64,000 bases of DNA, from the NCBI RefSeq assembly GCF_000740795.1, contig NZ_JGYG01000003.1, positions 310,001 through 374,000 on the forward strand, in the 5' to 3' direction. A program made the translations under genes and the position numbers. Shown here piece by piece: positions 1 through 64,000 of this stretch. Under the pieces are notes generated by a model that did not search any database, had not been told where the DNA came from, and saw only the letters and a list, made by a program, of their open reading frames with translations. Positions within the stretch are counted from its first letter, which is position 1. Each line of letters begins with the position of its first letter. The stretch is from Haematobacter massiliensis. Its GTDB lineage: Bacteria; Pseudomonadota; Alphaproteobacteria; Rhodobacterales; Rhodobacteraceae.

Positions 1-650
1 AGGTCGAAGGGCGTGCCGGCCACCGGCGCGATCTCACCCGTCGGCACCTTCAGCGCGTTCAGCGGCAGATAGTCTTCGGCGTCGATGCGCATCCGGTGGC
101 TCAGGATATCCGGCCCGCCGTCGAGGTTGAAATAGCCATGATGGCACAGGTTCACGAGCGTCGGCGCATCCACCCGCGATTCGTAGGTGATCTCCAGCCC
201 GCCATCCGCAAGCCGCATGTGGCACAGCGAATCGACCGCGCCCGGATACCCTGCCTGCCCCGCCGGGTCATGGAGGGAGAGGGTGAGCCGGTCGGCCCCA
301 TGCTCCACCACCGTCCACACGCGTTTCGCCATGCCCTGACTGCCGCCATGGCTGTGGGTCACACCCTTTTCGTTCAGCTCCAGCGCATGATCGCGCCCCT
401 CCAGAGAGAACCGACCGTTGCCGATCCGGTTCGCCACCCGCCCGCAGGTGGCACCGTGATTGCGCGAATGGCCGAGATAATCCTCCAGCGTCTCGAACCC
501 CAGCACCAGTGGCGGGGCATGGCCCTCCAGCCGAAGGTCGCGCACCACCGCGCCATAGGTCAGCACCTCGGCCCAGAGACCTCCGCCGCGGAGCGTCAGA
601 GCCTCCACCTGCGTGCCATCGGGCATGGTTCCGAATATGCGGCGGGTCAT
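1..650 (-). CDS. galM: Aldose 1-epimerase (galactose mutarotase), C-terminus cut by the window edge
   Basis: The 216 visible N-terminal residues read as a mutarotase, which interconverts alpha and beta anomers of hexoses in the cytoplasm. Visible family features are an N-terminal beta-rich segment, a GRVANRIGNGRF stretch that is the substrate-loop signature, and a later NLCHHGYFNLDG stretch that carries a conserved active-site histidine. The usual length is about 330-350 residues, so roughly a third lies outside the window. The ATG at 650 follows a GGAGAGAGCC ribosome-binding site. The gene lies 24 bases downstream of ilvA on the same strand and is probably co-transcribed, although the two functions are unrelated. 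Confidence 0.88.
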   Translation of the reverse strand, partial: MTRRIFGTMPDGTQVEALTLRGGGLWAEVLTYGAVVRDLRLEGHAPPLVLGFETLEDYLGHSRNHGATCGRVANRIGNGRFSLEGRDHALELNEKGVTHSHGGSQGMAKRVWTVVEHGADRLTLSLHDPAGQAGYPGAVDSLCHMRLADGGLEITYESRVDAPTLVNLCHHGYFNLDGGPDILSHRMRIDAEDYLPLNALKVPTGEIAPVAGTPFD

Positions 651-674
651 GGCTCTCTCCGGGCTGGGAAGGTG

Positions 675-1922
675 TCAGATCAGGAACTGACCCACGACCT
701 CATCATTGGTGATATCGGTGAAGACGAAGCCTGCCGCGTCCAGCCGCTCGAACAGCGCGGCGAAATCGCCCGGCGCGCGCGTTTCGATGCCGATCAGGAT
801 CGTGCCGAAATTCCGCGCGGATTTCTTCAGATATTCGAACCGGGCGACATCGTCATGCGGGCCAAGCTGCCCCAGAAAATCCCGAAGCGCGCCCGGCCGT
901 TGCGGCAGGCGGAGCAGCAGGTATTTCTTGACGCCGGAGAATCGCTGCGCGCGCTCCTTCACCTCCGGGAGCCGCTCGAAATCGAAATTCCCGCCCGAGG
1001 TCACGCAGACCACCCGCTTGCCACGGATCTGATCGGCGAGTTCGGGCAGAACGTCGAGCGACAGTGCGCCCGCCGGCTCCAGCACGATGCCTTCCACATT
1101 GAGCATCTCGAGGATCGTGGTGCAGATCCGGTCTTCTGGGGCGAGGAGGATGTCGTCCGTCGGAACGTGGCGGAGGCGGCTGAAGGTCAGATCACCCAGC
1201 CGTCCGACGGCAGCACCGTCAACGAAACTGTCCACCTTGGGCAGCGTCACCGGCCGACCCGCCCTGACTGCTGCCCGCAGGCTCGCACCCCCCAGCGGCT
1301 CCACGAAACGGAACGTGGTCTCCGGGGAGGCTTCGCGCAGGTATCCGGTCACGCCGGAAGCAAGTCCACCACCGCCCACCGGCAGGATCACCATGTCAGG
1401 CGGGCCGTCGAGCTGATCCATGATCTCCACGCCCACGGAGGCCTGGCCCTCGATCACATCGGCATCGTCGAAGGGCGACAGGAAATACCCGTGGATTTCG
1501 GCGCAGAACTCCTTTGCCGCCGCGAGCGACTGATCGAAATAGTCGCCCGTCAATTCGATCGTCACATTGTCACCGCCGAACATCCGGGTCTTTTCGATCT
1601 TCTGATCCGGCGTCGTCACCGGCATGAAGATCGTGCCTTGCACCCCGAAATGCCGGCAGGCAAAGGCCACGCCCTGAGCGTGATTGCCCGCGCTCGCACA
1701 GACGAAATGCCTGCTGGCGGGGCCGGATGCGATCACCTTGCGCATCGCGTTGAAGGCGCCGCGCAGCTTGTAGGACCGGACGGGCGTCAGATCCTCACGT
1801 TTCAACCAGATATCCGCGTCATACCGCGCGGAGAGCAGTTCGTTGCGCAGGAGCGGCGTTTCCGGAAAGAGATCGCGGAGCGCGGCGGTGGCGGAGCGGG
1901 CGGAGGTGGCGAAACTGGTCAT
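675..1922 (-). CDS. ilvA: Threonine dehydratase (threonine ammonia-lyase)
   Basis: A 415-residue PLP enzyme that deaminates threonine to 2-oxobutanoate, the first committed step of isoleucine synthesis. The Schiff-base lysine is K52 in SYKLRGA. The glycine-rich phosphate loop appears as PVGGGGLASG, and TSGGNFDFERL closes the catalytic domain. The last ~85 residues (from about YLLLRLPQRPGALRDFL) form one ACT-like regulatory domain, so this is the short one-ACT form typical of IlvA of about 400-420 residues, not the 514-residue two-ACT enterobacterial form. The ACT-like domain makes feedback control by isoleucine likely. The HWE kinase gene lies 40 bases upstream and galM just downstream, all leftward. 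Confidence 0.95.
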   Translation of the reverse strand: MTSFATSARSATAALRDLFPETPLLRNELLSARYDADIWLKREDLTPVRSYKLRGAFNAMRKVIASGPASRHFVCASAGNHAQGVAFACRHFGVQGTIFMPVTTPDQKIEKTRMFGGDNVTIELTGDYFDQSLAAAKEFCAEIHGYFLSPFDDADVIEGQASVGVEIMDQLDGPPDMVILPVGGGGLASGVTGYLREASPETTFRFVEPLGGASLRAAVRAGRPVTLPKVDSFVDGAAVGRLGDLTFSRLRHVPTDDILLAPEDRICTTILEMLNVEGIVLEPAGALSLDVLPELADQIRGKRVVCVTSGGNFDFERLPEVKERAQRFSGVKKYLLLRLPQRPGALRDFLGQLGPHDDVARFEYLKKSARNFGTILIGIETRAPGDFAALFERLDAAGFVFTDITNDEVVGQFLI

Positions 1923-1962
1923 GCCCTTCGATAGCGCTGGTCCTTCCGCACGTAAAGCGGCG

Positions 1963-3426
1963 TCAGATCACCATCCCCTCGCTGCCCAGAAGCGCACTCA
2001 TCCGGCAATGGAGGCCCTCCGGCGCGAAATCCATGATGACCTCGCCACCAAAGGTGCCCAGCCCCGCCGCGATCAGCCCCGAGCCGCTTCCCTTTGCCTG
2101 CGGCTCGGACACCGGGGGGCCGCCCTTCTCCCGCCAGTCGAAGGTGAAGCGTCTGCCCTCCGGCACCGTCTCCAGCCCCCAGACGATATCCACTTGCCCC
2201 TCGGGCACGGAAAATGCGCCGTGCTTGAGCGCGTTGGTGCCCAGCTCGTGCACCACGAGCGACAGGCTCATCACGAGTTGTCCGCCGAGCACGACATGCG
2301 GCCCGCTCAGTCTGTAGCGCGCGCTTGTCCCCTCATCATAAGGCGACAGCGCCGCGCGGACGACGGCGGCGACGGTGCTTTCCTCCGCCTCGGTGTTGAG
2401 CAGCAGGTTCTGCGCCCTCCCAAGCGCCATCAGACGCCCGTCAATCACCTGCGCCGCCTCCCGCGTGTCGCGTGCCCGGCGCATTGTCTGGGAAATCACG
2501 GCCCGCACGACGGCGAGCTGATTCTTCATCCGGTGCGACAACTCGTTGGCGATGATCCGTTGCCGCTCCTCCTTCTCCCGCCGGTCGGTGACGTCGATGC
2601 CCTGGATGAGCACCCCGCGCGTCCCCGTCATCGGATCGGCGAAGGGCTGATAGACGAAATCGACGTAATGGCGCGTCATCTCGGCATGATCGTCGTGGAG
2701 CAGATCTATCGGGATGTCGCGGCCTTCGTATGGAGTTCCCGTGGTGAAGACCTGATCCATCAGCCGGATGAAGCCCTGCCCCACGATCTCCGGAAGAACC
2801 TCTGCGGTGGGCCTCCCGATGATGCCGGAATCCTTGCCGCAGAGATAAAGAAACCGCTCATTGGCAAGCGCGAAGACATGGTCCGGGCCCATGACCAGTG
2901 CCGTCGCGCCGGGAGAAAGCCGCAGAACCTCGTAAAGCAGCGCGCGTTCTTGTTCCTGCGCCCGTCGGTGCCGCACCTGTTCGGTGATCTCGTCGCAGGC
3001 GCAGAACATGCCCGGGATATTGCCGCGCGCATCGCGGACCGGCGTGTAGGAGAAGGAGAAATGCGCCTCCTCCGGGTAGCCGTTGCGGTGCATGACAATG
3101 GAGATATCCTCCATATGGGTCGAACGCCCCTCATAGGCGGCCCGCAGGATAGGATAGACATCATCCAGAATATCGGCCCAGAGCACCTGGAAGGGCACGC
3201 CGATCGCCGGATGACGGGCGCCGCAAAGGAGTGCGTAGGCGTCATTGTAGAGCATGATCTCATGCGGCCCCCAGGCCACGAACATCGGTTGGCGGGAGCC
3301 GAGCATGATGCCCACAAGCGTCTTGAGTTCGGTCGGCCATGTCGGGGGCGGCCCCAGCGGATTGGCCGACCAGTCCAGGTCGCGCATGAGGCGCGCGCAT
3401 TCCGTGTCCGCCGAAAACATTGCCAC
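1963..3426 (-). CDS. PAS-PAS sensor histidine kinase of the HWE family
   Basis: 487 residues with no obvious membrane segment, so probably cytoplasmic. Residues ~35-150 and ~165-285 are two PAS domains; the second ends in the typical GIDVTDRREKEERQR linker. The H-box ELSHRMKNQLAVV places the phospho-acceptor at H298. The N-box reads VVHELGTNALKHGA, and the diagnostic WxE motif is in FDWREKGG, which defines the HWE group. Such kinases commonly sense light, oxygen or redox through PAS and often feed general-stress response pathways in alphaproteobacteria. No LOV-type GRNCRFLQ cysteine motif is visible, so the signal is unknown. No response regulator is adjacent. Starts at codon 1 or codon 3 are both possible. 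Confidence 0.9.
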   Translation of the reverse strand: MAMFSADTECARLMRDLDWSANPLGPPPTWPTELKTLVGIMLGSRQPMFVAWGPHEIMLYNDAYALLCGARHPAIGVPFQVLWADILDDVYPILRAAYEGRSTHMEDISIVMHRNGYPEEAHFSFSYTPVRDARGNIPGMFCACDEITEQVRHRRAQEQERALLYEVLRLSPGATALVMGPDHVFALANERFLYLCGKDSGIIGRPTAEVLPEIVGQGFIRLMDQVFTTGTPYEGRDIPIDLLHDDHAEMTRHYVDFVYQPFADPMTGTRGVLIQGIDVTDRREKEERQRIIANELSHRMKNQLAVVRAVISQTMRRARDTREAAQVIDGRLMALGRAQNLLLNTEAEESTVAAVVRAALSPYDEGTSARYRLSGPHVVLGGQLVMSLSLVVHELGTNALKHGAFSVPEGQVDIVWGLETVPEGRRFTFDWREKGGPPVSEPQAKGSGSGLIAAGLGTFGGEVIMDFAPEGLHCRMSALLGSEGMVI

Positions 3427-3441
3427 CCCGCGCCAGTCTGC

Positions 3442-3476
3442 CTTGAAAGACTAAAGGAGGTGCAGTCTCCTTCAAG
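3442..3476. promoter_or_regulatory. Imperfect inverted repeat in the kinase/argG divergent region
   Basis: CTTGAAAGACT (3442-3452) is mirrored by AGTCT-CC-TTCAAG (3464-3476), an 11-bp complementary match broken only by a two-base CC bulge, with an 11-base centre. It lies 15 bases upstream of the kinase start and 80 bases upstream of argG. It could be an operator for either gene or the stem of a leader RNA. No known regulator site is recognised. Confidence 0.35.
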
Positions 3477-3556
3477 CCCCGCTGACGCTTTTCCTTGAGC
3501 CTCGGGCACAAAGGGCATAGACCCGCGCGGATTGTTGTTCGCCGGGGAAAGTCCCA

Positions 3557-4780
3557 ATGTCCGCACCGAAAAAAGTCGTCCTCGCCTATTCGGGCGGGCT
3601 CGATACGTCCATTATCCTCAAATGGCTCCAGACCGAATATGGCTGCGAGGTCATCACCTTCACCGCCGACCTGGGTCAGGGCGAGGAGCTTGAGCCCGCG
3701 CGCCAGAAGGCAGAGATGCTGGGGATCAACCCCGCCAACATCTATATCGAAGATCTGCGCGAGGAATTCGTGCGCGACTACGTCTTCCCGATGTTCCGGG
3801 CGAATGCGCTCTATGAGGGCGAGTATCTGCTCGGCACCTCCATCGCGCGCCCGCTGATCGCACAGCGCCTCGTGCAGATCGCGGAGCAGACCGGGGCGGA
3901 TGCCGTGGCCCATGGCGCCACCGGCAAGGGCAACGATCAGGTCCGGTTCGAGCTGTCGGCCTATGCGCTGAACCCGCATATCAAGGTGATTGCGCCCTGG
4001 CGGGAATGGTCGCTGACCAGCCGCACCAAGCTGCTGGAATTCGCCGAGGCGAACCAGATCCCGATCGCCAAGAACAAGCGGGGCGAGGCGCCGTTCTCCG
4101 TCGATGCGAACCTGCTCCACACCTCCTCCGAGGGGCGTGTGCTGGAGAATCCGGGCGAGGAAGCGCCCGGGTACGTCTATCAGCGCACCGTCGATCCCGA
4201 GGATGCGCCGAACGAGGCGGAATATGTCGAGATCACCTTTGAGAAGGGCGATGCGGTCGCGCTGAACGGCGAGCGTCTCAGCCCGGCCACGATCCTGACC
4301 CGCCTGAACGAAGTGGGCGGCAAGCATGGCGTCGGCCGTCTCGACATGGTGGAGAACCGCTTCGTCGGCATGAAGTCCCGCGGGATCTATGAGACCCCCG
4401 GCGGCACGATCCTGCTGGTCGCACACCGCGGGATCGAGCAGATCACACTCGATTCCGGGTCGGGCCATCTGAAGGATTCGATCATGCCCCGCTATGCGGA
4501 GCTGATCTACAACGGCTTCTGGTTCAGCCCCGAGCGCGAAATGCTTCAGGCGCTCATCGACAAGAGCCAGGAGCATGTCTCCGGCACCGTGCGGGTGAAG
4601 CTCTACAAGGGTTCCGCGCGGACAGTTGCGCGCTGGTCCGATGAGTCGCTCTACTCAGAGGCGCATGTGACCTTCGAGGATGACGCGGGTGCCTATGATC
4701 AGAAGGACGCGGCCGGCTTCATCCGGCTGAACGCGCTGCGGCTGAAATTGATCGCCACGCGGAACGCCCGCGGCAACTGA
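3557..4780 (+). CDS. argG: Argininosuccinate synthase
   Basis: 407 residues, the normal family length. It condenses citrulline and aspartate with ATP in the penultimate step of arginine synthesis. The N-terminal P-loop of the N-type ATP pyrophosphatases is YSGGLDTS at residues 11-18. Further family segments follow, including [15 protein letters not shown], which binds citrulline/aspartate, and the C-terminal [18 protein letters not shown]. The gene is monocistronic: it is divergent from the kinase and followed by a hairpin. The ATG at 3557 sits after a weak GGGGAAAG ribosome-binding site. Confidence 0.97.
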
Positions 4781-4799
4781 TCCCTGCCAGAACCCCCGG

Positions 4800-4822
4800 G
4801 GAGGGCCGCGCACCGGCCCTCC
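4800..4822 (+). terminator. GC-rich hairpin downstream of argG
   Basis: GGAGGGCCG (4800-4808) pairs perfectly with CGGCCCTCC (4814-4822) around a five-base loop, 20 bases after the argG stop. Only TT follows, so the U-tract is poor. It is a plausible terminator or 3' mRNA stabiliser. Confidence 0.55.
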
Positions 4823-4929
4823 TTGCCCCGGCTGAAACACCGGAACATCCCCCTTCACAATGCCACGGATCGCGCCACGGATCGCACCCCGCCCCAAGGG
4901 GTGCAAAGAGCCGCCAGCAGTGGCGAGAG

Positions 4930-4955
4930 GGCTTTCAGCTCTGCGCTCAAGCGGA
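4930..4955 (+). repeat. Intergenic segment with a 23/26 match to 31090-31115
   Basis: A 26-base stretch beginning GGCTTTCAG in the argG/ribokinase gap matches the segment at 31090-31115 at 23 of 26 positions. Both copies lie outside genes. It may mark a dispersed intergenic repeat or a decayed mobile element. Similarity beyond the 26 bases is weak by eye. Confidence 0.35.
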
Positions 4956-5068
4956 CGTCGTTCGTGATCTGACTGAATTCAGCCGGTGAGCCACGCAATG
5001 CGAAAAGCTTCCCGGGCAGATTTCCCGATTTCCGCAGATGTGAGACCTCGGAATTCTCCGGGAGCCTG

Positions 5069-5950
5069 CTAAACACCGCGCGCGGCCAGAAATGCCTCCA
5101 CCTCCATGCGGGACGGCATGGCATCGCCCGCACCCGGGCGCCCGACCTGCATCGCGGCCGCCGCGGCGGCAAGGCGCATGGCGGCCTCCGGCCCCGCGCC
5201 TTCGTCCAGCGCCGCGACCAGATAGCCCGCGAAGCAATCCCCGGCACCGGTCGTATCCAGCACGTCGACGGTATGGGCGGGGACGCTCACGATCTCCTCC
5301 CCCTCCGTGATCCAGCTCGCCCCACGTGCACCCCGCGTCACCACGATGTCGGGAATGCCCAGCGTGGCGAGAGGCTGCCCCAGAGCGTCCTCAAGCTGCC
5401 GCGCCTCCAGCTCGTTCAGCAGCAGGAGGGAGAGATACGGCAGGACGGCGCGCACGGCCTCCACCTCAAAGGGCGCGGCGGAGTAGGCGACGCGGAGCCC
5501 CCTTTCCCGCCCCTCACGGGCGGCGGCCTCCTGGGCGGAGGTCTCGTTCTGGATCAGCAGAAGATCCCCGGGGCGCGATTCGGCCAGCCCCGCCGTCACC
5601 GCATGGGCGGGGATTTCGCGATTCGCGCCCGGATGAATGACGATGATGTTCTCGCCATCCTCCGCCACCAGGATCACCGCATGCCCCGTGGCCTGCGCCC
5701 CGGTCGCGACGCGCGATACGTCCACCCCGGCGAGGGCCAGCCGCTCCAGCGTCCAGCCGCCATCCTCGCCCACGGCACCGATATGCTGGACGCGCCCGCC
5801 CGCCCTTGCCGCGGCGACGGACTGGTTGGCCCCCTTGCCCCCAAGCCCCGTCGCATAAGACAAGGCGGCCAGTGTCTCCCCCGGCGCGGGATGCCGCGGC
5901 AGGCGATAGATCTTGTCGATGTTGATCGAACCCAGATTCCAGATGGTCAT
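5069..5950 (-). CDS. rbsK: Ribokinase (PfkB-family sugar kinase)
   Basis: 293 residues from the ATG at 5950; an upstream in-frame start at 6109 would run across the mutS start and lacks homology. It phosphorylates ribose, or a related sugar or nucleoside, at the expense of ATP. Substrate-binding GGKGANQ is at 37-43. The anion-hole/catalytic-base motif DTTGAGDCFAGY is near residue 235, with the Asp of GAGD as catalytic base. The family usually has about 300 residues. No ribose transporter or regulator is adjacent, so the exact sugar is inferred from family resemblance only. It is divergent from mutS with 103 bases between the starts. Confidence 0.82.
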   Translation of the reverse strand: MTIWNLGSINIDKIYRLPRHPAPGETLAALSYATGLGGKGANQSVAAARAGGRVQHIGAVGEDGGWTLERLALAGVDVSRVATGAQATGHAVILVAEDGENIIVIHPGANREIPAHAVTAGLAESRPGDLLLIQNETSAQEAAAREGRERGLRVAYSAAPFEVEAVRAVLPYLSLLLLNELEARQLEDALGQPLATLGIPDIVVTRGARGASWITEGEEIVSVPAHTVDVLDTTGAGDCFAGYLVAALDEGAGPEAAMRLAAAAAAMQVGRPGAGDAMPSRMEVEAFLAARGV

Positions 5951-6053
5951 ACCTGTTAGATAGCGCGGCAGGACGCCGCCGTGAACGGGATTTCGCCTTT
6001 CCCCCGCCTGCGCCGGTTTGTAGGTTCCGCTCCCGGAAACATGAGGAGAGACC

Positions 6054-8708
6054 GTGGCCAGCGACGATACCTCTGTCACCCCGATGATGGCGCAGTATCT
6101 GGAGATCAAGTCCGGGCATCCCGACGCCCTGCTGTTCTACCGGATGGGCGACTTCTACGAGATGTTCTTCGAGGACGCCGGTCAGGCGGCCGCGGCGCTG
6201 GATATCGCGCTGACCAAGCGGGGCAAGCATCTGGGCGAGGATATCGCCATGTGCGGCGTGCCCGTCCATGCGGCGGAGAGCTATCTGCTCACGCTGATCC
6301 GCAAGGGTTTTCGCGTCGCCATAGCCGAGCAGATGGAGGACCCGGCGGAGGCGAAGAAGCGCGGCTCCAAATCCGTGGTGCGGCGGGAGATCGTGCGTCT
6401 TGTCACGCCCGGCACGCTGACGGAGGAAAGCCTGCTGGAAGCGCGACGGCACAACTTCCTCGCCGCCTATGCCGAGATGCGGGAGGAGGGCGCGTTGGCC
6501 TATGTGGACATCTCGACCGGCGAGTTGGGCGTGACCGGCTGTCCGCCCGTGCGGCTTGCCCCGGAACTCGCCCGGCTCCGCCCGCGGGAGGTGCTGATCT
6601 CCGAAGTGCGGGAGGCGGAATGGGAACCGGTCGTCGCGGAGGTCGGTGCGGTCGCGACCCCGCGCCCGCGTGCGAGCTTCGACAGCGCCGCGGCAGAGCG
6701 GCGGCTGTGTGCGTTGTGGCGGGTGGCTTCTCTCGACGCATTCGGGGCGTTTTCGCGGGTGGAGATCGCAGCGCTTGGGGCGCTCGTCGATTATCTCGAC
6801 CTGACGCAGAAGGGGCGGATGCCCCTGCTCCGCCCGCCGGTGCGGGAAGAGGCGCGCCGCGCCATGCAGATCGACGCGGCGACGCGGCGCAATCTCGAAC
6901 TGACGGAGGCCCTGTCCGGCGGGCGCGACGGCTCCCTGCTCGCCGCCATCGACCGGACCGTCACGGCCGGCGGCGCGCGGCTCCTGGAGCGGCGGCTTTC
7001 CAGCCCGTCCTGCGATCTGGGGGAAATCGCCTCCCGGCAGGAAGCGGTGCGGCTTCTGGTGGAGGACCGCGCGCTGGCGGACAGGCTGGCCGAGAGGCTC
7101 CGCAAGGTGCCCGACATGGACCGCGCCCTGTCACGGCTGGCGCTCGACCGGGGCGGGCCGCGGGATCTGGCGGCGATCCGCAACGGTCTCGCGGAAGCGG
7201 CGGAGCTGGCCACGCTGCTCTCCGACAGCACGTCGAGCCGTCTCGCGCGGGCGGCGGGGGCGCTTCGCGGGCATGAGGCGCTGATCGGGCTGCTTGAGAC
7301 CGCGCTGATCGCGGAGCCGCCGCTTCTGGCCCGCGATGGGGGTTTCGTGGCGGCGGGGCAGGACGCCGAACTCGACGAGGCGCGCAAGCTCCGGGATGAG
7401 GGGCGGAGCGTCATCGCCGGCATGCAGGCCGACTACGCAGCGGAAACCGGCATCGCCTCGCTGGAGATCAAGCACAACAACGTGCTGGGCTATTTCATCG
7501 AGACGACCGCCACCCATGCGGAGAAGATGCTGGCCCCGCCGCTGAACGCGCGCTTCATTCATCGCCAGACGACGGCCAGTCAGGTGCGCTTCACCACCGT
7601 GGACCTTGGCGGGCTGGAGACGCGGATCCTCAACGCGGGCAACCGGGCACTGGAGATCGAGAAGCGGATTTTCGAGAGGCTGCGTCAGGCGATCCTCGCC
7701 GCTGCCGGCCCGATCGGGGAGGCCGCGCGGGCGCTGGCGGAGATCGACCTGACCGGGGCGCTCGCCCTTCTGGCAACAGAGGCGGACTGGGCCCTGCCGG
7801 TGGTCGACGGATCGCGGGCCTTCCGGGTGGAAGGCGGGCGGCATCCTGTGGTGGAACGGGCGCTCCGCCGGCAGGGCGCACCCTTCATCGCCAATGACTG
7901 CTCCCTGTCCGATGGGGCGGAGGGGGCCGCGATCTGGCTCGTCACCGGGCCGAACATGGCCGGGAAGTCCACCTTCCTCAGGCAGAACGCGCTGATCGCC
8001 ATTCTGGCTCAGGCGGGCGGTTATGTCCCGGCGCGGGCGGCGCATGTCGGGCTGGTCAGCCAGGTGTTCTCCCGCGTGGGTGCGGCGGACGACCTGGCGC
8101 GCGGGCGCTCCACCTTCATGGTGGAAATGGTGGAGACGGCGGCGATCCTCAATCAGGCGGATGACCGCGCGCTGGTCATCCTCGACGAGATCGGCCGCGG
8201 CACCGCAACCTGGGACGGTCTTTCCATCGCCTGGGCGACGCTTGAGCATCTGCATGGGGTAAACCGCTGCCGCGCGCTTTTCGCCACGCACTATCACGAG
8301 ATGACCGGCCTTGCCGCGAAACTGCCCGGACTCAGGAACGCGACCGTCGCCGTGCGGGAGTGGCAGGGGGAGGTGATCTTTCTGCATGAGGTGCGGGAGG
8401 GCGCCGCGGACCGGTCCTATGGCGTGCAGGTCGCGCGCCTCGCGGGGTTGCCCCCTGTCGTGGTGGAACGCGCCCGGGTGCTGCTCGAGGCGCTGGAGAA
8501 GGGTGACAGGGAGGGCGGCGGCCATCGACGCGCGATGGTGGAGGATCTGCCGCTCTTTGCCGCCCGACCCGCCGCGCCGGAGACGAGCCCGGTTCCGGTG
8601 CCAGACGGGCTGAGGCTCGCGCTCGAGGAGATCGAACCCGATGCGCTCACCCCACGCGAGGCGCTGGAGGCACTTTACCGGTTGAAGGCATTGCTGGCCC
8701 CCGGCTGA
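6054..8708 (+). CDS. mutS: DNA mismatch repair ATPase MutS
   Basis: 884 residues, full length for MutS. It recognises base mismatches and small loops and recruits MutL. The mismatch-contacting F-x-E motif is F34-Y35-E36 in the N-terminal GDFYEMF segment. The connector, lever and clamp regions follow, then the ATPase with Walker A GPNMAGKST near residue 631, Walker B VILDEIGRGT near 706 and the ATHYHE sequence shortly after. The start is GTG at 6054, 5 bases after GAGGAGA; the next in-frame ATG lies about ten codons in and has no better ribosome-binding site. It stands alone, divergent from the ribokinase gene. Confidence 0.97.
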   Translation: MASDDTSVTPMMAQYLEIKSGHPDALLFYRMGDFYEMFFEDAGQAAAALDIALTKRGKHLGEDIAMCGVPVHAAESYLLTLIRKGFRVAIAEQMEDPAEAKKRGSKSVVRREIVRLVTPGTLTEESLLEARRHNFLAAYAEMREEGALAYVDISTGELGVTGCPPVRLAPELARLRPREVLISEVREAEWEPVVAEVGAVATPRPRASFDSAAAERRLCALWRVASLDAFGAFSRVEIAALGALVDYLDLTQKGRMPLLRPPVREEARRAMQIDAATRRNLELTEALSGGRDGSLLAAIDRTVTAGGARLLERRLSSPSCDLGEIASRQEAVRLLVEDRALADRLAERLRKVPDMDRALSRLALDRGGPRDLAAIRNGLAEAAELATLLSDSTSSRLARAAGALRGHEALIGLLETALIAEPPLLARDGGFVAAGQDAELDEARKLRDEGRSVIAGMQADYAAETGIASLEIKHNNVLGYFIETTATHAEKMLAPPLNARFIHRQTTASQVRFTTVDLGGLETRILNAGNRALEIEKRIFERLRQAILAAAGPIGEAARALAEIDLTGALALLATEADWALPVVDGSRAFRVEGGRHPVVERALRRQGAPFIANDCSLSDGAEGAAIWLVTGPNMAGKSTFLRQNALIAILAQAGGYVPARAAHVGLVSQVFSRVGAADDLARGRSTFMVEMVETAAILNQADDRALVILDEIGRGTATWDGLSIAWATLEHLHGVNRCRALFATHYHEMTGLAAKLPGLRNATVAVREWQGEVIFLHEVREGAADRSYGVQVARLAGLPPVVVERARVLLEALEKGDREGGGHRRAMVEDLPLFAARPAAPETSPVPVPDGLRLALEEIEPDALTPREALEALYRLKALLAPG

Positions 8709-9277
8709 GGACGCCTTTGCCGGGGGCTTGGCGGGCGACCGTCTTCCGGCCCGGATTGCTCCGGCGCGGGTCCGTCCGAGAGCCCGGCCAGAAGCGCCAT
8801 CACAACGCCCTGACCGGCTGCAGAGCACATCCCCGCAAAACGCGGGCGCTCGGCAATGCTTCGGGCAGACAGTCCGGCCTCCTGCGCAAAACAGGGCTGA
8901 GCCAGGCCGTCATCCGACGCGCGCGGGAGCCCTCGGAGCAAAATGCGCTGCGGCCCTGACGCCTTGCGAAGCGCGCGGGACGGCCCGATACCGGCAAAAT
9001 GCACGCGCTCCGGCAACACCGTGAAAGGACAGCCCCGCATCTTTTTGTAAACAGGTGCGATCGTGACCGGCTATCTCAGCCCGCCTCATTTCCTCCCCGC
9101 GCGGCAGGGAAGCGGCAGGGGGCTCCTCACAATGAAATGCCGGAGAATTGCCCGGACACCCGATGCCGGGCAAGGCGCGGGGGGGCGCCCGCGCATAAGC
9201 GCGGCGGGCACACCGGGCGAGGCGATACCGGGCAAGGCGCGGGGGACGCCCCCGCGACCCCCGGCGGGGAGGGTGGA
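8709..9277. other. Gap of ~570 bases between convergent mutS and the reductase gene
   Basis: No convincing gene was found on either strand; the open frames here are arginine- and proline-rich out-of-frame readings of GC-rich DNA. The only clear structure is the duplicated hairpin element at 9162-9255. Confidence 0.5.
9162..9255. repeat. Duplicated GC-rich hairpin element
   Basis: Two near-identical copies starting GAT(G/A)CCGGGCAAGGCGCGGG lie at 9162-9193 and 9224-9255, 62 bases apart. Each contains its own palindrome: 9175-9181 with 9188-9194, and 9239-9245 with 9249-9255 (GCGGGGG/CCCCCGC, three-base loop). They lie just downstream of the leftward reductase gene and may act as a transcription stop or RNA stabiliser. 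Confidence 0.5.
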
Positions 9278-10036
9278 CTAGACCTTGTCCGTCTCGCGGC
9301 GGTGAACGCGCAGCGGTGCCCAGGACTGGCTGACCGGCATCATCTCGATGCTGTTGAAGTTCAGATGCGGCGGCTGGGTGGCCAGCCAGTGAATCGTCTC
9401 GGCGATATCCTCCGGCTGGATCGGATCGGCCCCGTCATACAGCGCGTCATACGCCGCCTGATCGCCACGCGTGCGGATCATGGTGAACTCACTCTCGCAC
9501 AGCCCCGGCTCCAGCGAGGTGACCCGGACCCCGGTGCCATGCAGATCGGCCCGCAGGCCGAGCGAAAACTGCCGCACGAAGGCCTTGGTGGCGGCATAGA
9601 CATTGCCCCCCGGATAGGGCCAGTGCGCGGCGATGGAGGAGAGGTTGACGATCATGCCCTTCCGCGCGATCAGCCCCGGCAGCAGCCTGTGTGTGACCGC
9701 GAGGAGACCGGAAACATTCGTGTCCAGCATGGCCTGCCAGTCCGCAAGCGGCGGTTCCGGCGCCGGCGCGGTGCCGAGCGCCATGCCCGCATTGTTCACG
9801 AGCAGGTCGATCGCCGCGAACTCGGCAGGCAGACTGTCCAGCGCCGCGGCGACGGCGGCGGGATCGGTAATGTCGAAGGCGAGGCCGTGGAAGGTCGGGC
9901 CGATCTCCTCGGCCAGCGTGCGGAGGCGCTCCTCCCTCCGGCCGGTACCCACGATGGTCCAGCCCGCGCGCGCAAAGCGACGGGCGGTGGCCTGACCGAA
10001 ACCGGCAGTCGCCCCGGTGATGAGGATGGTGGGCAT
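9278..10036 (-). CDS. ydfG: Short-chain dehydrogenase, YdfG type (NADP-dependent 3-hydroxy acid dehydrogenase)
   Basis: 252 residues. Classical SDR features are the TGATAGFG cofactor loop near the N-terminus, NNAG, a catalytic Ser in NLSSIAAHWPY and the YAATK active-site Tyr/Lys. An Arg pair after the second beta strand (TGRREERL) favours NADP(H). The C-terminal stretch NSIEMMPVSQSWAPLRVHR is characteristic of YdfG-type enzymes, which oxidise serine, allo-threonine and 3-hydroxy acids. The ATG at 10036 is preceded by AAGGAGACAGCC; an upstream in-frame start at 10099 lacks such a site. Convergent with mutS across ~570 bases. The physiological substrate is uncertain. Confidence 0.85.
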   Translation of the reverse strand: MPTILITGATAGFGQATARRFARAGWTIVGTGRREERLRTLAEEIGPTFHGLAFDITDPAAVAAALDSLPAEFAAIDLLVNNAGMALGTAPAPEPPLADWQAMLDTNVSGLLAVTHRLLPGLIARKGMIVNLSSIAAHWPYPGGNVYAATKAFVRQFSLGLRADLHGTGVRVTSLEPGLCESEFTMIRTRGDQAAYDALYDGADPIQPEDIAETIHWLATQPPHLNFNSIEMMPVSQSWAPLRVHRRETDKV

Positions 10037-10123
10037 GGCTGTCTCCTTCCACGGATTGCGACCCGAGCTATTCCGCGAGATGCCGGGCAACACAAGCAAA
10101 AGCGCGCGGGATAGCTGTGCTGC

Positions 10124-11422
10124 TCAGCCAAGGATCGCCGCGAGGCGACCGAAGCTTGCAGCCGTACCATCCTCCGCCCTCTCCGCCAGAAAGGCGTCGA
10201 GCGCAGGCCAGACGGCGATGGCACGGTCGACCAGCGGATCGGAGCCGGGGACATACAGCCCCGCCTGGATCATCATCTCCGCCCGGTCATAGGCGCCGAG
10301 GAGGCGGCGCGCCTCCCCGATCAACAGGTTCTCCCCGGCAGTCGCGGCGGCGGGCAGGCTGCGGGAGACGGAGCGGAGCAGGTCGATGGCCGGGAAGCGC
10401 CCGCGTTCGGCGATGCTGCGGTCCATGACCACGTGACCGTCCAGCACGCCGCGCAGGATGTCGGCCACCGGCTCCTCCATGTCGGACCCGGCGACGAGCA
10501 CGCTGAAGATCGCGGTGATGTCGCCCGCGCCTTTCGGCCCCGGCCCCGCCCGCTCGGCCAAACCCGTTATCATCTGGCTGGTGGAGGGGGGGAAGCCCCG
10601 GAGGCTCGGCGGTTCGCCGGAGGCGAGCGCGATCTCCCGATGCGCCTCGGCATAGCGGGTGACCGAATCCATCAGCAGGAGCACCTGTTTGCCCGCGTCG
10701 CGGAAATGCTCGGCCACGGCCATCGCAGTCCAGGCCGCGCGGCGGCGGAGCAGGGGTGACTGGTCGGAGGTCGCGGCGACGACCACCGCCCGCGCCATCC
10801 CGTCAGGCCCCAATACGTGGTCGACGAATTCGCGCACCTCGCGCCCCCGCTCACCCACCAGCCCGACCACCACCACATCGGCGGCAACATGGCGTGCCAG
10901 GGCCGCGAGCAGCGTGGATTTTCCCACGCCCGACCCCGCGAAAAGCCCGATCCGCTGTCCGCGCACGATGGGCAGAAGCGTGTTGAAGACCGACAAGCCC
11001 GTTTCCATGCGGGTGCCCAGCGGCCGACGCAGGGCCGCATCGGGCGGAGCGGCGGCATAATCCCGCATCCGCGCCCCCGACCCGAGAGGCCGCCCGTCCA
11101 GCGGCTTGCCGGAGGCGTCGACCAGCCTGCCGATCCAGCTTTCATCCGGGGCGATGCCGCTTCCCTGCTCCCAGAGTACGAGATCGCCCACCGCCAGCCC
11201 TTCCGGCCGCTTCTCCGGCAACACGCCCGCCCCCTCCCGCGTGAGCGAGACGATCTCGCCCGCCAGCCCTGCGCGGGGAAACGCGACCCGGTCGCCCAAT
11301 GCGGCCCGTCGCGGTAGCCCTGCGACACCGATCAAGGCGCCGCTGACGGATGCGACCCTGCCGACAGGGCGGGTCACGGGAACGGCTGCGATCCTGGAAA
11401 GAAGCATTTCGGGCGGCGACAT
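10124..11422 (-). CDS. fliI: Flagellar export ATPase FliI
   Basis: 432 residues, related to the F1 beta subunit. It energises and orders protein export through the flagellar type III secretion gate at the cytoplasmic face of the basal body. Walker A GSGVGKST is at 163-170, the Walker B region is VLLLMDSVTRYAEAHRE, and GERGREVREF is the catalytic-glutamate segment shared with type III ATPases. It faces away from flgB with 79 bases between the starts, so both probably use the same control region. FliH, its usual regulator, is not in the window. The first ATG at 11422 or the Met at codon 6 could be the start. Confidence 0.95.
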   Translation of the reverse strand: MSPPEMLLSRIAAVPVTRPVGRVASVSGALIGVAGLPRRAALGDRVAFPRAGLAGEIVSLTREGAGVLPEKRPEGLAVGDLVLWEQGSGIAPDESWIGRLVDASGKPLDGRPLGSGARMRDYAAAPPDAALRRPLGTRMETGLSVFNTLLPIVRGQRIGLFAGSGVGKSTLLAALARHVAADVVVVGLVGERGREVREFVDHVLGPDGMARAVVVAATSDQSPLLRRRAAWTAMAVAEHFRDAGKQVLLLMDSVTRYAEAHREIALASGEPPSLRGFPPSTSQMITGLAERAGPGPKGAGDITAIFSVLVAGSDMEEPVADILRGVLDGHVVMDRSIAERGRFPAIDLLRSVSRSLPAAATAGENLLIGEARRLLGAYDRAEMMIQAGLYVPGSDPLVDRAIAVWPALDAFLAERAEDGTAASFGRLAAILG

Positions 11423-11447
11423 CGGATTCTCCTGCGGCTCTTACCAT

Positions 11448-11470
11448 TCTTAAAGGAATCACTCTTAAAG
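11448..11470. promoter_or_regulatory. Paired TCTTAAAG boxes between fliI and flgB
   Basis: The octamer TCTTAAAG occurs at 11448-11455 and again at 11463-11470, a spacing of 15 bases, inside the 79-base AT-richer divergent region of two flagellar transcripts. The spacing puts both boxes on one and a half helical turns, plausible for a regulator or tandem promoter element. No sigma-54 GG/GC pair and no clear sigma-28 consensus was recognised. Confidence 0.35.
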
Positions 11471-11501
11471 CTTGGTTTCGACGAGAGAGGGAGAAACGCC
11501 G

Positions 11502-11882
11502 ATGTTCGAAAGACTTGCACTGTCGCGTCTTGCCGGCGCGCTCGCCAATCACGCCGCCGACCGGCAGGCCATGGTGGCGGAGAACGTTGCCAATGCCGAC
11601 ACGCCCGGCTACCGCGCCCGCGACCTTCGCCCCTTTGCCGAGCTGATGGAACGGGGTGACATGCCGATGGCCGTAACGCGGGCGGGGCATCAGCCGGAGG
11701 GGCTTTCCGCCTTCCGTGCCTTTGTCGACAAGGGGGGGGAGGCCGCGCCCAATGGCAATACGGTCTCGCTGGAGGGGGAGATGGTGACGGCGGCGGAGAT
11801 CCGTCACAGCCATGACCTCGCCCTTGCCGTCTATCGCAGCGCGGGCGGCATCATCCGCGCCAGCCTCGGGAAGGCCGGCTGA
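11502..11882 (+). CDS. flgB: Flagellar proximal rod protein FlgB
   Basis: 126 residues. FlgB is a proximal rod subunit joining the MS ring/export gate to the rest of the rod. The N-terminal flagellar rod signature ENVANADTPGYRARD is clear, and the C-terminus has the amphipathic helix typical of axial proteins. The ATG at 11502 follows GAGAGGGAG; the in-frame TTG at 11472 lacks a site and is not homologous. First gene of a tightly packed nine-gene flagellar operon; its stop overlaps the flgC start by one base (TGATG). Confidence 0.93.
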   Translation: MFERLALSRLAGALANHAADRQAMVAENVANADTPGYRARDLRPFAELMERGDMPMAVTRAGHQPEGLSAFRAFVDKGGEAAPNGNTVSLEGEMVTAAEIRHSHDLALAVYRSAGGIIRASLGKAG

Positions 11883-12271
11883 TGGCGGACCTGAAGCAGA
11901 TCCTCGCCGTATCCTCCTCGGGGATGGAGGCGCAGTCCGGCAGGTTGCGCAACATCTCCCAGAACATCGCCAATGCCGACACTCCCGGCTACCGCCGCAA
12001 GACCGCCGCCTTCGAAGCGGAAATGCGCGGAGCGGAGGCCGGGCAGGTGCATCTCTCCCGCACGCGGCTTGATCGCTCGGAGCTTCAGCGCATCCATGAC
12101 CCCGCCCATCCGATGGCCGATGCCTCGGGCTATTACGACGGCTCCAACGTCGACCTGATGGTGGAGATCGCCGACGCGCGTGAAGCCCAGCGCAGTTATG
12201 AGGCCAACCTCCGCATGTTCGATCAGGCCCGGCAGATGACCTCCGCAGCGCTCGACCTTCTCCGCCGATAG
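11882..12271 (+). CDS. flgC: Flagellar proximal rod protein FlgC
   Basis: 129 residues, normal FlgC length. The N-terminal rod motif is QNIANADTPGYRRK. The C-terminal region SNVDLMVEIADAREAQRSYEANL matches the conserved FlgBC/FlgEFG C-terminal domain that forms the coiled-coil core of the rod. Translationally coupled to flgB, with fliE starting 9 bases after its stop. Confidence 0.95.
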   Translation: MADLKQILAVSSSGMEAQSGRLRNISQNIANADTPGYRRKTAAFEAEMRGAEAGQVHLSRTRLDRSELQRIHDPAHPMADASGYYDGSNVDLMVEIADAREAQRSYEANLRMFDQARQMTSAALDLLRR

Positions 12272-12280
12272 GATAACCAG

Positions 12281-12562
12281 ATGGACCTGACCCCCTCCCT
12301 CGCCATCCGTGGCTATGACACCGCCCGCCCCGCGACCCGCCCCGAACCGGGTGGCGCGGGCGGTCTGCTCGGCGCCGCGCAGGACTTCGCCCGCGTGCTC
12401 TCCGAAGGCGAGCAGACGGCCACCGCCGCCTTGAGCGGCAAGGCGGATGCCCACGCGCTGGTCCAGGCGCTCTCCGCCTCGCAGACGGCGGTGGAGACGG
12501 TCGTTGCCGTGCGCGACAAGGTGGTGGAGGCATATCAGGAAATCCTCAGGATGCCGGTCTGA
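12281..12562 (+). CDS. fliE: Flagellar hook-basal body protein FliE
   Basis: 93 residues. FliE joins the MS ring/export gate to the proximal rod and is the first exported substrate. The C-terminal two thirds, with ALVQALSASQTAVETVVAVRDKVVEAYQEILRMPV, match the FliE domain, including the AYQEI(L/M)RM(P/Q)(V/I) ending. The N-terminal 35 residues are low-complexity and disordered, as is usual. Its stop overlaps the fliQ start by one base. Confidence 0.93.
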   Translation: MDLTPSLAIRGYDTARPATRPEPGGAGGLLGAAQDFARVLSEGEQTATAALSGKADAHALVQALSASQTAVETVVAVRDKVVEAYQEILRMPV

Positions 12563-12828
12563 TGGCGGATACCGTCCTTTACGACACGCTCCGGCAGGCG
12601 CTCTGGATCGCGGCGCTGACAGCCACACCGCTTCTGGGCGTGGCATTGGTGACCGGCGTGGTGATCGGGCTTTTTCAGGCGCTCACCTCCGTGCAGGAGG
12701 CCACATTGACCTTCGTGCCGAAACTGGCCGCGATGCTTGTCGTCTTCTGGGTGTCGATGAGCTTCATGACCGAAACGCTGGTGAGCTTTTTCACCGACCG
12801 CATCGTGCCCCTGATCGCAGGAGGATAG
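12562..12828 (+). CDS. fliQ: Flagellar export gate protein FliQ
   Basis: 88 residues with two hydrophobic helices, near residues 18-40 and 52-72. FliQ is a component of the FliPQR export gate in the inner membrane. The conserved sequence GLFQALTSVQEATLTFVPK between the helices is diagnostic. It lies between fliE and flgF in a continuous operon. Its partner FliR is in the convergent operon (17432-18211) and FliP is absent from the window. Confidence 0.95.
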   Translation: MADTVLYDTLRQALWIAALTATPLLGVALVTGVVIGLFQALTSVQEATLTFVPKLAAMLVVFWVSMSFMTETLVSFFTDRIVPLIAGG

Positions 12829-12829
12829 G

Positions 12830-13552
12830 ATGGACACCCCCGTTTACGTCGCCCTCACCCGCCAGCGCGGATTGACGCGCGAAATGGATGTGATCGCCAA
12901 CAACATCGCCAATGCCTCCACCACCGGGTTCCGGCGCGAAGGGCTCGTGTTCTCAGAACATGTGAAGCGGTCGGGTCAGCCGGGCGAGGTTTTGTCCATG
13001 GCGACGGCCCATGGCCGCACCATCGACCCGCGCGCAGGCGCGATCACGGCGACAGGGGGCACCTATGACTTCGCCATCGAGGGCGAGGGTTATTTCCTCG
13101 TGGAAACGCCGGACGGTCAGGCGCTCACCCGCGCGGGTCATTTCACGCCCAATGCCGAAGGAGAACTGGTGACGCCGGAGGGCAACCGGTTGCTCGACGA
13201 AGGAGGCGGCCCGGTCTTTGTGCCCGCGGAGGCCCGCGCCGTGACGCTCTCACCGGATGGCACGCTCGCCGCGGATGGCACGCCGCTCACCCGCATCGGC
13301 CTGTGGCAGCCCGCGGATCCCGGCCGGAGCCAACTGGCGGGGGCAAGGCTCCAGATACCCGAAGGCGGCGCCGAACCCGTCGCGGAAGACGCAGCGCGGC
13401 TTCTGCAGGGACATCTGGAAGGATCCAACGTCAACCCGATCTCGGAAATCGCGCGGATGATTGCCGTCCAGCGCGCCTACGAGATGGGACAAAGCTTCCT
13501 CGAGATGGAGGACGGGCGCATCCGCGTCGTCGTCCAGACCCTCGGCCGATAG
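12830..13552 (+). CDS. flgF: Flagellar proximal rod protein FlgF
   Basis: 240 residues. The N-terminus carries the rod signature ANNIANASTTGFRRE, and the C-terminus has GSNVNPISEIARMIAVQRAYEMGQ. The central region FAIEGEGYFLVETPDGQALTRAG matches the beta domain shared by FlgE/F/G. The shorter length compared with FlgG and its position immediately before flgG support FlgF. The GGAGGATAGG ribosome-binding site overlaps the end of fliQ. Confidence 0.92.
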   Translation: MDTPVYVALTRQRGLTREMDVIANNIANASTTGFRREGLVFSEHVKRSGQPGEVLSMATAHGRTIDPRAGAITATGGTYDFAIEGEGYFLVETPDGQALTRAGHFTPNAEGELVTPEGNRLLDEGGGPVFVPAEARAVTLSPDGTLAADGTPLTRIGLWQPADPGRSQLAGARLQIPEGGAEPVAEDAARLLQGHLEGSNVNPISEIARMIAVQRAYEMGQSFLEMEDGRIRVVVQTLGR

Positions 13553-13561
13553 GAGAGAGAG

Positions 13562-14347
13562 ATGCGCGCACTTCAGATCGCCGCGACCGGCATGGCCGCC
13601 CAGCAGATGCGGGTTGAGGTCACGTCGAACAACCTCGCCAACATGAACACGACCGGCTACGCCGCCCGGCGGGCAGAATTCGCCGATCTGCATTATCAGC
13701 AGATGACGCGGCCCGGAACGATCACCGCCGCCGACGGGACAATCGTGCCCGCGGGCGTGCAGCTCGGCCTCGGGGTCCGTCCTGCCGCCGTATCGGTGCA
13801 GATCGCCCAAGGCACCCTCTCGCAGACGGGGGGGGATCTCGATGTCGCCATCGAGGGGCGTGGCTACATCGAGGTTACACTGCCCTCGGGTCTGGCCGCC
13901 TATACGCGCGACGGAGGGCTCAAGCGCTCAGCCGAAGGGTTGATCGTCACGGCGGAGGGGCACGAGGTTGCGCCGGGGATTACCATTCCCACCGATGCGC
14001 GCACGATCTCCATCAATGCGGCGGGCGAGGTCTATGCCTATTTCAGCGACCGGGTGGAGCCTGAAATGCTGGGCCAGCTCACGCTTGCGGGGTTTTCCAA
14101 CGAAAAGGGGCTGGAGGCGATAGGCTCCAACCTGTTCACCGAAACGGAGGCCTCCGGCCCGGCCCTTCCCGGTAACCCCGGTGAGGACGGGCTGGGCACA
14201 TTGCGGCAGGGATATCTGGAAAGCTCCACCGTCGATGCCGTACGCGAAGTCACCCAGCTGATCGAGGCCCAACGCGGCTATGAACTGAACGCGAAGGTAA
14301 TGACCGCAGCGGATCAGATGATGGCCGCGACGGCTCAGGTGCGCTGA
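13562..14347 (+). CDS. flgG: Flagellar distal rod protein FlgG
   Basis: 261 residues, typical FlgG length; it forms the drive-shaft part of the rod that crosses the periplasm. The N-terminus TSNNLANMNTTGYAARRAEF and the C-terminal SSTVDAVREVTQLIEAQRGYELN match the family, and the inserted FADLHYQQ-type segment distinguishes FlgG from FlgE/FlgF. It overlaps the next gene, flgA, by one base. Confidence 0.95.
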   Translation: MRALQIAATGMAAQQMRVEVTSNNLANMNTTGYAARRAEFADLHYQQMTRPGTITAADGTIVPAGVQLGLGVRPAAVSVQIAQGTLSQTGGDLDVAIEGRGYIEVTLPSGLAAYTRDGGLKRSAEGLIVTAEGHEVAPGITIPTDARTISINAAGEVYAYFSDRVEPEMLGQLTLAGFSNEKGLEAIGSNLFTETEASGPALPGNPGEDGLGTLRQGYLESSTVDAVREVTQLIEAQRGYELNAKVMTAADQMMAATAQVR

Positions 14348-14781
14348 TGCGGCTGGCGGTTTTCCTTCTTCTGGCAGCATCCCCAGCGGGGGCGGAGGCT
14401 CTGGTCGCGGCGCATACGATCCGCGCGACAAGCGTCATCGCACCGACTGACCTCGCCCTTTCGGCAGAGGTCGTGCCCGGCGCGCTCACCGATCCTGACG
14501 ACGCCATCGGGTTCGAGGCCCGCGTGGCGATCTATGCGGGACGCCCGATTCGTCCCGGGGATATCGCACCAGCGGCCGTGGTGGAGCGCAATCAGATCGT
14601 CCCCCTTGCCTGGCGGAAAGGCGGCCTGCTCATTCGTGCCGAAGGCCGTGCGCTCAGCCGCGCCGCGCCGGGCGAGGATGTCCGCGTTCTCAATCTCGCC
14701 TCGCGCACCACGGTGACCGGCATCGCCGGTGCTGACGGGACCGTGCATGTCGGCGGCACCTCCAAGGATCACGCTCAATGA
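14347..14781 (+). CDS. flgA: Flagellar P-ring assembly chaperone FlgA
   Basis: 144 residues with a short signal peptide (cleavage expected around residues 16-18, SPAGAEA), so it acts in the periplasm, assisting FlgI polymerisation into the P ring. The SAF-like/beta-clip C-terminal part shows RPIRPGDIAPAAVVERNQIVPLAWRKGGLLIRAEGRALSR, typical of FlgA. It is short compared with the ~220-residue enterobacterial protein, as in many alphaproteobacteria. FlgI itself is not in the window. Four-base overlap with flgH. Confidence 0.88.
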   Translation: MRLAVFLLLAASPAGAEALVAAHTIRATSVIAPTDLALSAEVVPGALTDPDDAIGFEARVAIYAGRPIRPGDIAPAAVVERNQIVPLAWRKGGLLIRAEGRALSRAAPGEDVRVLNLASRTTVTGIAGADGTVHVGGTSKDHAQ

Positions 14782-15506
14782 AAAACCGAGTTCTTGCCAC
14801 CCTGTTTCTGCTTCCGCTGACCGCTGCTTGCGGGCGAATGGCGGATGTCGGGCGCGCACCCGCCTTCAAGCCGGTGGAGGACACCTATCAGATGCAGGCG
14901 ATGTATGCGCTTCCCTCGCATAGCGACGCGCGGGAGGGGCAGGCGCCCGCCGCCTCGCTCTGGAACGGGGGGCGCGAATCGCTGCTGGGGGACAGGCGCG
15001 CGGGCATGCGAGGGGATATCCTGACGGTGGTGATCGAGATCGACGACCGGGCGGAGATCTCCAACACGACGGGGCGTTCCCGGCAGGGTTCCGACACGAT
15101 GGGGATCCCGCAGCTCTTCGGCCTTCCCCAGCGCCTGAACGAGAAGCTTCCCGAAGGTGCGGGCATGGCGGAGGCCATCTCCACCGGATCAGCCAGCAAC
15201 TACAAGGGCAATGGCTCGGTCAAACGGCAGGAGAAGCTGATGCTCCGCGTGGCGGCGACGGTGGTCGAACGCCTGCCAAACGGTGTGCTGCGGATCGAGG
15301 GCAGCCAGGAGGTACGGGTCAACTTCGAGCTGCGGGAGCTTCTGGTAACGGGCTATGTCCGCCCCAATGACATCACCCGTCAGAACGAGATCGCCTACGA
15401 CAAGATCGCGGGAGCGCGGATCGCTTATGGCGGGCGCGGCCAGATCACCGATGTTCAGCAGCCACGCTACGGCCAGCAGATCAGCGACATTGTCCTGCCG
15501 TTCTGA
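14778..15506 (+). CDS. flgH: Flagellar L-ring lipoprotein FlgH
   Basis: 242 residues, an outer-membrane lipoprotein that forms the L ring around the rod. The lipobox LTAAC places the lipidated cysteine at residue 18. The family core reads SLWNGGRESLLGDRRAGMRGDILTVVIEI, with the ending RQNEIAYDKIAGARIAYGGRGQITDVQQPRYGQQ. It is translationally coupled to flgA and followed 9 bases later by the FliL-like gene. Confidence 0.94.
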   Translation: MKNRVLATLFLLPLTAACGRMADVGRAPAFKPVEDTYQMQAMYALPSHSDAREGQAPAASLWNGGRESLLGDRRAGMRGDILTVVIEIDDRAEISNTTGRSRQGSDTMGIPQLFGLPQRLNEKLPEGAGMAEAISTGSASNYKGNGSVKRQEKLMLRVAATVVERLPNGVLRIEGSQEVRVNFELRELLVTGYVRPNDITRQNEIAYDKIAGARIAYGGRGQITDVQQPRYGQQISDIVLPF

Positions 15507-15515
15507 GGAGAAACC

Positions 15516-15965
15516 ATGAAGCGCCTTCTTCTCCCCGTTCTGCTTTGCATCACCGGTCTTGCCGGAGGGGTCGCTGCCGGCATCGCCCTTCGCCCGACAC
15601 CGACGCAGGAAGAGCCGGCCGCTCCCCCCCCGCCGGCGCTGCGCGACTATGCCCGGCTTGCCAACCAGTTCGTCGTCCCGGTGATCCGGCAGGGCGAAAC
15701 GCGGGCGCTCATCGTGCTTTCGCTCAGCGTGGAGGTCCCGCAGGGGCGGAGCGATATCGTGCATCGGTATGAGCCGAAGCTTCGCGATGCGCTTTTGCAG
15801 GTTCTGTTCGATCACGCCAATACCGGCGGTTTCGACGGGGCCTTCACAGAAGGTGGGCCGATGATCGCCCTTCGCGCGGCATTGGGGGAGGCGGCAAGGG
15901 GCGTTGTGGGCCCGGATGCTCTCGATGTTCTCGTCACCGATATCGTACGGCAGGACAGCAGATAG
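15516..15965 (+). CDS. FliL-like flagellar basal body-associated membrane protein
   Basis: 149 residues with one N-terminal membrane helix (about residues 4-26), a Pro/Glu-rich linker and a periplasmic domain. The domain pattern FVVPVIRQGETRALIVLSLSVEV, then EPKLRDALLQVLFDHANTGGF, then LRAALGEAARGVVGPDALDVLVTDIVRQ resembles FliL, which surrounds the stator and stabilises it near the MS ring. Sequence identity to canonical FliL is low, and a true fliL next to motA may exist elsewhere. Last gene of the rightward flagellar operon. Confidence 0.7.
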   Translation: MKRLLLPVLLCITGLAGGVAAGIALRPTPTQEEPAAPPPPALRDYARLANQFVVPVIRQGETRALIVLSLSVEVPQGRSDIVHRYEPKLRDALLQVLFDHANTGGFDGAFTEGGPMIALRAALGEAARGVVGPDALDVLVTDIVRQDSR

Positions 15966-16047
15966 CGGCACTCTTGCCAAAACCAGCGCCGGTTCCCTTG
16001 GTGCGAGGGGCATCGCACCCGCCGGTATCCGCAGATCGCCCTGGCGA

Positions 16048-16365
16048 TTATTTGCCCTTCGCCGCGAGAAGGGAAAGCGCGTCCTCCTGACCAAAGGCCC
16101 GCGTCGCGCTCTCCCGTGCCTCCTCGATGCGCCCAAGCCGGTTGGCCAGTTCCAGGTTCAACGTCTCCATGCGCTGCCTGACCCATACCGCATGACGCTC
16201 GCCCAGCCGCTCATCCTCCCGGCGCGCCAGAAGGGCCCTGTCAGCCAAGTGCCGCATCTCTGATCGCAGCGTCTCCGCAGCCTCCGTTTCCCGACGCAGC
16301 GTATTCAGCTTCAGATCGAGCCGGAGGCTCGCAAGGTGCTGCAGGCGTCGCACATCCTTTTTCAT
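16048..16365 (-). CDS. Small coiled-coil protein, possible FliJ-like export chaperone
   Basis: 105 residues, almost wholly charged alpha helix with heptad-like Leu/Ala spacing (about residues 5-90) and no membrane segment. Its start overlaps the flhB stop by four bases, so it is translated with the export-gate genes. Size and coiled-coil nature resemble FliJ, the central stalk of the FliI ATPase ring, but no FliJ-specific residues were recognised and FliJ is usually about 145 residues. It could also be a general flagellar chaperone. Confidence 0.6.
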   Translation of the reverse strand: MKKDVRRLQHLASLRLDLKLNTLRRETEAAETLRSEMRHLADRALLARREDERLGERHAVWVRQRMETLNLELANRLGRIEEARESATRAFGQEDALSLLAAKGK

Positions 16366-17435
16366 GCGCCGGGCCTCCGTGCCGCACGGACGCGTTCTGC
16401 AAACCGGATCGCGATGGCGACCGCCCGGTAATGCTCCGGCCGGATGCGTGTGCCGACGTCCACCGACGCGTGAAGCGCCCGGGCCGTGGGAGGATCACTA
16501 TGAATCGGAACGCCATGTTCCGCTGCCGCGGCGCGAATGCGGGCAGCGACCTCATCAACACCCTTGGCAAGACAGAGCGGAGGGCCGGGCTCACTCCGAG
16601 ACCATTTCAGCGCCACCGCGTAATGCGTCGGATTGACGATCACCACGTCCGCCTTGGGCATATCGGCCATCATGCGGTTCGTGGCGATCGCCTCCGCCTT
16701 GGCGCGACGCTGCTGACGGATATGGGGATCGCCCTCCTGCTCCTTCGCCTCGTCCATTACTTCCTTCCGGCTCATGCGATTGCGGCGGAGGAAATCGAAA
16801 CGCTGCCACAGATAGTCCAGCGCCGCGAAAACCACCGCGATCGTGAAGATCGGCACGAGAAACGCCAGAAGAAGCTCCCCCAGCAGGCCCGCCCCTTGAG
16901 CGGGCGCCAGATGAGGTGCCGTCAGAAGGAGCGACATGCGGTTGGAGAGAAATACGCCGAGCAATCCCGCGATGAGAAGGAGCTTGATGAAGCTCTTCAG
17001 GAATTCGACGAGCCCCGTGGGACCGAATTTCTGCTTTGCATTGGCAAGGGGCGAGATGCGTGAAAGCTTGGGCGCGATCTTGGATGGCGCGAAGATCATC
17101 GCCCGTTGCGCAAGGGTTGCGAGCAGCACCAGCCCCGCCGGGAGAACGAAAAACGGCGCGACCGACCGGATGGTGGACACCATGACGCCAGACATGCCCC
17201 CTTCCGGCGTGGTGACAAGCCCTTCCGCCAGCATGTCCGCCTGCCCGAGAAGCAGGCTGCCGAGCGTCCCTATTCCATCAACCGCCGCGCGTCCTGAAAA
17301 CAGGCCTGCGAGCAGGAGACCGCCATAGGCGGCCGCCGTGCCGATATCCGCGGAGCGGACGACCTCCCCCTTCCTGCGCGCGTCGTCGAGCCGTTTCTGG
17401 GTTGGCTCGTATTGCTTTTCGGCGTCATCACTCAT
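16362..17435 (-). CDS. flhB: Flagellar export switch protein FlhB
   Basis: 357 residues. The N-terminal half carries four membrane helices. The cytoplasmic half contains the self-cleaving NPTH motif with N268, whose cleavage switches export from rod/hook to filament substrates. The opening EPTQKRLDDARRKGEVVRS is the family start, and the linker DEAKEQEGDPHIRQQRR is conserved. Four-base overlaps with fliR upstream and the coiled-coil gene downstream indicate one transcript. Confidence 0.96.
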   Translation of the reverse strand: MSDDAEKQYEPTQKRLDDARRKGEVVRSADIGTAAAYGGLLLAGLFSGRAAVDGIGTLGSLLLGQADMLAEGLVTTPEGGMSGVMVSTIRSVAPFFVLPAGLVLLATLAQRAMIFAPSKIAPKLSRISPLANAKQKFGPTGLVEFLKSFIKLLLIAGLLGVFLSNRMSLLLTAPHLAPAQGAGLLGELLLAFLVPIFTIAVVFAALDYLWQRFDFLRRNRMSRKEVMDEAKEQEGDPHIRQQRRAKAEAIATNRMMADMPKADVVIVNPTHYAVALKWSRSEPGPPLCLAKGVDEVAARIRAAAAEHGVPIHSDPPTARALHASVDVGTRIRPEHYRAVAIAIRFAERVRAARRPGA

Positions 17436-18211
17436 GGCATGCCGAACGGCGCGGAGAGGAACTGGCCGAACCGCCCGATCCAGACACCCAGCATAACGGG
17501 CGCAAGCAAGGCCAGAAGCACGATGCCGCCAAGAACCTGCGCAGGCGCGCCGACCAGAGACACCATGAGCGACGGCATCGCGCGGTTGATCGCCCCGATC
17601 GCAAGGTTGTAGAGCGTGCCGCCGATCACGAAGGGCAGGGCAAGCGAAAAGGCCAGCCCGAAGCTTTCCGCGATCAACGCCACTCCCCAGCGTGTCATCT
17701 CCGCCGCGACAGGACGGCCCCCCGCGGGCAGCAGATCATAGGACAGGATGAGATACTCCGCGAAGCGCACGTGAAGTCCGATAGTAACGGCGAGAGCCAG
17801 ACCAGCAACGGTCAGCAGATGTGAGACGACGGGCTGCGGCTCCCCCACCGTGCCGAACATCTGAGCCAGGGAGATCGCCTGCGCGATGATCGCACCCGCC
17901 GTTTGCAGGGCGAAAACAAAGACCCGCAGCGCCGCGCCAAGCGCGAGACCGATCAGCGTCTCCGTCAGCAGCGGCAGACCGAGAAGAGCCTCTTCGGTCG
18001 CAATCGGTGCGACCTTGTCGGCGACGGGGGGCAGAACGATCGCCGTAAAGGCCAATGCCAGCGCCAGGCGAATGCGGACCGGCACCGTCTGCTCGCCGAA
18101 GGCGGGCAGCAGCGCCATGGCGGCGCCCACGCGGAGGAAGACGGCAAAACCGGCGAGAAACGTTTCGCGAAGGTCGATAACCAGGTCCAGGAGGCCAGCG
18201 TCCAGTGTCAT
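17432..18211 (-). CDS. fliR: Flagellar export gate protein FliR
   Basis: 259 residues, six predicted membrane helices, usual FliR length. FliR forms the export gate with FliP and FliQ. Conserved features include an N-terminal FLRVGAAMALLPAFGEQTVPVRIRLALA segment and the loop SLAQMFGTVGEPQPVVSHLLTVAGLAL. Its start overlaps the flhA end by four bases and its end overlaps flhB by four bases. Confidence 0.95.
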   Translation of the reverse strand: MTLDAGLLDLVIDLRETFLAGFAVFLRVGAAMALLPAFGEQTVPVRIRLALALAFTAIVLPPVADKVAPIATEEALLGLPLLTETLIGLALGAALRVFVFALQTAGAIIAQAISLAQMFGTVGEPQPVVSHLLTVAGLALAVTIGLHVRFAEYLILSYDLLPAGGRPVAAEMTRWGVALIAESFGLAFSLALPFVIGGTLYNLAIGAINRAMPSLMVSLVGAPAQVLGGIVLLALLAPVMLGVWIGRFGQFLSAPFGMP

Positions 18212-20295
18212 GCCGGAACCTGCCCGACGAGCGAGGGGCGGGCATCAAAACCGATCTCGTCGAACGACAGGACGGGCGCGGTGAGGCCCCGGGCGCTCAT
18301 CACCGTGCGCAGGAACCGCCGCCGCAGCGGCGAGGTGATGACGGCGGCATGTACCCCCGTCTCCCCCGCCCGCGCCAGCTTTTCCGCGATGCCATTGGCG
18401 AGCCGGTTGAACAGATCGGGCGGCAGCGCCACCTGCCCTCCCACACCGCCCAGCTCATAGGTTGAAAAGCTCTGCTCCCACTCCGGTGCAAGCTGCACGA
18501 GCGGTATGGTCCCGTCGGGACGACGCAACTCGGCCACCAGCTGAAACCCCAGGCGCTGGCGGACGTATTCGCAGACCGCCTCGGCATTCGGCAATACAGG
18601 TCTCGCCTCGGCTATTGTCTCGAGGATTACCGGCATGTTGCGGATGGAAACGCGCTCCTCCAGAAGAAGCCTGAGGACGGAAAGCAGCAGGTCCATCGGC
18701 ACCCGTTCGGGGATCAGTTCATCTATCAATCGACGGTTCGCCTCCGCCCGCGTGCTGTCGGAAAGGTTGGTCATCTCGTCCAGCACCCGACGCAGTTGAC
18801 GAAGCGTCAGCAGGCGACCGAAGTTCCGCTTGATGACCTCCAGCATGTGGGTCGCAAGGACTTCCGGCGGAGAGACGACCGTAGCGCCGGCGATGGCGGC
18901 TTCCTCCTGCCGGGAGGGCAGAAGCCAGCGGGCCGGGGCACCATAGACCGGCTCCCGCACATCATCCCCGGCCGGCATCAGCGCCTCCTCCGAGCCGCCG
19001 GGCATCAGGGCCAGGATCCTGTCCGCCTCCAGCCGATCCGCTGCCTGCTCCACGCCCTGGATGCGGATGCGATAGCCGCCGGGGGGCAGCGTCGCATCAT
19101 CCGTCAGCCGGATCTCCGGCAGGATCAACCCGAAGGTCGCGGCGACATGGCGGCGCATGTTGCCGATCCGCGCATCCAGTCCGGAAGCGGGGTCGAGCAC
19201 CATGGAGATCAGCGTGGGAGAGAATTCGACATGGATGTCGTCAAGTTCCAGGATATCGCCCAGAGACTTCTCTGCCGGCTTCTCAATGATCGCTGGTCCC
19301 TGAGCCGGTTCCGCGGCCCGCCTCTCCCGCCGAAAGCCGATCCAGGCGCAAAGGCCAAGCAGCATGGCCCCCGCCATGAAGGGCAGAAACGGCATGCCGG
19401 GAACAAGGGCGAAGAATGCCATCAACCCGCCCACGGTGGCGAGAGCGGCGGGGTAGCGCCCGAGTTGGCCGAAGAAATCGAGGTTGACCGCACCCTTGGA
19501 GCCGCCGCGCGAGAGCAGCAGTGCGGCGGCGACGGACACGATCACCGCAGGGATCTGCGACACCAGGCCGTCGCCCACCGTCAGGATCGCATAGGTCCGA
19601 AACGCGCCGCCGACATCCATGCCGTGAAGGCCGATGCCGACGGCCAGCCCCACGCAGATGTTCAGAAGCGTGATGATGAGGCCCGCGACCGCATCACCCT
19701 TCACGAATTTCGAGGCCCCGTCGAGCGAGCCGAAGAACGTGGTCTCCGCAAGTTCCCGTTCCCGCCGCGCCTTGGCCTCCGCATGGTCAATGGCGCCCGC
19801 CGCCATGTCGCTGTCGATGGCGAGCTGCTTGCCCGGCATCCCGTCGAGCGCGAAACGCGCGCCCACCTCCGCCATGCGGCCTGCACCTTTGGTGATGACC
19901 ATGAAGTTGACGATCATCAGCACACAGAAGATCACCACGCCCAGAAAGACGTTTCCGCCCATCACGAACATGGCGAAGCCCTCGATCACGTGGCCAGCCG
20001 CCGCCGTGCCGGTATGACCCTGACCGATGATGAGCTTGGTCGAGGAGACGTTGAGCGAAAGCCGCAGCAGAAGCGTTGCCAGCAGGATCGTCGGGAAGGC
20101 GGAGAAGTCGAGCGGCCGTTCGATGAACAGCGTGATGGTGAAGATCAGGATCGCCAACGCGAACGAGGCTGCCAGCCCGATGTCCAGCACGAAGGCCGGC
20201 ACCGGCAACACCATCATCACGATCACCGCCATAAGGGCGACGGCAAGCAGGACGGTGGGATGAAAGAGGAGCTTGAGGTCGAATCTCGCCGGCAT
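18208..20295 (-). CDS. flhA: Flagellar export gate protein FlhA
   Basis: 695 residues: about eight N-terminal membrane helices (to ~residue 310), then the cytoplasmic ring domain that binds export chaperones. The FHIPEP-family signature around TKGAGRMAEVGARFALDGMPGKQLAIDSDM is clear, as is the Asp/Arg-containing loop after it. It is preceded by the lytic transglycosylase gene with only a three-base gap and followed by fliR and flhB. Confidence 0.97.
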   Translation of the reverse strand: MPARFDLKLLFHPTVLLAVALMAVIVMMVLPVPAFVLDIGLAASFALAILIFTITLFIERPLDFSAFPTILLATLLLRLSLNVSSTKLIIGQGHTGTAAAGHVIEGFAMFVMGGNVFLGVVIFCVLMIVNFMVITKGAGRMAEVGARFALDGMPGKQLAIDSDMAAGAIDHAEAKARRERELAETTFFGSLDGASKFVKGDAVAGLIITLLNICVGLAVGIGLHGMDVGGAFRTYAILTVGDGLVSQIPAVIVSVAAALLLSRGGSKGAVNLDFFGQLGRYPAALATVGGLMAFFALVPGMPFLPFMAGAMLLGLCAWIGFRRERRAAEPAQGPAIIEKPAEKSLGDILELDDIHVEFSPTLISMVLDPASGLDARIGNMRRHVAATFGLILPEIRLTDDATLPPGGYRIRIQGVEQAADRLEADRILALMPGGSEEALMPAGDDVREPVYGAPARWLLPSRQEEAAIAGATVVSPPEVLATHMLEVIKRNFGRLLTLRQLRRVLDEMTNLSDSTRAEANRRLIDELIPERVPMDLLLSVLRLLLEERVSIRNMPVILETIAEARPVLPNAEAVCEYVRQRLGFQLVAELRRPDGTIPLVQLAPEWEQSFSTYELGGVGGQVALPPDLFNRLANGIAEKLARAGETGVHAAVITSPLRRRFLRTVMSARGLTAPVLSFDEIGFDARPSLVGQVPA

Positions 20296-20298
20296 GGC

Positions 20299-21003
20299 TC
20301 ACTCCTGCGAGGGCGGGCCGATCAGCGGCCGGGAGGAGGGCGCGGAACCGGGAAACAGGGAGCCGCGCCGCCCGCGCTCACCCGCCTGCAGCAGCGGGAA
20401 CAGGTTCTGCCGGGCAACCGGCTCTCCGCCGTTCATGGCGAGCACGATATCCGGAATGTCGGGGATGCCGTCCTCCTCCGCCAGACCGGCGTGGATACTG
20501 TCGAACCGGGCGCGGTAGCGCGCAGCATATTCGGGCGTGCGGGAGTGAAACGCGCCCGCGGCCGCACTCCATGATCCGAATTCCCCGTACAGGTCCGACA
20601 GGAAGCGTGCAGCATAGAGCGCGTTGCCGAGAGGATCGAACATCTCCTCCACCGTCTCGAACGCATCGCCGTGCCAGCGGTAGTTGATCTGGAAACAGCC
20701 GACATCGAAGGATCGCGCCCCACGGGCGAACTCCTGCCGGACATAGGCGAGCGCTGCCTCCGGCGTGTCGAACCAGCGCCCCTCCCCCTCCATATTGACG
20801 GTCCAGGGCCATGACTGAAACCGCCCGCCCTGCCGCCTGCCGGTTTCCGTGAGGGAAATCGCGCGGAGCACGGAGGCGGGAACGCCGCTCTCCCGCGCCG
20901 CCATCAGTGCCGCGCGTTCACAGACCGTCGCCGGATCGGCAACGGGAAGCGCGGCAACAGGCGCTGCAAGCAGGAGCATCAGGGAAAGAAGAAAGCGCGC
21001 CAT
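20299..21003 (-). CDS. Secreted lytic transglycosylase (SLT domain)
   Basis: 234 residues with a signal peptide (residues 1-~19, ending AALP). The catalytic Glu is E53 in AISLTETGR, followed by FDVGCFQINYRWHG and NALYAARFLSDLY, typical of family 1 lytic transglycosylases, which cleave the MurNAc-GlcNAc bond. As first gene of the flhA operon it probably opens the peptidoglycan so the flagellar rod can pass, the role FlgJ has in enterobacteria. No FlgJ rod-capping domain is present. The last ~40 residues are low-complexity. Confidence 0.88.
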   Translation of the reverse strand: MARFLLSLMLLLAAPVAALPVADPATVCERAALMAARESGVPASVLRAISLTETGRRQGGRFQSWPWTVNMEGEGRWFDTPEAALAYVRQEFARGARSFDVGCFQINYRWHGDAFETVEEMFDPLGNALYAARFLSDLYGEFGSWSAAAGAFHSRTPEYAARYRARFDSIHAGLAEEDGIPDIPDIVLAMNGGEPVARQNLFPLLQAGERGRRGSLFPGSAPSSRPLIGPPSQE

Positions 21004-21117
21004 GGATCCCGCCCGATTGGGGTTCTGGGATCACGCTAGGGGAAGTTCCTTGAGATTCGGTAACCACCCCGGAAGAAAACGCGGCCCCCCTGCGAGGAGC
21101 CGCGGGAAAGGCGGGCC

Positions 21118-22140
21118 TCAGCCCTTCTTCAGAACCCGGTTGCCCAGCGTTTCCGCGATCTGAACGGCGTTCAGCGCGGCGCCCTTGCGCAGGTTGTCCG
21201 AGACGCACCAGAGGTTGATGCCGTTCTCGATGGTCGAATCCTGCCGGATGCGGCTGATATAGGTGGCATATTCGCCAACCGATTCGATCGGCGTGATGTA
21301 GCCACCCGGCTCCCGCTTGTCGACGACGAGAATCCCCGGCGCTTCGCGGAGAATGTCGCGCGCCTCGTCCTCGTCGAGGAATTCCTCGAACTCGATATTG
21401 ATCGACTCGGAATGGCCGACGAATACCGGAACCCGCACGCAGGTCGCCGTCACCCGCACCTTCGGATCGAGGATCTTCTTGGTTTCCGCCACCATCTTCC
21501 ACTCTTCCTTGGTGGTGCCGTCTTCCATGAAGACGTCGATATGGGGGATGACGTTGAAGGCGATCTGCTTGGTGAATTTCGACGGCGCCACTTCCTGACC
21601 GGGGACATAGAGGCCCTTGGTCTGGTCCCAGAGCTCGTCAATGCCCGCCTTGCCCGCGCCGGAAACCGACTGGTAGGTGGAAACCACGACCCGCTTGATC
21701 CGCGCCCGGTCATGGAGCGGTTTCAGCGCCACGACCATCTGCGCGGTAGAGCAGTTGGGGTTGGCGATGATCATCTTGTTGCGGTAGTCCTCCACCGCCT
21801 CCGGGTTCACCTCCGGCACGACCAGCGGAACCTCCGGATCGTAGCGGTAGAGCGAGGAGTTGTCGATCACGACGCAGCCCGCCGCAGCCGCCCGCGGCGC
21901 GTAGATCTTGGTTGCATCCGAACCGATGGCGAAGAGCGCGATGTCCCAGCCCTCGAAATCGAACGTGTCGAGATCCTTCGTCTTGAGCGTCTTGTCCCCG
22001 AAGCTGACCTCCGTTCCCAGCGACTTGCGCGAGGCAAGCGCGGTAATCTCGTCGATGGGGAACTCCCGCTCGGCGAGGATGTTCAGCATTTCGCGGCCCA
22101 CGTTACCGGTGGCGCCCGCGACGACGACCCTGTAGCCCAT
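21118..22140 (-). CDS. asd: Aspartate-semialdehyde dehydrogenase
   Basis: 340 residues, normal length. It reduces aspartyl phosphate with NADPH to aspartate semialdehyde, the branch point for lysine/diaminopimelate, methionine and threonine. GATGNVG (9-15) is the NADP loop, and the catalytic cysteine is C130 in NPNCSTAQM. Substrate-binding VRVPVFVGHSESINIEFE follows in the C-terminal half. It stands alone, with ~110-base gaps on one side and the peptide transporter operon upstream. Confidence 0.96.
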   Translation of the reverse strand: MGYRVVVAGATGNVGREMLNILAEREFPIDEITALASRKSLGTEVSFGDKTLKTKDLDTFDFEGWDIALFAIGSDATKIYAPRAAAAGCVVIDNSSLYRYDPEVPLVVPEVNPEAVEDYRNKMIIANPNCSTAQMVVALKPLHDRARIKRVVVSTYQSVSGAGKAGIDELWDQTKGLYVPGQEVAPSKFTKQIAFNVIPHIDVFMEDGTTKEEWKMVAETKKILDPKVRVTATCVRVPVFVGHSESINIEFEEFLDEDEARDILREAPGILVVDKREPGGYITPIESVGEYATYISRIRQDSTIENGINLWCVSDNLRKGAALNAVQIAETLGNRVLKKG

Positions 22141-22178
22141 CCGGACCTCCTGTCTGTCAAGGGACGCGGTCCCTTAGC

Positions 22179-23855
22179 CTAAAGGGGGGCAGGTGGAAAG
22201 GGCTTTGGTGGTTCCGGCAGCGATTCCGGCGGCCCTGTGTCGGCCACGGGAGGCGCATCCTCCGCCGACATGTTGAGCGCGGCGGCCATGAGCGCGCGGG
22301 TGTAATCGGTCTTTGGCGCGGCGAAGATCTCCGCCGCAGGGCCCTCTTCCACCACATCGCCCGCGCGCATGACCATGACCTTGTGCGACAGCGCCCGCAC
22401 CACCCGCAGGTCATGGCTGATGAACAGATAGGCGAGCCGGTGCTTCTGCTGCAAGCCGCGCAGAAGATCGACGATCTGCACCTGCACCGTCATGTCGAGC
22501 GCGGAGGTCGGCTCATCCAGCACGACGAGGCGGGGCCGCAGGATCATGGCACGGGCAATGGCGATCCGCTGCCGCTGACCACCGGAGAATTCGTGCGGAT
22601 AGCGATACATGGATTCAGGGGGAAGGCCGACCTCCGCCATGATTTCCGCCACGCGGCGATGGCGCTCCGCCGTGGAGAGGTCACCATGCACGCCCAGCCC
22701 TTCGGAGATGATCTGCTCCACTGTCATGCGGGGGGAGAGGCTGCCGTAAGGATCCTGAAAGACGATCTGCATGTCGCGGCGTACCGCCCGCATCTGCCGT
22801 GATCGCCAGCCCTGGATGTCGCGCCCCAGAAACACGATGGGCCCCTCAGAGGAGATGAGCCGCAGGATGGCGAGGGCAAGCGTCGTCTTGCCGGAACCGG
22901 ATTCGCCCACCACCCCGAGCGTCTCGCCCTCGCGGACGGAAAGGCTGGCGCTGTTGACGGCCTTCACATGGCCGGTGACCTTGCGGAGGAAGCCCCGATG
23001 GATCGGAAACCAGACGCGGAGGGCATCGGTCCTCAGCAGTTCCTCGGCCCCCTCCGGCACCGGGGCCGGGCGCCCCTTCGGCTCGGCGGCGAGGAGCTTC
23101 CGCGTATAGGGATGCTGCGGATCGCCAAACACCGCCCCCGTGGGGCCGGTCTCCACGATCTCGCCATCCTTCATCACGCAGACCCGGTCCGCGATCCGCC
23201 GCACGATGCCGAGGTCATGGGTGATGAACAGCATGCTCAACCCCTCCTCGCGCTTCAACTCCGCCAGAAGATCGAGGATCTGCGCCTGGATCGTCACGTC
23301 GAGGGCGGTCGTCGGCTCGTCCGCGATGAGCAGCTCCGGACCGTTGGCGAGCGCCATGGCGATCATCACGCGTTGCCGCTGGCCGCCTGAGAGCTGGTGG
23401 GGATAGGCATTCAGCCGGCTCTCCGCATCGCGAATACCGACCTTGCGCAGAAGTTCCAGCACGCGCGCCCGGGCGGCGGCGCCAGAGAGGTTCTGGTGGA
23501 GGGACAGGCTCTCCATGATCTGCTTTTCGATGGTATGCAGCGGGTTCAGCGATGTCATCGGCTCCTGAAAGATGAAGCTGATGTCGTTGCCCCGCACATC
23601 CCGCAACTTCGCCTCGGACGCGCCGCGGAGTTCCTCGCCCTTGTAGCGGATGCTGCCCGTCACTTCCGCGCTGTCCGGCAGGAGAGAGACGGTGGAAAGC
23701 GCGGTGACCGACTTGCCCGAACCGGATTCCCCCACCAGCGCCACCGTCTCCCCCCGGCCCACGGTGTAGGAGACGCCGCGCACGGCCTCATGCACGCGTC
23801 CGTCCTGCACGAAACGGACATGAAGATCGCGGACGTCGAGGACGGGATCGCTCAC
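22179..23855 (-). CDS. yejF: Peptide ABC transporter, fused double ATPase (YejF type)
   Basis: 558 residues containing two complete ABC ATPase domains in tandem. Walker A motifs GESGSGKS and GESGSGKT open each half, with signature motifs LSGGQRQR and FSGGQRQR and Walker B sequences [12 protein letters not shown] and [12 protein letters not shown]. The second half has the extended C-terminal oligopeptide/dipeptide-type region. It powers uptake by the YejB/YejE permeases. Its start overlaps yejE by four bases. Such fused ATPases are typical of the Yej system. Confidence 0.93.
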
Positions 23856-24961
23856 CGGAAGGTCTTTCTGGGGTCGAAGGCATCCCGCACCCCTTCAAAG
23901 ATGAAGATGAGCAGGGACAGCATGATCGCGAAGGTGAAGAAGGCGGTGAAGGCGAGCCACGGCGCCTGAAGGTTGTCCTTGGCCTGCTGGGTCAACTCGC
24001 CGAGTGACGGATAGGAGGAAGGCAGTCCGAAGCCCAGAAAGTCCAGCGCGGCCAGCGACCCGATGGTGCCCGTGATGATGAAGGGCAGCATGGTCACGGT
24101 CGCCACCATGGCATTCGGCAGCACATGGCGGAACATGATCTTGCCGTCGGATACGCCAAGCGCGCGGGCCGCCCGGACATATTCGAAGTTCCGCGCCCGC
24201 AGGAACTCCGCCCGGACGACACCCACCAGTGCCGTCCAGCCGAAGGCCGTCATCAGAAGGACGAGCAGCCAGAAGTTCATCTGCCAGATCGCGCCCACGA
24301 TGATGATGATGTAAAGGCTTGGCGTTGCCCCCCAGATCTCGATGATCCGCTGGAAACTCAGGTCGATCCAGCCGCCGAAATAGCCCTGTACGGCGCCGGA
24401 GGCGATGCCGATCACCGTGGTGGCGAGGGTCACCACCAGCGCGAATACGACCGACAGCCGGAAGCCGTAGATCACCCGGGCGAGGACATCCCGCGCCGTA
24501 TCGTCGGTGCCCAGCCAGTGCTGGGCGTCGGGCGCGGAGGGGGCGGTGCCCTGAATGTCGTTCACGGTGTTGTAGCTGTAGGGAATGAACGGCCAGATCA
24601 TCCAACCTGTCTGCACGGGCGCGCCGCCGACGGTGCCGGTGGCACGAGCCTCCTCCATCGTGGCGGCCGGGTCGTCCCAACAGGCTTCCGAGCCGCCGGC
24701 CGCGATCAGACACTGCACTTCCGGGTCGCGGTAGACGGCCTCGGTCGCGAAGTCGCCGCCGAAGGTCGTCTCCGGATAAAAGCGCATCACCGGCACAAAA
24801 AGCTCCCCCCGGTAGCTCACCAGAAGGGGTTTGTCGTTTGCCACGAACTCCGCGAACAGCGCGATGAGAAACAGGACGGAAAAGATCACCAGCGACCAGG
24901 CGGCACGCCGGTTGGCCCGGAAGGTCCGCCAGCGGCGGCGGGTCAGCTCTGAGATTGCCAT
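23852..24961 (-). CDS. yejE: Peptide ABC transporter permease YejE
   Basis: About 369 residues. An N-terminal helix and a large periplasmic loop (about residues 45-150) precede the binding-protein-dependent transport domain with five helices and the EAA-type loop around RARNFEYVRAARALGVSDGKIMFRHVLPNA. The long first loop is characteristic of YejE compared with DppC/OppC. The ATG at 24961 is used here; a GTG one codon earlier (24964), directly abutting the yejB stop, is equally possible. Confidence 0.92.
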   Translation of the reverse strand: MAISELTRRRWRTFRANRRAAWSLVIFSVLFLIALFAEFVANDKPLLVSYRGELFVPVMRFYPETTFGGDFATEAVYRDPEVQCLIAAGGSEACWDDPAATMEEARATGTVGGAPVQTGWMIWPFIPYSYNTVNDIQGTAPSAPDAQHWLGTDDTARDVLARVIYGFRLSVVFALVVTLATTVIGIASGAVQGYFGGWIDLSFQRIIEIWGATPSLYIIIIVGAIWQMNFWLLVLLMTAFGWTALVGVVRAEFLRARNFEYVRAARALGVSDGKIMFRHVLPNAMVATVTMLPFIITGTIGSLAALDFLGFGLPSSYPSLGELTQQAKDNLQAPWLAFTAFFTFAIMLSLLIFIFEGVRDAFDPRKTFR

Positions 24962-24964
24962 CAC

Positions 24965-26065
24965 TCAGGTCTCACGCGATTCGAAGTCGATGCGGGGGTC
25001 GATCCAGACATAGGTCAGGTCCGACAGCAGCCCAAGGATCAGCCCGATCAGCCCGAAGACATAGAGCGTGGCGAACATGACCGGATAGTCCCGCGACACC
25101 GCCGCCTCGAACCCCAGCCGTCCCAGCCCGTCGAGCGAGAAGATCGTCTCGATGATGAGGCTGCCGCCGAAGAAAACCGATACGAACAGCGCCGGGAAGC
25201 CCGCGATCACGATCAGCATCGCGTTGCGGAACACGTGGCCATAAAGCACCCGTTGCTCCGGGAGACCCTTGGCCCGTGCCGTCATGACATACTGCTTCTT
25301 GATCTCGTCCAGGAAGGAGTTCTTCGTCAGCAAGGTAAGCGTGGCGAAGCTGGAGATGGTGGAGGCGATGACCGGCAGCGTGATGTGCCACAGGTAGTCC
25401 AGTATCTTGCCGATGGGCGAAAGCTGATCCCAGTTGTCCGAGGTCAACCCACGGAGCGGAAACCACTGCCAGTAGGAGCCACCCGCGAACAGCACGAGCA
25501 GAAGCACCGCGAACAGGAAGCCCGGAATCGCATAGCCCACGATGATAAGGCCGGATGTCCAGGTATCGAAGGCCGTGCCGTCCTTCACCGCCTTGCGGAT
25601 GCCGAGCGGGATGGAAATGAGATAGGCGAGCAGCGTCGACCACAGGCCCAGGGAGATCGAGACCGGCATCTTCTCCAGCACCAGATCGACCACGGAGATG
25701 GAGCGGAAGTAGCTCTCTCCGAAATCGAAGCGCAGATAGGACCACATCATGTCCAGAAACCGCTGGAGCGGCGGCTTGTCGAAGCCGAACTGCTTTTCCA
25801 GATCGGCGATGAAGTCAGGGGGCAGGCCCCGCGCGCCCAGGTAGCGGTCGTCCCCCCCGGCATTGCCCGCCGAAAGCTGCCCCGCCCCGGCATCACCGCT
25901 GCCGCCGGAGATGGAGGAGAACACGTCCCCCCCGCCCCTGACCTGCGCGATGATCTGCTCGATCGGGCCGCCGGGTACGAACTGCACCAGCGTGAAGTTG
26001 ATGACCATGATCCCGATGAGTGTCGGGATCATCAGCAGGAGGCGGCGAAGGATATAGGCGGCCAT
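24965..26065 (-). CDS. yejB: Peptide ABC transporter permease YejB
   Basis: 366 residues, a DppB/OppB-like permease with six helices. The EAA loop is [24 protein letters not shown] Gly/Asp-rich periplasmic insertion (about residues 30-85) separates the first helix from the rest, as in YejB. Its start lies one base from the yejA stop, so the binding-protein, permease and ATPase genes are one operon. Confidence 0.93.
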
Positions 26066-26066
26066 G

Positions 26067-27968
26067 TTATCGAAGCGCGCCCTGAGCTTTCAGCCGGCCA
26101 AGCTTCGCCTCGTCCATCCACCAAAGCCCGTCTCCACGGGAATAGGGCGGCTTTTCGGGCGGCATGCCGAAGACGTCCCAATAGGCCACCAGATACTTGC
26201 CGGAATACCAGTTCGGCACCCAGATCTGCTTGGAGCGGAGCACCCGGTCCAGCGCCTTGGCACGGGCATCCAACTCCTCCCGCGTTTTCGACTGGATGAC
26301 CTTTTCGATCAGAGCATCCACCACCGGGTCAGCCACGCCGGAGAGGTTGGCCGAATCCGGTGTCGCCGCCGCTTCGGAGGAGAAAAGCTGCCGGAGTTCG
26401 ATGGAGGGGCTGAGCGACATGACGAACCGCCCGCTCATGATGTCGTAATCGAAATCCTTCTGCCGCTGCTGCATCTGCGCACTGTCGATCCGCGTCAGGC
26501 GGGCATCCACGCCGATGCGGCCCAGGTTCTGGATATAGGGATTCAGCACCCGGTCCATCGAGGTGCCGTCCTCGATGAATTCCAGCGTCAGCCGCTCGCC
26601 CTTGGCATTCTGGCGCATTCCGCTCGGCCCGACGGACCAGCCCGCCTCGTCCAGAAGCTCCGAGGCGCGGCGGCGGTTTTCCCGGTCGACCTGCTGCTTG
26701 CCCGAAACCGGCGGCTCAAAGGCGGGTGCGGTGAAGATCTCCGGGGGCAGCTTGTCACGGAACTCCTCCAGCACGGCCAGTTCCTCCCCCTCCGGGAGGC
26801 CCTCCGCCTGCATGGGGGAATTCTCGAAGAAACTGTCGGTGCGCTTGTAGAGGCCGTAGAACAGCGTCTCGTTCGTCCATTCGAAGTTGAACATCAGCCC
26901 GATGGCCTCACGCACGCGCGGGTCCTGAAACTTCTCGCGCCGGAGGTTGAACCAGAAGCCCTGCGTACCCGAGGGCGTCGCGTCCTCCAGCTCCTCCCGC
27001 TTCACCCAGCCACGCTCCACCGCGGGAAAGTTGTAGCCTGTCGCCCAGAGCAGGGAGAAGAACTCCTGCTGATAGAGGAACTGCCCGACCTTGAACGCCT
27101 CGAAAGCGGCATTGTTGTCGGCGAAATACTGATACGTGTAGCAGTCGAAGTTCGCCATGCCGATATTCACCGGCAAATCCTTGGCCCAGTAATCGGGGTT
27201 CCGGCAATAGGTGATGGACCGACCGGGCTGTGCATTGCTGACCACGAACTGCCCCGAGCCCACGGGCGGGGTCATCGTGGACTGCGCAAAATCCACGGTG
27301 TCGTAATAGTGCTTGGGCAGGATCGACAGCCCGCCCGCCAGCATCGGCAGATCGCGCGTGGCCGCGCCTTCCTTGAAGGTGAATTTCACCCGGTGGGGGT
27401 CAAGCGCCTCGACATTCTCGATGTCGCGGAGGGAGATGCGATAGGCGGGGGAGCCCTTCTCCAGCAGCACCTTCCAGGTAAAGACCACATCTTCCGCCGT
27501 GATCGGCTGACCGTCGGAGAATGTCGCCTCCGGCCGCATGGTGAAGATCACCCAGGAGCGGTCCTCCGGGTATTCCACGCTCGAAGCCACCAGGCCATAC
27601 GCGGCATCAGGCTCGTCCGGCGCGCCGGAAAGCAGGCTGTCGTACAGCATCGCCAGCCCCTGTGCCGGATTGCCCTTCAGCACGAAGGCGTTCAGGCTGT
27701 CGAAAGTCTGGCTCGCGCCGGTGCCCCGAAAGGTCATCGTGCCGCCTTTGGGTGCTTCGGGGTTCACGAAGTCGAAGTGGCTGAAATCGGCGGGGTATTT
27801 CAGATCGCCGAAGGTGGAGATGCCGTGGGAGGTGATGACCTTCTGTTCCTGAGCCAAGGCCATCGAGGGGCCGAGCGTCAGAAACGGCAGTGTCAGGAGC
27901 AGGATGCGGGAGGAAATCGCAGACGGTTTCCGTTCCGCGATAATAGGTGTCCTCGGGTCAACCGGCAT
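26067..27968 (-). CDS. yejA: Extracellular peptide-binding protein YejA (SBP family 5)
   Basis: 633 residues from the ATG at 27968, preceded by GGAGGGACAGG. A signal peptide (about residues 1-39, ending SMALAQ) directs it to the periplasm. The family-5 solute-binding fold is visible in [41 protein letters not shown] and the C-terminal [20 protein letters not shown]. YejABEF systems import oligopeptides, including antimicrobial peptides and microcin C-type molecules. An in-frame start 17 codons upstream would give an unusually long signal sequence. Confidence 0.93.
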
Positions 27969-28983
27969 CCTGTCCCTCCGATAGCATCGTTTCGCGCCAG
28001 CTAAGGGCGCAAGCGGCAAAGTTTCAAGTTGCGATTGCGTGAGAGACTGCGCCGCCGGGCAGGATAGACGGAAAACCGATCACATACACCCCAAAGCAAT
28101 GGCTCCCTGACGGCGTTGTCCTTGCAGACCTTCTTCTCAGGTATTCTCGGGGCCTCCCCGCCTCTCCCGCCTCCCCGAACCAGTTGCCATACCGGTCCAT
28201 TATTCTGCGGCAGAGGAGCCGCGGGCAAAGGCAGAACGGCTGAGTTTCGCAAGGATGCAGGGCGGATCTCACGGAGCGGCGGTGGTCAGATTACGGATGA
28301 TCTCGGCGCCGGCGTCCCTGTTGTAAGGGTAGGTGAAAACGCACCGCGGCGCGGATGCAGGTCTCCGCCGAGGATCGCCATCTCCGAGCGAACGGCTTCG
28401 GCGCGCTCCGCCGCATCCGTGAGGCAGGGAGCGGCATCCAAGCCAACCAGGTCTTCGCAAACCCAATGCCGCGAGGTTCGGGTTCGTCGAGGAGCCGTCG
28501 GACCCACCCGCTTTACCGGCTGCATGTCAGCCCTCGCGGCTTAGGGCCTTTCGCAACCCCCTGACAGCACCGGACAGGGTGGCACCGGGACATGGTGGTT
28601 CTCGGCGCAGATCAAACGGCCTCGCGTGCGGGGCTGGTTCCGGTGCGGGGCCCGTTAAACGGTGCCGTGCTGCCAAGCGGCCTCGCGCGCGGGGCTGGGC
28701 GGGGCTGAATCGTTCGCGCCTGGCCGCGCCCGCTGGTCATAACCAAGCGGCTTCGCGCGCGGGGCTGGATCGCATTGGTCGACCCTTAAAACCCTTCCCC
28801 AGATCAAGCGGCCTCGCGCGCGGGGCTTTGGTCGATATCGGGCGCCGGCGTATCGGTCAGTGAAGCGGGATCGACAGTGGTTACAATACGGCTGCTGAAC
28901 ACGACCGCCTGTTCAACAGCGCGCTGGAGCTGCCGGCTCCCGGTCACGCGCAATGCCCGCCGCGTGGCTTGGCTACGCAACAG
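27969..28983. other. Repeat-bearing intergenic region of ~1 kb
   Basis: No convincing gene. At 28269-28525 the minus strand shows two overlapping short frames. Their joined reading would end RCVFTYPYNRDAGAEIIRNL, which has more protein-like composition than the surroundings, so a frameshifted gene remnant is possible but unproven. The second half holds the four-copy repeat at 28613-28827. Confidence 0.45.
28613..28827. repeat. Four-copy 24-bp interspersed repeat with 61/70/61 spacing
   Basis: Copies start at 28613, 28674, 28744 and 28805. Their common core is CGGC(C/T)TCGCG(C/T)GCGGGGCT preceded by CAA(G/A). The core contains a near-perfect palindrome, CCTCGC/GCGGGG. Gaps between copies are 37, 46 and 37 bases; the longer one begins with a tandem repeat of the unit's GCGGGGCTG end, which accounts for the extra ~9 bases. 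The period and hairpin core resemble a small or decayed CRISPR array, but no cas genes are near and the first and third gaps share a CCC(G/T)TTAAA-like patch, which favours a decayed tandem repeat. Confidence 0.6.
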
Positions 28984-29007
28984 AAAAAGGCCGGCGCAGG
29001 CCGGCCT
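28984..29007 (-). terminator. Rho-independent terminator of the cytochrome c gene
   Basis: On the minus strand AGGCCGG (29007-29001) pairs with CCGGCCT (28994-28988) around a six-base loop and runs into five T (28988-28984). It lies 27 bases after the cytochrome stop. Confidence 0.8.
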
Positions 29008-29033
29008 GTCTCCTGCATCGCCCAAGCGCAGGT

Positions 29034-29549
29034 TCAGTGCGGCAGCGATTCCAGATAGGCGATGAGGTCCACACGTTCCTTGATGCGCGGCAGCCCGACA
29101 AAGGACATCTTGGTGCCGGGGACATCGGCCTTGGGGTTGGCAAGGAACTCGCTCAGCTTCTCGGGCGTCCAGTCGCCGCCATGAGTCTTCATCGCGTCCG
29201 AATAGCCGAAACCTTCGACAGCGCCGACCGCGCGGCCGACCACGCCGTCCAGATGCGGGCCGGTGGCATTGGCGCCATCGATCTTGTGGCAGGCGCGGCA
29301 TTTGGCGAACACCTTCTCGCCCGCGGCGGCATCGGCGGTGGCGAAGACCTCCTCGAACGGCGGCTCGTCGGAGGCAGCCGCAGCGCCCGCTTCCTCCGCG
29401 CCCGTGTCGATCACATAGGCGGCGTGTTCCTCTCCATGACCACCCCCCACGGAGAACAGGGCGCTGGCGGCCCAGTTCGACAGCATCAGGATGAGAAGGG
29501 CCCCGCAGAAAGCGGCGACGGTCTTGGTCACGGTCATCTGGTCAAACAT
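29034..29549 (-). CDS. cycM: Membrane-anchored class I cytochrome c (CycM / cytochrome c552 type)
   Basis: 171 residues: an uncleaved N-terminal membrane helix (about residues 10-33), an Ala/Glu-rich flexible linker (~35-70) and a mitochondrial-type cytochrome c domain. Haem binding is C84-R-A-C87-H88; the distal ligand is M148 in GTKMSF. It carries electrons in the periplasm, most likely between the bc1 complex and a terminal oxidase, as known for cytochrome cy/CycM in Rhodobacter and Paracoccus. Divergent from pheA and followed by a strong terminator. Confidence 0.93.
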
Positions 29550-29693
29550 CTGGCCCCCCCGGCTGGTGTCTCGTCCGGTCTTAGCCGCTTCCGTTCGTCG
29601 TTTTCAAGGTGTAGTTACCACGCGCCGGGGCGGTGTGTCCCGCAAGCCCTCAGGATACGTCACAGAGCAAGCCTCAGAATTCCGGGAGAAACC

Positions 29694-30527
29694 ATGCGAG
29701 GAAAGATCGCCTTTCAGGGTGAGCCGGGAGCCTACTCCCATCAGGCCTGCCGTCAGGCGCGGCCGGAGATGGAACCGATGCCCTGCCGTACCTTTGAGGA
29801 TGCGATGGAAGCGGTCCGTCAGGGCAAGGCGGATCTGGCCATGCTGCCGGTGGAAAATTCCACCTATGGCCGTGTGGCGGACATGCACAGCCTGCTGCCG
29901 CAGAGCGGGCTGCATATCATCGACGAAGCCTTCGTGCGCGTTCACATCAGCCTGCTTGGCATCCCCGGCACGAAGATCGCGGATATCCGGCAGGCAATGA
30001 GCCATACCGTGCTGCTGGGACAGTGCAGGGATTTCCTGCGTGCGCACGGCATCCAGTCGCTGACCGGCGCAGATACGGCGGGCTCCGCGATGAAGATCGC
30101 GGAAATGGGCGATCCGGCGATCGGGGCGCTGGCCTCGGAACTCGCAGGCGAGATCTACGGGCTGGACGTGCTGGCGAAGGAGATCGAGGACCAGCAGAAC
30201 AATACCACGCGCTTCCTCGTCATGTCCCGCGAACTGGATCTGACGCGCCGGGGAGAGGCGGGAATGATCACGACCTTCATGTTCCGGGTGCGCAACATCC
30301 CCGCCGCGCTCTACAAGGCGATGGGCGGCTTCGCCACGAACGGTGTCAACATGACGAAGCTGGAAAGCTACATGGTCAACGGCTCCTTCACCGCGACGCA
30401 GTTCTATGCCGATGTGGAAGGGCACCCCGAAGACCGGAACGTGCAGCTCGCCTTTGACGAGCTTCGCTATTTCACCACGGAAATGTCGCTGGTCGGCGTG
30501 TATCCGGCGGATTCGCGCAGGCATTAG
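29694..30527 (+). CDS. pheA: Prephenate dehydratase
   Basis: 277 residues, monofunctional. It converts prephenate to phenylpyruvate in phenylalanine synthesis. The catalytic TRF motif is T172-R173-F174 within NNTTRFLVM. A C-terminal ACT domain (about residues 195-275) should mediate phenylalanine feedback; its effector motif reads TKLESYMVNG where many PheA have ESRP. The ATG at 29694 follows GGGAGAAACC; the frame is open far upstream but lacks homology there. No chorismate mutase domain is fused. Confidence 0.95.
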   Translation: MRGKIAFQGEPGAYSHQACRQARPEMEPMPCRTFEDAMEAVRQGKADLAMLPVENSTYGRVADMHSLLPQSGLHIIDEAFVRVHISLLGIPGTKIADIRQAMSHTVLLGQCRDFLRAHGIQSLTGADTAGSAMKIAEMGDPAIGALASELAGEIYGLDVLAKEIEDQQNNTTRFLVMSRELDLTRRGEAGMITTFMFRVRNIPAALYKAMGGFATNGVNMTKLESYMVNGSFTATQFYADVEGHPEDRNVQLAFDELRYFTTEMSLVGVYPADSRRH

Positions 30528-31089
30528 CGACCATGATCGCGGGATGAAAACTGACCGGGATCGCGGTGCGACCTGACTGGGTCTTTTGCCTCTCGCAGCG
30601 TTTCCCGTTGGCGTGTTGCGCCAGATCGGCCGGCTTCACCGCGATCAATGAGCGCGGGAGGATGCAGAAATCATCCCCCAGTCAAGGGTCTTTGGCACGG
30701 CCTGCAAGCCGGGGCGGACAACCTGCTTCTGCCCGGAGAGCGACGGTTTGACAGGCTGCCGAAAACGCATTCCGCGGTTGTGCTGGGGTCGAAATCTTCT
30801 GCAGATTTTCAGAAGCGTCCCCGAAGCCGCGAGTCCGGACAGACGTTCCGGCCTTCAACGCAAGCCCGGGCAGGTGCCCGACTTATTCAGCAGCGATATT
30901 CCGCGGCCTCCGGTGGTCACAAGGCAGGCTGTCGGGGAAAACAACCTCGGGCAAGCCCGTCGGCGCGCCTCCGGCCGACCATTGCCCCCGGTATCGCCTG
31001 TCGGAATCCTTCCGGGAAGCCCTCCATGCACGCGGGGGCAGCCGTGTGCTGGCTTTCCTGCGCACAGCCTCCCTTGGCAGGCCGGAAGA

Positions 31090-31115
31090 GGCTTTCAGGT
31101 CGGCGCTCGAGCGGA
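31090..31115 (+). repeat. Intergenic segment matching 4930-4955
   Basis: Second copy of the 26-base segment (23 of 26 identical, same orientation). See the entry at 4930. Confidence 0.35.
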
Positions 31116-31310
31116 AATCCTGCCAAGTACGGTCGGAAATCTATCCATTTCGGATCATTCAGAGGTTCGGCTTTCCGATTACCAAAGCATCGACATGAGG
31201 CTTCAAGACTTTTTCAGCAGCCCGCAGTTGGGGAAAAATCGCAAAACTCTGCCACCCCCGGTGAGACCCGGAAACCTGCGGGACTCGTTGCAGCGCACCC
31301 TGTATCGGTC

Positions 31311-31338
31311 AGCCTCAAGACGTGAGCCTCAAGACGTG
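31311..31338. repeat. Perfect 2 x 14-base tandem duplication
   Basis: AGCCTCAAGACGTG occurs at 31311-31324 and again directly at 31325-31338, followed by AG. Probably a recent slippage duplication in noncoding DNA. Confidence 0.7.
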
Positions 31339-31483
31339 AGCGTATTCCGGCGCGACGGCCAGCCAAGAGCTGCTTTTTACCTTCCTGCTCTCATGGCCGC
31401 GGCGGCGCCAGCCGATCTGGCGCAGCCCGCGAAGAGGGCATGCCGCGCGGGAACCCGGTCAGTTCACCCTGCGATGATGGGCG

Positions 31484-32443
31484 CTAGTCCAGCCGGTCCT
31501 CCATCCAGCGTTGGATGAGGAAATGCGCGATCGCTCCCTCCCGCGCCGGCCGGATCGCTGGATTGGCACCGGAGAGCACGTCAACCATCTCCTGCCGCGA
31601 TACCCAGCGCGCGTCCTCTATTTCCGCCGGGTCGATTTCGATGGCATCCGACAGAGCCTCGCCCCGGCATCCGATCATCAGCGAGGCAGGGAAGGGCCAG
31701 GGCTGGCTCGCAAGATAGTTCACCGCGCCGACACGGACGCCCGCCTCCTCCAGCACCTCGCGACGGACAGCGGCCTCCACCGTTTCTCCCGGCTCGATAA
31801 AGCCCGCGAGCAGCGAATACATCCCCTGCGGCCAGGCCGCGCTCCGGCCCAGAAGCACCCGGTCACCCCGCGTGATGAGCATGATGACCACCGGATCGGT
31901 GCGGGGGTAAAGCTCTGCCCGGCAGTTCGGGCAACGCCGGATCCACCCGCCCATCGCGGGTTCTGAGGCATGGCCGCAGCGCGGGCAGAAGCCATGTGTC
32001 GCGTGCCAGCCGAAAAGCGCGCGGGCGGTAGCGGCGATTTCCGCCTCCCGGCGGGTGAGGCGGGTCATCACCGCGCGCAGCTCGACGAATCGGCTCTCGG
32101 CAGGCAGCGCGGGGTGGCGCTGCTCCCGCGGATCCAGGAAGGCGGCATTGGCCGCAGCATCGGCGATGTCGGGAGTCCAGGCGGAGATATCCGCCCCGAA
32201 CCACGGCACGCCGTCGTCGAGGCCAAGCAGCGTCGGTGTGCCTGCGGCGTCAGCCAGGGCAGGATGGCCGGGTGACACGGTGGCAAGGCCCGCGTCCACG
32301 ACGGGCACGAGACCTTGCCACATCGGCAGAACCCGCGCGTCCGGCCTTTTCAGCAGCGCCGCCAGAGCCTCCGGCTTCGCCCGCAGCCCGGACGCCCTGT
32401 CGAGCCCCGCGCTGCCAAAAGTTACCGCCTCTGCATCCCGCAT
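31484..32443 (-). CDS. nudC: NAD(H) pyrophosphatase / decapping Nudix hydrolase NudC
   Basis: 319 residues from the ATG at 32443, which has an excellent GGGAGGCAGAA ribosome-binding site; an in-frame extension to 32569 lacks one. It hydrolyses NADH to NMNH and AMP and removes NAD caps from RNA. The zinc ribbon uses C153, C156, C171 and C174. The Nudix box runs about 214-236 (GFIEPGETVEAAVRREVLEEAG). The SQPWPFPAS signature at 247-255 is specific for NADH pyrophosphatases. The N-terminal domain is divergent, as usual. Divergent from the phosphoesterase gene. Confidence 0.94.
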   Translation of the reverse strand: MRDAEAVTFGSAGLDRASGLRAKPEALAALLKRPDARVLPMWQGLVPVVDAGLATVSPGHPALADAAGTPTLLGLDDGVPWFGADISAWTPDIADAAANAAFLDPREQRHPALPAESRFVELRAVMTRLTRREAEIAATARALFGWHATHGFCPRCGHASEPAMGGWIRRCPNCRAELYPRTDPVVIMLITRGDRVLLGRSAAWPQGMYSLLAGFIEPGETVEAAVRREVLEEAGVRVGAVNYLASQPWPFPASLMIGCRGEALSDAIEIDPAEIEDARWVSRQEMVDVLSGANPAIRPAREGAIAHFLIQRWMEDRLD

Positions 32444-32567
32444 TTCTGCCTCCCGCAGCCGTCTGACATCCGGCAGACCGCCCTCTGCTGTGAGTTTGAT
32501 CCTTGGATCGCATGCTGCTGCGGTCGCTGCAAGCTGCACAAAAACGGGGCATTCATGGAAATTAAAC

Positions 32568-32584
32568 AATTACAAGTTGTAATT
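32568..32584. promoter_or_regulatory. 17-bp perfect palindrome, probable operator
   Basis: AATTACAA-G-TTGTAATT is a perfect inverted repeat of two 8-base arms around a single G. It sits in an AT-rich island of an otherwise GC-rich window, 125 bases upstream of nudC and 108 bases upstream of the phosphoesterase start. This form suits a dimeric helix-turn-helix regulator. Which regulator is not known, and none is encoded next to it. Confidence 0.6.
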
Positions 32585-32691
32585 TGTGGCTTATAGCTGC
32601 AATGGCAATCCTCCGCCGGGAGCGGGGAAGCGGTATGCGACCTGCGACCGATGATGTTAGGATCGCGCCGATCAAAAGGCGGGGGGTGGAC

Positions 32692-34668
32692 ATGCGGAGC
32701 GGGACAGACTTCACGATGACCCGGCGGAAGTTTCTGGCGGGAACGGCAGGAACCGGCTTGATCGCTCTGCATCCTTTCTCGCTTCAGGCGGCCACCAACC
32801 AGGCCCATCTGCGGATCCTCGAGACGACGGATCTTCACGTCCATGTCTACCCTTACGACTACTACGCCGACCGGGCTTCCGACACGGTCGGGCTGGCGCG
32901 TACCGCAGCACTCATCGACGCCGTGCGGGCGGAGGCCACGAACACGATCCTGGTGGACAACGGCGACTTCCTGCAGGGCAACCCCATGGGCGACTATATC
33001 GCCTATGAGCGCGGGATGCGGCAGGGGGACATCCATCCGGTGATCGCGGCGATGAATACGGTCGGTTACGATGCGGGGACGCTCGGCAACCATGAGTTCA
33101 ACTATGGGCTGGAGTTTCTGGAACGGACGCTGGCGGGCGCGAACTTCCCGTTGGTCTCCGCCAATGTCGCGACGCGGCGGGGCACCGGCCCGCGAGAGGA
33201 TCGGACGCTGATCCCGCCCTATGTCATTCTCGACCGCGTGGTGCAGGACGGCTCCGGGCGGAATATCCCCATTCGCATCGGCCTGATCGGCTTCGTGCCT
33301 CCGCAAATCCTGAAATGGGACCGAAAGCACCTCGAGGGCCGGGTCGAGACGCGCGACATCGTCGAGGCGGCGGAAGCATGGTTGCCGGAGATGAAAGAAG
33401 CGGGGGCGGATATCATCCTCGCGCTGTCCCATTCCGGTATCGGCCCGGCGGAACGGTCAGACGGAATGGAGAATGCCTCCACGCCCCTTGCCGCCTTGCC
33501 GGGGGTGGATGCGGTGCTGACCGGGCACAGCCATCTCGTCTTCCCCTCCCCCGCCTTTGAAGCCTCTGCCGCCGTCGATCCCGTTGCAGGCACGATCCAT
33601 GGCAGGCCCGCGGTCATGGCGGGCTTCTGGGGCTCGCATATGGGGCTGATCGACCTGCTGCTGGAGCACGAGGGAGGGCAATGGCGCGTCGTCACCGCGA
33701 CGAGCGAGGCCCGCCCCATTGCCCGCCGGAACGAGGACAGGAGCATCACCGCGCTGGTGGACAGCCGCCCCGAAGTGCTCACCTCGGTGGCGCGGGAGCA
33801 TGAGGAGACGCTGGCCTATGTCCGCCGCCCGGTGGGCCGGACGAGCGCGCCGTTGCACAGCTATTTCGCCCTCGTGGCCGACGATCCCTCCGTCCAGATC
33901 GTCTCCAACGCGCAGAAGTGGTACATCGCAGAGATGTTGGTCGGCTCCCCGCATGAGGGGCTGCCGATCCTCTCCGCCGCGGCGCCCTTCAAGGCGGGTG
34001 GCCGGGGCGGGCCGGAGTACTATACCGATGTGCCTGCGGGCGACATCGCCATCCGCAACGTGGCCGATCTCTATCTCTATCCCAATACGATCCGGGCGGT
34101 CCGGGTGACGGGCGCCGAATTGCGAGGGTGGCTGGAACGATCAGCGGGAATGTTCAATCAGATCACGCCGGGCGAGGCCGATCAGCCCCTCCTGAACCCA
34201 GAGTTTCCGAGCTACAATTTCGACGTGATCGACGGGGTGAGCTATGAGATCGACCTCTCCCAACCCTCCCGTTACTCTGCAAAGGGGCAGCTGGAGGCAC
34301 CGGACGCCGCTCGCATCGTCAACCTCACCTTCGACGGCCGCCCTGTAGAGCCGGAACAGGAATTCATCATCGCGACCAACAATTACCGCGCCGAAGGCGG
34401 CGGAGATTTTCCCGGCGCCGACGGCACGACGATCGTCTTCGAAGGGCCAGACACCAACCGGGATGTCATCGTGCGCTACATCGTCGAGCAGGGCACGATT
34501 AACCCCTCCGCGGACAACAACTGGCGCCTCGCCCCTCTGGCCGACACAAGCGTGATCTTTGAAACGGGGCCGAAAGCGGCGGATCATCTGGGCGACCTGA
34601 AAGGCCTGCGCATCGAGGCGGCAGGACCGGGAAACGATGGCTTCGCCCGTTTTCGCATCCTTCTTTAG
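32692..34668 (+). CDS. cpdB: Exported 2',3'-cyclic-nucleotide 2'-phosphodiesterase / 3'-nucleotidase (CpdB-like)
   Basis: 658 residues with a twin-arginine-type signal (RRKFLAG at 11-17, hydrophobic stretch to ~34). The metallophosphatase domain shows TTDLHVH (45-51), [17 protein letters not shown] and TGHSH. The C-terminal 5'-nucleotidase domain shows the substrate-stacking region with [14 protein letters not shown]-like and [14 protein letters not shown] sequences. It would release nucleosides and phosphate from extracellular nucleotides in the periplasm. The ATG at 32692 follows GGGGGGTGGAC; an earlier in-frame start at 32584 lies inside the palindrome and is unlikely. A start at codon 9 is also possible. 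Confidence 0.9.
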
Positions 34669-34676
34669 TTTGCATT

Positions 34677-34700
34677 ATGCCCATTTGTCGGGCATGATTT
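34677..34700 (+). terminator. Weak terminator downstream of the phosphoesterase gene
   Basis: ATGCCC (34677-34682) pairs with GGGCAT (34690-34695) around a seven-base loop, followed by GATTTTA. The stem is short, but it lies 9 bases after the stop codon in AT-rich DNA. Confidence 0.5.
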
Positions 34701-34712
34701 TACGGTTAGCCC

Positions 34713-34757
34713 TATAATCAAGCATTCGCCTGCGACGAATTTGCATAGTTCGCAGGC
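34713..34757 (+). promoter_or_regulatory. Leader of the THI5-like transporter: TATAAT box and inverted repeat
   Basis: A perfect TATAAT is at 34713-34718, with no convincing -35 at standard spacing. GCCTGCGA (34728-34735) and TCGCAGGC (34750-34757) form a perfect 8-base inverted repeat around a 14-base loop, ~75 bases upstream of the binding-protein start. It could be an operator or RNA stem. The conserved CTGAGA and ACCTGA blocks of a TPP riboswitch are not seen. Confidence 0.4.
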
Positions 34758-34831
34758 AGATCGCCTAAGATGCTCCCCTCCCGATCAAAGGTCGGGCAGG
34801 GTCGGTGCCGCAGTTTTCAAGGAGGCCCTTC

Positions 34832-35842
34832 GTGTTCCATCGCGCCCTGACAGCCCTCACCGCCACCGTCCTCATCGCCACGGGCGCCTCGGCGGAAACG
34901 ACGGTCCCCTTCGCCCTCGACTGGAAATTCGAAGGGCCATCGGCCCCGTATTTCGCCGCGATCGACAACGGTCACTTCAAGGCCGAGGGCCTGAACGTGG
35001 AGATCTCCGCAGGCCAGGGGTCGCTCGACGCCATTCCGAAAGTGGCGACGGGCGCATTCCCCTTCGGCTTCTCCGACATGAACTCCATCGCGAAGTTCCT
35101 CGATCAGAACCCCGGCGCACCGGTCACGGCGGTGATGATGGTCTATGACAAGCCCGCCGCGGCCATGGTCGGCCGCAAGTCGCAGGGCATCAACGCGATC
35201 AAGGATATCGAAGGCAAGAAACTCGGCGCTCCGCCTCCTGACGGTGCATGGGCGCAGTTCCCGGCCTTCGCGAAAGCCAACGGTATCGACATTTCCAAGA
35301 TCACCGTGGAGCCTGTCGGCTTCCCCACCCGGGAACCCATGCTGGCAGAGGGCAAGGTCGATGCGGTGATGGGCTTCTCCTTCTCCGTCTTCCTCAACCT
35401 GACGCGGCTCGGCGTTCCGGCAGATGACATCTCGGTCTTTCTGATGGCCGACAACGGGGTGAAATACTACGGCAACGCCATCATCGTGAACACGACCTAC
35501 GCCAAGGAACATCCCGAGCAGGTGACGGGCTTCCTCCGCGCCGTGGCGAAGGGCTGGCAAGACGCTATCGCCAACCCGGAGGCGGCGGTGGAATCGATGA
35601 TCAAACGCTCCCCCGCCTCCGATCTGGCGCTGGAAACGGAGCGGCTGAAGATGTCCATCGGGACAAACGTGCTGACAGACTGGGTGAAGGAGCACGGCAT
35701 GGGTAATATCGATGCCGAGCGGTATGCCGCCTCCATCGAGCAGCTCAAGGAAATCTATACCTTCCAGAACGATCCCACGCCGGATCTGTATTTCACCGCC
35801 GATTACCTGCCCGCTGACGGCAGCCTGAAGCTCGCAGACTGA
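34832..35842 (+). CDS. ABC transporter substrate-binding protein, THI5/NMT1-like
   Basis: 336 residues from a GTG start at 34832 preceded by AAGGAGGCCCTTC. A signal peptide (about residues 1-21, ending GASA) sends it to the periplasm. The THI5/NMT1 fold is indicated by FALDWKFEGPSAPYFAAIDNGHFKAEGLNVEI and GFSDMNSIAKF. The family binds hydroxymethylpyrimidine/thiamine precursors (ThiY), formylaminopyrimidine, riboflavin, or alkanesulfonates/taurine in relatives. No thiamine genes or TPP riboswitch were found, so the ligand is unresolved. First of three transporter genes. Confidence 0.88.
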   Translation: MFHRALTALTATVLIATGASAETTVPFALDWKFEGPSAPYFAAIDNGHFKAEGLNVEISAGQGSLDAIPKVATGAFPFGFSDMNSIAKFLDQNPGAPVTAVMMVYDKPAAAMVGRKSQGINAIKDIEGKKLGAPPPDGAWAQFPAFAKANGIDISKITVEPVGFPTREPMLAEGKVDAVMGFSFSVFLNLTRLGVPADDISVFLMADNGVKYYGNAIIVNTTYAKEHPEQVTGFLRAVAKGWQDAIANPEAAVESMIKRSPASDLALETERLKMSIGTNVLTDWVKEHGMGNIDAERYAASIEQLKEIYTFQNDPTPDLYFTADYLPADGSLKLAD

Positions 35843-35893
35843 CCACAGTGGATTAGGCCGGGCGGGGTCGGACCCGCCCGAAACGGAAGCGGC

Positions 35894-36685
35894 ATGGCAA
35901 ACCTCGTTGATATCAAGGGCGTCACGCACGCCTACAAGACCAAGGCCGGCCCGCTGCCGGTTCTGCAAGACCTCAACGTCTCCATCCCCGAGGGCAACTT
36001 CTGCGCGGTGGTCGGCCCTTCCGGTTGCGGCAAGTCCACGCTCACCCGGCTGATTGCCGGGCTGATGATCCCCGACAGGGGCGAGGTCTGGCTGCATGGG
36101 GAACGGGTGAAAGGCCCGCGCAAGACGGTGGGGATGGCCTTTCAGAACCCTGTCATGCTGGAATGGCGCACGATCCTGGACAATGTGATCCTGCCATTGG
36201 AGATCGTTTCCCCCGGCATGTCCCGCAAGGCCAAGGAAGCCCGCGCGATGGAGCTTCTGGAACTCGTGGGTCTCGGCAAGTTTGCCGACAAGCGCCCCTC
36301 CGAGCTCTCGGGCGGGATGCGGCAGCGCGCCTCTCTCTGCCGGGCCATCGTCCACAAGCCCGACGTGCTCATCATGGATGAACCCTTTGGCGCGCTCGAC
36401 GCCTTCACCCGGGAGGATCTGTGGCAGACGATGCACGCGCTTCGCGCGGAAGAGCCGTTCACCTCCCTGCTCATCACCCATGACCTGCGGGAGAGCGTGT
36501 TTCTTGCCGATGAGATCGTGGTGCTGTCGGGCCGCCCCGCCACCACGCAATATGTCATGACCGTCAACCACGACGGCCCGCGGACGCTCGACATGCTTTA
36601 CGAACCCGCCTCGGTGGAGCGTCTCTCCATTCTCCGCGAGCAGATCGAAATTGCGCAGGGCCGCAAACCGGCAGAGGCGCATTGA
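35894..36685 (+). CDS. ABC transporter ATPase (nitrate/sulfonate/pyrimidine type)
   Basis: 263 residues. Walker A GPSGCGKST at 41-49, signature LSGGMRQR, Walker B VLIMDEPFGALD and switch HDLRES are all intact. It belongs to the SsuB/TauB/ThiZ group that pairs with THI5/NMT1-like binding proteins. It supplies energy for the permease that follows, with which it overlaps by one base (TGATG). The 51-base gap from the binding-protein gene is consistent with one operon. Confidence 0.92.
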   Translation: MANLVDIKGVTHAYKTKAGPLPVLQDLNVSIPEGNFCAVVGPSGCGKSTLTRLIAGLMIPDRGEVWLHGERVKGPRKTVGMAFQNPVMLEWRTILDNVILPLEIVSPGMSRKAKEARAMELLELVGLGKFADKRPSELSGGMRQRASLCRAIVHKPDVLIMDEPFGALDAFTREDLWQTMHALRAEEPFTSLLITHDLRESVFLADEIVVLSGRPATTQYVMTVNHDGPRTLDMLYEPASVERLSILREQIEIAQGRKPAEAH

Positions 36686-37449
36686 TGGACACGCTGCGCA
36701 AGATCGCCATCCCGCTGATCGCCACGGTGCTTCTGCTCGCCGGGTGGGAGTTTCTGGTCTGGGTGAAGGGCTGGCCGAATTACGTGATGGCCTCGCCCTC
36801 CGATCTGCCGCCCGCCTTCTGGAAATACCGGGAGCTGTTCCTCACCCAAGGCTGGCAGACGCTGTGGCGCACGGTCGTGGGGCTGGTGCTGGCGGTGATC
36901 TTCGGAACGCTGCTGGGCATGGTGATGGGCTTTTCCCGCACCATGCGGGATGCGCTCTATCCGCTGCTTGTGGGCTTCAACGCCATCCCGAAGGCGACGG
37001 TGGTGCCGGTGGTGGCGCTGATCTTCGTGGGCCAGCACGATTTCAACACCATCCTGATGGCCTTCATGATTTCCTTCTTTCCGATTGCCGTGTCGGTGGC
37101 GATCGGCCTGTCCACGCTGGAGCCGGAGTATCGCGATATCCTCCGTTCGCTTGGTGCGTCCAAATTCACCATCTTCCGCAAGATCGCCCTGCCGAAGACG
37201 CTGCCGGAGTTCTTTGGCGCGCTGAAGGTCGCCGTGACGCTGGCCTTCATCGGCACGAACCTGATGGAGATCGTGGAACCGCATGGCCGGGGCCTTGGTG
37301 CGCTGTTCGATTCGGGCAAGATCAATGCGGATTACCCGCTGATGTTCGCCGTTCTGCTCGCGCTCGCCTTTCTGGGGATCGTGCTCTACTACATCGTCGT
37401 GGCGCTGGAGAAGGTCTTCGCCGGCTGGGCGGAGCGCAATCCGGGCTGA
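36685..37449 (+). CDS. ABC transporter permease (nitrate/sulfonate/pyrimidine type)
   Basis: 254 residues with about six membrane helices and a binding-protein-dependent transport domain. The EAA loop appears as EPEYRDILRSLGASKFTIFRKIALPKTLPEFF. It forms the channel for the ATPase and THI5-like binding protein. The ATG at 36685 overlaps the ATPase stop; a TTG one codon earlier is possible but less likely. Confidence 0.92.
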   Translation: MDTLRKIAIPLIATVLLLAGWEFLVWVKGWPNYVMASPSDLPPAFWKYRELFLTQGWQTLWRTVVGLVLAVIFGTLLGMVMGFSRTMRDALYPLLVGFNAIPKATVVPVVALIFVGQHDFNTILMAFMISFFPIAVSVAIGLSTLEPEYRDILRSLGASKFTIFRKIALPKTLPEFFGALKVAVTLAFIGTNLMEIVEPHGRGLGALFDSGKINADYPLMFAVLLALAFLGIVLYYIVVALEKVFAGWAERNPG

Positions 37450-37900
37450 GAACGCCTCGGAGAGGCGCGGGACGCTTCACCTGCCGGAACTCCGCTCAGC
37501 TCAGGACAATCCGATTTCCCGCGCCCGGTTTCCAAGCGTCAGCGCCTTTCCACCGTGCTGATGTCCCTCAATACCCGGAATGGCGCTCCCCTCCATTTCA
37601 GCGAGAACCCGCGCCCTCGCCGCGCTCTGCATGGGCGCGGCGAGGGCGCGGTCGTGGTGATTTTCATGTGGAGCATGGATCGCAACCTTCCCCCCCGAAT
37701 TGCGCCATTCTCGCAGGGAGCGCCGTGGCATTCGTGGCGGCCTCATCCCGCTCCGGTCGCAGAGGCCACCGTGGGCTACCGTGGAGATGGGCCTGCATAC
37801 GCTCGATGATCCCCGCATCATTCCATCGCGGCCCGATGTCATCGCGGGCGCATATCACCGATCCGAGGATGCGGTCGCTGGCCCGTGCGAAGCATGGCGG

Positions 37901-37948
37901 CACGGACGCGGGGAGACACGGACGCGAGAAGACACGGGCGCGGGGAGA
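37901..37948. repeat. Three tandem copies of a 16-bp unit
   Basis: CACGGACGCGGGGAGA at 37901-37916 is followed by a copy with two changes (37917-37932) and a copy with one change (37933-37948). The array runs directly into the hairpin downstream of the leftward flavin reductase gene. Confidence 0.75.
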
Positions 37949-37980
37949 TCGGCGAGACGACATCTCTCATCGCCGATCTC
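37945..37980 (-). terminator. Long hairpin downstream of the flavin reductase gene
   Basis: GAGATCGGCGA (37945-37955) and TCGCCGATCTC (37970-37980) are perfect 11-base complements around a 14-base loop, 10 bases past the stop codon. No T-run follows on the minus strand, so it may be a 3' stabiliser or factor-dependent stop, not a classical terminator. Confidence 0.5.
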
Positions 37981-37990
37981 GACAGGCGGA

Positions 37991-38554
37991 TCAGGCGGGA
38001 ACCGGCTCTTTGGCGACCGCGTCGATGAGATTGGCAAAAGCGTCGACCCAGCTTGTCAGGAACGCCTTCGCCGTCGGCTCGACCAGCGTGCCTGTGGCGT
38101 CGAACAGCTCGGGCTTCCAGACGAAATAGACCTCCGGCTGGCCGAGTTGCACGGTGCCCAGAATCGTCGCGAGCATCTTCATCGACTGTTGTCCGGCGGC
38201 GGAGCCCGTCGTCCCGGGTGTGGTCCCGACGACGGCCGAGGGCTTGCCCAGCCAGGAGCTTTTCCCATAGGGGCGGGACCCCCAGTCGGCGGCGTTCTTC
38301 AACGCGGGGGAGAGCATGCGGTTGTATTCGGGCGTTACGAACAGCACGGCATCGGCGGCCTCTACCTCGGCCTTCATCCGCAGGACGGACGCCGGGACGT
38401 TGTCCCACAGATCCTCGTTGTACAACGGCAGATCGCCGATCTCGACAAATTTGAAATTCAGCTTGCCAGCGGCGAGTTTGGCAAGCGCTTCGGCGAATTT
38501 GCGGTTGATCGAATCCTTGCGGAGTGATCCGACCAGAACGGCCACGGTCTTCAT
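37991..38554 (-). CDS. NADPH-dependent FMN reductase / chromate-quinone reductase family
   Basis: 187 residues from the ATG at 38554. A flavodoxin-like fold with the FMN phosphate loop GSLRKDSINRK at 9-19 and VTPEYNRMLSPALKNAADWGSRPYG, the FMN ring/dimer motif of the ChrR/YieF/AzoR-like NADPH:FMN reductase family. Such enzymes reduce quinones, chromate or azo compounds, mainly as protection from redox-cycling stress. It is divergent from an HxlR regulator, a common arrangement in which the regulator senses quinones or electrophiles. Confidence 0.88.
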   Translation of the reverse strand: MKTVAVLVGSLRKDSINRKFAEALAKLAAGKLNFKFVEIGDLPLYNEDLWDNVPASVLRMKAEVEAADAVLFVTPEYNRMLSPALKNAADWGSRPYGKSSWLGKPSAVVGTTPGTTGSAAGQQSMKMLATILGTVQLGQPEVYFVWKPELFDATGTLVEPTAKAFLTSWVDAFANLIDAVAKEPVPA

Positions 38555-38595
38555 GGGGGAGCCTCTTGTTTCTTTGAGTGACTGAGGGCAAATTA

Positions 38596-38644
38596 GTAAC
38601 CGTCTCGCAAAACGCAAGAAGGCACCTTGCAGTCAGAAGGTTAC
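38596..38644. promoter_or_regulatory. Inverted GTAACC/GGTTAC boxes in the HxlR intergenic region
   Basis: GTAACC at 38596-38601 and GGTTAC at 38639-38644 are complementary hexamers separated by 37 bases, in the 94-base gap between the reductase and regulator starts. The second lies 4 bases before the regulator ATG. They are plausible half-sites for the HxlR protein. Confidence 0.35.
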
Positions 38645-38648
38645 GTCC

Positions 38649-39026
38649 ATGGAACCAACTCACCAGCGCTGCAACCGCGTGAATGACATCATTGCCCTTG
38701 TCGGTGACAAGTGGAGCGTGCTCATCGTCATGCATCTCACCCCCGAACCGCGCCGATTTTCCGAGATAAAACGGTCTATTACCGGGATTTCGCAGAAGAT
38801 GCTGACGGTCACCCTACGCGGGCTGGAGCGGGACGGTTACGTTCACCGGCGGGTGTATCCGACCGTGCCGCCGCGTGTGGAATATCGGCTCACCCCGCTG
38901 GGAGAGGAGCTGCAGGTGCCGCTCCGCGCGCTCGGCAACTGGGCGGAGGCGAATTACGAACGGGTCTGCGCGGCGCGGGAAGCCTATGACGATAGCGCGA
39001 CCCAGCGGCTCGAAGCTGCAGAGTAG
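38649..39026 (+). CDS. HxlR-family transcriptional regulator
   Basis: 125 residues with a winged helix-turn-helix covering about 15-105: DIIALVGDKWSVLIVMHL, RRFSEIKRSITGISQKMLTVTLRGLERDGYV and RRVYPTVPPRVEYRLTPLG, the canonical HxlR pattern. A single cysteine near the N-terminus (C8) is at the position used for thiol sensing in YodB/QsrR-type members, which suggests but does not prove electrophile sensing. It is divergent from the flavin reductase and probably represses it. Confidence 0.93.
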   Translation: MEPTHQRCNRVNDIIALVGDKWSVLIVMHLTPEPRRFSEIKRSITGISQKMLTVTLRGLERDGYVHRRVYPTVPPRVEYRLTPLGEELQVPLRALGNWAEANYERVCAAREAYDDSATQRLEAAE

Positions 39027-39062
39027 GCTTGCCATTTCCGCACGCGCCCCTTAGATCCCCTC

Positions 39063-39160
39063 GCGAGAGGTTGGCGCGGGCGAGCGCCTTGCCAACCCGG
39101 TCAGGTCCGGAAGGAAGCAGCCGTAACGAGTCCCGCTTGGGTCGTCGTCCAGCCTCTCAC
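39063..39160 (+). ncRNA. ffs: Signal recognition particle 4.5S RNA (bacterial small SRP RNA)
   Basis: The hallmark SRP tip GGTCAGGTCCGGAAGGAAGC and the following AGCCGTAACGA are present at about 39099-39127. Flanking arms GAGAGGTTGG (39065-39074) and CCAGCCTCTC (39149-39158) close the single long hairpin. It binds Ffh and directs inner-membrane proteins to the translocon. Ends are approximate to a few bases. Confidence 0.95.
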
Positions 39161-39237
39161 CTTACTCTCCCGAAAATCGTTGAGCAGCGGCCGGTCTTGT
39201 CCCAATCTGTCCGGATACCCACGGACAGGAGGAGCCG

Positions 39238-40335
39238 ATGACCGCCCATCCCCGCAGGACCGTTCTCAAACTCGCCCTGGCTGCAGGCTTCGCCCCGATG
39301 CTCGGGGGCCTCACCTCCCGCGCATGGGCGGATCCTGTCAGCTTCGCTCCGGCTCCCACGCCCTGGCGGCGGTATGAGACACGCGTGACGATCGCCCTGC
39401 CCGCCGGCAAGGCGGAGATATGGCTGCCGGTGCCCTCGCTCTCCACCGAGTATCAGCGGAGCCTCGGCGATAGCTGGACAGGCAATGCCGCGCAGGCCGA
39501 GCTTGTGACGGACCCCGCCACCGGCGCGCGCTTCCTGCATGCGGCGTTTGACGGCAAGGCTCCCGGAAGCCTCGAACTGGTCAATCGGTTTGAAACGCGC
39601 AACCGCACCATCGACTGGTCCAAACCTTCCGCGGTCACCGAGGATCCTGCCGTTCTGGCCGCGGCGTTGCGACCCTCTGCCATGAAGCCGCTCGACGGGG
39701 TTGTGGCCGAGACGGCGGCGCGGATCACCGAAGGCGCCACCACGGATGTGGAGAAAGTGCGCGCGATCTACGACTATATCGTCGCCAACTGCTACCGCAA
39801 TCTCGACACGCCGGGCTGCGGTCCGGGCGATGCCGTGGCCACGCTGACCAGCGCCGGGCTGGGCGGGAAATGCGCCGATCTCAACGGACTGTTCGTGGCC
39901 CTCGCCCGCGCTTCAGGCGTTCCGGCGCGTGACATGTACGGGGTGCGGGTCGCGCCCTCCGCCTTCGGCTACAAGCAGCTCGGCGCAAACAGCGAGACGA
40001 TCACCGGCGCGCAGCACTGCCGGGCGGAGGTGTGGCTCGACGGCTATGGCTGGGTCGCGATGGACCCCGCCGATGTGCTCAAGGTGATGCGCGCCGAATC
40101 GGACCGTTGGATCCGTGACCCGTCCGACCCGCTGGTGACAGAGGTAAATGCGGCCCTGTTGGGCAACTGGGAAGGTAACTGGGTGGCCTATAACCGGGCG
40201 GAGGATCTGCACCTGCCGGGGCGCACGGGCACCCTGCCCTTCCTCATGTATCCACAGGGGACGGTGGCCGGCGCCCCGCTGAACGAGCTTGACGCCAAGG
40301 CCTTTGCCTACACCATCACCGCGCGGGCCGTGTGA
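39238..40335 (+). CDS. Exported transglutaminase-like cysteine protease-fold protein
   Basis: 365 residues. The N-terminus has a twin-arginine-like signal (RRTVLKLALAAGF, cleavage near residue 31, AWA). The transglutaminase core has a complete Cys-His-Asp triad: C212 in GLGGKCADLN, H260 in AQHCRAEVWLDGYGW and D276 in AMDPADV. Bacterial proteins of this type are usually peptidases or amidases of unknown substrate. The ATG at 39238 follows GGAGGAGCCG. No operon partner; it sits between the SRP RNA and the MFS gene. Confidence 0.88.
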   Translation: MTAHPRRTVLKLALAAGFAPMLGGLTSRAWADPVSFAPAPTPWRRYETRVTIALPAGKAEIWLPVPSLSTEYQRSLGDSWTGNAAQAELVTDPATGARFLHAAFDGKAPGSLELVNRFETRNRTIDWSKPSAVTEDPAVLAAALRPSAMKPLDGVVAETAARITEGATTDVEKVRAIYDYIVANCYRNLDTPGCGPGDAVATLTSAGLGGKCADLNGLFVALARASGVPARDMYGVRVAPSAFGYKQLGANSETITGAQHCRAEVWLDGYGWVAMDPADVLKVMRAESDRWIRDPSDPLVTEVNAALLGNWEGNWVAYNRAEDLHLPGRTGTLPFLMYPQGTVAGAPLNELDAKAFAYTITARAV

Positions 40336-40350
40336 CGCGAGGGGCGGCCC

Positions 40351-41688
40351 TCAATGGGCCGCCGCCTCCGTTCCGTCGAGACCGATCTCACCTTCCACCC
40401 GCGCACTGTTCGCCATCAGGTAGAAGCCGAGACCCGTCGTCAGCACGGCGATGAAGACCAGATACCACGCATGGGCCATCGGGTTCACGGCGAGGAACGT
40501 GGTGACGAGCACCGGTGTCAACCCGCCAAAGATCGCATAGGCAACGTTGTAGGAGAAGGAGAGGCCAGAGAACCGCACCTGCGCCGGGAAAGCCCGCACC
40601 ATGACATAGGGCACCGCCCCCACCATGCCGACCGCCAGCCCCATCACCGCGTAGAGACCGAAGAGGACCGGCAAGGACACACCCGCGAAGGTGTAGAAGG
40701 TGAAGGTTGCCACCCCGAAGACAACGCCCGCCACGGCAAAGAACGGGCCGCTGCCGACCTTGTCGACGATCGCCCCTGCGCTGACTGTCCCGAAGATCAG
40801 GAACAGCGTGCCGAAGCTGGTGGCGGAGAGCGCTTCCAGCGCGGAGTAGCCATAAAGCTTCTGCAGAAAGGTTGCCGTCATCAGTGTCGTGACGACAATC
40901 CCGGCAGACAGAACCCAGGTGAGCAGGCCCGAGATGATGACGCCATGCATATGGTCGCGCAGAACGGTGCGAATCGGCAGCGTCTCCTGCAGGCGGCTGT
41001 CTTGTTTCATCGCAAGGAAGATGGGCGTCTCCGACAGCCAGCGCCGCAGATAGACCGCGAACAGCCCGAAGATCCCGCCAAGGAAGAACGGAAGACGCCA
41101 TGCCCAGGCAGAGACCTGCTCCGTCGTGAAGGTCCAGTTGATCGCCGTGGCGATCAGCGAGCCCAAAAGGATGCCCAGCGTCAGCCCCGAGCAGAGGAAC
41201 CCGCAAGCCATGCCCACGCGCCGGGCGGGCACATGTTCCGCCACGAAGGTCCAGGCCCCCGGAACCTCACCGCCGATGGCCGCGCCCTGCAGCATGCGAA
41301 GCACGATCAGCAGGATCGGGGCCATCACGCCTATGGTCGCATAGGTCGGCAGCATCGCCATGCCCAGCGTCGAGATCGACATGAGGAACACGGAAAGGGC
41401 GAAAACGCGCTTGCGCCCCACCTTGTCGCCATAATGCGCCATCACGATTCCGCCCAGCGGACGCACGAGGTATCCGGCGGCAAAGATCCCGAATGTCTGG
41501 ATCATGACGAGCCAGTCCGGCATATCCGGCGGGAAGAACAGATGCCCGATGACCCCTGCAAAAAAGACAAAGATGATGAAGTCGTAGAATTCCAGCGCCC
41601 CGCCCAAGGCCGACAGGCCCAGCACCTTGAAATCCTCACGGTTGAGGGGGCGGTTTTCTTCACCCGCTTCTTGCAGCGTCTCAGTCAT
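40351..41688 (-). CDS. MFS transporter, metabolite:H+ symporter (MHS) family
   Basis: 445 residues from the ATG at 41688 (preceded by AAAGGACG), 12 predicted helices. Family features are LGGALEFYDFIIFVFFAGVIG in helix 1, RPLGGIVMAHYGDKVGRKRVF between helices 2 and 3, and RMLQGAAIGGEVPGAWTFVAEHVP. This matches the MHS group (ProP, KgtP, CitA), which import organic acids or compatible solutes with protons. The substrate cannot be told from sequence. An in-frame extension to 41811 lacks homology. Confidence 0.9.
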   Translation of the reverse strand: MTETLQEAGEENRPLNREDFKVLGLSALGGALEFYDFIIFVFFAGVIGHLFFPPDMPDWLVMIQTFGIFAAGYLVRPLGGIVMAHYGDKVGRKRVFALSVFLMSISTLGMAMLPTYATIGVMAPILLIVLRMLQGAAIGGEVPGAWTFVAEHVPARRVGMACGFLCSGLTLGILLGSLIATAINWTFTTEQVSAWAWRLPFFLGGIFGLFAVYLRRWLSETPIFLAMKQDSRLQETLPIRTVLRDHMHGVIISGLLTWVLSAGIVVTTLMTATFLQKLYGYSALEALSATSFGTLFLIFGTVSAGAIVDKVGSGPFFAVAGVVFGVATFTFYTFAGVSLPVLFGLYAVMGLAVGMVGAVPYVMVRAFPAQVRFSGLSFSYNVAYAIFGGLTPVLVTTFLAVNPMAHAWYLVFIAVLTTGLGFYLMANSARVEGEIGLDGTEAAAH

Positions 41689-42148
41689 CGTACGTCCTTT
41701 CAGTTTCCCGCTCCATCCTTCGGGACGCAGCCTTATTGCGGCATTCACGCAGCGCGGCAAGCGAGACGTGAGAGCACAACATGACACTGTGGCCAGAACA
41801 TCCGGGTGCATTCTGCCCCCCCGCAGCGGGACGCGGGCCGGCTAGGCCGCCTTCCCTGCAGCCATTCCCGCCCCGAGATCCCGGCAACGGCTCACCCGCC
41901 GGGTCGCAGCTGGGTGCGAACGAGTCCGAGTGACGGCACCCATGAGGATCACGCGCAATCCCTGTATCGATGCGGCTTTCTCGATGACGGCATTCCCGCC
42001 CGAATGCCGCGACTGCCGCCAGCAGGGGCGCACAGACCGCTTCGGACGCCGATCTGCCCCCGGTCCCCGGTCGCGGCTATGCCAGCCAATACCGATAACC
42101 CGGGCTGAAACCCGTTGATCCTGATCTTCTGGAGTCTTCTTGGTCGAG
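41689..42148. other. Gap of ~460 bases between MFS gene and tRNA-Thr
   Basis: No gene, repeat or regulatory motif was recognised here; short open frames on both strands show no family resemblance. The tRNA lies to the right on the minus strand, so any transcript through this gap would be its 3' trailer. Confidence 0.4.
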
Positions 42149-42224
42149 TGGTGCCGCAGAAGGGACTCGAACCCCCGACCCCATCATTACGAATGACGTG
42201 CTCTACCAGCTGAGCTACTGCGGC
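42149..42224 (-). tRNA. tRNA-Thr (anticodon CGU)
   Basis: A 76-base gene with encoded CCA. Acceptor stem GCCGCAG/CTGCGGC pairs perfectly, followed by discriminator A. The D arm is GCTC-AGCTGGTA-GAGC, the anticodon stem CGTCA/TGATG holds the loop TTCGTAA, and the T loop is TTCGAGT. The anticodon CGT reads the threonine codon ACG, common in this GC-rich genome. Confidence 0.96.
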
Positions 42225-42330
42225 GTTCCCTTGCGGGAGGCCCGCCCGGCGGGGCCGGAAGGGCGTTGTGGCGGGCTGATAGCACCATCCAGCGGGGGTG
42301 TGTAGCCCTAAAACGCAAGAATTCTCCCGC

Positions 42331-43914
42331 TCAGCCGCCGGCTTTTCGCATCGCGTCGAGGTCGACCTCGCGAGGCGTGTGGAACGGGCTGGAGCTTGCT
42401 GGCTGCGTCTCCTGCGGCTCCTTGGGGTGCGGCGGCGTCTCCACCACCGGCTCCGGCGTTTCATCCGGCGCAATGGTCACGGAGTCAGGCACCGGTTCCG
42501 GTTCCACAACCGGCTCCACAGGTGCAGGCTTCGGCTCCGGCGCGCGGACGATCAGCGGCAGCATTTCCGCCTGCGTCGGAGAGGGACCAGCCCCTTCCGG
42601 CGGCTCCTTCCACGCGAGCGTGTCAAAGGCGCCGCAATTGTCGCAGATCGGACCCCATTGCGCGTGAATCGCACCGCAATTGTCACAGACCCATTGCGGC
42701 CCGCGCGGAGACACAAGCGCGCGCGCAAGCCAGCCACGCACCACCGCATCGTCCGCGCCCTCTCCCCGTTCGATCGCCGCCATGATGGCAAGGCTCCGCG
42801 CGGTGGGATGCGTTTCCGCCAGATCGCCCATTGCCCGCCGTGCCGCGGGGAAATCCTCCGCCGCAATGTCCAGTTCGGCACGCAGAAGCCGGGTCTGCTC
42901 GTCATCCGGGCGCAGCCGGAGAAGGCTGTCGAACCGCTTCAGACGCTGTGCGGGCGTCTCATTCGGTTCGATCTCGGCAAAGGCGGCAGCGAGGTCGGGA
43001 TGCGGGGACACCTCCCAGGCCTTGCGCAACACACGCGAGGCGCTCTTCTTGTCACCGGTGGTGAGATAGCCGCGTGCGGCCATGACAGCGGCAGGGATAA
43101 GGTCGGGCGACTGGCGGTTCGCAGCGATGGCCGCCTCCCGTGCCTCGATGGAATTACCCTCGGCAAAGACCTCCTTCGCCTCTTGCAGCGCCAGAACCGC
43201 GTCGCGGCGCTTGTAGACATCGCGAGGCATGTTGCCGGTGCGCTGCTTTGCCTCCAGCGTGCGCCGCGCACCCTTCCAGTCGCCGCGATCCGCCTGAAGC
43301 TTCAGAAGCACATCCTGCGTTTCGGCATGACGCGGGCGAATGGCCAGCGCGTGCTCCGCGAGCTTCAGCGCGGTATCGGTATCGCCTTCGGCCAGCTTCA
43401 TCCGCATCAATCCGCGGAGCGCCACGAAGCGCGTCCGGTCATCGCTGAGACGGCGCTTCCACGCCTCCGTGGCGCGTTTCGAATCACCGACCATCTCCGC
43501 CGCCTGCGCAATGACGAGATCGGTGAGTTCGGGGCGGTTGAGAAATTTCTCCGCCCGCACGGATTTGTTGATGGCGAGACGCCCCTCCCCTGCTGTCAGG
43601 GCGAGGATACCGTCGGCCAACGCCTCGTATCCCCGCTTTTCGCGGCTGCGGTCGAGATAGCGGCTCATCGCGGTTTCATCGCCGTTCAGGAAACGGAACA
43701 GCGCGAGCACGAGGCCCACGACCTTGAACAGCACCCATGCGCCGACGAGGCCGAGCAGCGAGAGGATCACTGCCTGCAGCAGCCCGATGGAGAATTCCTT
43801 ATCCCCGAAGACGATGCGGATGCCTTCGCCCGCGCTGAGCAGATGGCTCGCGCCGAAGGTCAGCGCCGCGATGATGGCGACGAAGAGGAGAACCTTGAGA
43901 AGGGACCAGAGCAT
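42331..43914 (-). CDS. hemY: HemY-like TPR membrane protein with C-terminal zinc ribbon
   Basis: 527 residues. Two N-terminal membrane helices (about 4-26 and 41-65) are followed by a HemY-type TPR region (to ~390) with typical A-x-x-x-G/A repeats, and by two CxxC pairs in WVCDNCG and ICDNCGAFDTLAW (about 407-430), a rubredoxin-like zinc ribbon. The proline-rich tail is disordered. HemY here is the uncharacterised tetrapyrrole-associated protein, not protoporphyrinogen oxidase. It follows the Mic60-like gene and hemD, the order conserved across alphaproteobacteria. Confidence 0.9.
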   Translation of the reverse strand: MLWSLLKVLLFVAIIAALTFGASHLLSAGEGIRIVFGDKEFSIGLLQAVILSLLGLVGAWVLFKVVGLVLALFRFLNGDETAMSRYLDRSREKRGYEALADGILALTAGEGRLAINKSVRAEKFLNRPELTDLVIAQAAEMVGDSKRATEAWKRRLSDDRTRFVALRGLMRMKLAEGDTDTALKLAEHALAIRPRHAETQDVLLKLQADRGDWKGARRTLEAKQRTGNMPRDVYKRRDAVLALQEAKEVFAEGNSIEAREAAIAANRQSPDLIPAAVMAARGYLTTGDKKSASRVLRKAWEVSPHPDLAAAFAEIEPNETPAQRLKRFDSLLRLRPDDEQTRLLRAELDIAAEDFPAARRAMGDLAETHPTARSLAIMAAIERGEGADDAVVRGWLARALVSPRGPQWVCDNCGAIHAQWGPICDNCGAFDTLAWKEPPEGAGPSPTQAEMLPLIVRAPEPKPAPVEPVVEPEPVPDSVTIAPDETPEPVVETPPHPKEPQETQPASSSPFHTPREVDLDAMRKAGG

Positions 43915-43921
43915 GTGCGCC

Positions 43922-45202
43922 TCAGTTCCGGGTAAAGCCGGCGACGATCTCGTCGGCGGCCTGCTGTGCAGAAACGCGGGTCTTGGCGGCGGAGAGCCAC
44001 CCGCCCATCGCGGCCTGACCCGCGGCGGGAAGGGCTTCGATTTCCGTCAGCGCCTGATCGATCTGCCCCGCCTGAACCGCCGCGTTGGCACGGGACAGCA
44101 CCGCATCGGGTGAATTCCCCTCCTGCGGCGTGAGAGAGCGGATGCCGAGCTGATTGCGCAGGAACATTTCTGCCCGGTCGCCAAAGCTCTCCTGCCCCGT
44201 CGCGCGATATGAGGCATCAAGCGCGGCGCGCGCAGCTTCGGGAAAATCACGGCGGAGATCGGACAGGGGGGCTACGCCGCCGCTGGCCTCTTTCAGCGCG
44301 GCGGGAACGTTCACCCCCAGCTGCTCCAGACGCTCGACAGCCGGCGCGAAACCGGTCCCGAGTTCTATCGCCATGCGGATACGGGCAACGATCGCCTCCC
44401 CTTCCGCCGCGCGCGAACCGGCGGCAGCCGACGATCGGAGACTTTCCACCTCGCTGGACAGGGCAGCGTTGCGCTCCGCCTGAGCGGCGAGATCACCCCG
44501 AAGGCTCTCCAGCGCCGCGCTCACATCTGCCGACACCGTCTCCGACCCTCCTGACGAGGCGGCGGCGACGGGCCGATCCTCCAGCGCCGTGATCCGGGAG
44601 ACCAGGGAATCGCGCGTCGTCTCCGCCTCTGCCACGGCGGCGGAGAGACGGGAAATCTCCGCCTCGACCCCGGACAGATCGGCCGGGGCGGGCAGCGCCG
44701 AAATCTGGGAACGCATCTGGGAAATCTGCTGCGCCTGCTCCGCGATCCGGCTCTCCAATGCGGGATCGGTCGCATGACGAGGCAAAAGGAAATAGGCCGC
44801 GCCGAACCCCAGTGCCGCAGCGATCGCACCCCCTGCAAGTGTCGGCCAGAAGCCGCCGCCCTGTGATACCGGTTCGGGACGAGTGGGGGGGGGCGGTGCC
44901 ACGCGCTCCTCCTCCGCCGCCTTTACCAGCGGCTCCTCCAATGTCAGATCCCGTGGGTGATCGGCGGAGGGAGCTGCGGAAGGATCGGTATGCCGATCGG
45001 CGGTGAAGCCATGGCGCTCCGCCGGTGCCGGGTCTTCCGTCGCATCCGCCTCCAAAGGAGATTTGGCGTCTGTGTCAGGGCTCTGCGAAGCGTCGAAGGC
45101 CTCTGCCGCCTCCCGCGCGGAGAGAGTTCCTTCAGATGGCGGGGTCTGCGCTTCTTCGGCCTTCGCCTTGCTCCGCGAGCTCGGTTTCTTTTCGTCTTCC
45201 AC
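43922..45202 (-). CDS. Mic60/mitofilin-like membrane protein
   Basis: 426 residues from a GTG start at 45202 with GGGAGAGCTGC before it. A ~115-residue acidic, proline-rich disordered N-terminus precedes one membrane helix (118-140), a long coiled coil (~145-270) and a C-terminal mitofilin domain (GFAPAVERLEQLG ... RATGQESFGDRAEMFLRNQLGIRSLTPQEGNSP). Alphaproteobacterial Mic60 shapes intracytoplasmic membranes and is the ancestor of the mitochondrial crista-junction protein. It lies between hemD and the HemY-like gene, only 7 bases from the latter. An upstream in-frame start at 45262 has no ribosome-binding site. Confidence 0.88.
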   Translation of the reverse strand: MEDEKKPSSRSKAKAEEAQTPPSEGTLSAREAAEAFDASQSPDTDAKSPLEADATEDPAPAERHGFTADRHTDPSAAPSADHPRDLTLEEPLVKAAEEERVAPPPPTRPEPVSQGGGFWPTLAGGAIAAALGFGAAYFLLPRHATDPALESRIAEQAQQISQMRSQISALPAPADLSGVEAEISRLSAAVAEAETTRDSLVSRITALEDRPVAAASSGGSETVSADVSAALESLRGDLAAQAERNAALSSEVESLRSSAAAGSRAAEGEAIVARIRMAIELGTGFAPAVERLEQLGVNVPAALKEASGGVAPLSDLRRDFPEAARAALDASYRATGQESFGDRAEMFLRNQLGIRSLTPQEGNSPDAVLSRANAAVQAGQIDQALTEIEALPAAGQAAMGGWLSAAKTRVSAQQAADEIVAGFTRN

Positions 45203-45345
45203 GCAGCTCTCCCGTTGGCCGTTCCTTGAACGGAGATTAGCGACCGGTTCCCTCGGCCTCAACCCGCAGCCTGCGGCATCCGGGTGCGGCCCATCGGCAA
45301 TTCATGCCTTCTCACGAGGCTAGGTTCCCGAAAAAACAACCTATT

Positions 45346-46053
45346 TCAGCCTTTCAGCGCTCCGATTGTCTCTAGCATAGCCGCCGCCGAAGGGATTGGG
45401 GCGATTTTCAGGCATCTCGGGGTCGCGCCCGACCATGCAGCCGATACATTCTCGCTCATCGCGGCGATAAGAAGCGGTGCGCGCATCGGCCAGCCCGCCA
45501 CAAGCCGCGCGGATCGCGGAGAGAACAGCGGCAGAAGGACCGGCCGATCCGCCTCCAGAAGCCGCATTGCCTCTCCCGAAGGCGGGATCGCCACCTGCTC
45601 ATAGGCCACGGCGCCGGTGATCTCGACCTCGTCCCGCAATGCCGCAACCATATCGGCGGCAAGATGCCGCCCGTGCGGGTGAAAAAGCGGGCCGGAAGGC
45701 CGTTCATGCCGAATGAGGGACAGCAGGGACGTCGCATCCCCCGCCGCCGCATGTGCCGAGAGGCCATGCGCCGCCGCCGCCGCCGCCGTCCGTTCACCCA
45801 CGCAATAGGCGGGCAGACCCAGCCCGAACGGCAGCGCCGGCACAGCGTTCTCCGATGTGAGAACAATGCCCTTCGTGCCCTGCGGCACGGCAATGGGGAG
45901 CGGCTTGATCTCCTGAGCAGGGGAAAGGATCACCGCGAGATCCGGCCATAGCCGCGCCACTTCGGCGGCGAAACGCCGGGACTGCGCCTCCGGCCGGGTC
46001 AGCAGGAGCGTTGGTGCACCGGCAGAAAAGGGCCGTCGGGTTGTCTCGCGCAT
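45346..46053 (-). CDS. hemD: Uroporphyrinogen-III synthase
   Basis: 235 residues. It closes and isomerises hydroxymethylbilane to uroporphyrinogen III for haem, sirohaem and possibly bacteriochlorophyll. The family is poorly conserved; visible signatures are [14 protein letters not shown] at the N-terminus, [11 protein letters not shown] and [18 protein letters not shown] in the first lobe, and [13 protein letters not shown] in the second. It overlaps no neighbour: 61 bases divergent from tsaD and 143 bases before the Mic60-like gene. hemC is not beside it. Confidence 0.85.
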
Positions 46054-46114
46054 GTTGCGGTGTTACCTGCGCGGGGGCGGTCAGGCAACGCGGAAGACCC
46101 GTCGGATCAGGATC

Positions 46115-47215
46115 ATGGAAAAGGCTCTCACCCTTCTCGGCATCGAGTCGAGCTGCGACGACACCGCCGCGGCGGTTGTCCGGCTGACGCCGGAAGGCCG
46201 GGCCGAGGTGCTGGCGAATGTCGTCGCCGGGCAGACCGCGCTTCATGAGGCCTATGGCGGCGTCGTGCCGGAGATCGCCGCGCGGGCCCATGTCGAGAAG
46301 CTCGACATTTCGGTGGCCGAGGCGCTGCGGACGGCAGGGCTGGCGCTTGACGATCTTGACGGCGTGGCCGTCACCTCCGGTCCCGGGCTTATCGGCGGAG
46401 TATTGGCGGGTGTCATGCTCGCCCGCGGGCTGGCGGCGGGAACCGGCCTGCCGCTTCACGGGATCAACCATCTGGCGGGCCATGCCCTCACCCCCCGGCT
46501 GACGGGGGACATCGCCTTTCCCTATCTGCTGCTGCTGGTTTCCGGCGGTCATTGTCAGTTCCTGATCGTCCACGGCCCGGATCGCTTCGACCGGCTGGGC
46601 GGCACGATCGACGACGCTCCCGGCGAGGCGTTCGACAAGGTGGCGAAGCTGCTCGCCCTGCCCCAGCCCGGCGGCCCCGCCGTGGAGGCAGAGGCCCGGC
46701 ACGGTGACGCCGCCCGCTTCCCCCTGCCCCGCCCGCTGCTTGACCGGCCGGGCTGCGACATGTCCTTCTCAGGGTTAAAAACGGCGGTGCTGCGGACGCG
46801 GGATCAGCTGATGGCCGCTCACGGCGGGCTGCGCCGGGGGGACCGGGCCGATCTCTGCGCGGTCTTTCAGCGCGCGGTGGCCGATGTGCTGACGGAGAAG
46901 GCGCGGCGGGCCATCGCGAGCTATCTGGAGCTTGCCCCCGAAACACCCGCCATCGCGGTGGCGGGCGGCGTGGCCGCCAACGGAGAGATCCGCGCGGCAC
47001 TCCAAGGGGTCGCCCATGCTCAAGGCCTGGCCTTCGTCGCGCCGCCCCTCAAGCTCTGCACCGACAATGCCGCGATGATCGCCTGGGCGGCTATCGAGCG
47101 GCTGCGGGCGGGCATCCCGGACGATCCGGCCGACCTCACCGCCCGCCCGCGCTGGCCGCTCGACCAGAGCAGACCGGCGCTCATCGGCTCCGGCAAGAAG
47201 GGCGCCAAAGCATGA
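46115..47215 (+). CDS. tsaD: tRNA N6-adenosine threonylcarbamoyltransferase TsaD
   Basis: 366 residues from the ATG at 46115; the frame opens earlier at 46052 but lacks homology. It transfers threonylcarbamoyl from the TsaC product to A37 of ANN-decoding tRNAs. The ASKHA ATPase fold shows [31 protein letters not shown] and SGGHCQ, with metal ligands H119 and H123 in NHLAGHA. Its partner TsaE is encoded at 57136-57621 in this window. It overlaps gpsA by four bases. Confidence 0.97.
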
Positions 47216-48174
47216 GCGGTATCGCCATTCTGGGGGCAGGCGCCTTTGGCACGGCGCTGGCGATCAGCCTTGCCCGGCAGGGAACCGAAGTCGACCTCTG
47301 GACCCGGGATGCGGTGCAGGCGCATGAGATGCGGGATCAGCGGACGAACAGCCGCCGCCTCCCCGGCGAGACGCTGCCCATGGCGATCCGGGTGAGAGAG
47401 ACGCTGCCGGACGGGGCTGATCTCCTCCTCCTCGCCATCCCCATGCAGCAGACCGCTGCCTTTCTGGAAGCCCATCGCGCGCTTTTCGCCGGTCGGGGCG
47501 TGATCGGCTGTGCCAAGGGGATCGACCTCGCCAGCGGGCTTGGATCCACCGGGCTCATCGCGCGGTCCTGCCCGGACGCGGTTCCCGCCGTGCTGACCGG
47601 GCCGAGCTTCGCCGCCGATATCGCGCACGGCCTGCCGACGGCCCTGACACTCGCCTGCGCGGATGCCGCAGTGGGGGAGGCGATGCAGGAGCGGCTCTCC
47701 ACCTCCGCGCTCCGGCTCTATCGCACGACCGATGTGGTGGGTGCCGAACTGGGCGGTGCGCTGAAGAACGTTATCGCCATCGGGGCGGGCGCGGTGATGG
47801 GCGCGGGGCTGGGCGACAGCGCGCGCGCCGCTCTGATGACCCGCGGATACGGCGAGATGACGCGGCTGGCGATGCGCGCAGGGGCACGGGCCGAGACGCT
47901 GGCGGGCCTTTCGGGCTTCGGCGATCTCGTCCTCACCTGCACCTCGCTGCAATCGCGCAACTTCCGCTACGGTCACGCGCTGGGGTCCGGCGCGGAGTGG
48001 GACGCCTCCACCACGGTGGAGGGGATCGCCACCGCCCGCGCGATGGCTGCCCGCGCCGCGCGGGAAGGGGTGGACATGCCCGTGGTCTCCATGATCGTTG
48101 CGTTGATTGATGGCCGCGTCACCGTGACCGAGGCCGCCGAGCGCCTGTTGAACCGACCGCTTAAGGAGGAATGA
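47212..48174 (+). CDS. gpsA: Glycerol-3-phosphate dehydrogenase (NAD(P)+)
   Basis: 320 residues. It reduces dihydroxyacetone phosphate to sn-glycerol 3-phosphate for phospholipid synthesis. The dinucleotide loop is [10 protein letters not shown] at 7-16; the catalytic Lys lies in [15 protein letters not shown], and the substrate loop is [15 protein letters not shown]. Coupled to tsaD (four-base overlap) and to the YciI gene (four-base overlap). Confidence 0.97.
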
Positions 48175-48440
48175 TGTACGCTGCCGTGATCTGCCGGGAC
48201 AAACCCGGCGCGCTCGATCTCCGCATGGAGAACCGCCCCGCCCATCTCGCCTATCTCGGGGAGAGCAAGGTGGCCTTCGCCGGGCCGTTCATCGAGGACG
48301 GTTCGCCCGTCGGCTCCCTCGTGGTGATCGAGGCCGATGACCTCTCCGCCGCCGAAGCCTGGGCCGCGAACGATCCCTATGCGAAGGCCGGGCTGTTCGA
48401 AACGGTCGAAGTCTGCGAATGGCGCAAGGTGATCGGCTGA
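48171..48440 (+). CDS. YciI-like small protein
   Basis: 89 residues, the YCII fold (ferredoxin-like dimer). Characteristic sequences are ENRPAHLAYLG, FAGPFIEDGSPVGSLVVIEADDLSAAEAWAANDPYAKAGLFE, with the conserved His and Asp forming a putative active site. Biochemical function is unknown for most members. In alphaproteobacteria it commonly follows gpsA. It overlaps the EVE gene by one base. Confidence 0.92.
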   Translation: MMYAAVICRDKPGALDLRMENRPAHLAYLGESKVAFAGPFIEDGSPVGSLVVIEADDLSAAEAWAANDPYAKAGLFETVEVCEWRKVIG

Positions 48441-48853
48441 TGGCCTTCTGGCTGTTCAAGTCGGAGCCCGACACCTGGTCCTGGGACCAGCAGGTCGCCA
48501 AGGGCGAGGCCGGTGAGGAATGGGGCGGCGTGCGCAACTATCAGGCGCGCAACAACATGCGGGCGATGAAGGTGGGGGAGAAGGGTTTCTTCTATCACTC
48601 CAACATCGGCAAGGAGATCGTGGGAATCGTCGAGGTTTCCGCCGAATCCGCGCCCGATTCCACTGCGGACAATCCGAAATGGGACTGCGTGCATATCCGC
48701 GCGGTGCGCCCCCTGCCGCGCCCCGTCACGCTCGAGGAATGCAAGAACGACCCTCGCCTGAAGGATATGGTGCTGGTCAACAATTCCCGCCTTTCCGTGC
48801 AGCCGGTGTCAGAGGCGGAATGGCAGACTATCTGCGAAATGGGTGGATTGTAG
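48440..48853 (+). CDS. EVE-domain protein (PUA-like modified-base reader)
   Basis: 137 residues from the ATG at 48440 (TGATG junction with the YciI gene). The EVE fold is clear from FWLFKSEPDTWSWDQQ, GVRNYQARNNMRAMKVGEKGFFYHSN, GIVEV and MVLVNNSRLSVQPVS. EVE domains bind modified nucleic-acid bases in an aromatic cage; this thymocyte-nuclear-protein-like form is widespread in bacteria. Its target here is unknown. It lies downstream of the tRNA-modifying enzyme TsaD. Confidence 0.93.
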   Translation: MAFWLFKSEPDTWSWDQQVAKGEAGEEWGGVRNYQARNNMRAMKVGEKGFFYHSNIGKEIVGIVEVSAESAPDSTADNPKWDCVHIRAVRPLPRPVTLEECKNDPRLKDMVLVNNSRLSVQPVSEAEWQTICEMGGL

Positions 48854-48868
48854 CGGGAGGCGAGCGGT

Positions 48869-49666
48869 ATGGCGGGCAGGATCAGGGTGGGAATCGGCGG
48901 CTGGACCTATGAGCCATGGCGGGGCAGTTTCTACCCTGACGGGCTGCCGCAGAAGCGCGAACTGGACTATGCCAGCCGCCATCTGACCACCATCGAGGTC
49001 AATGGCACCTACTACCGCAGCCAGACGCCCAAGACCTTTGCCGGCTGGCATGACGAGACGCCCGAGGACTTCGTCTTTGCCCTCAAGGCACCGCGCTTCG
49101 CCACCAATCGCAAGGTGCTGGCGGAGGCGGGCGAGTCGATCCAGCGGTTCATCGACAGCGGTATCGCCGAGTTGAAGGACAAGCTCGGCCCCATCAACTG
49201 GCAGTTCATGGCGACAAAGAAATTCGACCCGGAGGATTTCGCGGGGTTTCTCGCGCTTTTGCCGAAAGAGGTGGACGGACGCCCGCTCCGGCACGCGGTC
49301 GAATTGCGCCATGAGAGCTTCCTGGTGGCGGAATGCGCGGAGCTGCTCCACCGACATGGGGTTGCGGCGGTCATCGCGGGAGATTCTGAATTTCCGCTGT
49401 TCCCGGATGTGACGGCGGACTTCGTCTATGCGCGCCTCATGGGAACCACTGAAACCCCAGAAGCCGGCTATTCACCCGCTGATCTGACCCGATGGAGTGA
49501 AGCGGCAGTGAATTGGGCGGAAGGCGGCGATGGCGGCTTGCCCCCCATCGGAGAGGCAGCCCCGAAAAAACCCCGCGATGTGTTCATTTATGTGATCAGC
49601 GGCCACAAGACCGCCAATCCTGCTGCCGCCATGGCACTGCTCGAACGATTGCCCGGTCAGGCGTAG
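48869..49666 (+). CDS. DUF72 family protein (YecE-like, TIM-barrel)
   Basis: 265 residues. Family motifs include IGGWTYEPWRGSFYPDGLPQKRELDYASRHLTTIEVNGTYY at the N-terminus, FVFALKAPRF, ELRHESF and a C-terminal FIYVISGHKTANPAAAMAL. The function of DUF72 is unknown; the fold is a beta/alpha barrel with a conserved Glu/His pocket. It starts 15 bases after the EVE gene and ends with a 10-base overlap with the oppositely directed DUF2853 gene. Confidence 0.92.
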   Translation: MAGRIRVGIGGWTYEPWRGSFYPDGLPQKRELDYASRHLTTIEVNGTYYRSQTPKTFAGWHDETPEDFVFALKAPRFATNRKVLAEAGESIQRFIDSGIAELKDKLGPINWQFMATKKFDPEDFAGFLALLPKEVDGRPLRHAVELRHESFLVAECAELLHRHGVAAVIAGDSEFPLFPDVTADFVYARLMGTTETPEAGYSPADLTRWSEAAVNWAEGGDGGLPPIGEAAPKKPRDVFIYVISGHKTANPAAAMALLERLPGQA

Positions 49667-49998
49667 ACGGATTCCTTGCCGAAGTTCTTCACCAGCAGGT
49701 AATAGAACACCGCCCGATATTTGTTGCGCTCGGATTTCCCATAGGTCTCCACCGCCTTATGGATGCCTTCCATAAGCGACGGCCCTTCAGGCAGACCGAG
49801 CTTCTTGACCAGAAAACTCGCCTTAACCCGCTCCAGTTCAGCGGAATCGGAGGCAGCAACCGTTTCGCTGTCTGCGCTGTAGATCGTCGGCCCGCAACCG
49901 ATCGTGATCTTGGTGAGCAGATCCATGTCCGGCTCCATCCCGCACTTCGTGCGCAGATCGCCGGCATATTTCTCGATCAATTCGTCGCGTTTGCCCAT
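49657..49998 (-). CDS. DUF2853 family small cytoplasmic protein
   Basis: 113 residues, soluble and mostly helical. The pattern KRDELIEKYAGDLRTKCG near the start and KYRAVFYYLLVKNFGKESVY at the end match DUF2853, a family found mainly in alphaproteobacteria and Bacteroidetes with known structures but no assigned function. The 3' end overlaps the convergent DUF72 gene by 10 bases (49657-49666). It is 62 bases downstream of ahcY on the same strand. Confidence 0.85.
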   Translation of the reverse strand: MGKRDELIEKYAGDLRTKCGMEPDMDLLTKITIGCGPTIYSADSETVAASDSAELERVKASFLVKKLGLPEGPSLMEGIHKAVETYGKSERNKYRAVFYYLLVKNFGKESVYA

Positions 49999-50060
49999 CT
50001 AACCTCTCCGCATCTGGGATGCGCAGAGGTTAGCAGGACATTCACATAACGCAATCTGGC

Positions 50061-51449
50061 TCAGTAACGGTAATGCTCGGGCTTGTAGGGGCCGTCGACC
50101 TTCACCCCGATATAGGAAGCCTGATCCGGCCGGAGTTCCGTGAGCTTCGCACCAATCCGGCCCAGATGCAGACGGGCGACCTTTTCATCCAGATGTTTGG
50201 GCAGGATATACACGCCTGGCTTGTAGTCCTCACCCTTCTGCCAAAGTTCCATCTGTGCCAGAACCTGGTTGGTGAAGGAGGCGGACATCACGAAGCTCGG
50301 GTGCCCGGTTGCATTGCCGAGGTTCAGCAGACGCCCTTCCGACAGCAGAATGATCCGCGCGCCCGAAGGCATCTCGATCATGTCCACCTGATCCTTGATA
50401 TTCGTCCACTTGTGATTGCGGAGCGCGGCGACTTGGATTTCATTGTCGAAGTGACCGATATTCCCGACAATGGCCATGTCCTTCATCGCGCGCATATGCT
50501 CGATGCGGATGATGTCCTTGTTGCCGGTCGTGGTGATGAAGATGTCGGCGGTCGCGACCTCATCCTCCAGCAGCGTCACCTCATAGCCGTCCATCGCCGC
50601 CTGAAGCGCACAGATCGGATCGACTTCCGTCACCTTCACGCGGGCCCCCGCGCCGCGGAGCGAGGCGGCAGACCCCTTGCCCACGTCGCCATAGCCGCAG
50701 ACCACTGCGACCTTGCCGGCCATCATCGTGTCGGTCGCGCGACGGATGCCATCGACCAGCGATTCCTTGCAGCCGTACTTGTTGTCGAATTTCGACTTGG
50801 TGACGCTGTCGTTGACGTTGATCGCCGGGAAGGGCAGCAGGCCCTGCTTGTGCAGATCGTAAAGGCGGTGGACGCCGGTCGTCGTCTCCTCCGACACGCC
50901 CTGAAGCAGGTCGCGTTGACGGGTGAACCAGCCCGGGCTTTCCTCCGCCCGTTTGCGGATCTGGGCGAAGAGCGCCTCCTCCTCCTCCGAGGTCGGATTG
51001 GCGATCAGCGCGGTCTCCCCCGCCTCTACCCGCGCGCCGAGCAGGATGTAGAGTGTCGCATCCCCGCCATCATCGAGGATCAGGTTGGCGCGCTCCGGGA
51101 ACTGGAAAATCTGATCGGTATAGGTCCAGTAGTCCTTCAGCGTCTCGCCCTTGATGGCAAAGACCGGCACGCCTGATGCAGCAATCGCCGCCGCCGCATG
51201 ATCCTGCGTGGAGAAGATGTTGCAGGACGCCCAGCGCACCTCCGCGCCCAGCGCGGTCAGGGTTTCAATCAGCACAGCGGTCTGGATGGTCATATGCAGG
51301 GAGCCGGCGATCCGCGCGCCCTTGAGCGGTTGGGAGGCACCGTATTCCTCGCGGAGCGCCATCAGACCCGGCATCTCCGTTTCCGCGATATCCATTTCCT
51401 TGCGGCCGAAATCCGCGAGCGTGATATCCTTGACGATATAATCCTTCAT
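50061..51449 (-). CDS. ahcY: S-adenosyl-L-homocysteine hydrolase
   Basis: 462 residues from the ATG at 51449 (CAGGAGCTGTC before it). It splits S-adenosylhomocysteine to adenosine and homocysteine, recycling the by-product of methylation. The Rossmann loop [17 protein letters not shown] binds [19 protein letters not shown] and the C-terminal ending [11 protein letters not shown] are diagnostic. It lies next to the regulatory genes hvrA/regA as in Rhodobacter. No SAH riboswitch motif was seen in the short leader. Confidence 0.97.
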
Positions 51450-51583
51450 GACAGCTCCTGCGTCGCGTTTGCCCGTCGATATCACCCATGGACGGGAACG
51501 GCAATGAAACCCCTCCCCCGCGCTCTGACCCTTGCCAAGCTGCGGGACCGGGCCTACCGCTACCTGCGATCAAGGAGCGCCAG

Positions 51584-52183
51584 ATGAAGAAGCCGCCCCG
51601 CGCCTGGCAGAGGATGTTGTCCGGCCGTCGCCTCGACGTGCTGGACCCGACGCCGATGGACATAGAGATCGCGGATATCGCCCGTGGGCTTGCTTTCGTC
51701 GCCCGCTGGAACGGACAGACGCAGGGGGAATTCCCGTATTCGGTCGCCGAACACTCACTTCTGGTCGAGAAGATCTTTGCCGAAGGCGAATTCGGGCAAT
51801 CGCCGCGCTGGCGGCTGGCCGCCCTGCTGCATGACGCCCCCGAATACGTGATCGGCGATATGATCTCTCCGGTGAAGGCGGCGATCGGGCCGGATTACGG
51901 CAAGCTGGACGAGAGACTGACAGCGGCCATTCACCTGCGCTTCGGGCTGCCTGCCGTTCTTCCGGCGGCTGTCAAGAAGGCGATAAAGCTGGCGGACAGT
52001 GCTTCTGCCTGGCTGGAAGCGACACAGATCGCGGGCTTTACCGTGGCCGAAGCGAACAAGTATTTTGGCCGAACGCAGTCGCAATTCGCTGGCCATGAAA
52101 TAACCCCCCGCGCGCCCGTCATGGCCCGAGAGGCATTTCTTGCCCGACACTCCGCCCTGCTGGCGGAAATGGACCAAAGCTGA
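51584..52183 (+). CDS. HD-domain hydrolase (YfbR-like nucleotidase)
   Basis: 199 residues from the ATG at 51584 with AAGGAGCGC before it. The HD triad is visible as H57 (SVAEHSLLV), H83-D84 (LLHDAPEYVIGD) and a later Asp in KLADSASAWLEATQ. The compact domain resembles YfbR-type 5'-deoxynucleotidases. Substrate not established. Divergent from ahcY, convergent with hvrA. Confidence 0.87.
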   Translation: MKKPPRAWQRMLSGRRLDVLDPTPMDIEIADIARGLAFVARWNGQTQGEFPYSVAEHSLLVEKIFAEGEFGQSPRWRLAALLHDAPEYVIGDMISPVKAAIGPDYGKLDERLTAAIHLRFGLPAVLPAAVKKAIKLADSASAWLEATQIAGFTVAEANKYFGRTQSQFAGHEITPRAPVMAREAFLARHSALLAEMDQS

Positions 52184-52227
52184 GGGGCGCGTGCCACCCA
52201 AAGCAGGTAGCACGCCGGGAAAGATGT

Positions 52228-52542
52228 TCAGATCGCGAGGTCTTCGAGCTGCCGGCCTGCTTCCAAAGCCGCTTTCACCCAGTTGGGCTGGCGTCCACGG
52301 CCTGTCCAGGTCTGATCCGGGTCGTGCGGATTGGCATATTTCGGCGCCGCTGGCCCGCGTTTGCGCGCGCTGAGCGTTTCGGTAAGATCGGCGATGTCGA
52401 AGCCGTGGCGTTTTGCGACTTCCTCCAGCTCCTGAAGAGCATCGCGTTTCTTGCGTTCTTCGAAAGTAGCGATCGCCCTATCTATTTTGTGACGCATATC
52501 CTTGAGTTCTTTCAGGGACAGCGTCTCGAGATCCATTTCCAT
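52228..52542 (-). CDS. hvrA: H-NS-like nucleoid protein HvrA/Spb type
   Basis: 104 residues. An N-terminal coiled-coil oligomerisation region (about 5-48) leads by a basic linker to the H-NS DNA-binding core YANPHDPDQTWTGRGRQPNW at 69-88, with the AT-hook-like GRGRQP. In Rhodobacter capsulatus HvrA modulates photosynthesis and nitrogen-fixation promoters and is encoded beside regA. Its leader (52543-52640) contains an A8 tract and is AT-rich, a plausible self-binding site. ATG at 52542 follows CCGGAG. Confidence 0.92.
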   Translation of the reverse strand: MEMDLETLSLKELKDMRHKIDRAIATFEERKKRDALQELEEVAKRHGFDIADLTETLSARKRGPAAPKYANPHDPDQTWTGRGRQPNWVKAALEAGRQLEDLAI

Positions 52543-52675
52543 TATCCGGCTCCGGGGAAAACATTAACGCTTAGGATAATATGCTGCTGACGAATATCCA
52601 CGACGAGCGCAATAATTTTTTTTCGCCAGCTGGGCAACCGGCAAAAAGTTTCCCACCTCTGCGAATGAAGATATG

Positions 52676-53227
52676 TTATTTCGGGCTGCGTTTCGCCAAA
52701 ATGCGCTGCAAAGTGCGGCGATGCATGTTGAGCCGGCGCGCCGTATCGCTGACGTTCCGGTCGCAGAGCTCATAAACCCGCTGGATATGTTCCCAGCGCA
52801 CGCGGTCGGCGGACATCGGGTTTTCCGGCGGCGCAGGCAGATCGCCCCCACGGGCCAGCAGCGCGGAAGTGATATCGTTGGCATCCGCGGGTTTGGAGAG
52901 ATAGTCAGTGGCACCCGCCTTGACCGCAGCGACGGCGGTGGCGATTGCCCCATAGCCGGTCAGCACCACGATACGGCTGTCCGCCCGCTGTTCCCGCAGG
53001 GTTTCCACCACTTCCAGGCCGTTGCCATCCTCCAGACGCAGGTCGATCACCGCGTAGGCGGGCGCCTGCTCGAGCGCGATGGTGCGACCTTCCGCGACCG
53101 TCCCGGCGAGAACCGGTTCGAAGCCCCGCTTCTCCATAGCGCGGGCAAGCCGCTTCAGAAATGGCTCGTCATCATCGACCAGCAGGAGCGAACGGTCAGG
53201 CCCGAGGTCTTCAGTGTCTTCGGTCAT
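52676..53227 (-). CDS. regA: Redox response regulator RegA/PrrA/ActR
   Basis: 183 residues. The receiver domain has acidic pocket residues in LLVDDDEPF (about 15-23), the phospho-acceptor D62 in VIDLRLEDGNGL and the conserved Lys in YLSKPADA. A proline hinge (about 131-137) leads to a Fis-like helix-turn-helix (~158-177). RegA controls photosynthesis, carbon and nitrogen fixation and respiratory genes. Cognate kinase regB is encoded at 54038-55384, divergent; senC lies just upstream on the same strand. Confidence 0.95.
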   Translation of the reverse strand: MTEDTEDLGPDRSLLLVDDDEPFLKRLARAMEKRGFEPVLAGTVAEGRTIALEQAPAYAVIDLRLEDGNGLEVVETLREQRADSRIVVLTGYGAIATAVAAVKAGATDYLSKPADANDITSALLARGGDLPAPPENPMSADRVRWEHIQRVYELCDRNVSDTARRLNMHRRTLQRILAKRSPK

Positions 53228-53311
53228 CTCTCATCCCACGAAATTCGCGGCACTCTAGGCGCGCCGCCGGACCGGGTCAAATCCCGCTCCCGGCAACCCT
53301 CGATATGGTGA

Positions 53312-53974
53312 TCACATGTTATCTATGAAACAGGCGGCGGTTTTTGCAACCTGTTCGGGCGTCTGGTCGCGCCGGATGAGATCGACGAAGCCATAGCCGG
53401 GAAGCATCAGATAGGTGAAGGTCGAATGATCGACGAGATAGCTCTCATCCCCCTCGGCATGGTCAGGAATATGATAGTAGACCTTGTAGGCCTGCGCGGC
53501 CGTATGAATCTGCTCCTGCGTGCCGGTGAGACCGATGGCGCGGGGATGCATGGCACTCGACCATTCGCCCACCACCTCCGGTGTGTCGCGCTCGGGGTCG
53601 ACGGTAATGAAGACGGGCGTCACGTCTTTGCCCTTCTCTTCCAGCAGTTCGACGGCCTCGGCGTTGCGCACCATGTCGAAGGGGCAGATATCAGGGCAGA
53701 AAGTATAGCCGAAATAGACGAGCGACGGCTTCGTCAGCACCGCCTTTTCGGTCACCGTCTCCCCCTTGCCATCGACAAGGCTGAACGGCCCGCCGATCTG
53801 ACCGGCGCCCCCCGCAATGTTGGTGGAGCGGCAGGACGCAAAGGGATCCTCCTCTCCGCGGCCGCTGACGACAAGGAAAGCCAGCCCTCCAAGAAGAGCA
53901 ATGATGAAGCCCGCGGCGAGCGCGGCATAGGTGCGTATCATCCCGATGGACCCCGTTCCGGTGCGCGGCTGCAT
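53312..53974 (-). CDS. senC: SCO1/SenC/PrrC copper-binding membrane protein
   Basis: 220 residues. One N-terminal membrane anchor (about 14-36) precedes a thioredoxin-fold periplasmic domain. The copper ligands are C93 and C97 in TFCPDICP and H183 in LVDHSTFTYL. It delivers copper to the CuA or cbb3-type oxidase and, in Rhodobacter, links oxidase state to RegB signalling. The start at 53974 has a weak ribosome-binding site; the Met at 53941 is an alternative that keeps the anchor. It lies 84 bases upstream of regA. Confidence 0.93.
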   Translation of the reverse strand: MQPRTGTGSIGMIRTYAALAAGFIIALLGGLAFLVVSGRGEEDPFASCRSTNIAGGAGQIGGPFSLVDGKGETVTEKAVLTKPSLVYFGYTFCPDICPFDMVRNAEAVELLEEKGKDVTPVFITVDPERDTPEVVGEWSSAMHPRAIGLTGTQEQIHTAAQAYKVYYHIPDHAEGDESYLVDHSTFTYLMLPGYGFVDLIRRDQTPEQVAKTAACFIDNM

Positions 53975-54037
53975 TGATCGCCGATCGCGAGGCGATTAAC
54001 AATCACCCCCCGCCCCCATGCGACATCAGGCCCCGGC

Positions 54038-55384
54038 ATGACGCTTACCGACCTTTTCCCGGACCCGCCCGAAAGCGCGGCGGAACGCCCGCTCCGCCTG
54101 CGCACGCTGGTGCTGCTCAGGTGGATGGCGGTGACCGGGCAGTTCATCGCGCTCATGGTGGCGGAGCGGTATTTCGGCCTGCTTCTTCCCACGGGCTGGG
54201 CGATTGCGGCGATTCTGGCCATGGTGGCCGTCAATGTCGTCACCATGCTGGGCTTTCCGAAGAACCGCCGCCTGACGGATCGGGAGGCGATGCTGACCCT
54301 GCTGGTCGATACATCGCAATACGGGCTGCTGCTTTATCTGACGGGGGGGATTCACAACCCCTTCGCGCTGCTGATCCTTGCGCCCGTGACGATCTCCGCC
54401 ACCTCTCTCCGGCTATCCTCGACCATCGTCCTCGCCGTGGTGGCCATCGCCCTCGTGACGCTGGTGGAGTTTCGCAGCGTTCCCATGCGATTCGCCGACG
54501 GAAGTCCGGTGGTGCTGCCGCCGATCTATCGCTTCGGCAACTGGCTCGCGATACTCATCGGCATCCTGTTCATCGGGCTTTACACGCATCGCGTGGCTTC
54601 CGAGGCGCGGGCCATGTCCCGGGCGCTGCTTGCCACGCAGATGGCGCTGGCCCGGGAGCAGAAGCTCACCGATCTGGGCGGTGTGGTGGCGGCGGCGGCG
54701 CATGAACTCGGCACACCTCTCGCCACGATCAAGCTTGTCTCCTCCGAACTGCTGGAGGAGGTGGGCGACGATCCCGATCTGATGGCCGATGTCACGCTGA
54801 TCCGCGATCAGGCCGACCGCTGCCGCGATATCCTGCGGTCCATGGGCCGCGCGGGGAAGGACGACATGCATTTGCGGAGCGCTCCGGTGGAAGCGGTCCT
54901 GCGAGAAGCGGCGGAGCCGCACGCCAGCCGGGGCAAGACCGTGCGTTTCGTGATGGAGAGCGGCGACGGCTCCCCCCAGCCGATGATCCGCCGCAGGCCC
55001 GAACTGATCCACGGGTTGCGCAATCTCGTGCAGAATGCGGTGGATTTCGCGCGGAGCGGCATCGTCATCACCGCTATCTGGTCACGGGAGAGCCTGCGCA
55101 TCACCATCGTCGATGACGGTCCCGGTTATCCCCCTCAGCTGTTGGGCCGAATCGGCGAACCCTTCCTGCGCCGCCGCCGCGATGAGCCGGACCCGGAACG
55201 CCCCGGTTATGAGGGAATGGGCCTCGGCCTGTTCATCGCCAAGACGCTCTTGGAGCGGACAGGGGCGAGCCTGCGCTTCACCAACGCCGCGGAAGGGGGC
55301 GCGGTGATCGCCGCCCGCTGGCCGCTCGCGACGCTTGCGGCGGAAACCGGTCCGCTGGGCGAGAATCCGACATTCGAGACCTGA
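54038..55384 (+). CDS. regB: Redox sensor histidine kinase RegB/PrrB/ActS
   Basis: 448 residues with about six N-terminal membrane helices (to ~185). The ubiquinone-sensing heptapeptide GGIHNPF is at 103-109. The phospho-acceptor H222 lies in the H-box AAAHELGTPLATIKL, and the redox-active cysteine C262 is in DRCRDIL. ATPase boxes follow: LVQNAVDFA, DDGPGYP and GMGLGLFI. All known redox switch residues are present. Divergent from senC with 63 bases between the starts. Confidence 0.97.
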   Translation: MTLTDLFPDPPESAAERPLRLRTLVLLRWMAVTGQFIALMVAERYFGLLLPTGWAIAAILAMVAVNVVTMLGFPKNRRLTDREAMLTLLVDTSQYGLLLYLTGGIHNPFALLILAPVTISATSLRLSSTIVLAVVAIALVTLVEFRSVPMRFADGSPVVLPPIYRFGNWLAILIGILFIGLYTHRVASEARAMSRALLATQMALAREQKLTDLGGVVAAAAHELGTPLATIKLVSSELLEEVGDDPDLMADVTLIRDQADRCRDILRSMGRAGKDDMHLRSAPVEAVLREAAEPHASRGKTVRFVMESGDGSPQPMIRRRPELIHGLRNLVQNAVDFARSGIVITAIWSRESLRITIVDDGPGYPPQLLGRIGEPFLRRRRDEPDPERPGYEGMGLGLFIAKTLLERTGASLRFTNAAEGGAVIAARWPLATLAAETGPLGENPTFET

Positions 55385-55499
55385 AAGCCACGCTCTCCCC
55401 GCTCGTTAAAGGGTCGTGCGCGCATTAACTCCATCTTAACCCTTTTGCAGCCTCATGCCCAAAACCCTGCGTCCAGGCAGGGAATGGAGGACAGGGGCA

Positions 55500-57008
55500 A
55501 TGGACATCGCCTTCTTCCTGACCGTGGCAACTGCGACGGTGATGGCAACCGGCGCGGCGACCGCCGTGGCGGTATTCCTTGGCGGTAAGACGCCGGGCGG
55601 GGTGAGGGAGCTTGCCTCAGAGCCGCGCGCGGAAGGGATCACCTTTCTCTTCGATGACGAGCGGCTCATCGACAGCTCGCCCGACGGGCTGCTCCTGCTT
55701 GCACCGCTTCGCGGCCGGACGGACTGGTCACGACTCGGCGGCTATCTGGAACCGCGGCTGCCCGGGGTGATGGCGCGGCTCCGTGCGCTCGCGCCTGGGG
55801 AGGAGGCGCGGGAGTCAGGGGGCGGCGTGACGCTCGCGGCCCGGCGGGAGAACAGCCACCTCCGGCTCACTCTCCGTGGCGCGACAGCCGGCGCCCTGTC
55901 CCGAACGGCCGCAGAGGAGGAGCTGGATCTGCTGCGCCGGACGGTGGAGACCGCGCCATGGCCGATCTGGCGGACAGACCCGGCGGGGGAAATCACCTGG
56001 GCCAATGCCGCCTATCTCGCGCTCACGGGAAGCAACCCGGACGATATCACCTGGCCGCTTCCGCGCCTCTTCCTCCCCGGCCCGCGCGCGACATCGCCGG
56101 GAAGCCTGCCGGGAAGTCAGCGGATCCAGCGCGCTGGCGGCGAAGCGTGGTTCGATTGCGTGTTCACCGCCGAAGACGGCGGCGATACCGTCGGATATGC
56201 GATCCCCGCCGATGGCGTGATGCGGATGGAGCGGCGGCTCCGCGGCTCGCAGCAGGCGATGTCGAATGCGTTCATGGGGCTCGCGATCGGGCTGGCGGTC
56301 TTCGACCGGAACCGCAAGCTCCAGATGTTCAACCCGGCGCTCGCGGACCTTACACGGCTGGGACCGGATTTCCTTGCCGCGCGACCTTCGCTCTTTGCCT
56401 TTCTTGAACGCCTGCGGGAACAGCGGATGCTGCCCGAGCGGCGGGATTACGCAAGCTGGCGTCAGCAGATGACCGAGGTCGAGAAGGCCGCCGAAACCGG
56501 TGGTTATGAGGAGACGTGGAGCCTTCCGGGAGGCCAGACCTATCGGGTGACCGGCCAGCCGCATCCGGAAGGCGCCATTACCTTCCTGCTGGAGGATATC
56601 ACTGGAGAGATCACCCTGTCGCGCCGCTTCCGTGCGGAGATCGAGCTGTCGCAGGAGGTCATCGACGCCATACCGGACGGCATCGCGGTGTTTTCCGCCG
56701 CGGGAACCCTGCTCGTCTCCAATCGGGCTTACGCAGGTCTCTGGGGGATAGAGGGGGGTGAGGATCTGACGCCGGTGGATATCGACCAGGCAATCGCCGT
56801 GTGGGAGGCAACCCTTCCCGGGGCGACGCTCTGGCAGAAGCTGCGCCAGCAGGTCGGCACTCTCGACCGGCGGGAGGAATGGACGGCCGCCGTCCGGCGC
56901 GAAGACGAGACCTTTCTCCAGTGCCGCGCGACGCCCTTGTCCGATGGTGCGACTCTCGTGGCATTTCAGATCCGTCCAGCGGGGGAACGGCTGCTCGCAG
57001 CAGAATGA
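55500..57008 (+). CDS. PAS-domain membrane protein without a kinase domain
   Basis: 502 residues from the ATG at 55500 (GGAGGACAGGGGCA before it). One N-terminal membrane helix (about 3-28), then a linker and PAS-like domains around 155-250, 265-380 and 395-495 (EEELDLLRRTVETAPWPIWRTDPAGEITWANAAYL; NAFMGLAIGLAVFDRNRKLQMFNPAL; EVIDAIPDGIAVFSAAGTLLVSNRAY). It stops after the third PAS, with no H-box or HATPase region. It may be a decayed or split sensor, or a scaffold. Upstream of tsaE in the same direction. Confidence 0.85.
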   Translation: MDIAFFLTVATATVMATGAATAVAVFLGGKTPGGVRELASEPRAEGITFLFDDERLIDSSPDGLLLLAPLRGRTDWSRLGGYLEPRLPGVMARLRALAPGEEARESGGGVTLAARRENSHLRLTLRGATAGALSRTAAEEELDLLRRTVETAPWPIWRTDPAGEITWANAAYLALTGSNPDDITWPLPRLFLPGPRATSPGSLPGSQRIQRAGGEAWFDCVFTAEDGGDTVGYAIPADGVMRMERRLRGSQQAMSNAFMGLAIGLAVFDRNRKLQMFNPALADLTRLGPDFLAARPSLFAFLERLREQRMLPERRDYASWRQQMTEVEKAAETGGYEETWSLPGGQTYRVTGQPHPEGAITFLLEDITGEITLSRRFRAEIELSQEVIDAIPDGIAVFSAAGTLLVSNRAYAGLWGIEGGEDLTPVDIDQAIAVWEATLPGATLWQKLRQQVGTLDRREEWTAAVRREDETFLQCRATPLSDGATLVAFQIRPAGERLLAAE

Positions 57009-57135
57009 CCGGCCCGCAGGGCAATCGCCGGAGGCACCGCGGCTTGGGCGATGAGCGCTCCAGCCCTACTGCATTCGGCGCGGCCCGCTCCTCAAGACGG
57101 CTTGCAGAACGGGACGGGAACGTTACAAGTCGGGC

Positions 57136-57621
57136 ATGTCTGGAGCACCCCTTTCCCGCACGGTCGACCTTGCCAGCCCGGAGGCCACGGACGCCCTCGC
57201 ACGGTCGATGGAGCCGCTGCTGCGGCCGGGAGACGTCCTGTTGCTCGACGGGTCGGTCGGAGCCGGCAAATCCCACTTCGCGCGCGCTCTGATCCGGGCG
57301 CGGTTCGGGGCAGAGACGGAGGTTCCCTCACCGACGTTCACCCTCGTCCAGACTTATGGCGCGGGGAGCAACGAGATCTGGCACAGCGACCTCTATCGCC
57401 TGTCGCATCCCGATGAGATCGTGGAACTGGGGCTGGAGGACGCGTTCACCACTGCGATAACACTGGTGGAATGGCCCGACAGGCTCGGCTCCCTCGCGCC
57501 GGAGGGGGCGCTGGCACTGGCCTTCCGGCCCACGCGGGAGGGGGAGAGCCGATCTGTCACCCTCACCGGAAATGCAGGCTGGGCCACGCGGCTGAAGCCC
57601 CTGCTGGAAACGTTGCCATGA
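57136..57621 (+). CDS. tsaE: tRNA t6A biosynthesis ATPase TsaE
   Basis: 161 residues. Works with TsaD and TsaB in threonylcarbamoylation of tRNA A37. Walker A GSVGAGKS is at 39-46. Other conserved segments are VPSPTFTLVQTY and WHSDLYRL, with the essential Asp, and VEWPDRLG. It lies 127 bases after the PAS gene; its stop overlaps an in-frame ATG of the following reading frame (see AmgK-like). Confidence 0.95.
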   Translation: MSGAPLSRTVDLASPEATDALARSMEPLLRPGDVLLLDGSVGAGKSHFARALIRARFGAETEVPSPTFTLVQTYGAGSNEIWHSDLYRLSHPDEIVELGLEDAFTTAITLVEWPDRLGSLAPEGALALAFRPTREGESRSVTLTGNAGWATRLKPLLETLP

Positions 57622-57785
57622 GCGCCCCACCCGGAATGCCCCGGCAGGAACCGTCGCCCGGAATACCTCTGCCGGAGGACGTTCCGCCCGACCGCCTGTC
57701 CGGCGACCGCCCGTCCAACACCCCTCTGTTCAAAGACTGTTCTACCCATGGCGTTTCTTCCCATAACCCAGCGCACGAAGGACCG

Positions 57786-58808
57786 ATGACCGAAACATCC
57801 CGGACCCACTTTGCAGATGCCTTTCTCACCCGGGCGGGGCTGATAGACGCGGCGCGCGCACCGTTGGCGGGCGACGCCTCCAACCGCCGTTATGAGCGGG
57901 TGCGCGCGGCGGGGGAGACGCTGGTTCTCATGGACGCACCGGCGGAGCGGGGGGAGGATGTGCGCCCCTTCACAGCAATCGCACGGCATCTCTCCTCGCT
58001 CGGCCTTTCTGCTCCCCGGATCCTGGCGGAGGATGCGGCGCGGGGCTTCCTGCTGCTGGAGGATCTGGGGGACGACCTTTACGCGTACCTGCTGCGGGAG
58101 GATGCCGGGCAGGAGCGCCAGCTCTACGCTGCCGCTGTCGATGCTCTCGTGGAACTGCATCGCCATCCCGCGCCCGATGGCGTGGAGCGGTATGCCCCAC
58201 CGTTGCTCGGCGATCTCGCCGCGCTGGCGGTGGATTGGTATCTGCCGGGAACCGGTGCCGATCCTGTGGATCGCGCGCCGCTGGCCGAGGCTGTGAACAC
58301 GGCGGCACTGCGCCATGCCGGCGGGCCTGAAGTGCTGGCGCTGCGCGATTACCATGCCGAAAACCTGCTGTGGCTGCCGGAGCGGGAGGGGGCGGCCCGT
58401 GTCGGCCTGCTCGACTTTCAGGACGCGCGGCGCGCCCATCCCGCCTATGATCTGGTCTCGCTGCTGGAGGATGCGCGGCGCGACACGACCGAGGCGCTCC
58501 GGCAGGAGATGATCGCCCGCTACGTCGCGGAAACGGGCGCGGAAGATGCGGCCTTCCGCGCCGCCTATGCCACATTGGGTGCGCAGCGGAACCTGCGAAT
58601 TCTGGGTGTCTTTGCCCGGCTCTGCCTCCGGGATGGCAAGCCGCGTTACCTCGCCTTCATGCCGCGCGTCTGGGATCACCTGATGCGCGACCTCTCCCAC
58701 CCGGCGCTGGCCGATCTCTCCCGTCTCGTGCGGGAGACGCTGCCAGAACCCACGCCGGAGCGCCTCGAAAGGATCAAAGCCCGATGCGGAACGCGCGCCT
58801 GCCCCTGA
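57786..58808 (+). CDS. amgK: AmgK-like sugar 1-kinase (aminoglycoside phosphotransferase fold)
   Basis: 340 residues from the ATG at 57786 after GAAGGACCG. The phosphotransferase family Brenner motif is D188-Y-H190-A-E-N193, and LLDFQDARRAHPAYDL is the metal-binding DFG equivalent. AmgK phosphorylates MurNAc/GlcNAc at C1 in the cell-wall recycling route that bypasses de novo MurNAc synthesis and fosfomycin sensitivity. Assignment rests on adjacency to the MurU-like gene, a known pairing. The same frame extends upstream to an ATG at 57618 overlapping tsaE, giving a proline-rich extension with no homology. Confidence 0.85.
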   Translation: MTETSRTHFADAFLTRAGLIDAARAPLAGDASNRRYERVRAAGETLVLMDAPAERGEDVRPFTAIARHLSSLGLSAPRILAEDAARGFLLLEDLGDDLYAYLLREDAGQERQLYAAAVDALVELHRHPAPDGVERYAPPLLGDLAALAVDWYLPGTGADPVDRAPLAEAVNTAALRHAGGPEVLALRDYHAENLLWLPEREGAARVGLLDFQDARRAHPAYDLVSLLEDARRDTTEALRQEMIARYVAETGAEDAAFRAAYATLGAQRNLRILGVFARLCLRDGKPRYLAFMPRVWDHLMRDLSHPALADLSRLVRETLPEPTPERLERIKARCGTRACP

Positions 58809-59461
58809 TGTTGTTCGCCGCGGGTCGTGGCACGCGCATGGGCGCACTGACGCTGGACCGCCCGAAACCGCTGGTGGAAGTGGCGGGTCTGCCGCTGATC
58901 GACCATGCGCTCGGGCTGGCGGAAGCCGCCGGGGCCGAGCCGATCGTGGTCAACACCCATTACCTCGCCCCGATGATCGAAGCACATCTGGGCAAACGGG
59001 TGCTCTATTCGCCGGAGCCGACGCTCCTTGAAACGGGCGGAGGTCTCCGCGCCGCGCTGCCGCTGCTGGGCGGGGGGCCGGTCTACACCCTGAACAGCGA
59101 TGCCGTCTGGACCGGGCCGAACCCGCTCGCCACGCTTGCCGCGGCCTGGGAGCCGGAGCGGATGGACGGGCTTCTCCTTCTGGTGCCCAAAAGCCGCGCG
59201 GCAGGACATGGGCCGAAGGGCGATTTCGACCTTGCCGACGGACTTGTCACGCGGGGGCAGGATTACATCTACACCGGCGCCCAGATCATCCGCCCCGACG
59301 GTCTGGCCGGGATCGCGGCCGAGGTGTTTTCCCTCAACGTTCTCTGGGATGAGATGATCGCCGCGGGCCGCCTTTACGGCGTGGTCCATCCGGGCCGCTG
59401 GTGCGACGTGGGCCGACCTGAAGGTATCGCGCTGGGAGAGGCGATGCTCGCCGATGGCTGA
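58784..59461 (+). CDS. murU: MurU-like nucleotidyltransferase (MurNAc-1-P uridylyltransferase)
   Basis: 225 residues. The nucleotidyltransferase signature is FAAGRGTRMGALTLDRPKPLVEV (about 11-33), followed by the metal-binding Asp in YTLNSDAVWTG and GRWCDVGRPEGIALGEA near the C-terminus. It would convert MurNAc-1-phosphate and UTP to UDP-MurNAc, closing the AmgK-MurU recycling shunt. It overlaps the kinase gene by 25 bases and addB by 8. Earlier annotation as mannose-1-phosphate guanylyltransferase would be the alternative. Confidence 0.87.
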   Translation: MRNARLPLMLFAAGRGTRMGALTLDRPKPLVEVAGLPLIDHALGLAEAAGAEPIVVNTHYLAPMIEAHLGKRVLYSPEPTLLETGGGLRAALPLLGGGPVYTLNSDAVWTGPNPLATLAAAWEPERMDGLLLLVPKSRAAGHGPKGDFDLADGLVTRGQDYIYTGAQIIRPDGLAGIAAEVFSLNVLWDEMIAAGRLYGVVHPGRWCDVGRPEGIALGEAMLADG

Positions 59462-62400
59462 CCTTTTCCCGCCAAGCGATACCCCCCGCGTCTTTGCCCT
59501 GCCCGCGGGCGTCGATTTCCCGCGGCAACTGGTCGAAGGTCTGCGTGCCCGGCTGGCCCCCCTTCCACCGGAGGCGGTCGCGCGGGTGGAGCTTTTCGTC
59601 AACACGCGGCGGATGCAAAGGCGGGTGAAGGCCTTGTTCGCCACAGGCGGGGCGACGCTCCTGCCCCGCATCCGGCTCGTCACCGATCTGGAGCGGGATC
59701 TGGCGATGGCAGACCTGCCGCCCCCGGTGCCGCCACTGCGGCGAAGGCTGGAATTGGCCCAACTTGTACAGCGTCTGCTCGACGTGCAGCCGCATCTCGC
59801 CCCCCGGTCGTCTGTCTATGATCTGGCCGACAGCCTTGCCGCGCTGCTGTCCGAGATGCAGGGAGAGGATGTTCCGCTGGAGCGGCTGGAGGCGCTGGAT
59901 CTCGCCGACCATGCCCAGCATTGGGAACGGAGCCTCGCCTTCATCCGCATCGCCGCGCGCTTCCTGTCGCCCGGCCCCGGCGAGGCCCCGGATGCAGAGG
60001 CCCGGCGGCGCATGGTGGTGGAGCGGCTGGAAAGCCAGTGGCTGGAGACACCCCCGGCCCATCCGATCATCGTTGCGGGTTCCACCGGCTCGCGCGGGAC
60101 GACGGCCCGGCTGATGCGCGCGGTGTCAGGTCTGCCGCAGGGCGCGGTTGTGCTGCCGGGCTATGACTTCGACCTGCCGGAGCCGGTCTGGGACTCGCTC
60201 GACGACGGGCTGACGGCGCAGGATCATCCGCAGGCACGGTTCCGCAGCTTCCTGCGGAGCGTCGATCTGCCGATGTCCGCCGTGCAGCACTGGGATGGCA
60301 CGCCCCCGCCCTGCCCGGAGCGGAACCGGCTCGTCTCGCTTGCCCTTCGCCCCGCGCCGGTGACGGATCAGTGGATGGAGGAGGGGCCGACCCTTTCCGG
60401 CCTTGACCGCGCGGTGGCGGGAATGACGCTGATCGAGGCTCCCTCGCCGCGGGCGGAGGCGCTGTCCATCGCGCTTCTCCTGCGGGATGCGGCGGAGCGG
60501 AACGAGACTGCCGCCCTCATCACGCCGGACCGAAGCCTCACCCGGCAGGTGACGGCGGCGCTGGACCGCTGGGGCATCCTGCCCGATGACAGCGCGGGGC
60601 GACCGCTTGCGCTTTCGCCGCCCGGCCGCTTCCTGCGGCATGTCGCGGCGCTCTTTTCGCAAAAGCTCACCGCCGATGCACTGCTGACCCTGCTGAAGCA
60701 TCCGCTGACCCATACCGGGGCCGGACGGGGTCCGCATCTGCGCTGGACCCGGGAGTTCGAGCTGCGGCTGCGCCGTCATGGCCCCGTGTTTCCCACGCCG
60801 GAAGACATCGGCGCCTTCGCCGCCCGCAAAAGCCGCGGCGGAGAAGTGGAGGAAGGGCGTGCCGAGTGGGGCGAGTGGCTGGCCGGCGCCCTGACGCTGG
60901 CAGCAGAGCCGGGGCATGACCTTCCACTCACGGAGCACGTGGCGCGTCACAGCAGGCTGGCGGAACTGCTGGCCGCCGGTCCCGTGCCCGGAAGCGGTAT
61001 CCTCTGGGAAGATACGGCGGGGGACAAGGCGCTCGCCGCCATGGAGGAACTCGCGTTTGAGGCCCCTCACGGCGGCCGGATGAACGCCGCCGACTACCGC
61101 GACATGGTCTCCGCCATCCTTGCGCGGGGAGAAGTCCGCGAGGCCGCCGAGGTCGATTCGCGCATCATGATCTGGGGGACGCTGGAGGCCCGCGTGCATG
61201 GCGCAGAACTTGTCATCCTCGGCGGGTTGAACGAAGGGAGCTGGCCGAAGATGCCGCCGCCTGATCCGTGGCTCAACCGGCAGATGCGGCACAAGACCGG
61301 GCTTCTCCTCCCGGAACGGCAGATCGGCCTCTCCGCCCATGACTTCGAACAGGCGGTAACGACGCCCCGTGTCGTGCTGAGCCGCGCCATCCGCTCGGAC
61401 GAGGCGGAGACGGTGCCCGCACGCTGGATGAACCGGCTGGTAAACCTGATGGGCGGGCTGAAGGACAACGGCGGGCCGGAGGCGCTGGCCGGGATGCGGC
61501 GGCGCGGGGCGTACTGGCTCAAGCTGGCGGAGGCGCTGGAAACGCCGGCGCGACGCATGACGCCCGCACCGCGCCCCTCTCCGCGCCCACCCGTCGCCGC
61601 GCGGCCCCTGGAACTGCCCGTGACGGATATCGGGCGGCTGATCCGGGATCCCTACGCGGTATATGCCCGGCGCATCCTGCGGCTTCGCCCGCTCGATCCG
61701 CTCCGGCCGGAGCCGGATGCGGCGCTGCGCGGCTCCGTGCTGCACGAGATCCTCGCGCGGTTCTCCACCGTCGATCCGAGAGTGCCGGAGGCAAGGGCGC
61801 GGCTGATGGAGATCGCCGACACCGTGCTGGCGGAGGAAGTGCCCTGGCCCGTGGCCCGCCGCCTGTGGCGCGCACGGCTGGACAGGGCGGCGGACTGGTT
61901 TCTCGCGCGGGAGGCGCGGCGGACAGGTACGCCGCGGCTGGTGGAAAAGCCGGGGGGGATCACGCTGGAGCCGTCCGGCTTCCGGCTGACCGCCCGGCCC
62001 GACCGGATCGACGAGCTTCCCGACGGGCGCATCCACATCTATGACTACAAGACCGGCAGCCCACCCACGGAGAAGCAGCAGCGCGCCTTCGACAAGCAGC
62101 TTCTGCTGGAGGCCGCGATGGCCGAGCGCGGGGCGTTCGAGGATTTCGGCCTCGCCGATATCGCCGGTGCCACCTATATCGGCCTTGGCGCCACGCCGAA
62201 GGAGGAGCCACTGGACCTCTCCCCCGCCGTGACGGCCGCGGCATGGGAGCAGCTGGCCCAGCTCATCGCCCGCTATGCGGCGGAAGAGACGGGCTATACT
62301 TCCCGACGCGCAATGTTCAGCGAAGGCAGCGCCGGGGCCTACGACCATCTCGCACGCTTCGGCGAATGGGAGATGACTGCCACGCCGGAGCCAGAAGACG

Positions 62401-62519
62401 TCGGTCAGGATACGGCGGCCGACCGGCGCCCAGACGGGCCAGAGGACATGCGACCAGGGCATACCGACGCTTTGGGTGCCGCCACAGACGCACCCCGGAA
62501 CGGGAAGGACGACCGATGA
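59454..62519 (+). CDS. addB: Double-strand break repair protein AddB
   Basis: 1021 residues, normal for the alphaproteobacterial AddB. The N-terminal region is helicase-like but lacks Walker motifs. The C-terminus (~residues 720-970) is a PD-(D/E)xK nuclease with RPDRIDELPDGRIHIYDYKTGSPP carrying the catalytic Asp and Lys. AddB pairs with AddA as the RecBCD counterpart. The ATG at 59454 overlaps murU; its end overlaps addA by four bases. The last ~45 residues are low-complexity. Confidence 0.94.
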   Translation: MADLFPPSDTPRVFALPAGVDFPRQLVEGLRARLAPLPPEAVARVELFVNTRRMQRRVKALFATGGATLLPRIRLVTDLERDLAMADLPPPVPPLRRRLELAQLVQRLLDVQPHLAPRSSVYDLADSLAALLSEMQGEDVPLERLEALDLADHAQHWERSLAFIRIAARFLSPGPGEAPDAEARRRMVVERLESQWLETPPAHPIIVAGSTGSRGTTARLMRAVSGLPQGAVVLPGYDFDLPEPVWDSLDDGLTAQDHPQARFRSFLRSVDLPMSAVQHWDGTPPPCPERNRLVSLALRPAPVTDQWMEEGPTLSGLDRAVAGMTLIEAPSPRAEALSIALLLRDAAERNETAALITPDRSLTRQVTAALDRWGILPDDSAGRPLALSPPGRFLRHVAALFSQKLTADALLTLLKHPLTHTGAGRGPHLRWTREFELRLRRHGPVFPTPEDIGAFAARKSRGGEVEEGRAEWGEWLAGALTLAAEPGHDLPLTEHVARHSRLAELLAAGPVPGSGILWEDTAGDKALAAMEELAFEAPHGGRMNAADYRDMVSAILARGEVREAAEVDSRIMIWGTLEARVHGAELVILGGLNEGSWPKMPPPDPWLNRQMRHKTGLLLPERQIGLSAHDFEQAVTTPRVVLSRAIRSDEAETVPARWMNRLVNLMGGLKDNGGPEALAGMRRRGAYWLKLAEALETPARRMTPAPRPSPRPPVAARPLELPVTDIGRLIRDPYAVYARRILRLRPLDPLRPEPDAALRGSVLHEILARFSTVDPRVPEARARLMEIADTVLAEEVPWPVARRLWRARLDRAADWFLAREARRTGTPRLVEKPGGITLEPSGFRLTARPDRIDELPDGRIHIYDYKTGSPPTEKQQRAFDKQLLLEAAMAERGAFEDFGLADIAGATYIGLGATPKEEPLDLSPAVTAAAWEQLAQLIARYAAEETGYTSRRAMFSEGSAGAYDHLARFGEWEMTATPEPEDVGQDTAADRRPDGPEDMRPGHTDALGAATDAPRNGKDDR

Positions 62520-64000
62520 GCCGCGACGCAGCCAGCCAGCGGCAGGTGGATGCCGCCAACCCCCGCGCCTCCACCTGGCTTTCGGCCAACGCAGGCTCCG
62601 GCAAGACCCGCGTGCTGACGGACAGGGTGGCGCGGCTCCTCCTGAACGGGGTGGAGCCGCAGCGTATCCTCTGCCTGACCTATACCAAGGCCGCGGCAAG
62701 CGAGATGCAGAACCGCCTGTTTCATCGCCTTGGCGAATGGGCGATGCTCGGCGACGGGCCGCTGGGCGATGCGCTCATGAAGCTCGGCATTCCCGCGCAG
62801 GACATCGGCGCGGAGCGGCTCCGGGGGGCGCGCCGCCTTTTCGCCCGCGCGATCGAGACGCCGGGCGGCCTGAAGATCCAGACGATCCACTCCTTCTGCG
62901 CCTCGCTGCTCCGCCGCTTTCCGTTGGAAGCCGGGGTGACGCCGCAGTTCAGCGAGATCGACGACCGCGCGGCAGAGCTGCTGCGCGAGGAGGTGATAGA
63001 GACGCTGGCCGACGATCCCCGTCACGTCGCCGCCGTGGACGGGGTGGCCGCGCTCTGGACCGGGGACAGCCTGAAGGATCTGGTGGCCCAGATCTGCCAG
63101 CACCGCGCGGCCTTCACCGATCCTCTGAATCGCCGGGCGGCCTTCACGCTCTTCGGTTTGCCTGACGCGTTCACCGCTGCCGATGTGCTGGCCGAAGTTT
63201 GTCTAGGCAATGAGGGCGACCTCTGCCGGGAGTTGATCGCGGCGCTGGAGACCGGCGGTTCGATAGATCTGTCCGCAGCGGAGAAGCTCCGCGCCGCGCG
63301 GTTCGACCCGATGGGGCTTGGCACGCTCGCGGTGCTGGAGGGCGTGTTCCTGACCGGCGCGGGGGCAAAGGAGCCGTTCACAGCCAAGATCGGCAGCTTC
63401 CCCACCAAGGCCACCCGCGCCCGCGTGCCGCGCATGGCGATGGTGGAGGATCTGATGAAGCGGGTGGAGGGGGCGCGGGCGAGGCGCCTCGCCCTCGTCG
63501 CGGCGGAGCGCGCGGCGGCGCTCCATCGTTTCGCCGCCGCCTTCCTGCCGGAGTACGACCGGCGCAAGGCGGAGCGCGGCTGGCTCGACTTCGACGACCT
63601 CATCACCCGCGCCCGCGCCCTGCTGACGGACCGCTCCGCCGCGCAATGGGTGCTGTTCCGGCTGGACGGCGGGATCGACCATATCCTCGTGGACGAGGCG
63701 CAGGACACCAGCCCCGGCCAATGGGCCGTGATAGAACGGCTGGCGGAGGAGTTTGCCGCGGGCGAAGGCGCACGGGTGGAGACGCCGCGCACGCTCTTTG
63801 TCGTAGGCGACAAGAAACAGTCGATCTACTCCTTTCAGGGGGCCGATCTTGCGGTGTTCGAGGCGATGCGGAGGGAGTTCGGCCAGCGTCTCGCCCAGAT
63901 CGACATGCCGCTGGTGGAACTGACGCTCGCCCACTCTTTCCGCTCCTCCGCCGCGGTCCTCAGCGCGGTGGACGCGACTTTCGCGGCGGAGGCCGGCAAA
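62516..64000 (+). CDS. addA: Double-strand break repair helicase AddA, C-terminus cut by the window edge
   Basis: 495 residues visible of about 1,100-1,150. A UvrD/Rep-type helicase: Walker A SANAGSGKTRV (23-33), motif Ia LTYTKAAASEMQNRL, IQTIHSFCASLLRRFP, motif II ILVDEAQDTSPGQW and motif III FVVGDKKQSIYSFQGA. The C-terminal nuclease domain lies outside the window. AddA drives unwinding and, with AddB, resects breaks. The start overlaps addB by four bases, so the two are translationally coupled. Confidence 0.95.
   Translation, partial: MSRDAASQRQVDAANPRASTWLSANAGSGKTRVLTDRVARLLLNGVEPQRILCLTYTKAAASEMQNRLFHRLGEWAMLGDGPLGDALMKLGIPAQDIGAERLRGARRLFARAIETPGGLKIQTIHSFCASLLRRFPLEAGVTPQFSEIDDRAAELLREEVIETLADDPRHVAAVDGVAALWTGDSLKDLVAQICQHRAAFTDPLNRRAAFTLFGLPDAFTAADVLAEVCLGNEGDLCRELIAALETGGSIDLSAAEKLRAARFDPMGLGTLAVLEGVFLTGAGAKEPFTAKIGSFPTKATRARVPRMAMVEDLMKRVEGARARRLALVAAERAAALHRFAAAFLPEYDRRKAERGWLDFDDLITRARALLTDRSAAQWVLFRLDGGIDHILVDEAQDTSPGQWAVIERLAEEFAAGEGARVETPRTLFVVGDKKQSIYSFQGADLAVFEAMRREFGQRLAQIDMPLVELTLAHSFRSSAAVLSAVDATFAAEAGK

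Follow-up and report, generated by a model that had tools for sequence, protein, structure and literature searches.

A CRISPR-like array with a non-native repeat in Haematobacter massiliensis, probably seeded off target by type I-E Cas1-Cas2

Introduction

Neo-CRISPR loci, which arise from off-target integration by Cas1-Cas2, are said to have been described by Nivala, Shipman and Church in 2018, reportedly with putative examples from nature in Yersinia pestis and Sulfolobus islandicus. Integration outside arrays is known in vitro, according to the available text of one source (PMC10011333), and the accessible part of another attributes off-array integration in E. coli to overexpression of Cas1-Cas2 (Nivala et al, 2018, as cited in PMC11788318). 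A published model, as outlined in part of its source, has Cas1 bind stem-loops elsewhere in the genome (PMC9456107). For E. coli, the sections available describe a 33-bp protospacer whose first G is supplied by the AAG PAM (PMC10011333). The origin of new CRISPR arrays and of new repeat sequences is an open question, which the comparison of genomes with such loci makes testable.

Here, we describe a locus with four repeats and three spacers in the 4.13-Mb genome of Haematobacter massiliensis (G000). It lies in the window, that is, the whole stretch of 64,000 nucleotides that was analysed. We consider it probable that the type I-E Cas1-Cas2 of the host made this CRISPR-like array off target.

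Results

A four-copy repeat at regular spacing

The original prediction placed four repeat copies at 28613, 28674, 28744 and 28805, spaced 61, 70 and 61 bp apart, and all four were recovered there (Table 1). A search with the 23-mer of the repeat at up to three mismatches returned four matches in the window and four in the 4.13-Mb genome, all of them at the array, and zero in 100 dinucleotide shuffles of the window. With four copies in one place only, the suggestion that this might be a dispersed palindromic repeat falls away. The wide middle spacing had been explained by a duplication of about 9 bases within copy 2; the duplication is present, with a period of 10 (GCGGGGCTGG), and without it the middle spacing is 60 bp (61 if it is counted as a 9-bp insertion). 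Near-identical short repeats thus recur at a regular spacing of 61/60+10/61, as in a CRISPR array.

The conserved core comprises 23 bp, not 28. At core positions 1-23, 129 of 138 pairwise comparisons agree; positions 24-29 agree among copies 1-3 (12/18, p 0.0015), but over all four copies not beyond chance, where the agreement is 13/36 (p 0.12). Copies 1 and 4 have exactly 28 bp in common, in a register that is shifted by 5 bases and conflicts with that of spacer 3. The divergence of the copies suggests decay. In line with the original note of a palindromic core, a hairpin is predicted in every copy, with the qualification that the palindrome contains two G-T pairs. RNA folding of the 29-mers gave -10.3 to -13.3 kcal/mol on the plus strand, which is more stable than the -4.7 to -6.7 kcal/mol obtained on the minus strand. 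The peptide SPAREA, said to be read from three copies in one minus-strand frame, does occur three times, but in three different frames. A coding repeat was rejected, as a Pfam search of the 10 stop-to-stop frames of the array segment yielded zero matches above cut-off.

Table 1. Features of the array locus and candidate single insertions (window positions, unless a contig of the same genome is named)
Feature	Position	Strand	Description
Flanking gene	26067..27971	-	Peptide-binding protein (SBP_bac_5)
Segment of G000	28121..28984		Between conserved blocks; without counterpart in two sister species (G001, G002)
Repeat 1	28613..28640	+	28 bp in native-repeat register; outer edges inferred
Spacer 1	28641..28673	+	33 bp; unrelated to other gaps; no supported source
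Repeat 2	28674..28711	+	28 bp + 10-bp internal duplication
Spacer 2	28712..28743	+	32 bp; no source found
Repeat 3	28744..28771	+	28 bp
Spacer 3	28772..28804	+	33 bp; 27/33 to prophage gene, AAG at 5' edge
Repeat 4	28805..28832	+	Last repeat; 3' end diverged
Terminator-like hairpin	28988..29007	-	Behind cytochrome gene; 1 found, 1.0 expected in shuffles
Flanking gene	29034..29549	-	Cytochrome c
S1	C3:103321		28 bp repeated, one change; 33-bp insert, 33% GC
S2	C3:116957		28/27 bp repeated, 33-bp insert; maximal gap-free repeat 23 (indel)
S3	C1:309670		28 bp repeated, 32-bp insert
S4	C1:21031		28 bp repeated, 33-bp insert
S5	9161..9251	+	Possible single insertion; ~28-30 bp repeated at distance 62, one indel; gap-free 23

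The native type I-E locus and its repeat

The original prediction found no cas gene in view. This holds for the neighbourhood of the array, but not for the genome, which carries a complete type I-E locus on contig C8 (cas3, cse1, cse2, cas7, cas5, cas6e, cas1e and cas2e by NCBIfam models, the cas3 assignment passing the domain cut-offs and not that of the full-length model). Both genes that off-target Cas1-Cas2 integration requires, type I-E cas1 and cas2, are therefore present. In the sister species G001, no cas1 was found; G002 has a short cas1-like fragment on its contig C16 (stretch L058, ~1015-1257).

The native array adjoins the cas genes and comprises 67 repeats at a pitch of 61 bp, with one step of 60, each unit consisting of a 28-bp repeat and a 33-bp spacer. 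The window array, whose period had been called CRISPR-like, has this same 61-bp pitch. When native spacers are taken as the 33-mers that follow the 28-bp repeat, 63 of the 66 begin with G. An attempt to derive the native PAM gave mixed flanks for the five native spacers with matches of at least 25/33.

The two arrays differ in their repeats. Aligned with the native repeat, the window copies agree at 14-19 of 29 positions; 37 positions of the window reach 18, and none of the 67 matches to the native repeat lies at the window array. We rejected a decayed fragment of the native array because the repeat differs.

Direct repeats 60-62 bp apart elsewhere in the genome

If a type I-E integrase acts off target, an excess of direct repeats 61 bp apart is predicted. 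We scanned 1,271,716 bases of the genome (30.8%) for pairs matching at no fewer than 20 of 22 positions at distances of 30-200 bp. Among the 101 pairs found, 77 lay in satellite-like regions and were dropped, and the 24 kept comprise 5 of the array and 19 other loci. Five of these 19 (S1-S5, Table 1) fall at distances of 60-62 bp, against 14 at the remaining 168 distances (Poisson P 6.6e-6 for five loci). The distance prediction was set down after the first locus (S5) had been seen and before the other four, for which our arithmetic gives P ~1e-4. An exact gap-free repeat of 28 bp was observed at S1, S3 and S4 and not once among the 14 loci outside 60-62 bp, where the repeats measure 17-68 bp. 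These counts were made without a low-complexity filter, which at 20/22 drops S4; with the filter and a threshold of 19/22 (872 kb), pairs at 60-62 bp account for 8/35 in G000, 0/8 in G001 and 1/12 in G002.

Three other genomes, scanned over 1.215 Mb in total, gave zero pairs at 60-62 bp; in them, 3 of 95 (G001, 400 kb), 5 of 71 (G002, 415 kb) and 3 of 3 pairs (G041, 400 kb) were kept. Since G041 carries cas1e and shows no such pair in its 400 kb, the effect is either not general or rare. Likewise, 400 kb of contig C2 of G000 contain no pair at this distance.

A 28-bp duplication is seen at S1, S3 and S4, the S2 sequence is single in G001, and the array has no sister counterpart. The first copy at S2 consists of the last bases of scpB together with its stop codon (Pfam). 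A 17-mer from this site occurs twice in G000, 61 bp apart, once in G001, and not in G002 at up to one mismatch. The G001 site is not a clean empty site: the sequences differ beyond ~20 common bases, and their lengths differ by a net 52 rather than 61. For S1, S3 and S4, the compared sister stretches hold no comparable segment. Degenerate copies stand 58 bp ahead of S3 and 61 bp behind it, so that it may be a second small array: at 9619-9825 of stretch L147 (G000 C1:309.6k), a small degenerate array has four hairpin copies spaced 58, 60 and 61 bp apart; the surrounding stretch is much shorter in G002. S5 is the least secure of the five, because its palindrome recurs elsewhere; its core is single in the compared stretches of both sisters. 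This GC-rich palindrome, GGGCGTCCCCCGCGCC, is met again at 419-516 of stretch L133 and 14581-14611 of L132, one recurrence being a pair 73 bp apart.

With register and variant partly chosen by hand, the six targets reach a likeness sum of 85 to the native repeat, against a mean of 62 for window 28-mers (0 of 20,000 draws). The array target is the best of the six (17/28, p 0.002), a soft value as its consensus register was chosen with the native repeat in view. A targeting rule based on hairpin sites was rejected, only two of the six targets folding unusually well.

Where the inserts came from

Candidate sources were found for two inserts. That of S3 matches a gene of the same genome with a MoCF_biosynth domain at 31/33 positions (E 8.7e-9 in the DNA searched). 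Spacer 3, taken as the 33-mer behind a 28-bp repeat, agrees at 27/33 positions with the final part of a gene at C3:178.5k, and the AA before its first G completes an AAG. A match of 27/33 was reached by 1 of 15,150 dinucleotide shuffles, with eight inserts tried, and 630 of 14,794 real 33-mers from another genus also reach 27; what suggests uptake of spacer 3 from this site is the PAM together with edges that fit, rather than the strength of the match. The matched gene had no counterpart in a PHROGs search. As its neighbours encode a tail fibre, tape measure, distal tail and head protease, and IMG/VR holds one identical and one 49% relative, we regard the region as a prophage. Among the three spacers, one thus has a candidate source in a mobile element. 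A tailed-phage prophage spans stretches L100-L102 (G000 C3:160-220k); in the DNA searched, two of the five native spacers with matches of at least 25/33 match L100-L101 and one matches L102 (25-26/33).

No supported source for spacers 1 and 2 emerged from the phage, plasmid and viral-contig searches. A 19-mer of spacer 1 occurs in two IMG/VR contigs, where the full 33-mer matches at 28/33 (L091) and 23/33 positions (L090). These matches lie in different genes that have T-A-P-F-N-G codons in common, and neither has an AAG; the reversed 19-mer has no match in IMG/VR. They may be due to chance, and we treat them as such. The phage collection gave zero matches for the array and 3 weak ones for spacer 1, and the plasmid search 10 weak records for the array and 2 for spacer 1. 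Viral contigs contain neither the exact 20-mer of spacer 2 nor the exact 19-mer of spacer 3, and the S1 insert matched 2 weak phage records and zero viral contigs. Missing phage matches carry little information here, since even the whole native array, which returned 36 phage records, gave only short or repeat-driven matches among the twelve examined.

Alternative explanations

The best of the alternatives, which we nonetheless hold to be unlikely, is a relic: a once ordinary type I-E-like array with its own repeat that arrived with a species-specific segment, lost its cas genes and is now decaying. The repeat that differs from the native one, the 28+33 geometry and the phage-like spacer would all fit, as would the comparison with the sister species. 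On either side of the segment at ~28121-28984, G001 and G002 are 88-91% alike to G000, and the segment itself has no counterpart in them; both have other DNA there, which leaves the array without an empty site for comparison. The three flanking-genome BLAST matches examined lack the array. Against a relic stands the distribution of the repeat: of the 394 family genomes searched, 52 contain a match to the 23-mer with three or fewer mismatches, yet none except this one has two matches on one contig, so that a second array with such a repeat is absent among them. The only exact match in the genome collection is in a Bacteroidales MAG. A relic would, moreover, leave the other loci at 60-62 bp unexplained. 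The place of the array in G001 and G002 is filled by satellites of 7-8-bp units (stretches L023, ~780-1240, and L024, ~2950-3085).

A false CRISPR, either a decayed 61-bp tandem repeat or a chance cluster of a GC-rich repeat, is improbable. The intergenic region is prone to repeats, as the satellites in the sisters illustrate, copies 1 and 4 are both preceded by CAGAT, gaps 1 and 3 have 15 of 38 positions in common in register, and, in the comparison with shuffles, one of the six gap pairs has p 0.0485, uncorrected for the number of pairs. The CC-TTAAA patch common to gaps 1 and 3, which had been counted against a CRISPR array, is within chance. Local gap-against-gap alignment scores fall inside the range of pairs drawn from 66 real native spacers (p 0.06 to 0.72). 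Alignment of the full units, the check by which the original prediction would have recognised a tandem repeat, shows only chance agreement outside the repeat: at unit positions 30-61, 53 of 189 comparisons agree (28%), as in shuffled gaps (p 0.32), in contrast to the near-complete agreement of the core. We therefore reject the tandem repeat, since the gaps lack any likeness although the cores and the unit length are kept. The gaps behave as CRISPR spacers do, with lengths of 33, 32 and 33 bp in the chosen register and no mutual relationship.

Operator sites or RNA hairpins that regulate the neighbouring transporter are very improbable: a plus-strand hairpin is predicted in all four copies and the single change in its stem, C to T in copy 3, preserves pairing, but the repeats are absent beside the same gene in both sisters, lie ~640 bp from the transporter start, have no promoter-like site on the plus strand, and match no Rfam family at gathering score, giving sub-threshold matches only. 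Elsewhere in the window, the only Rfam matches at gathering score are a bacterial small SRP RNA at 39064-39162 (+) and a tRNA at 42152-42224 (-).

Discussion

The original reading of the locus as an orphan or decayed CRISPR mini-array survives in part. Its pitch, its unrelated gaps and spacer 3 with its AAG speak for a CRISPR mini-array; it is probably a new array seeded off target, and not a decayed native piece. In the origin that we propose, Cas1-Cas2 would have treated a GC-rich piece of chromosome that resembles a repeat as if it were a CRISPR repeat. A first insertion of a 33-bp DNA fragment would have duplicated the 28-bp target, and two later insertions would have added spacers at the same 61-bp pitch, while other sites in the genome would have kept single insertions of the same kind. 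Off-target integration, three times over, would account for the pitch, the gaps, spacer 3 and the other loci; we infer both the part of Cas1-Cas2 in making the window array and the order of its growth. Against this origin stand the lack of an empty site at the array, its 23-bp core, the shifted register common to copies 1 and 4, the absence of a recognised leader, and the 400 kb each of G041 and of contig C2 in which no such site was found. More tentatively, the integrase of this lineage could be one that errs often, leaving a dozen or more single spacers per genome, taken from phages and from the genome's own genes, some of which grow into new arrays with new repeats. If the proposal is true, the birth of CRISPR arrays has been caught in nature, and the genome holds a lasting record of integrase errors. 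It would also provide a simple signature for such errors in any type I-E genome, namely 28-bp duplications at a 61-bp pitch.

Among described systems, small arrays without neighbouring cas genes resemble the window array in size and in the lack of cas genes beside it, and differ in that the repeat of the window array does not resemble the native repeat of its genome. False-CRISPR elements (tandem repeats, STAR-like elements and simple repeats), as the available text of their source presents them (PMC5294841), are likewise short, isolated and GC-rich; here, in contrast, the gaps are unrelated and the repeat is neither dispersed nor simple. With the type I-E array of E. coli, to the extent that it is covered by the accessible sections of PMC10011333, the locus has in common the pitch of 61, a hairpin repeat, unrelated spacers and an AAG at one candidate protospacer, whereas its repeat is non-native, its copies diverge, and neither a leader nor cas genes adjoin it.

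A limited literature search by titles and abstract openings revealed, among the matches listed, no description of a natural genome in which single spacers with 28-bp duplications occur at several places. The mechanism itself has been described in E. coli; what may be new is that one natural genome combines a grown array with several single insertions. The closest likeness is to neo-CRISPR loci, with which the array and the single insertions would have in common a 28-bp target duplication, a 33-bp insert off the native array and a new repeat made from local sequence. Unlike those loci, the present case comprises several loci in one natural genome, one of which has grown to three spacers, together with an insert that matches the genome's own DNA and a sister species in which a site is present in single copy.
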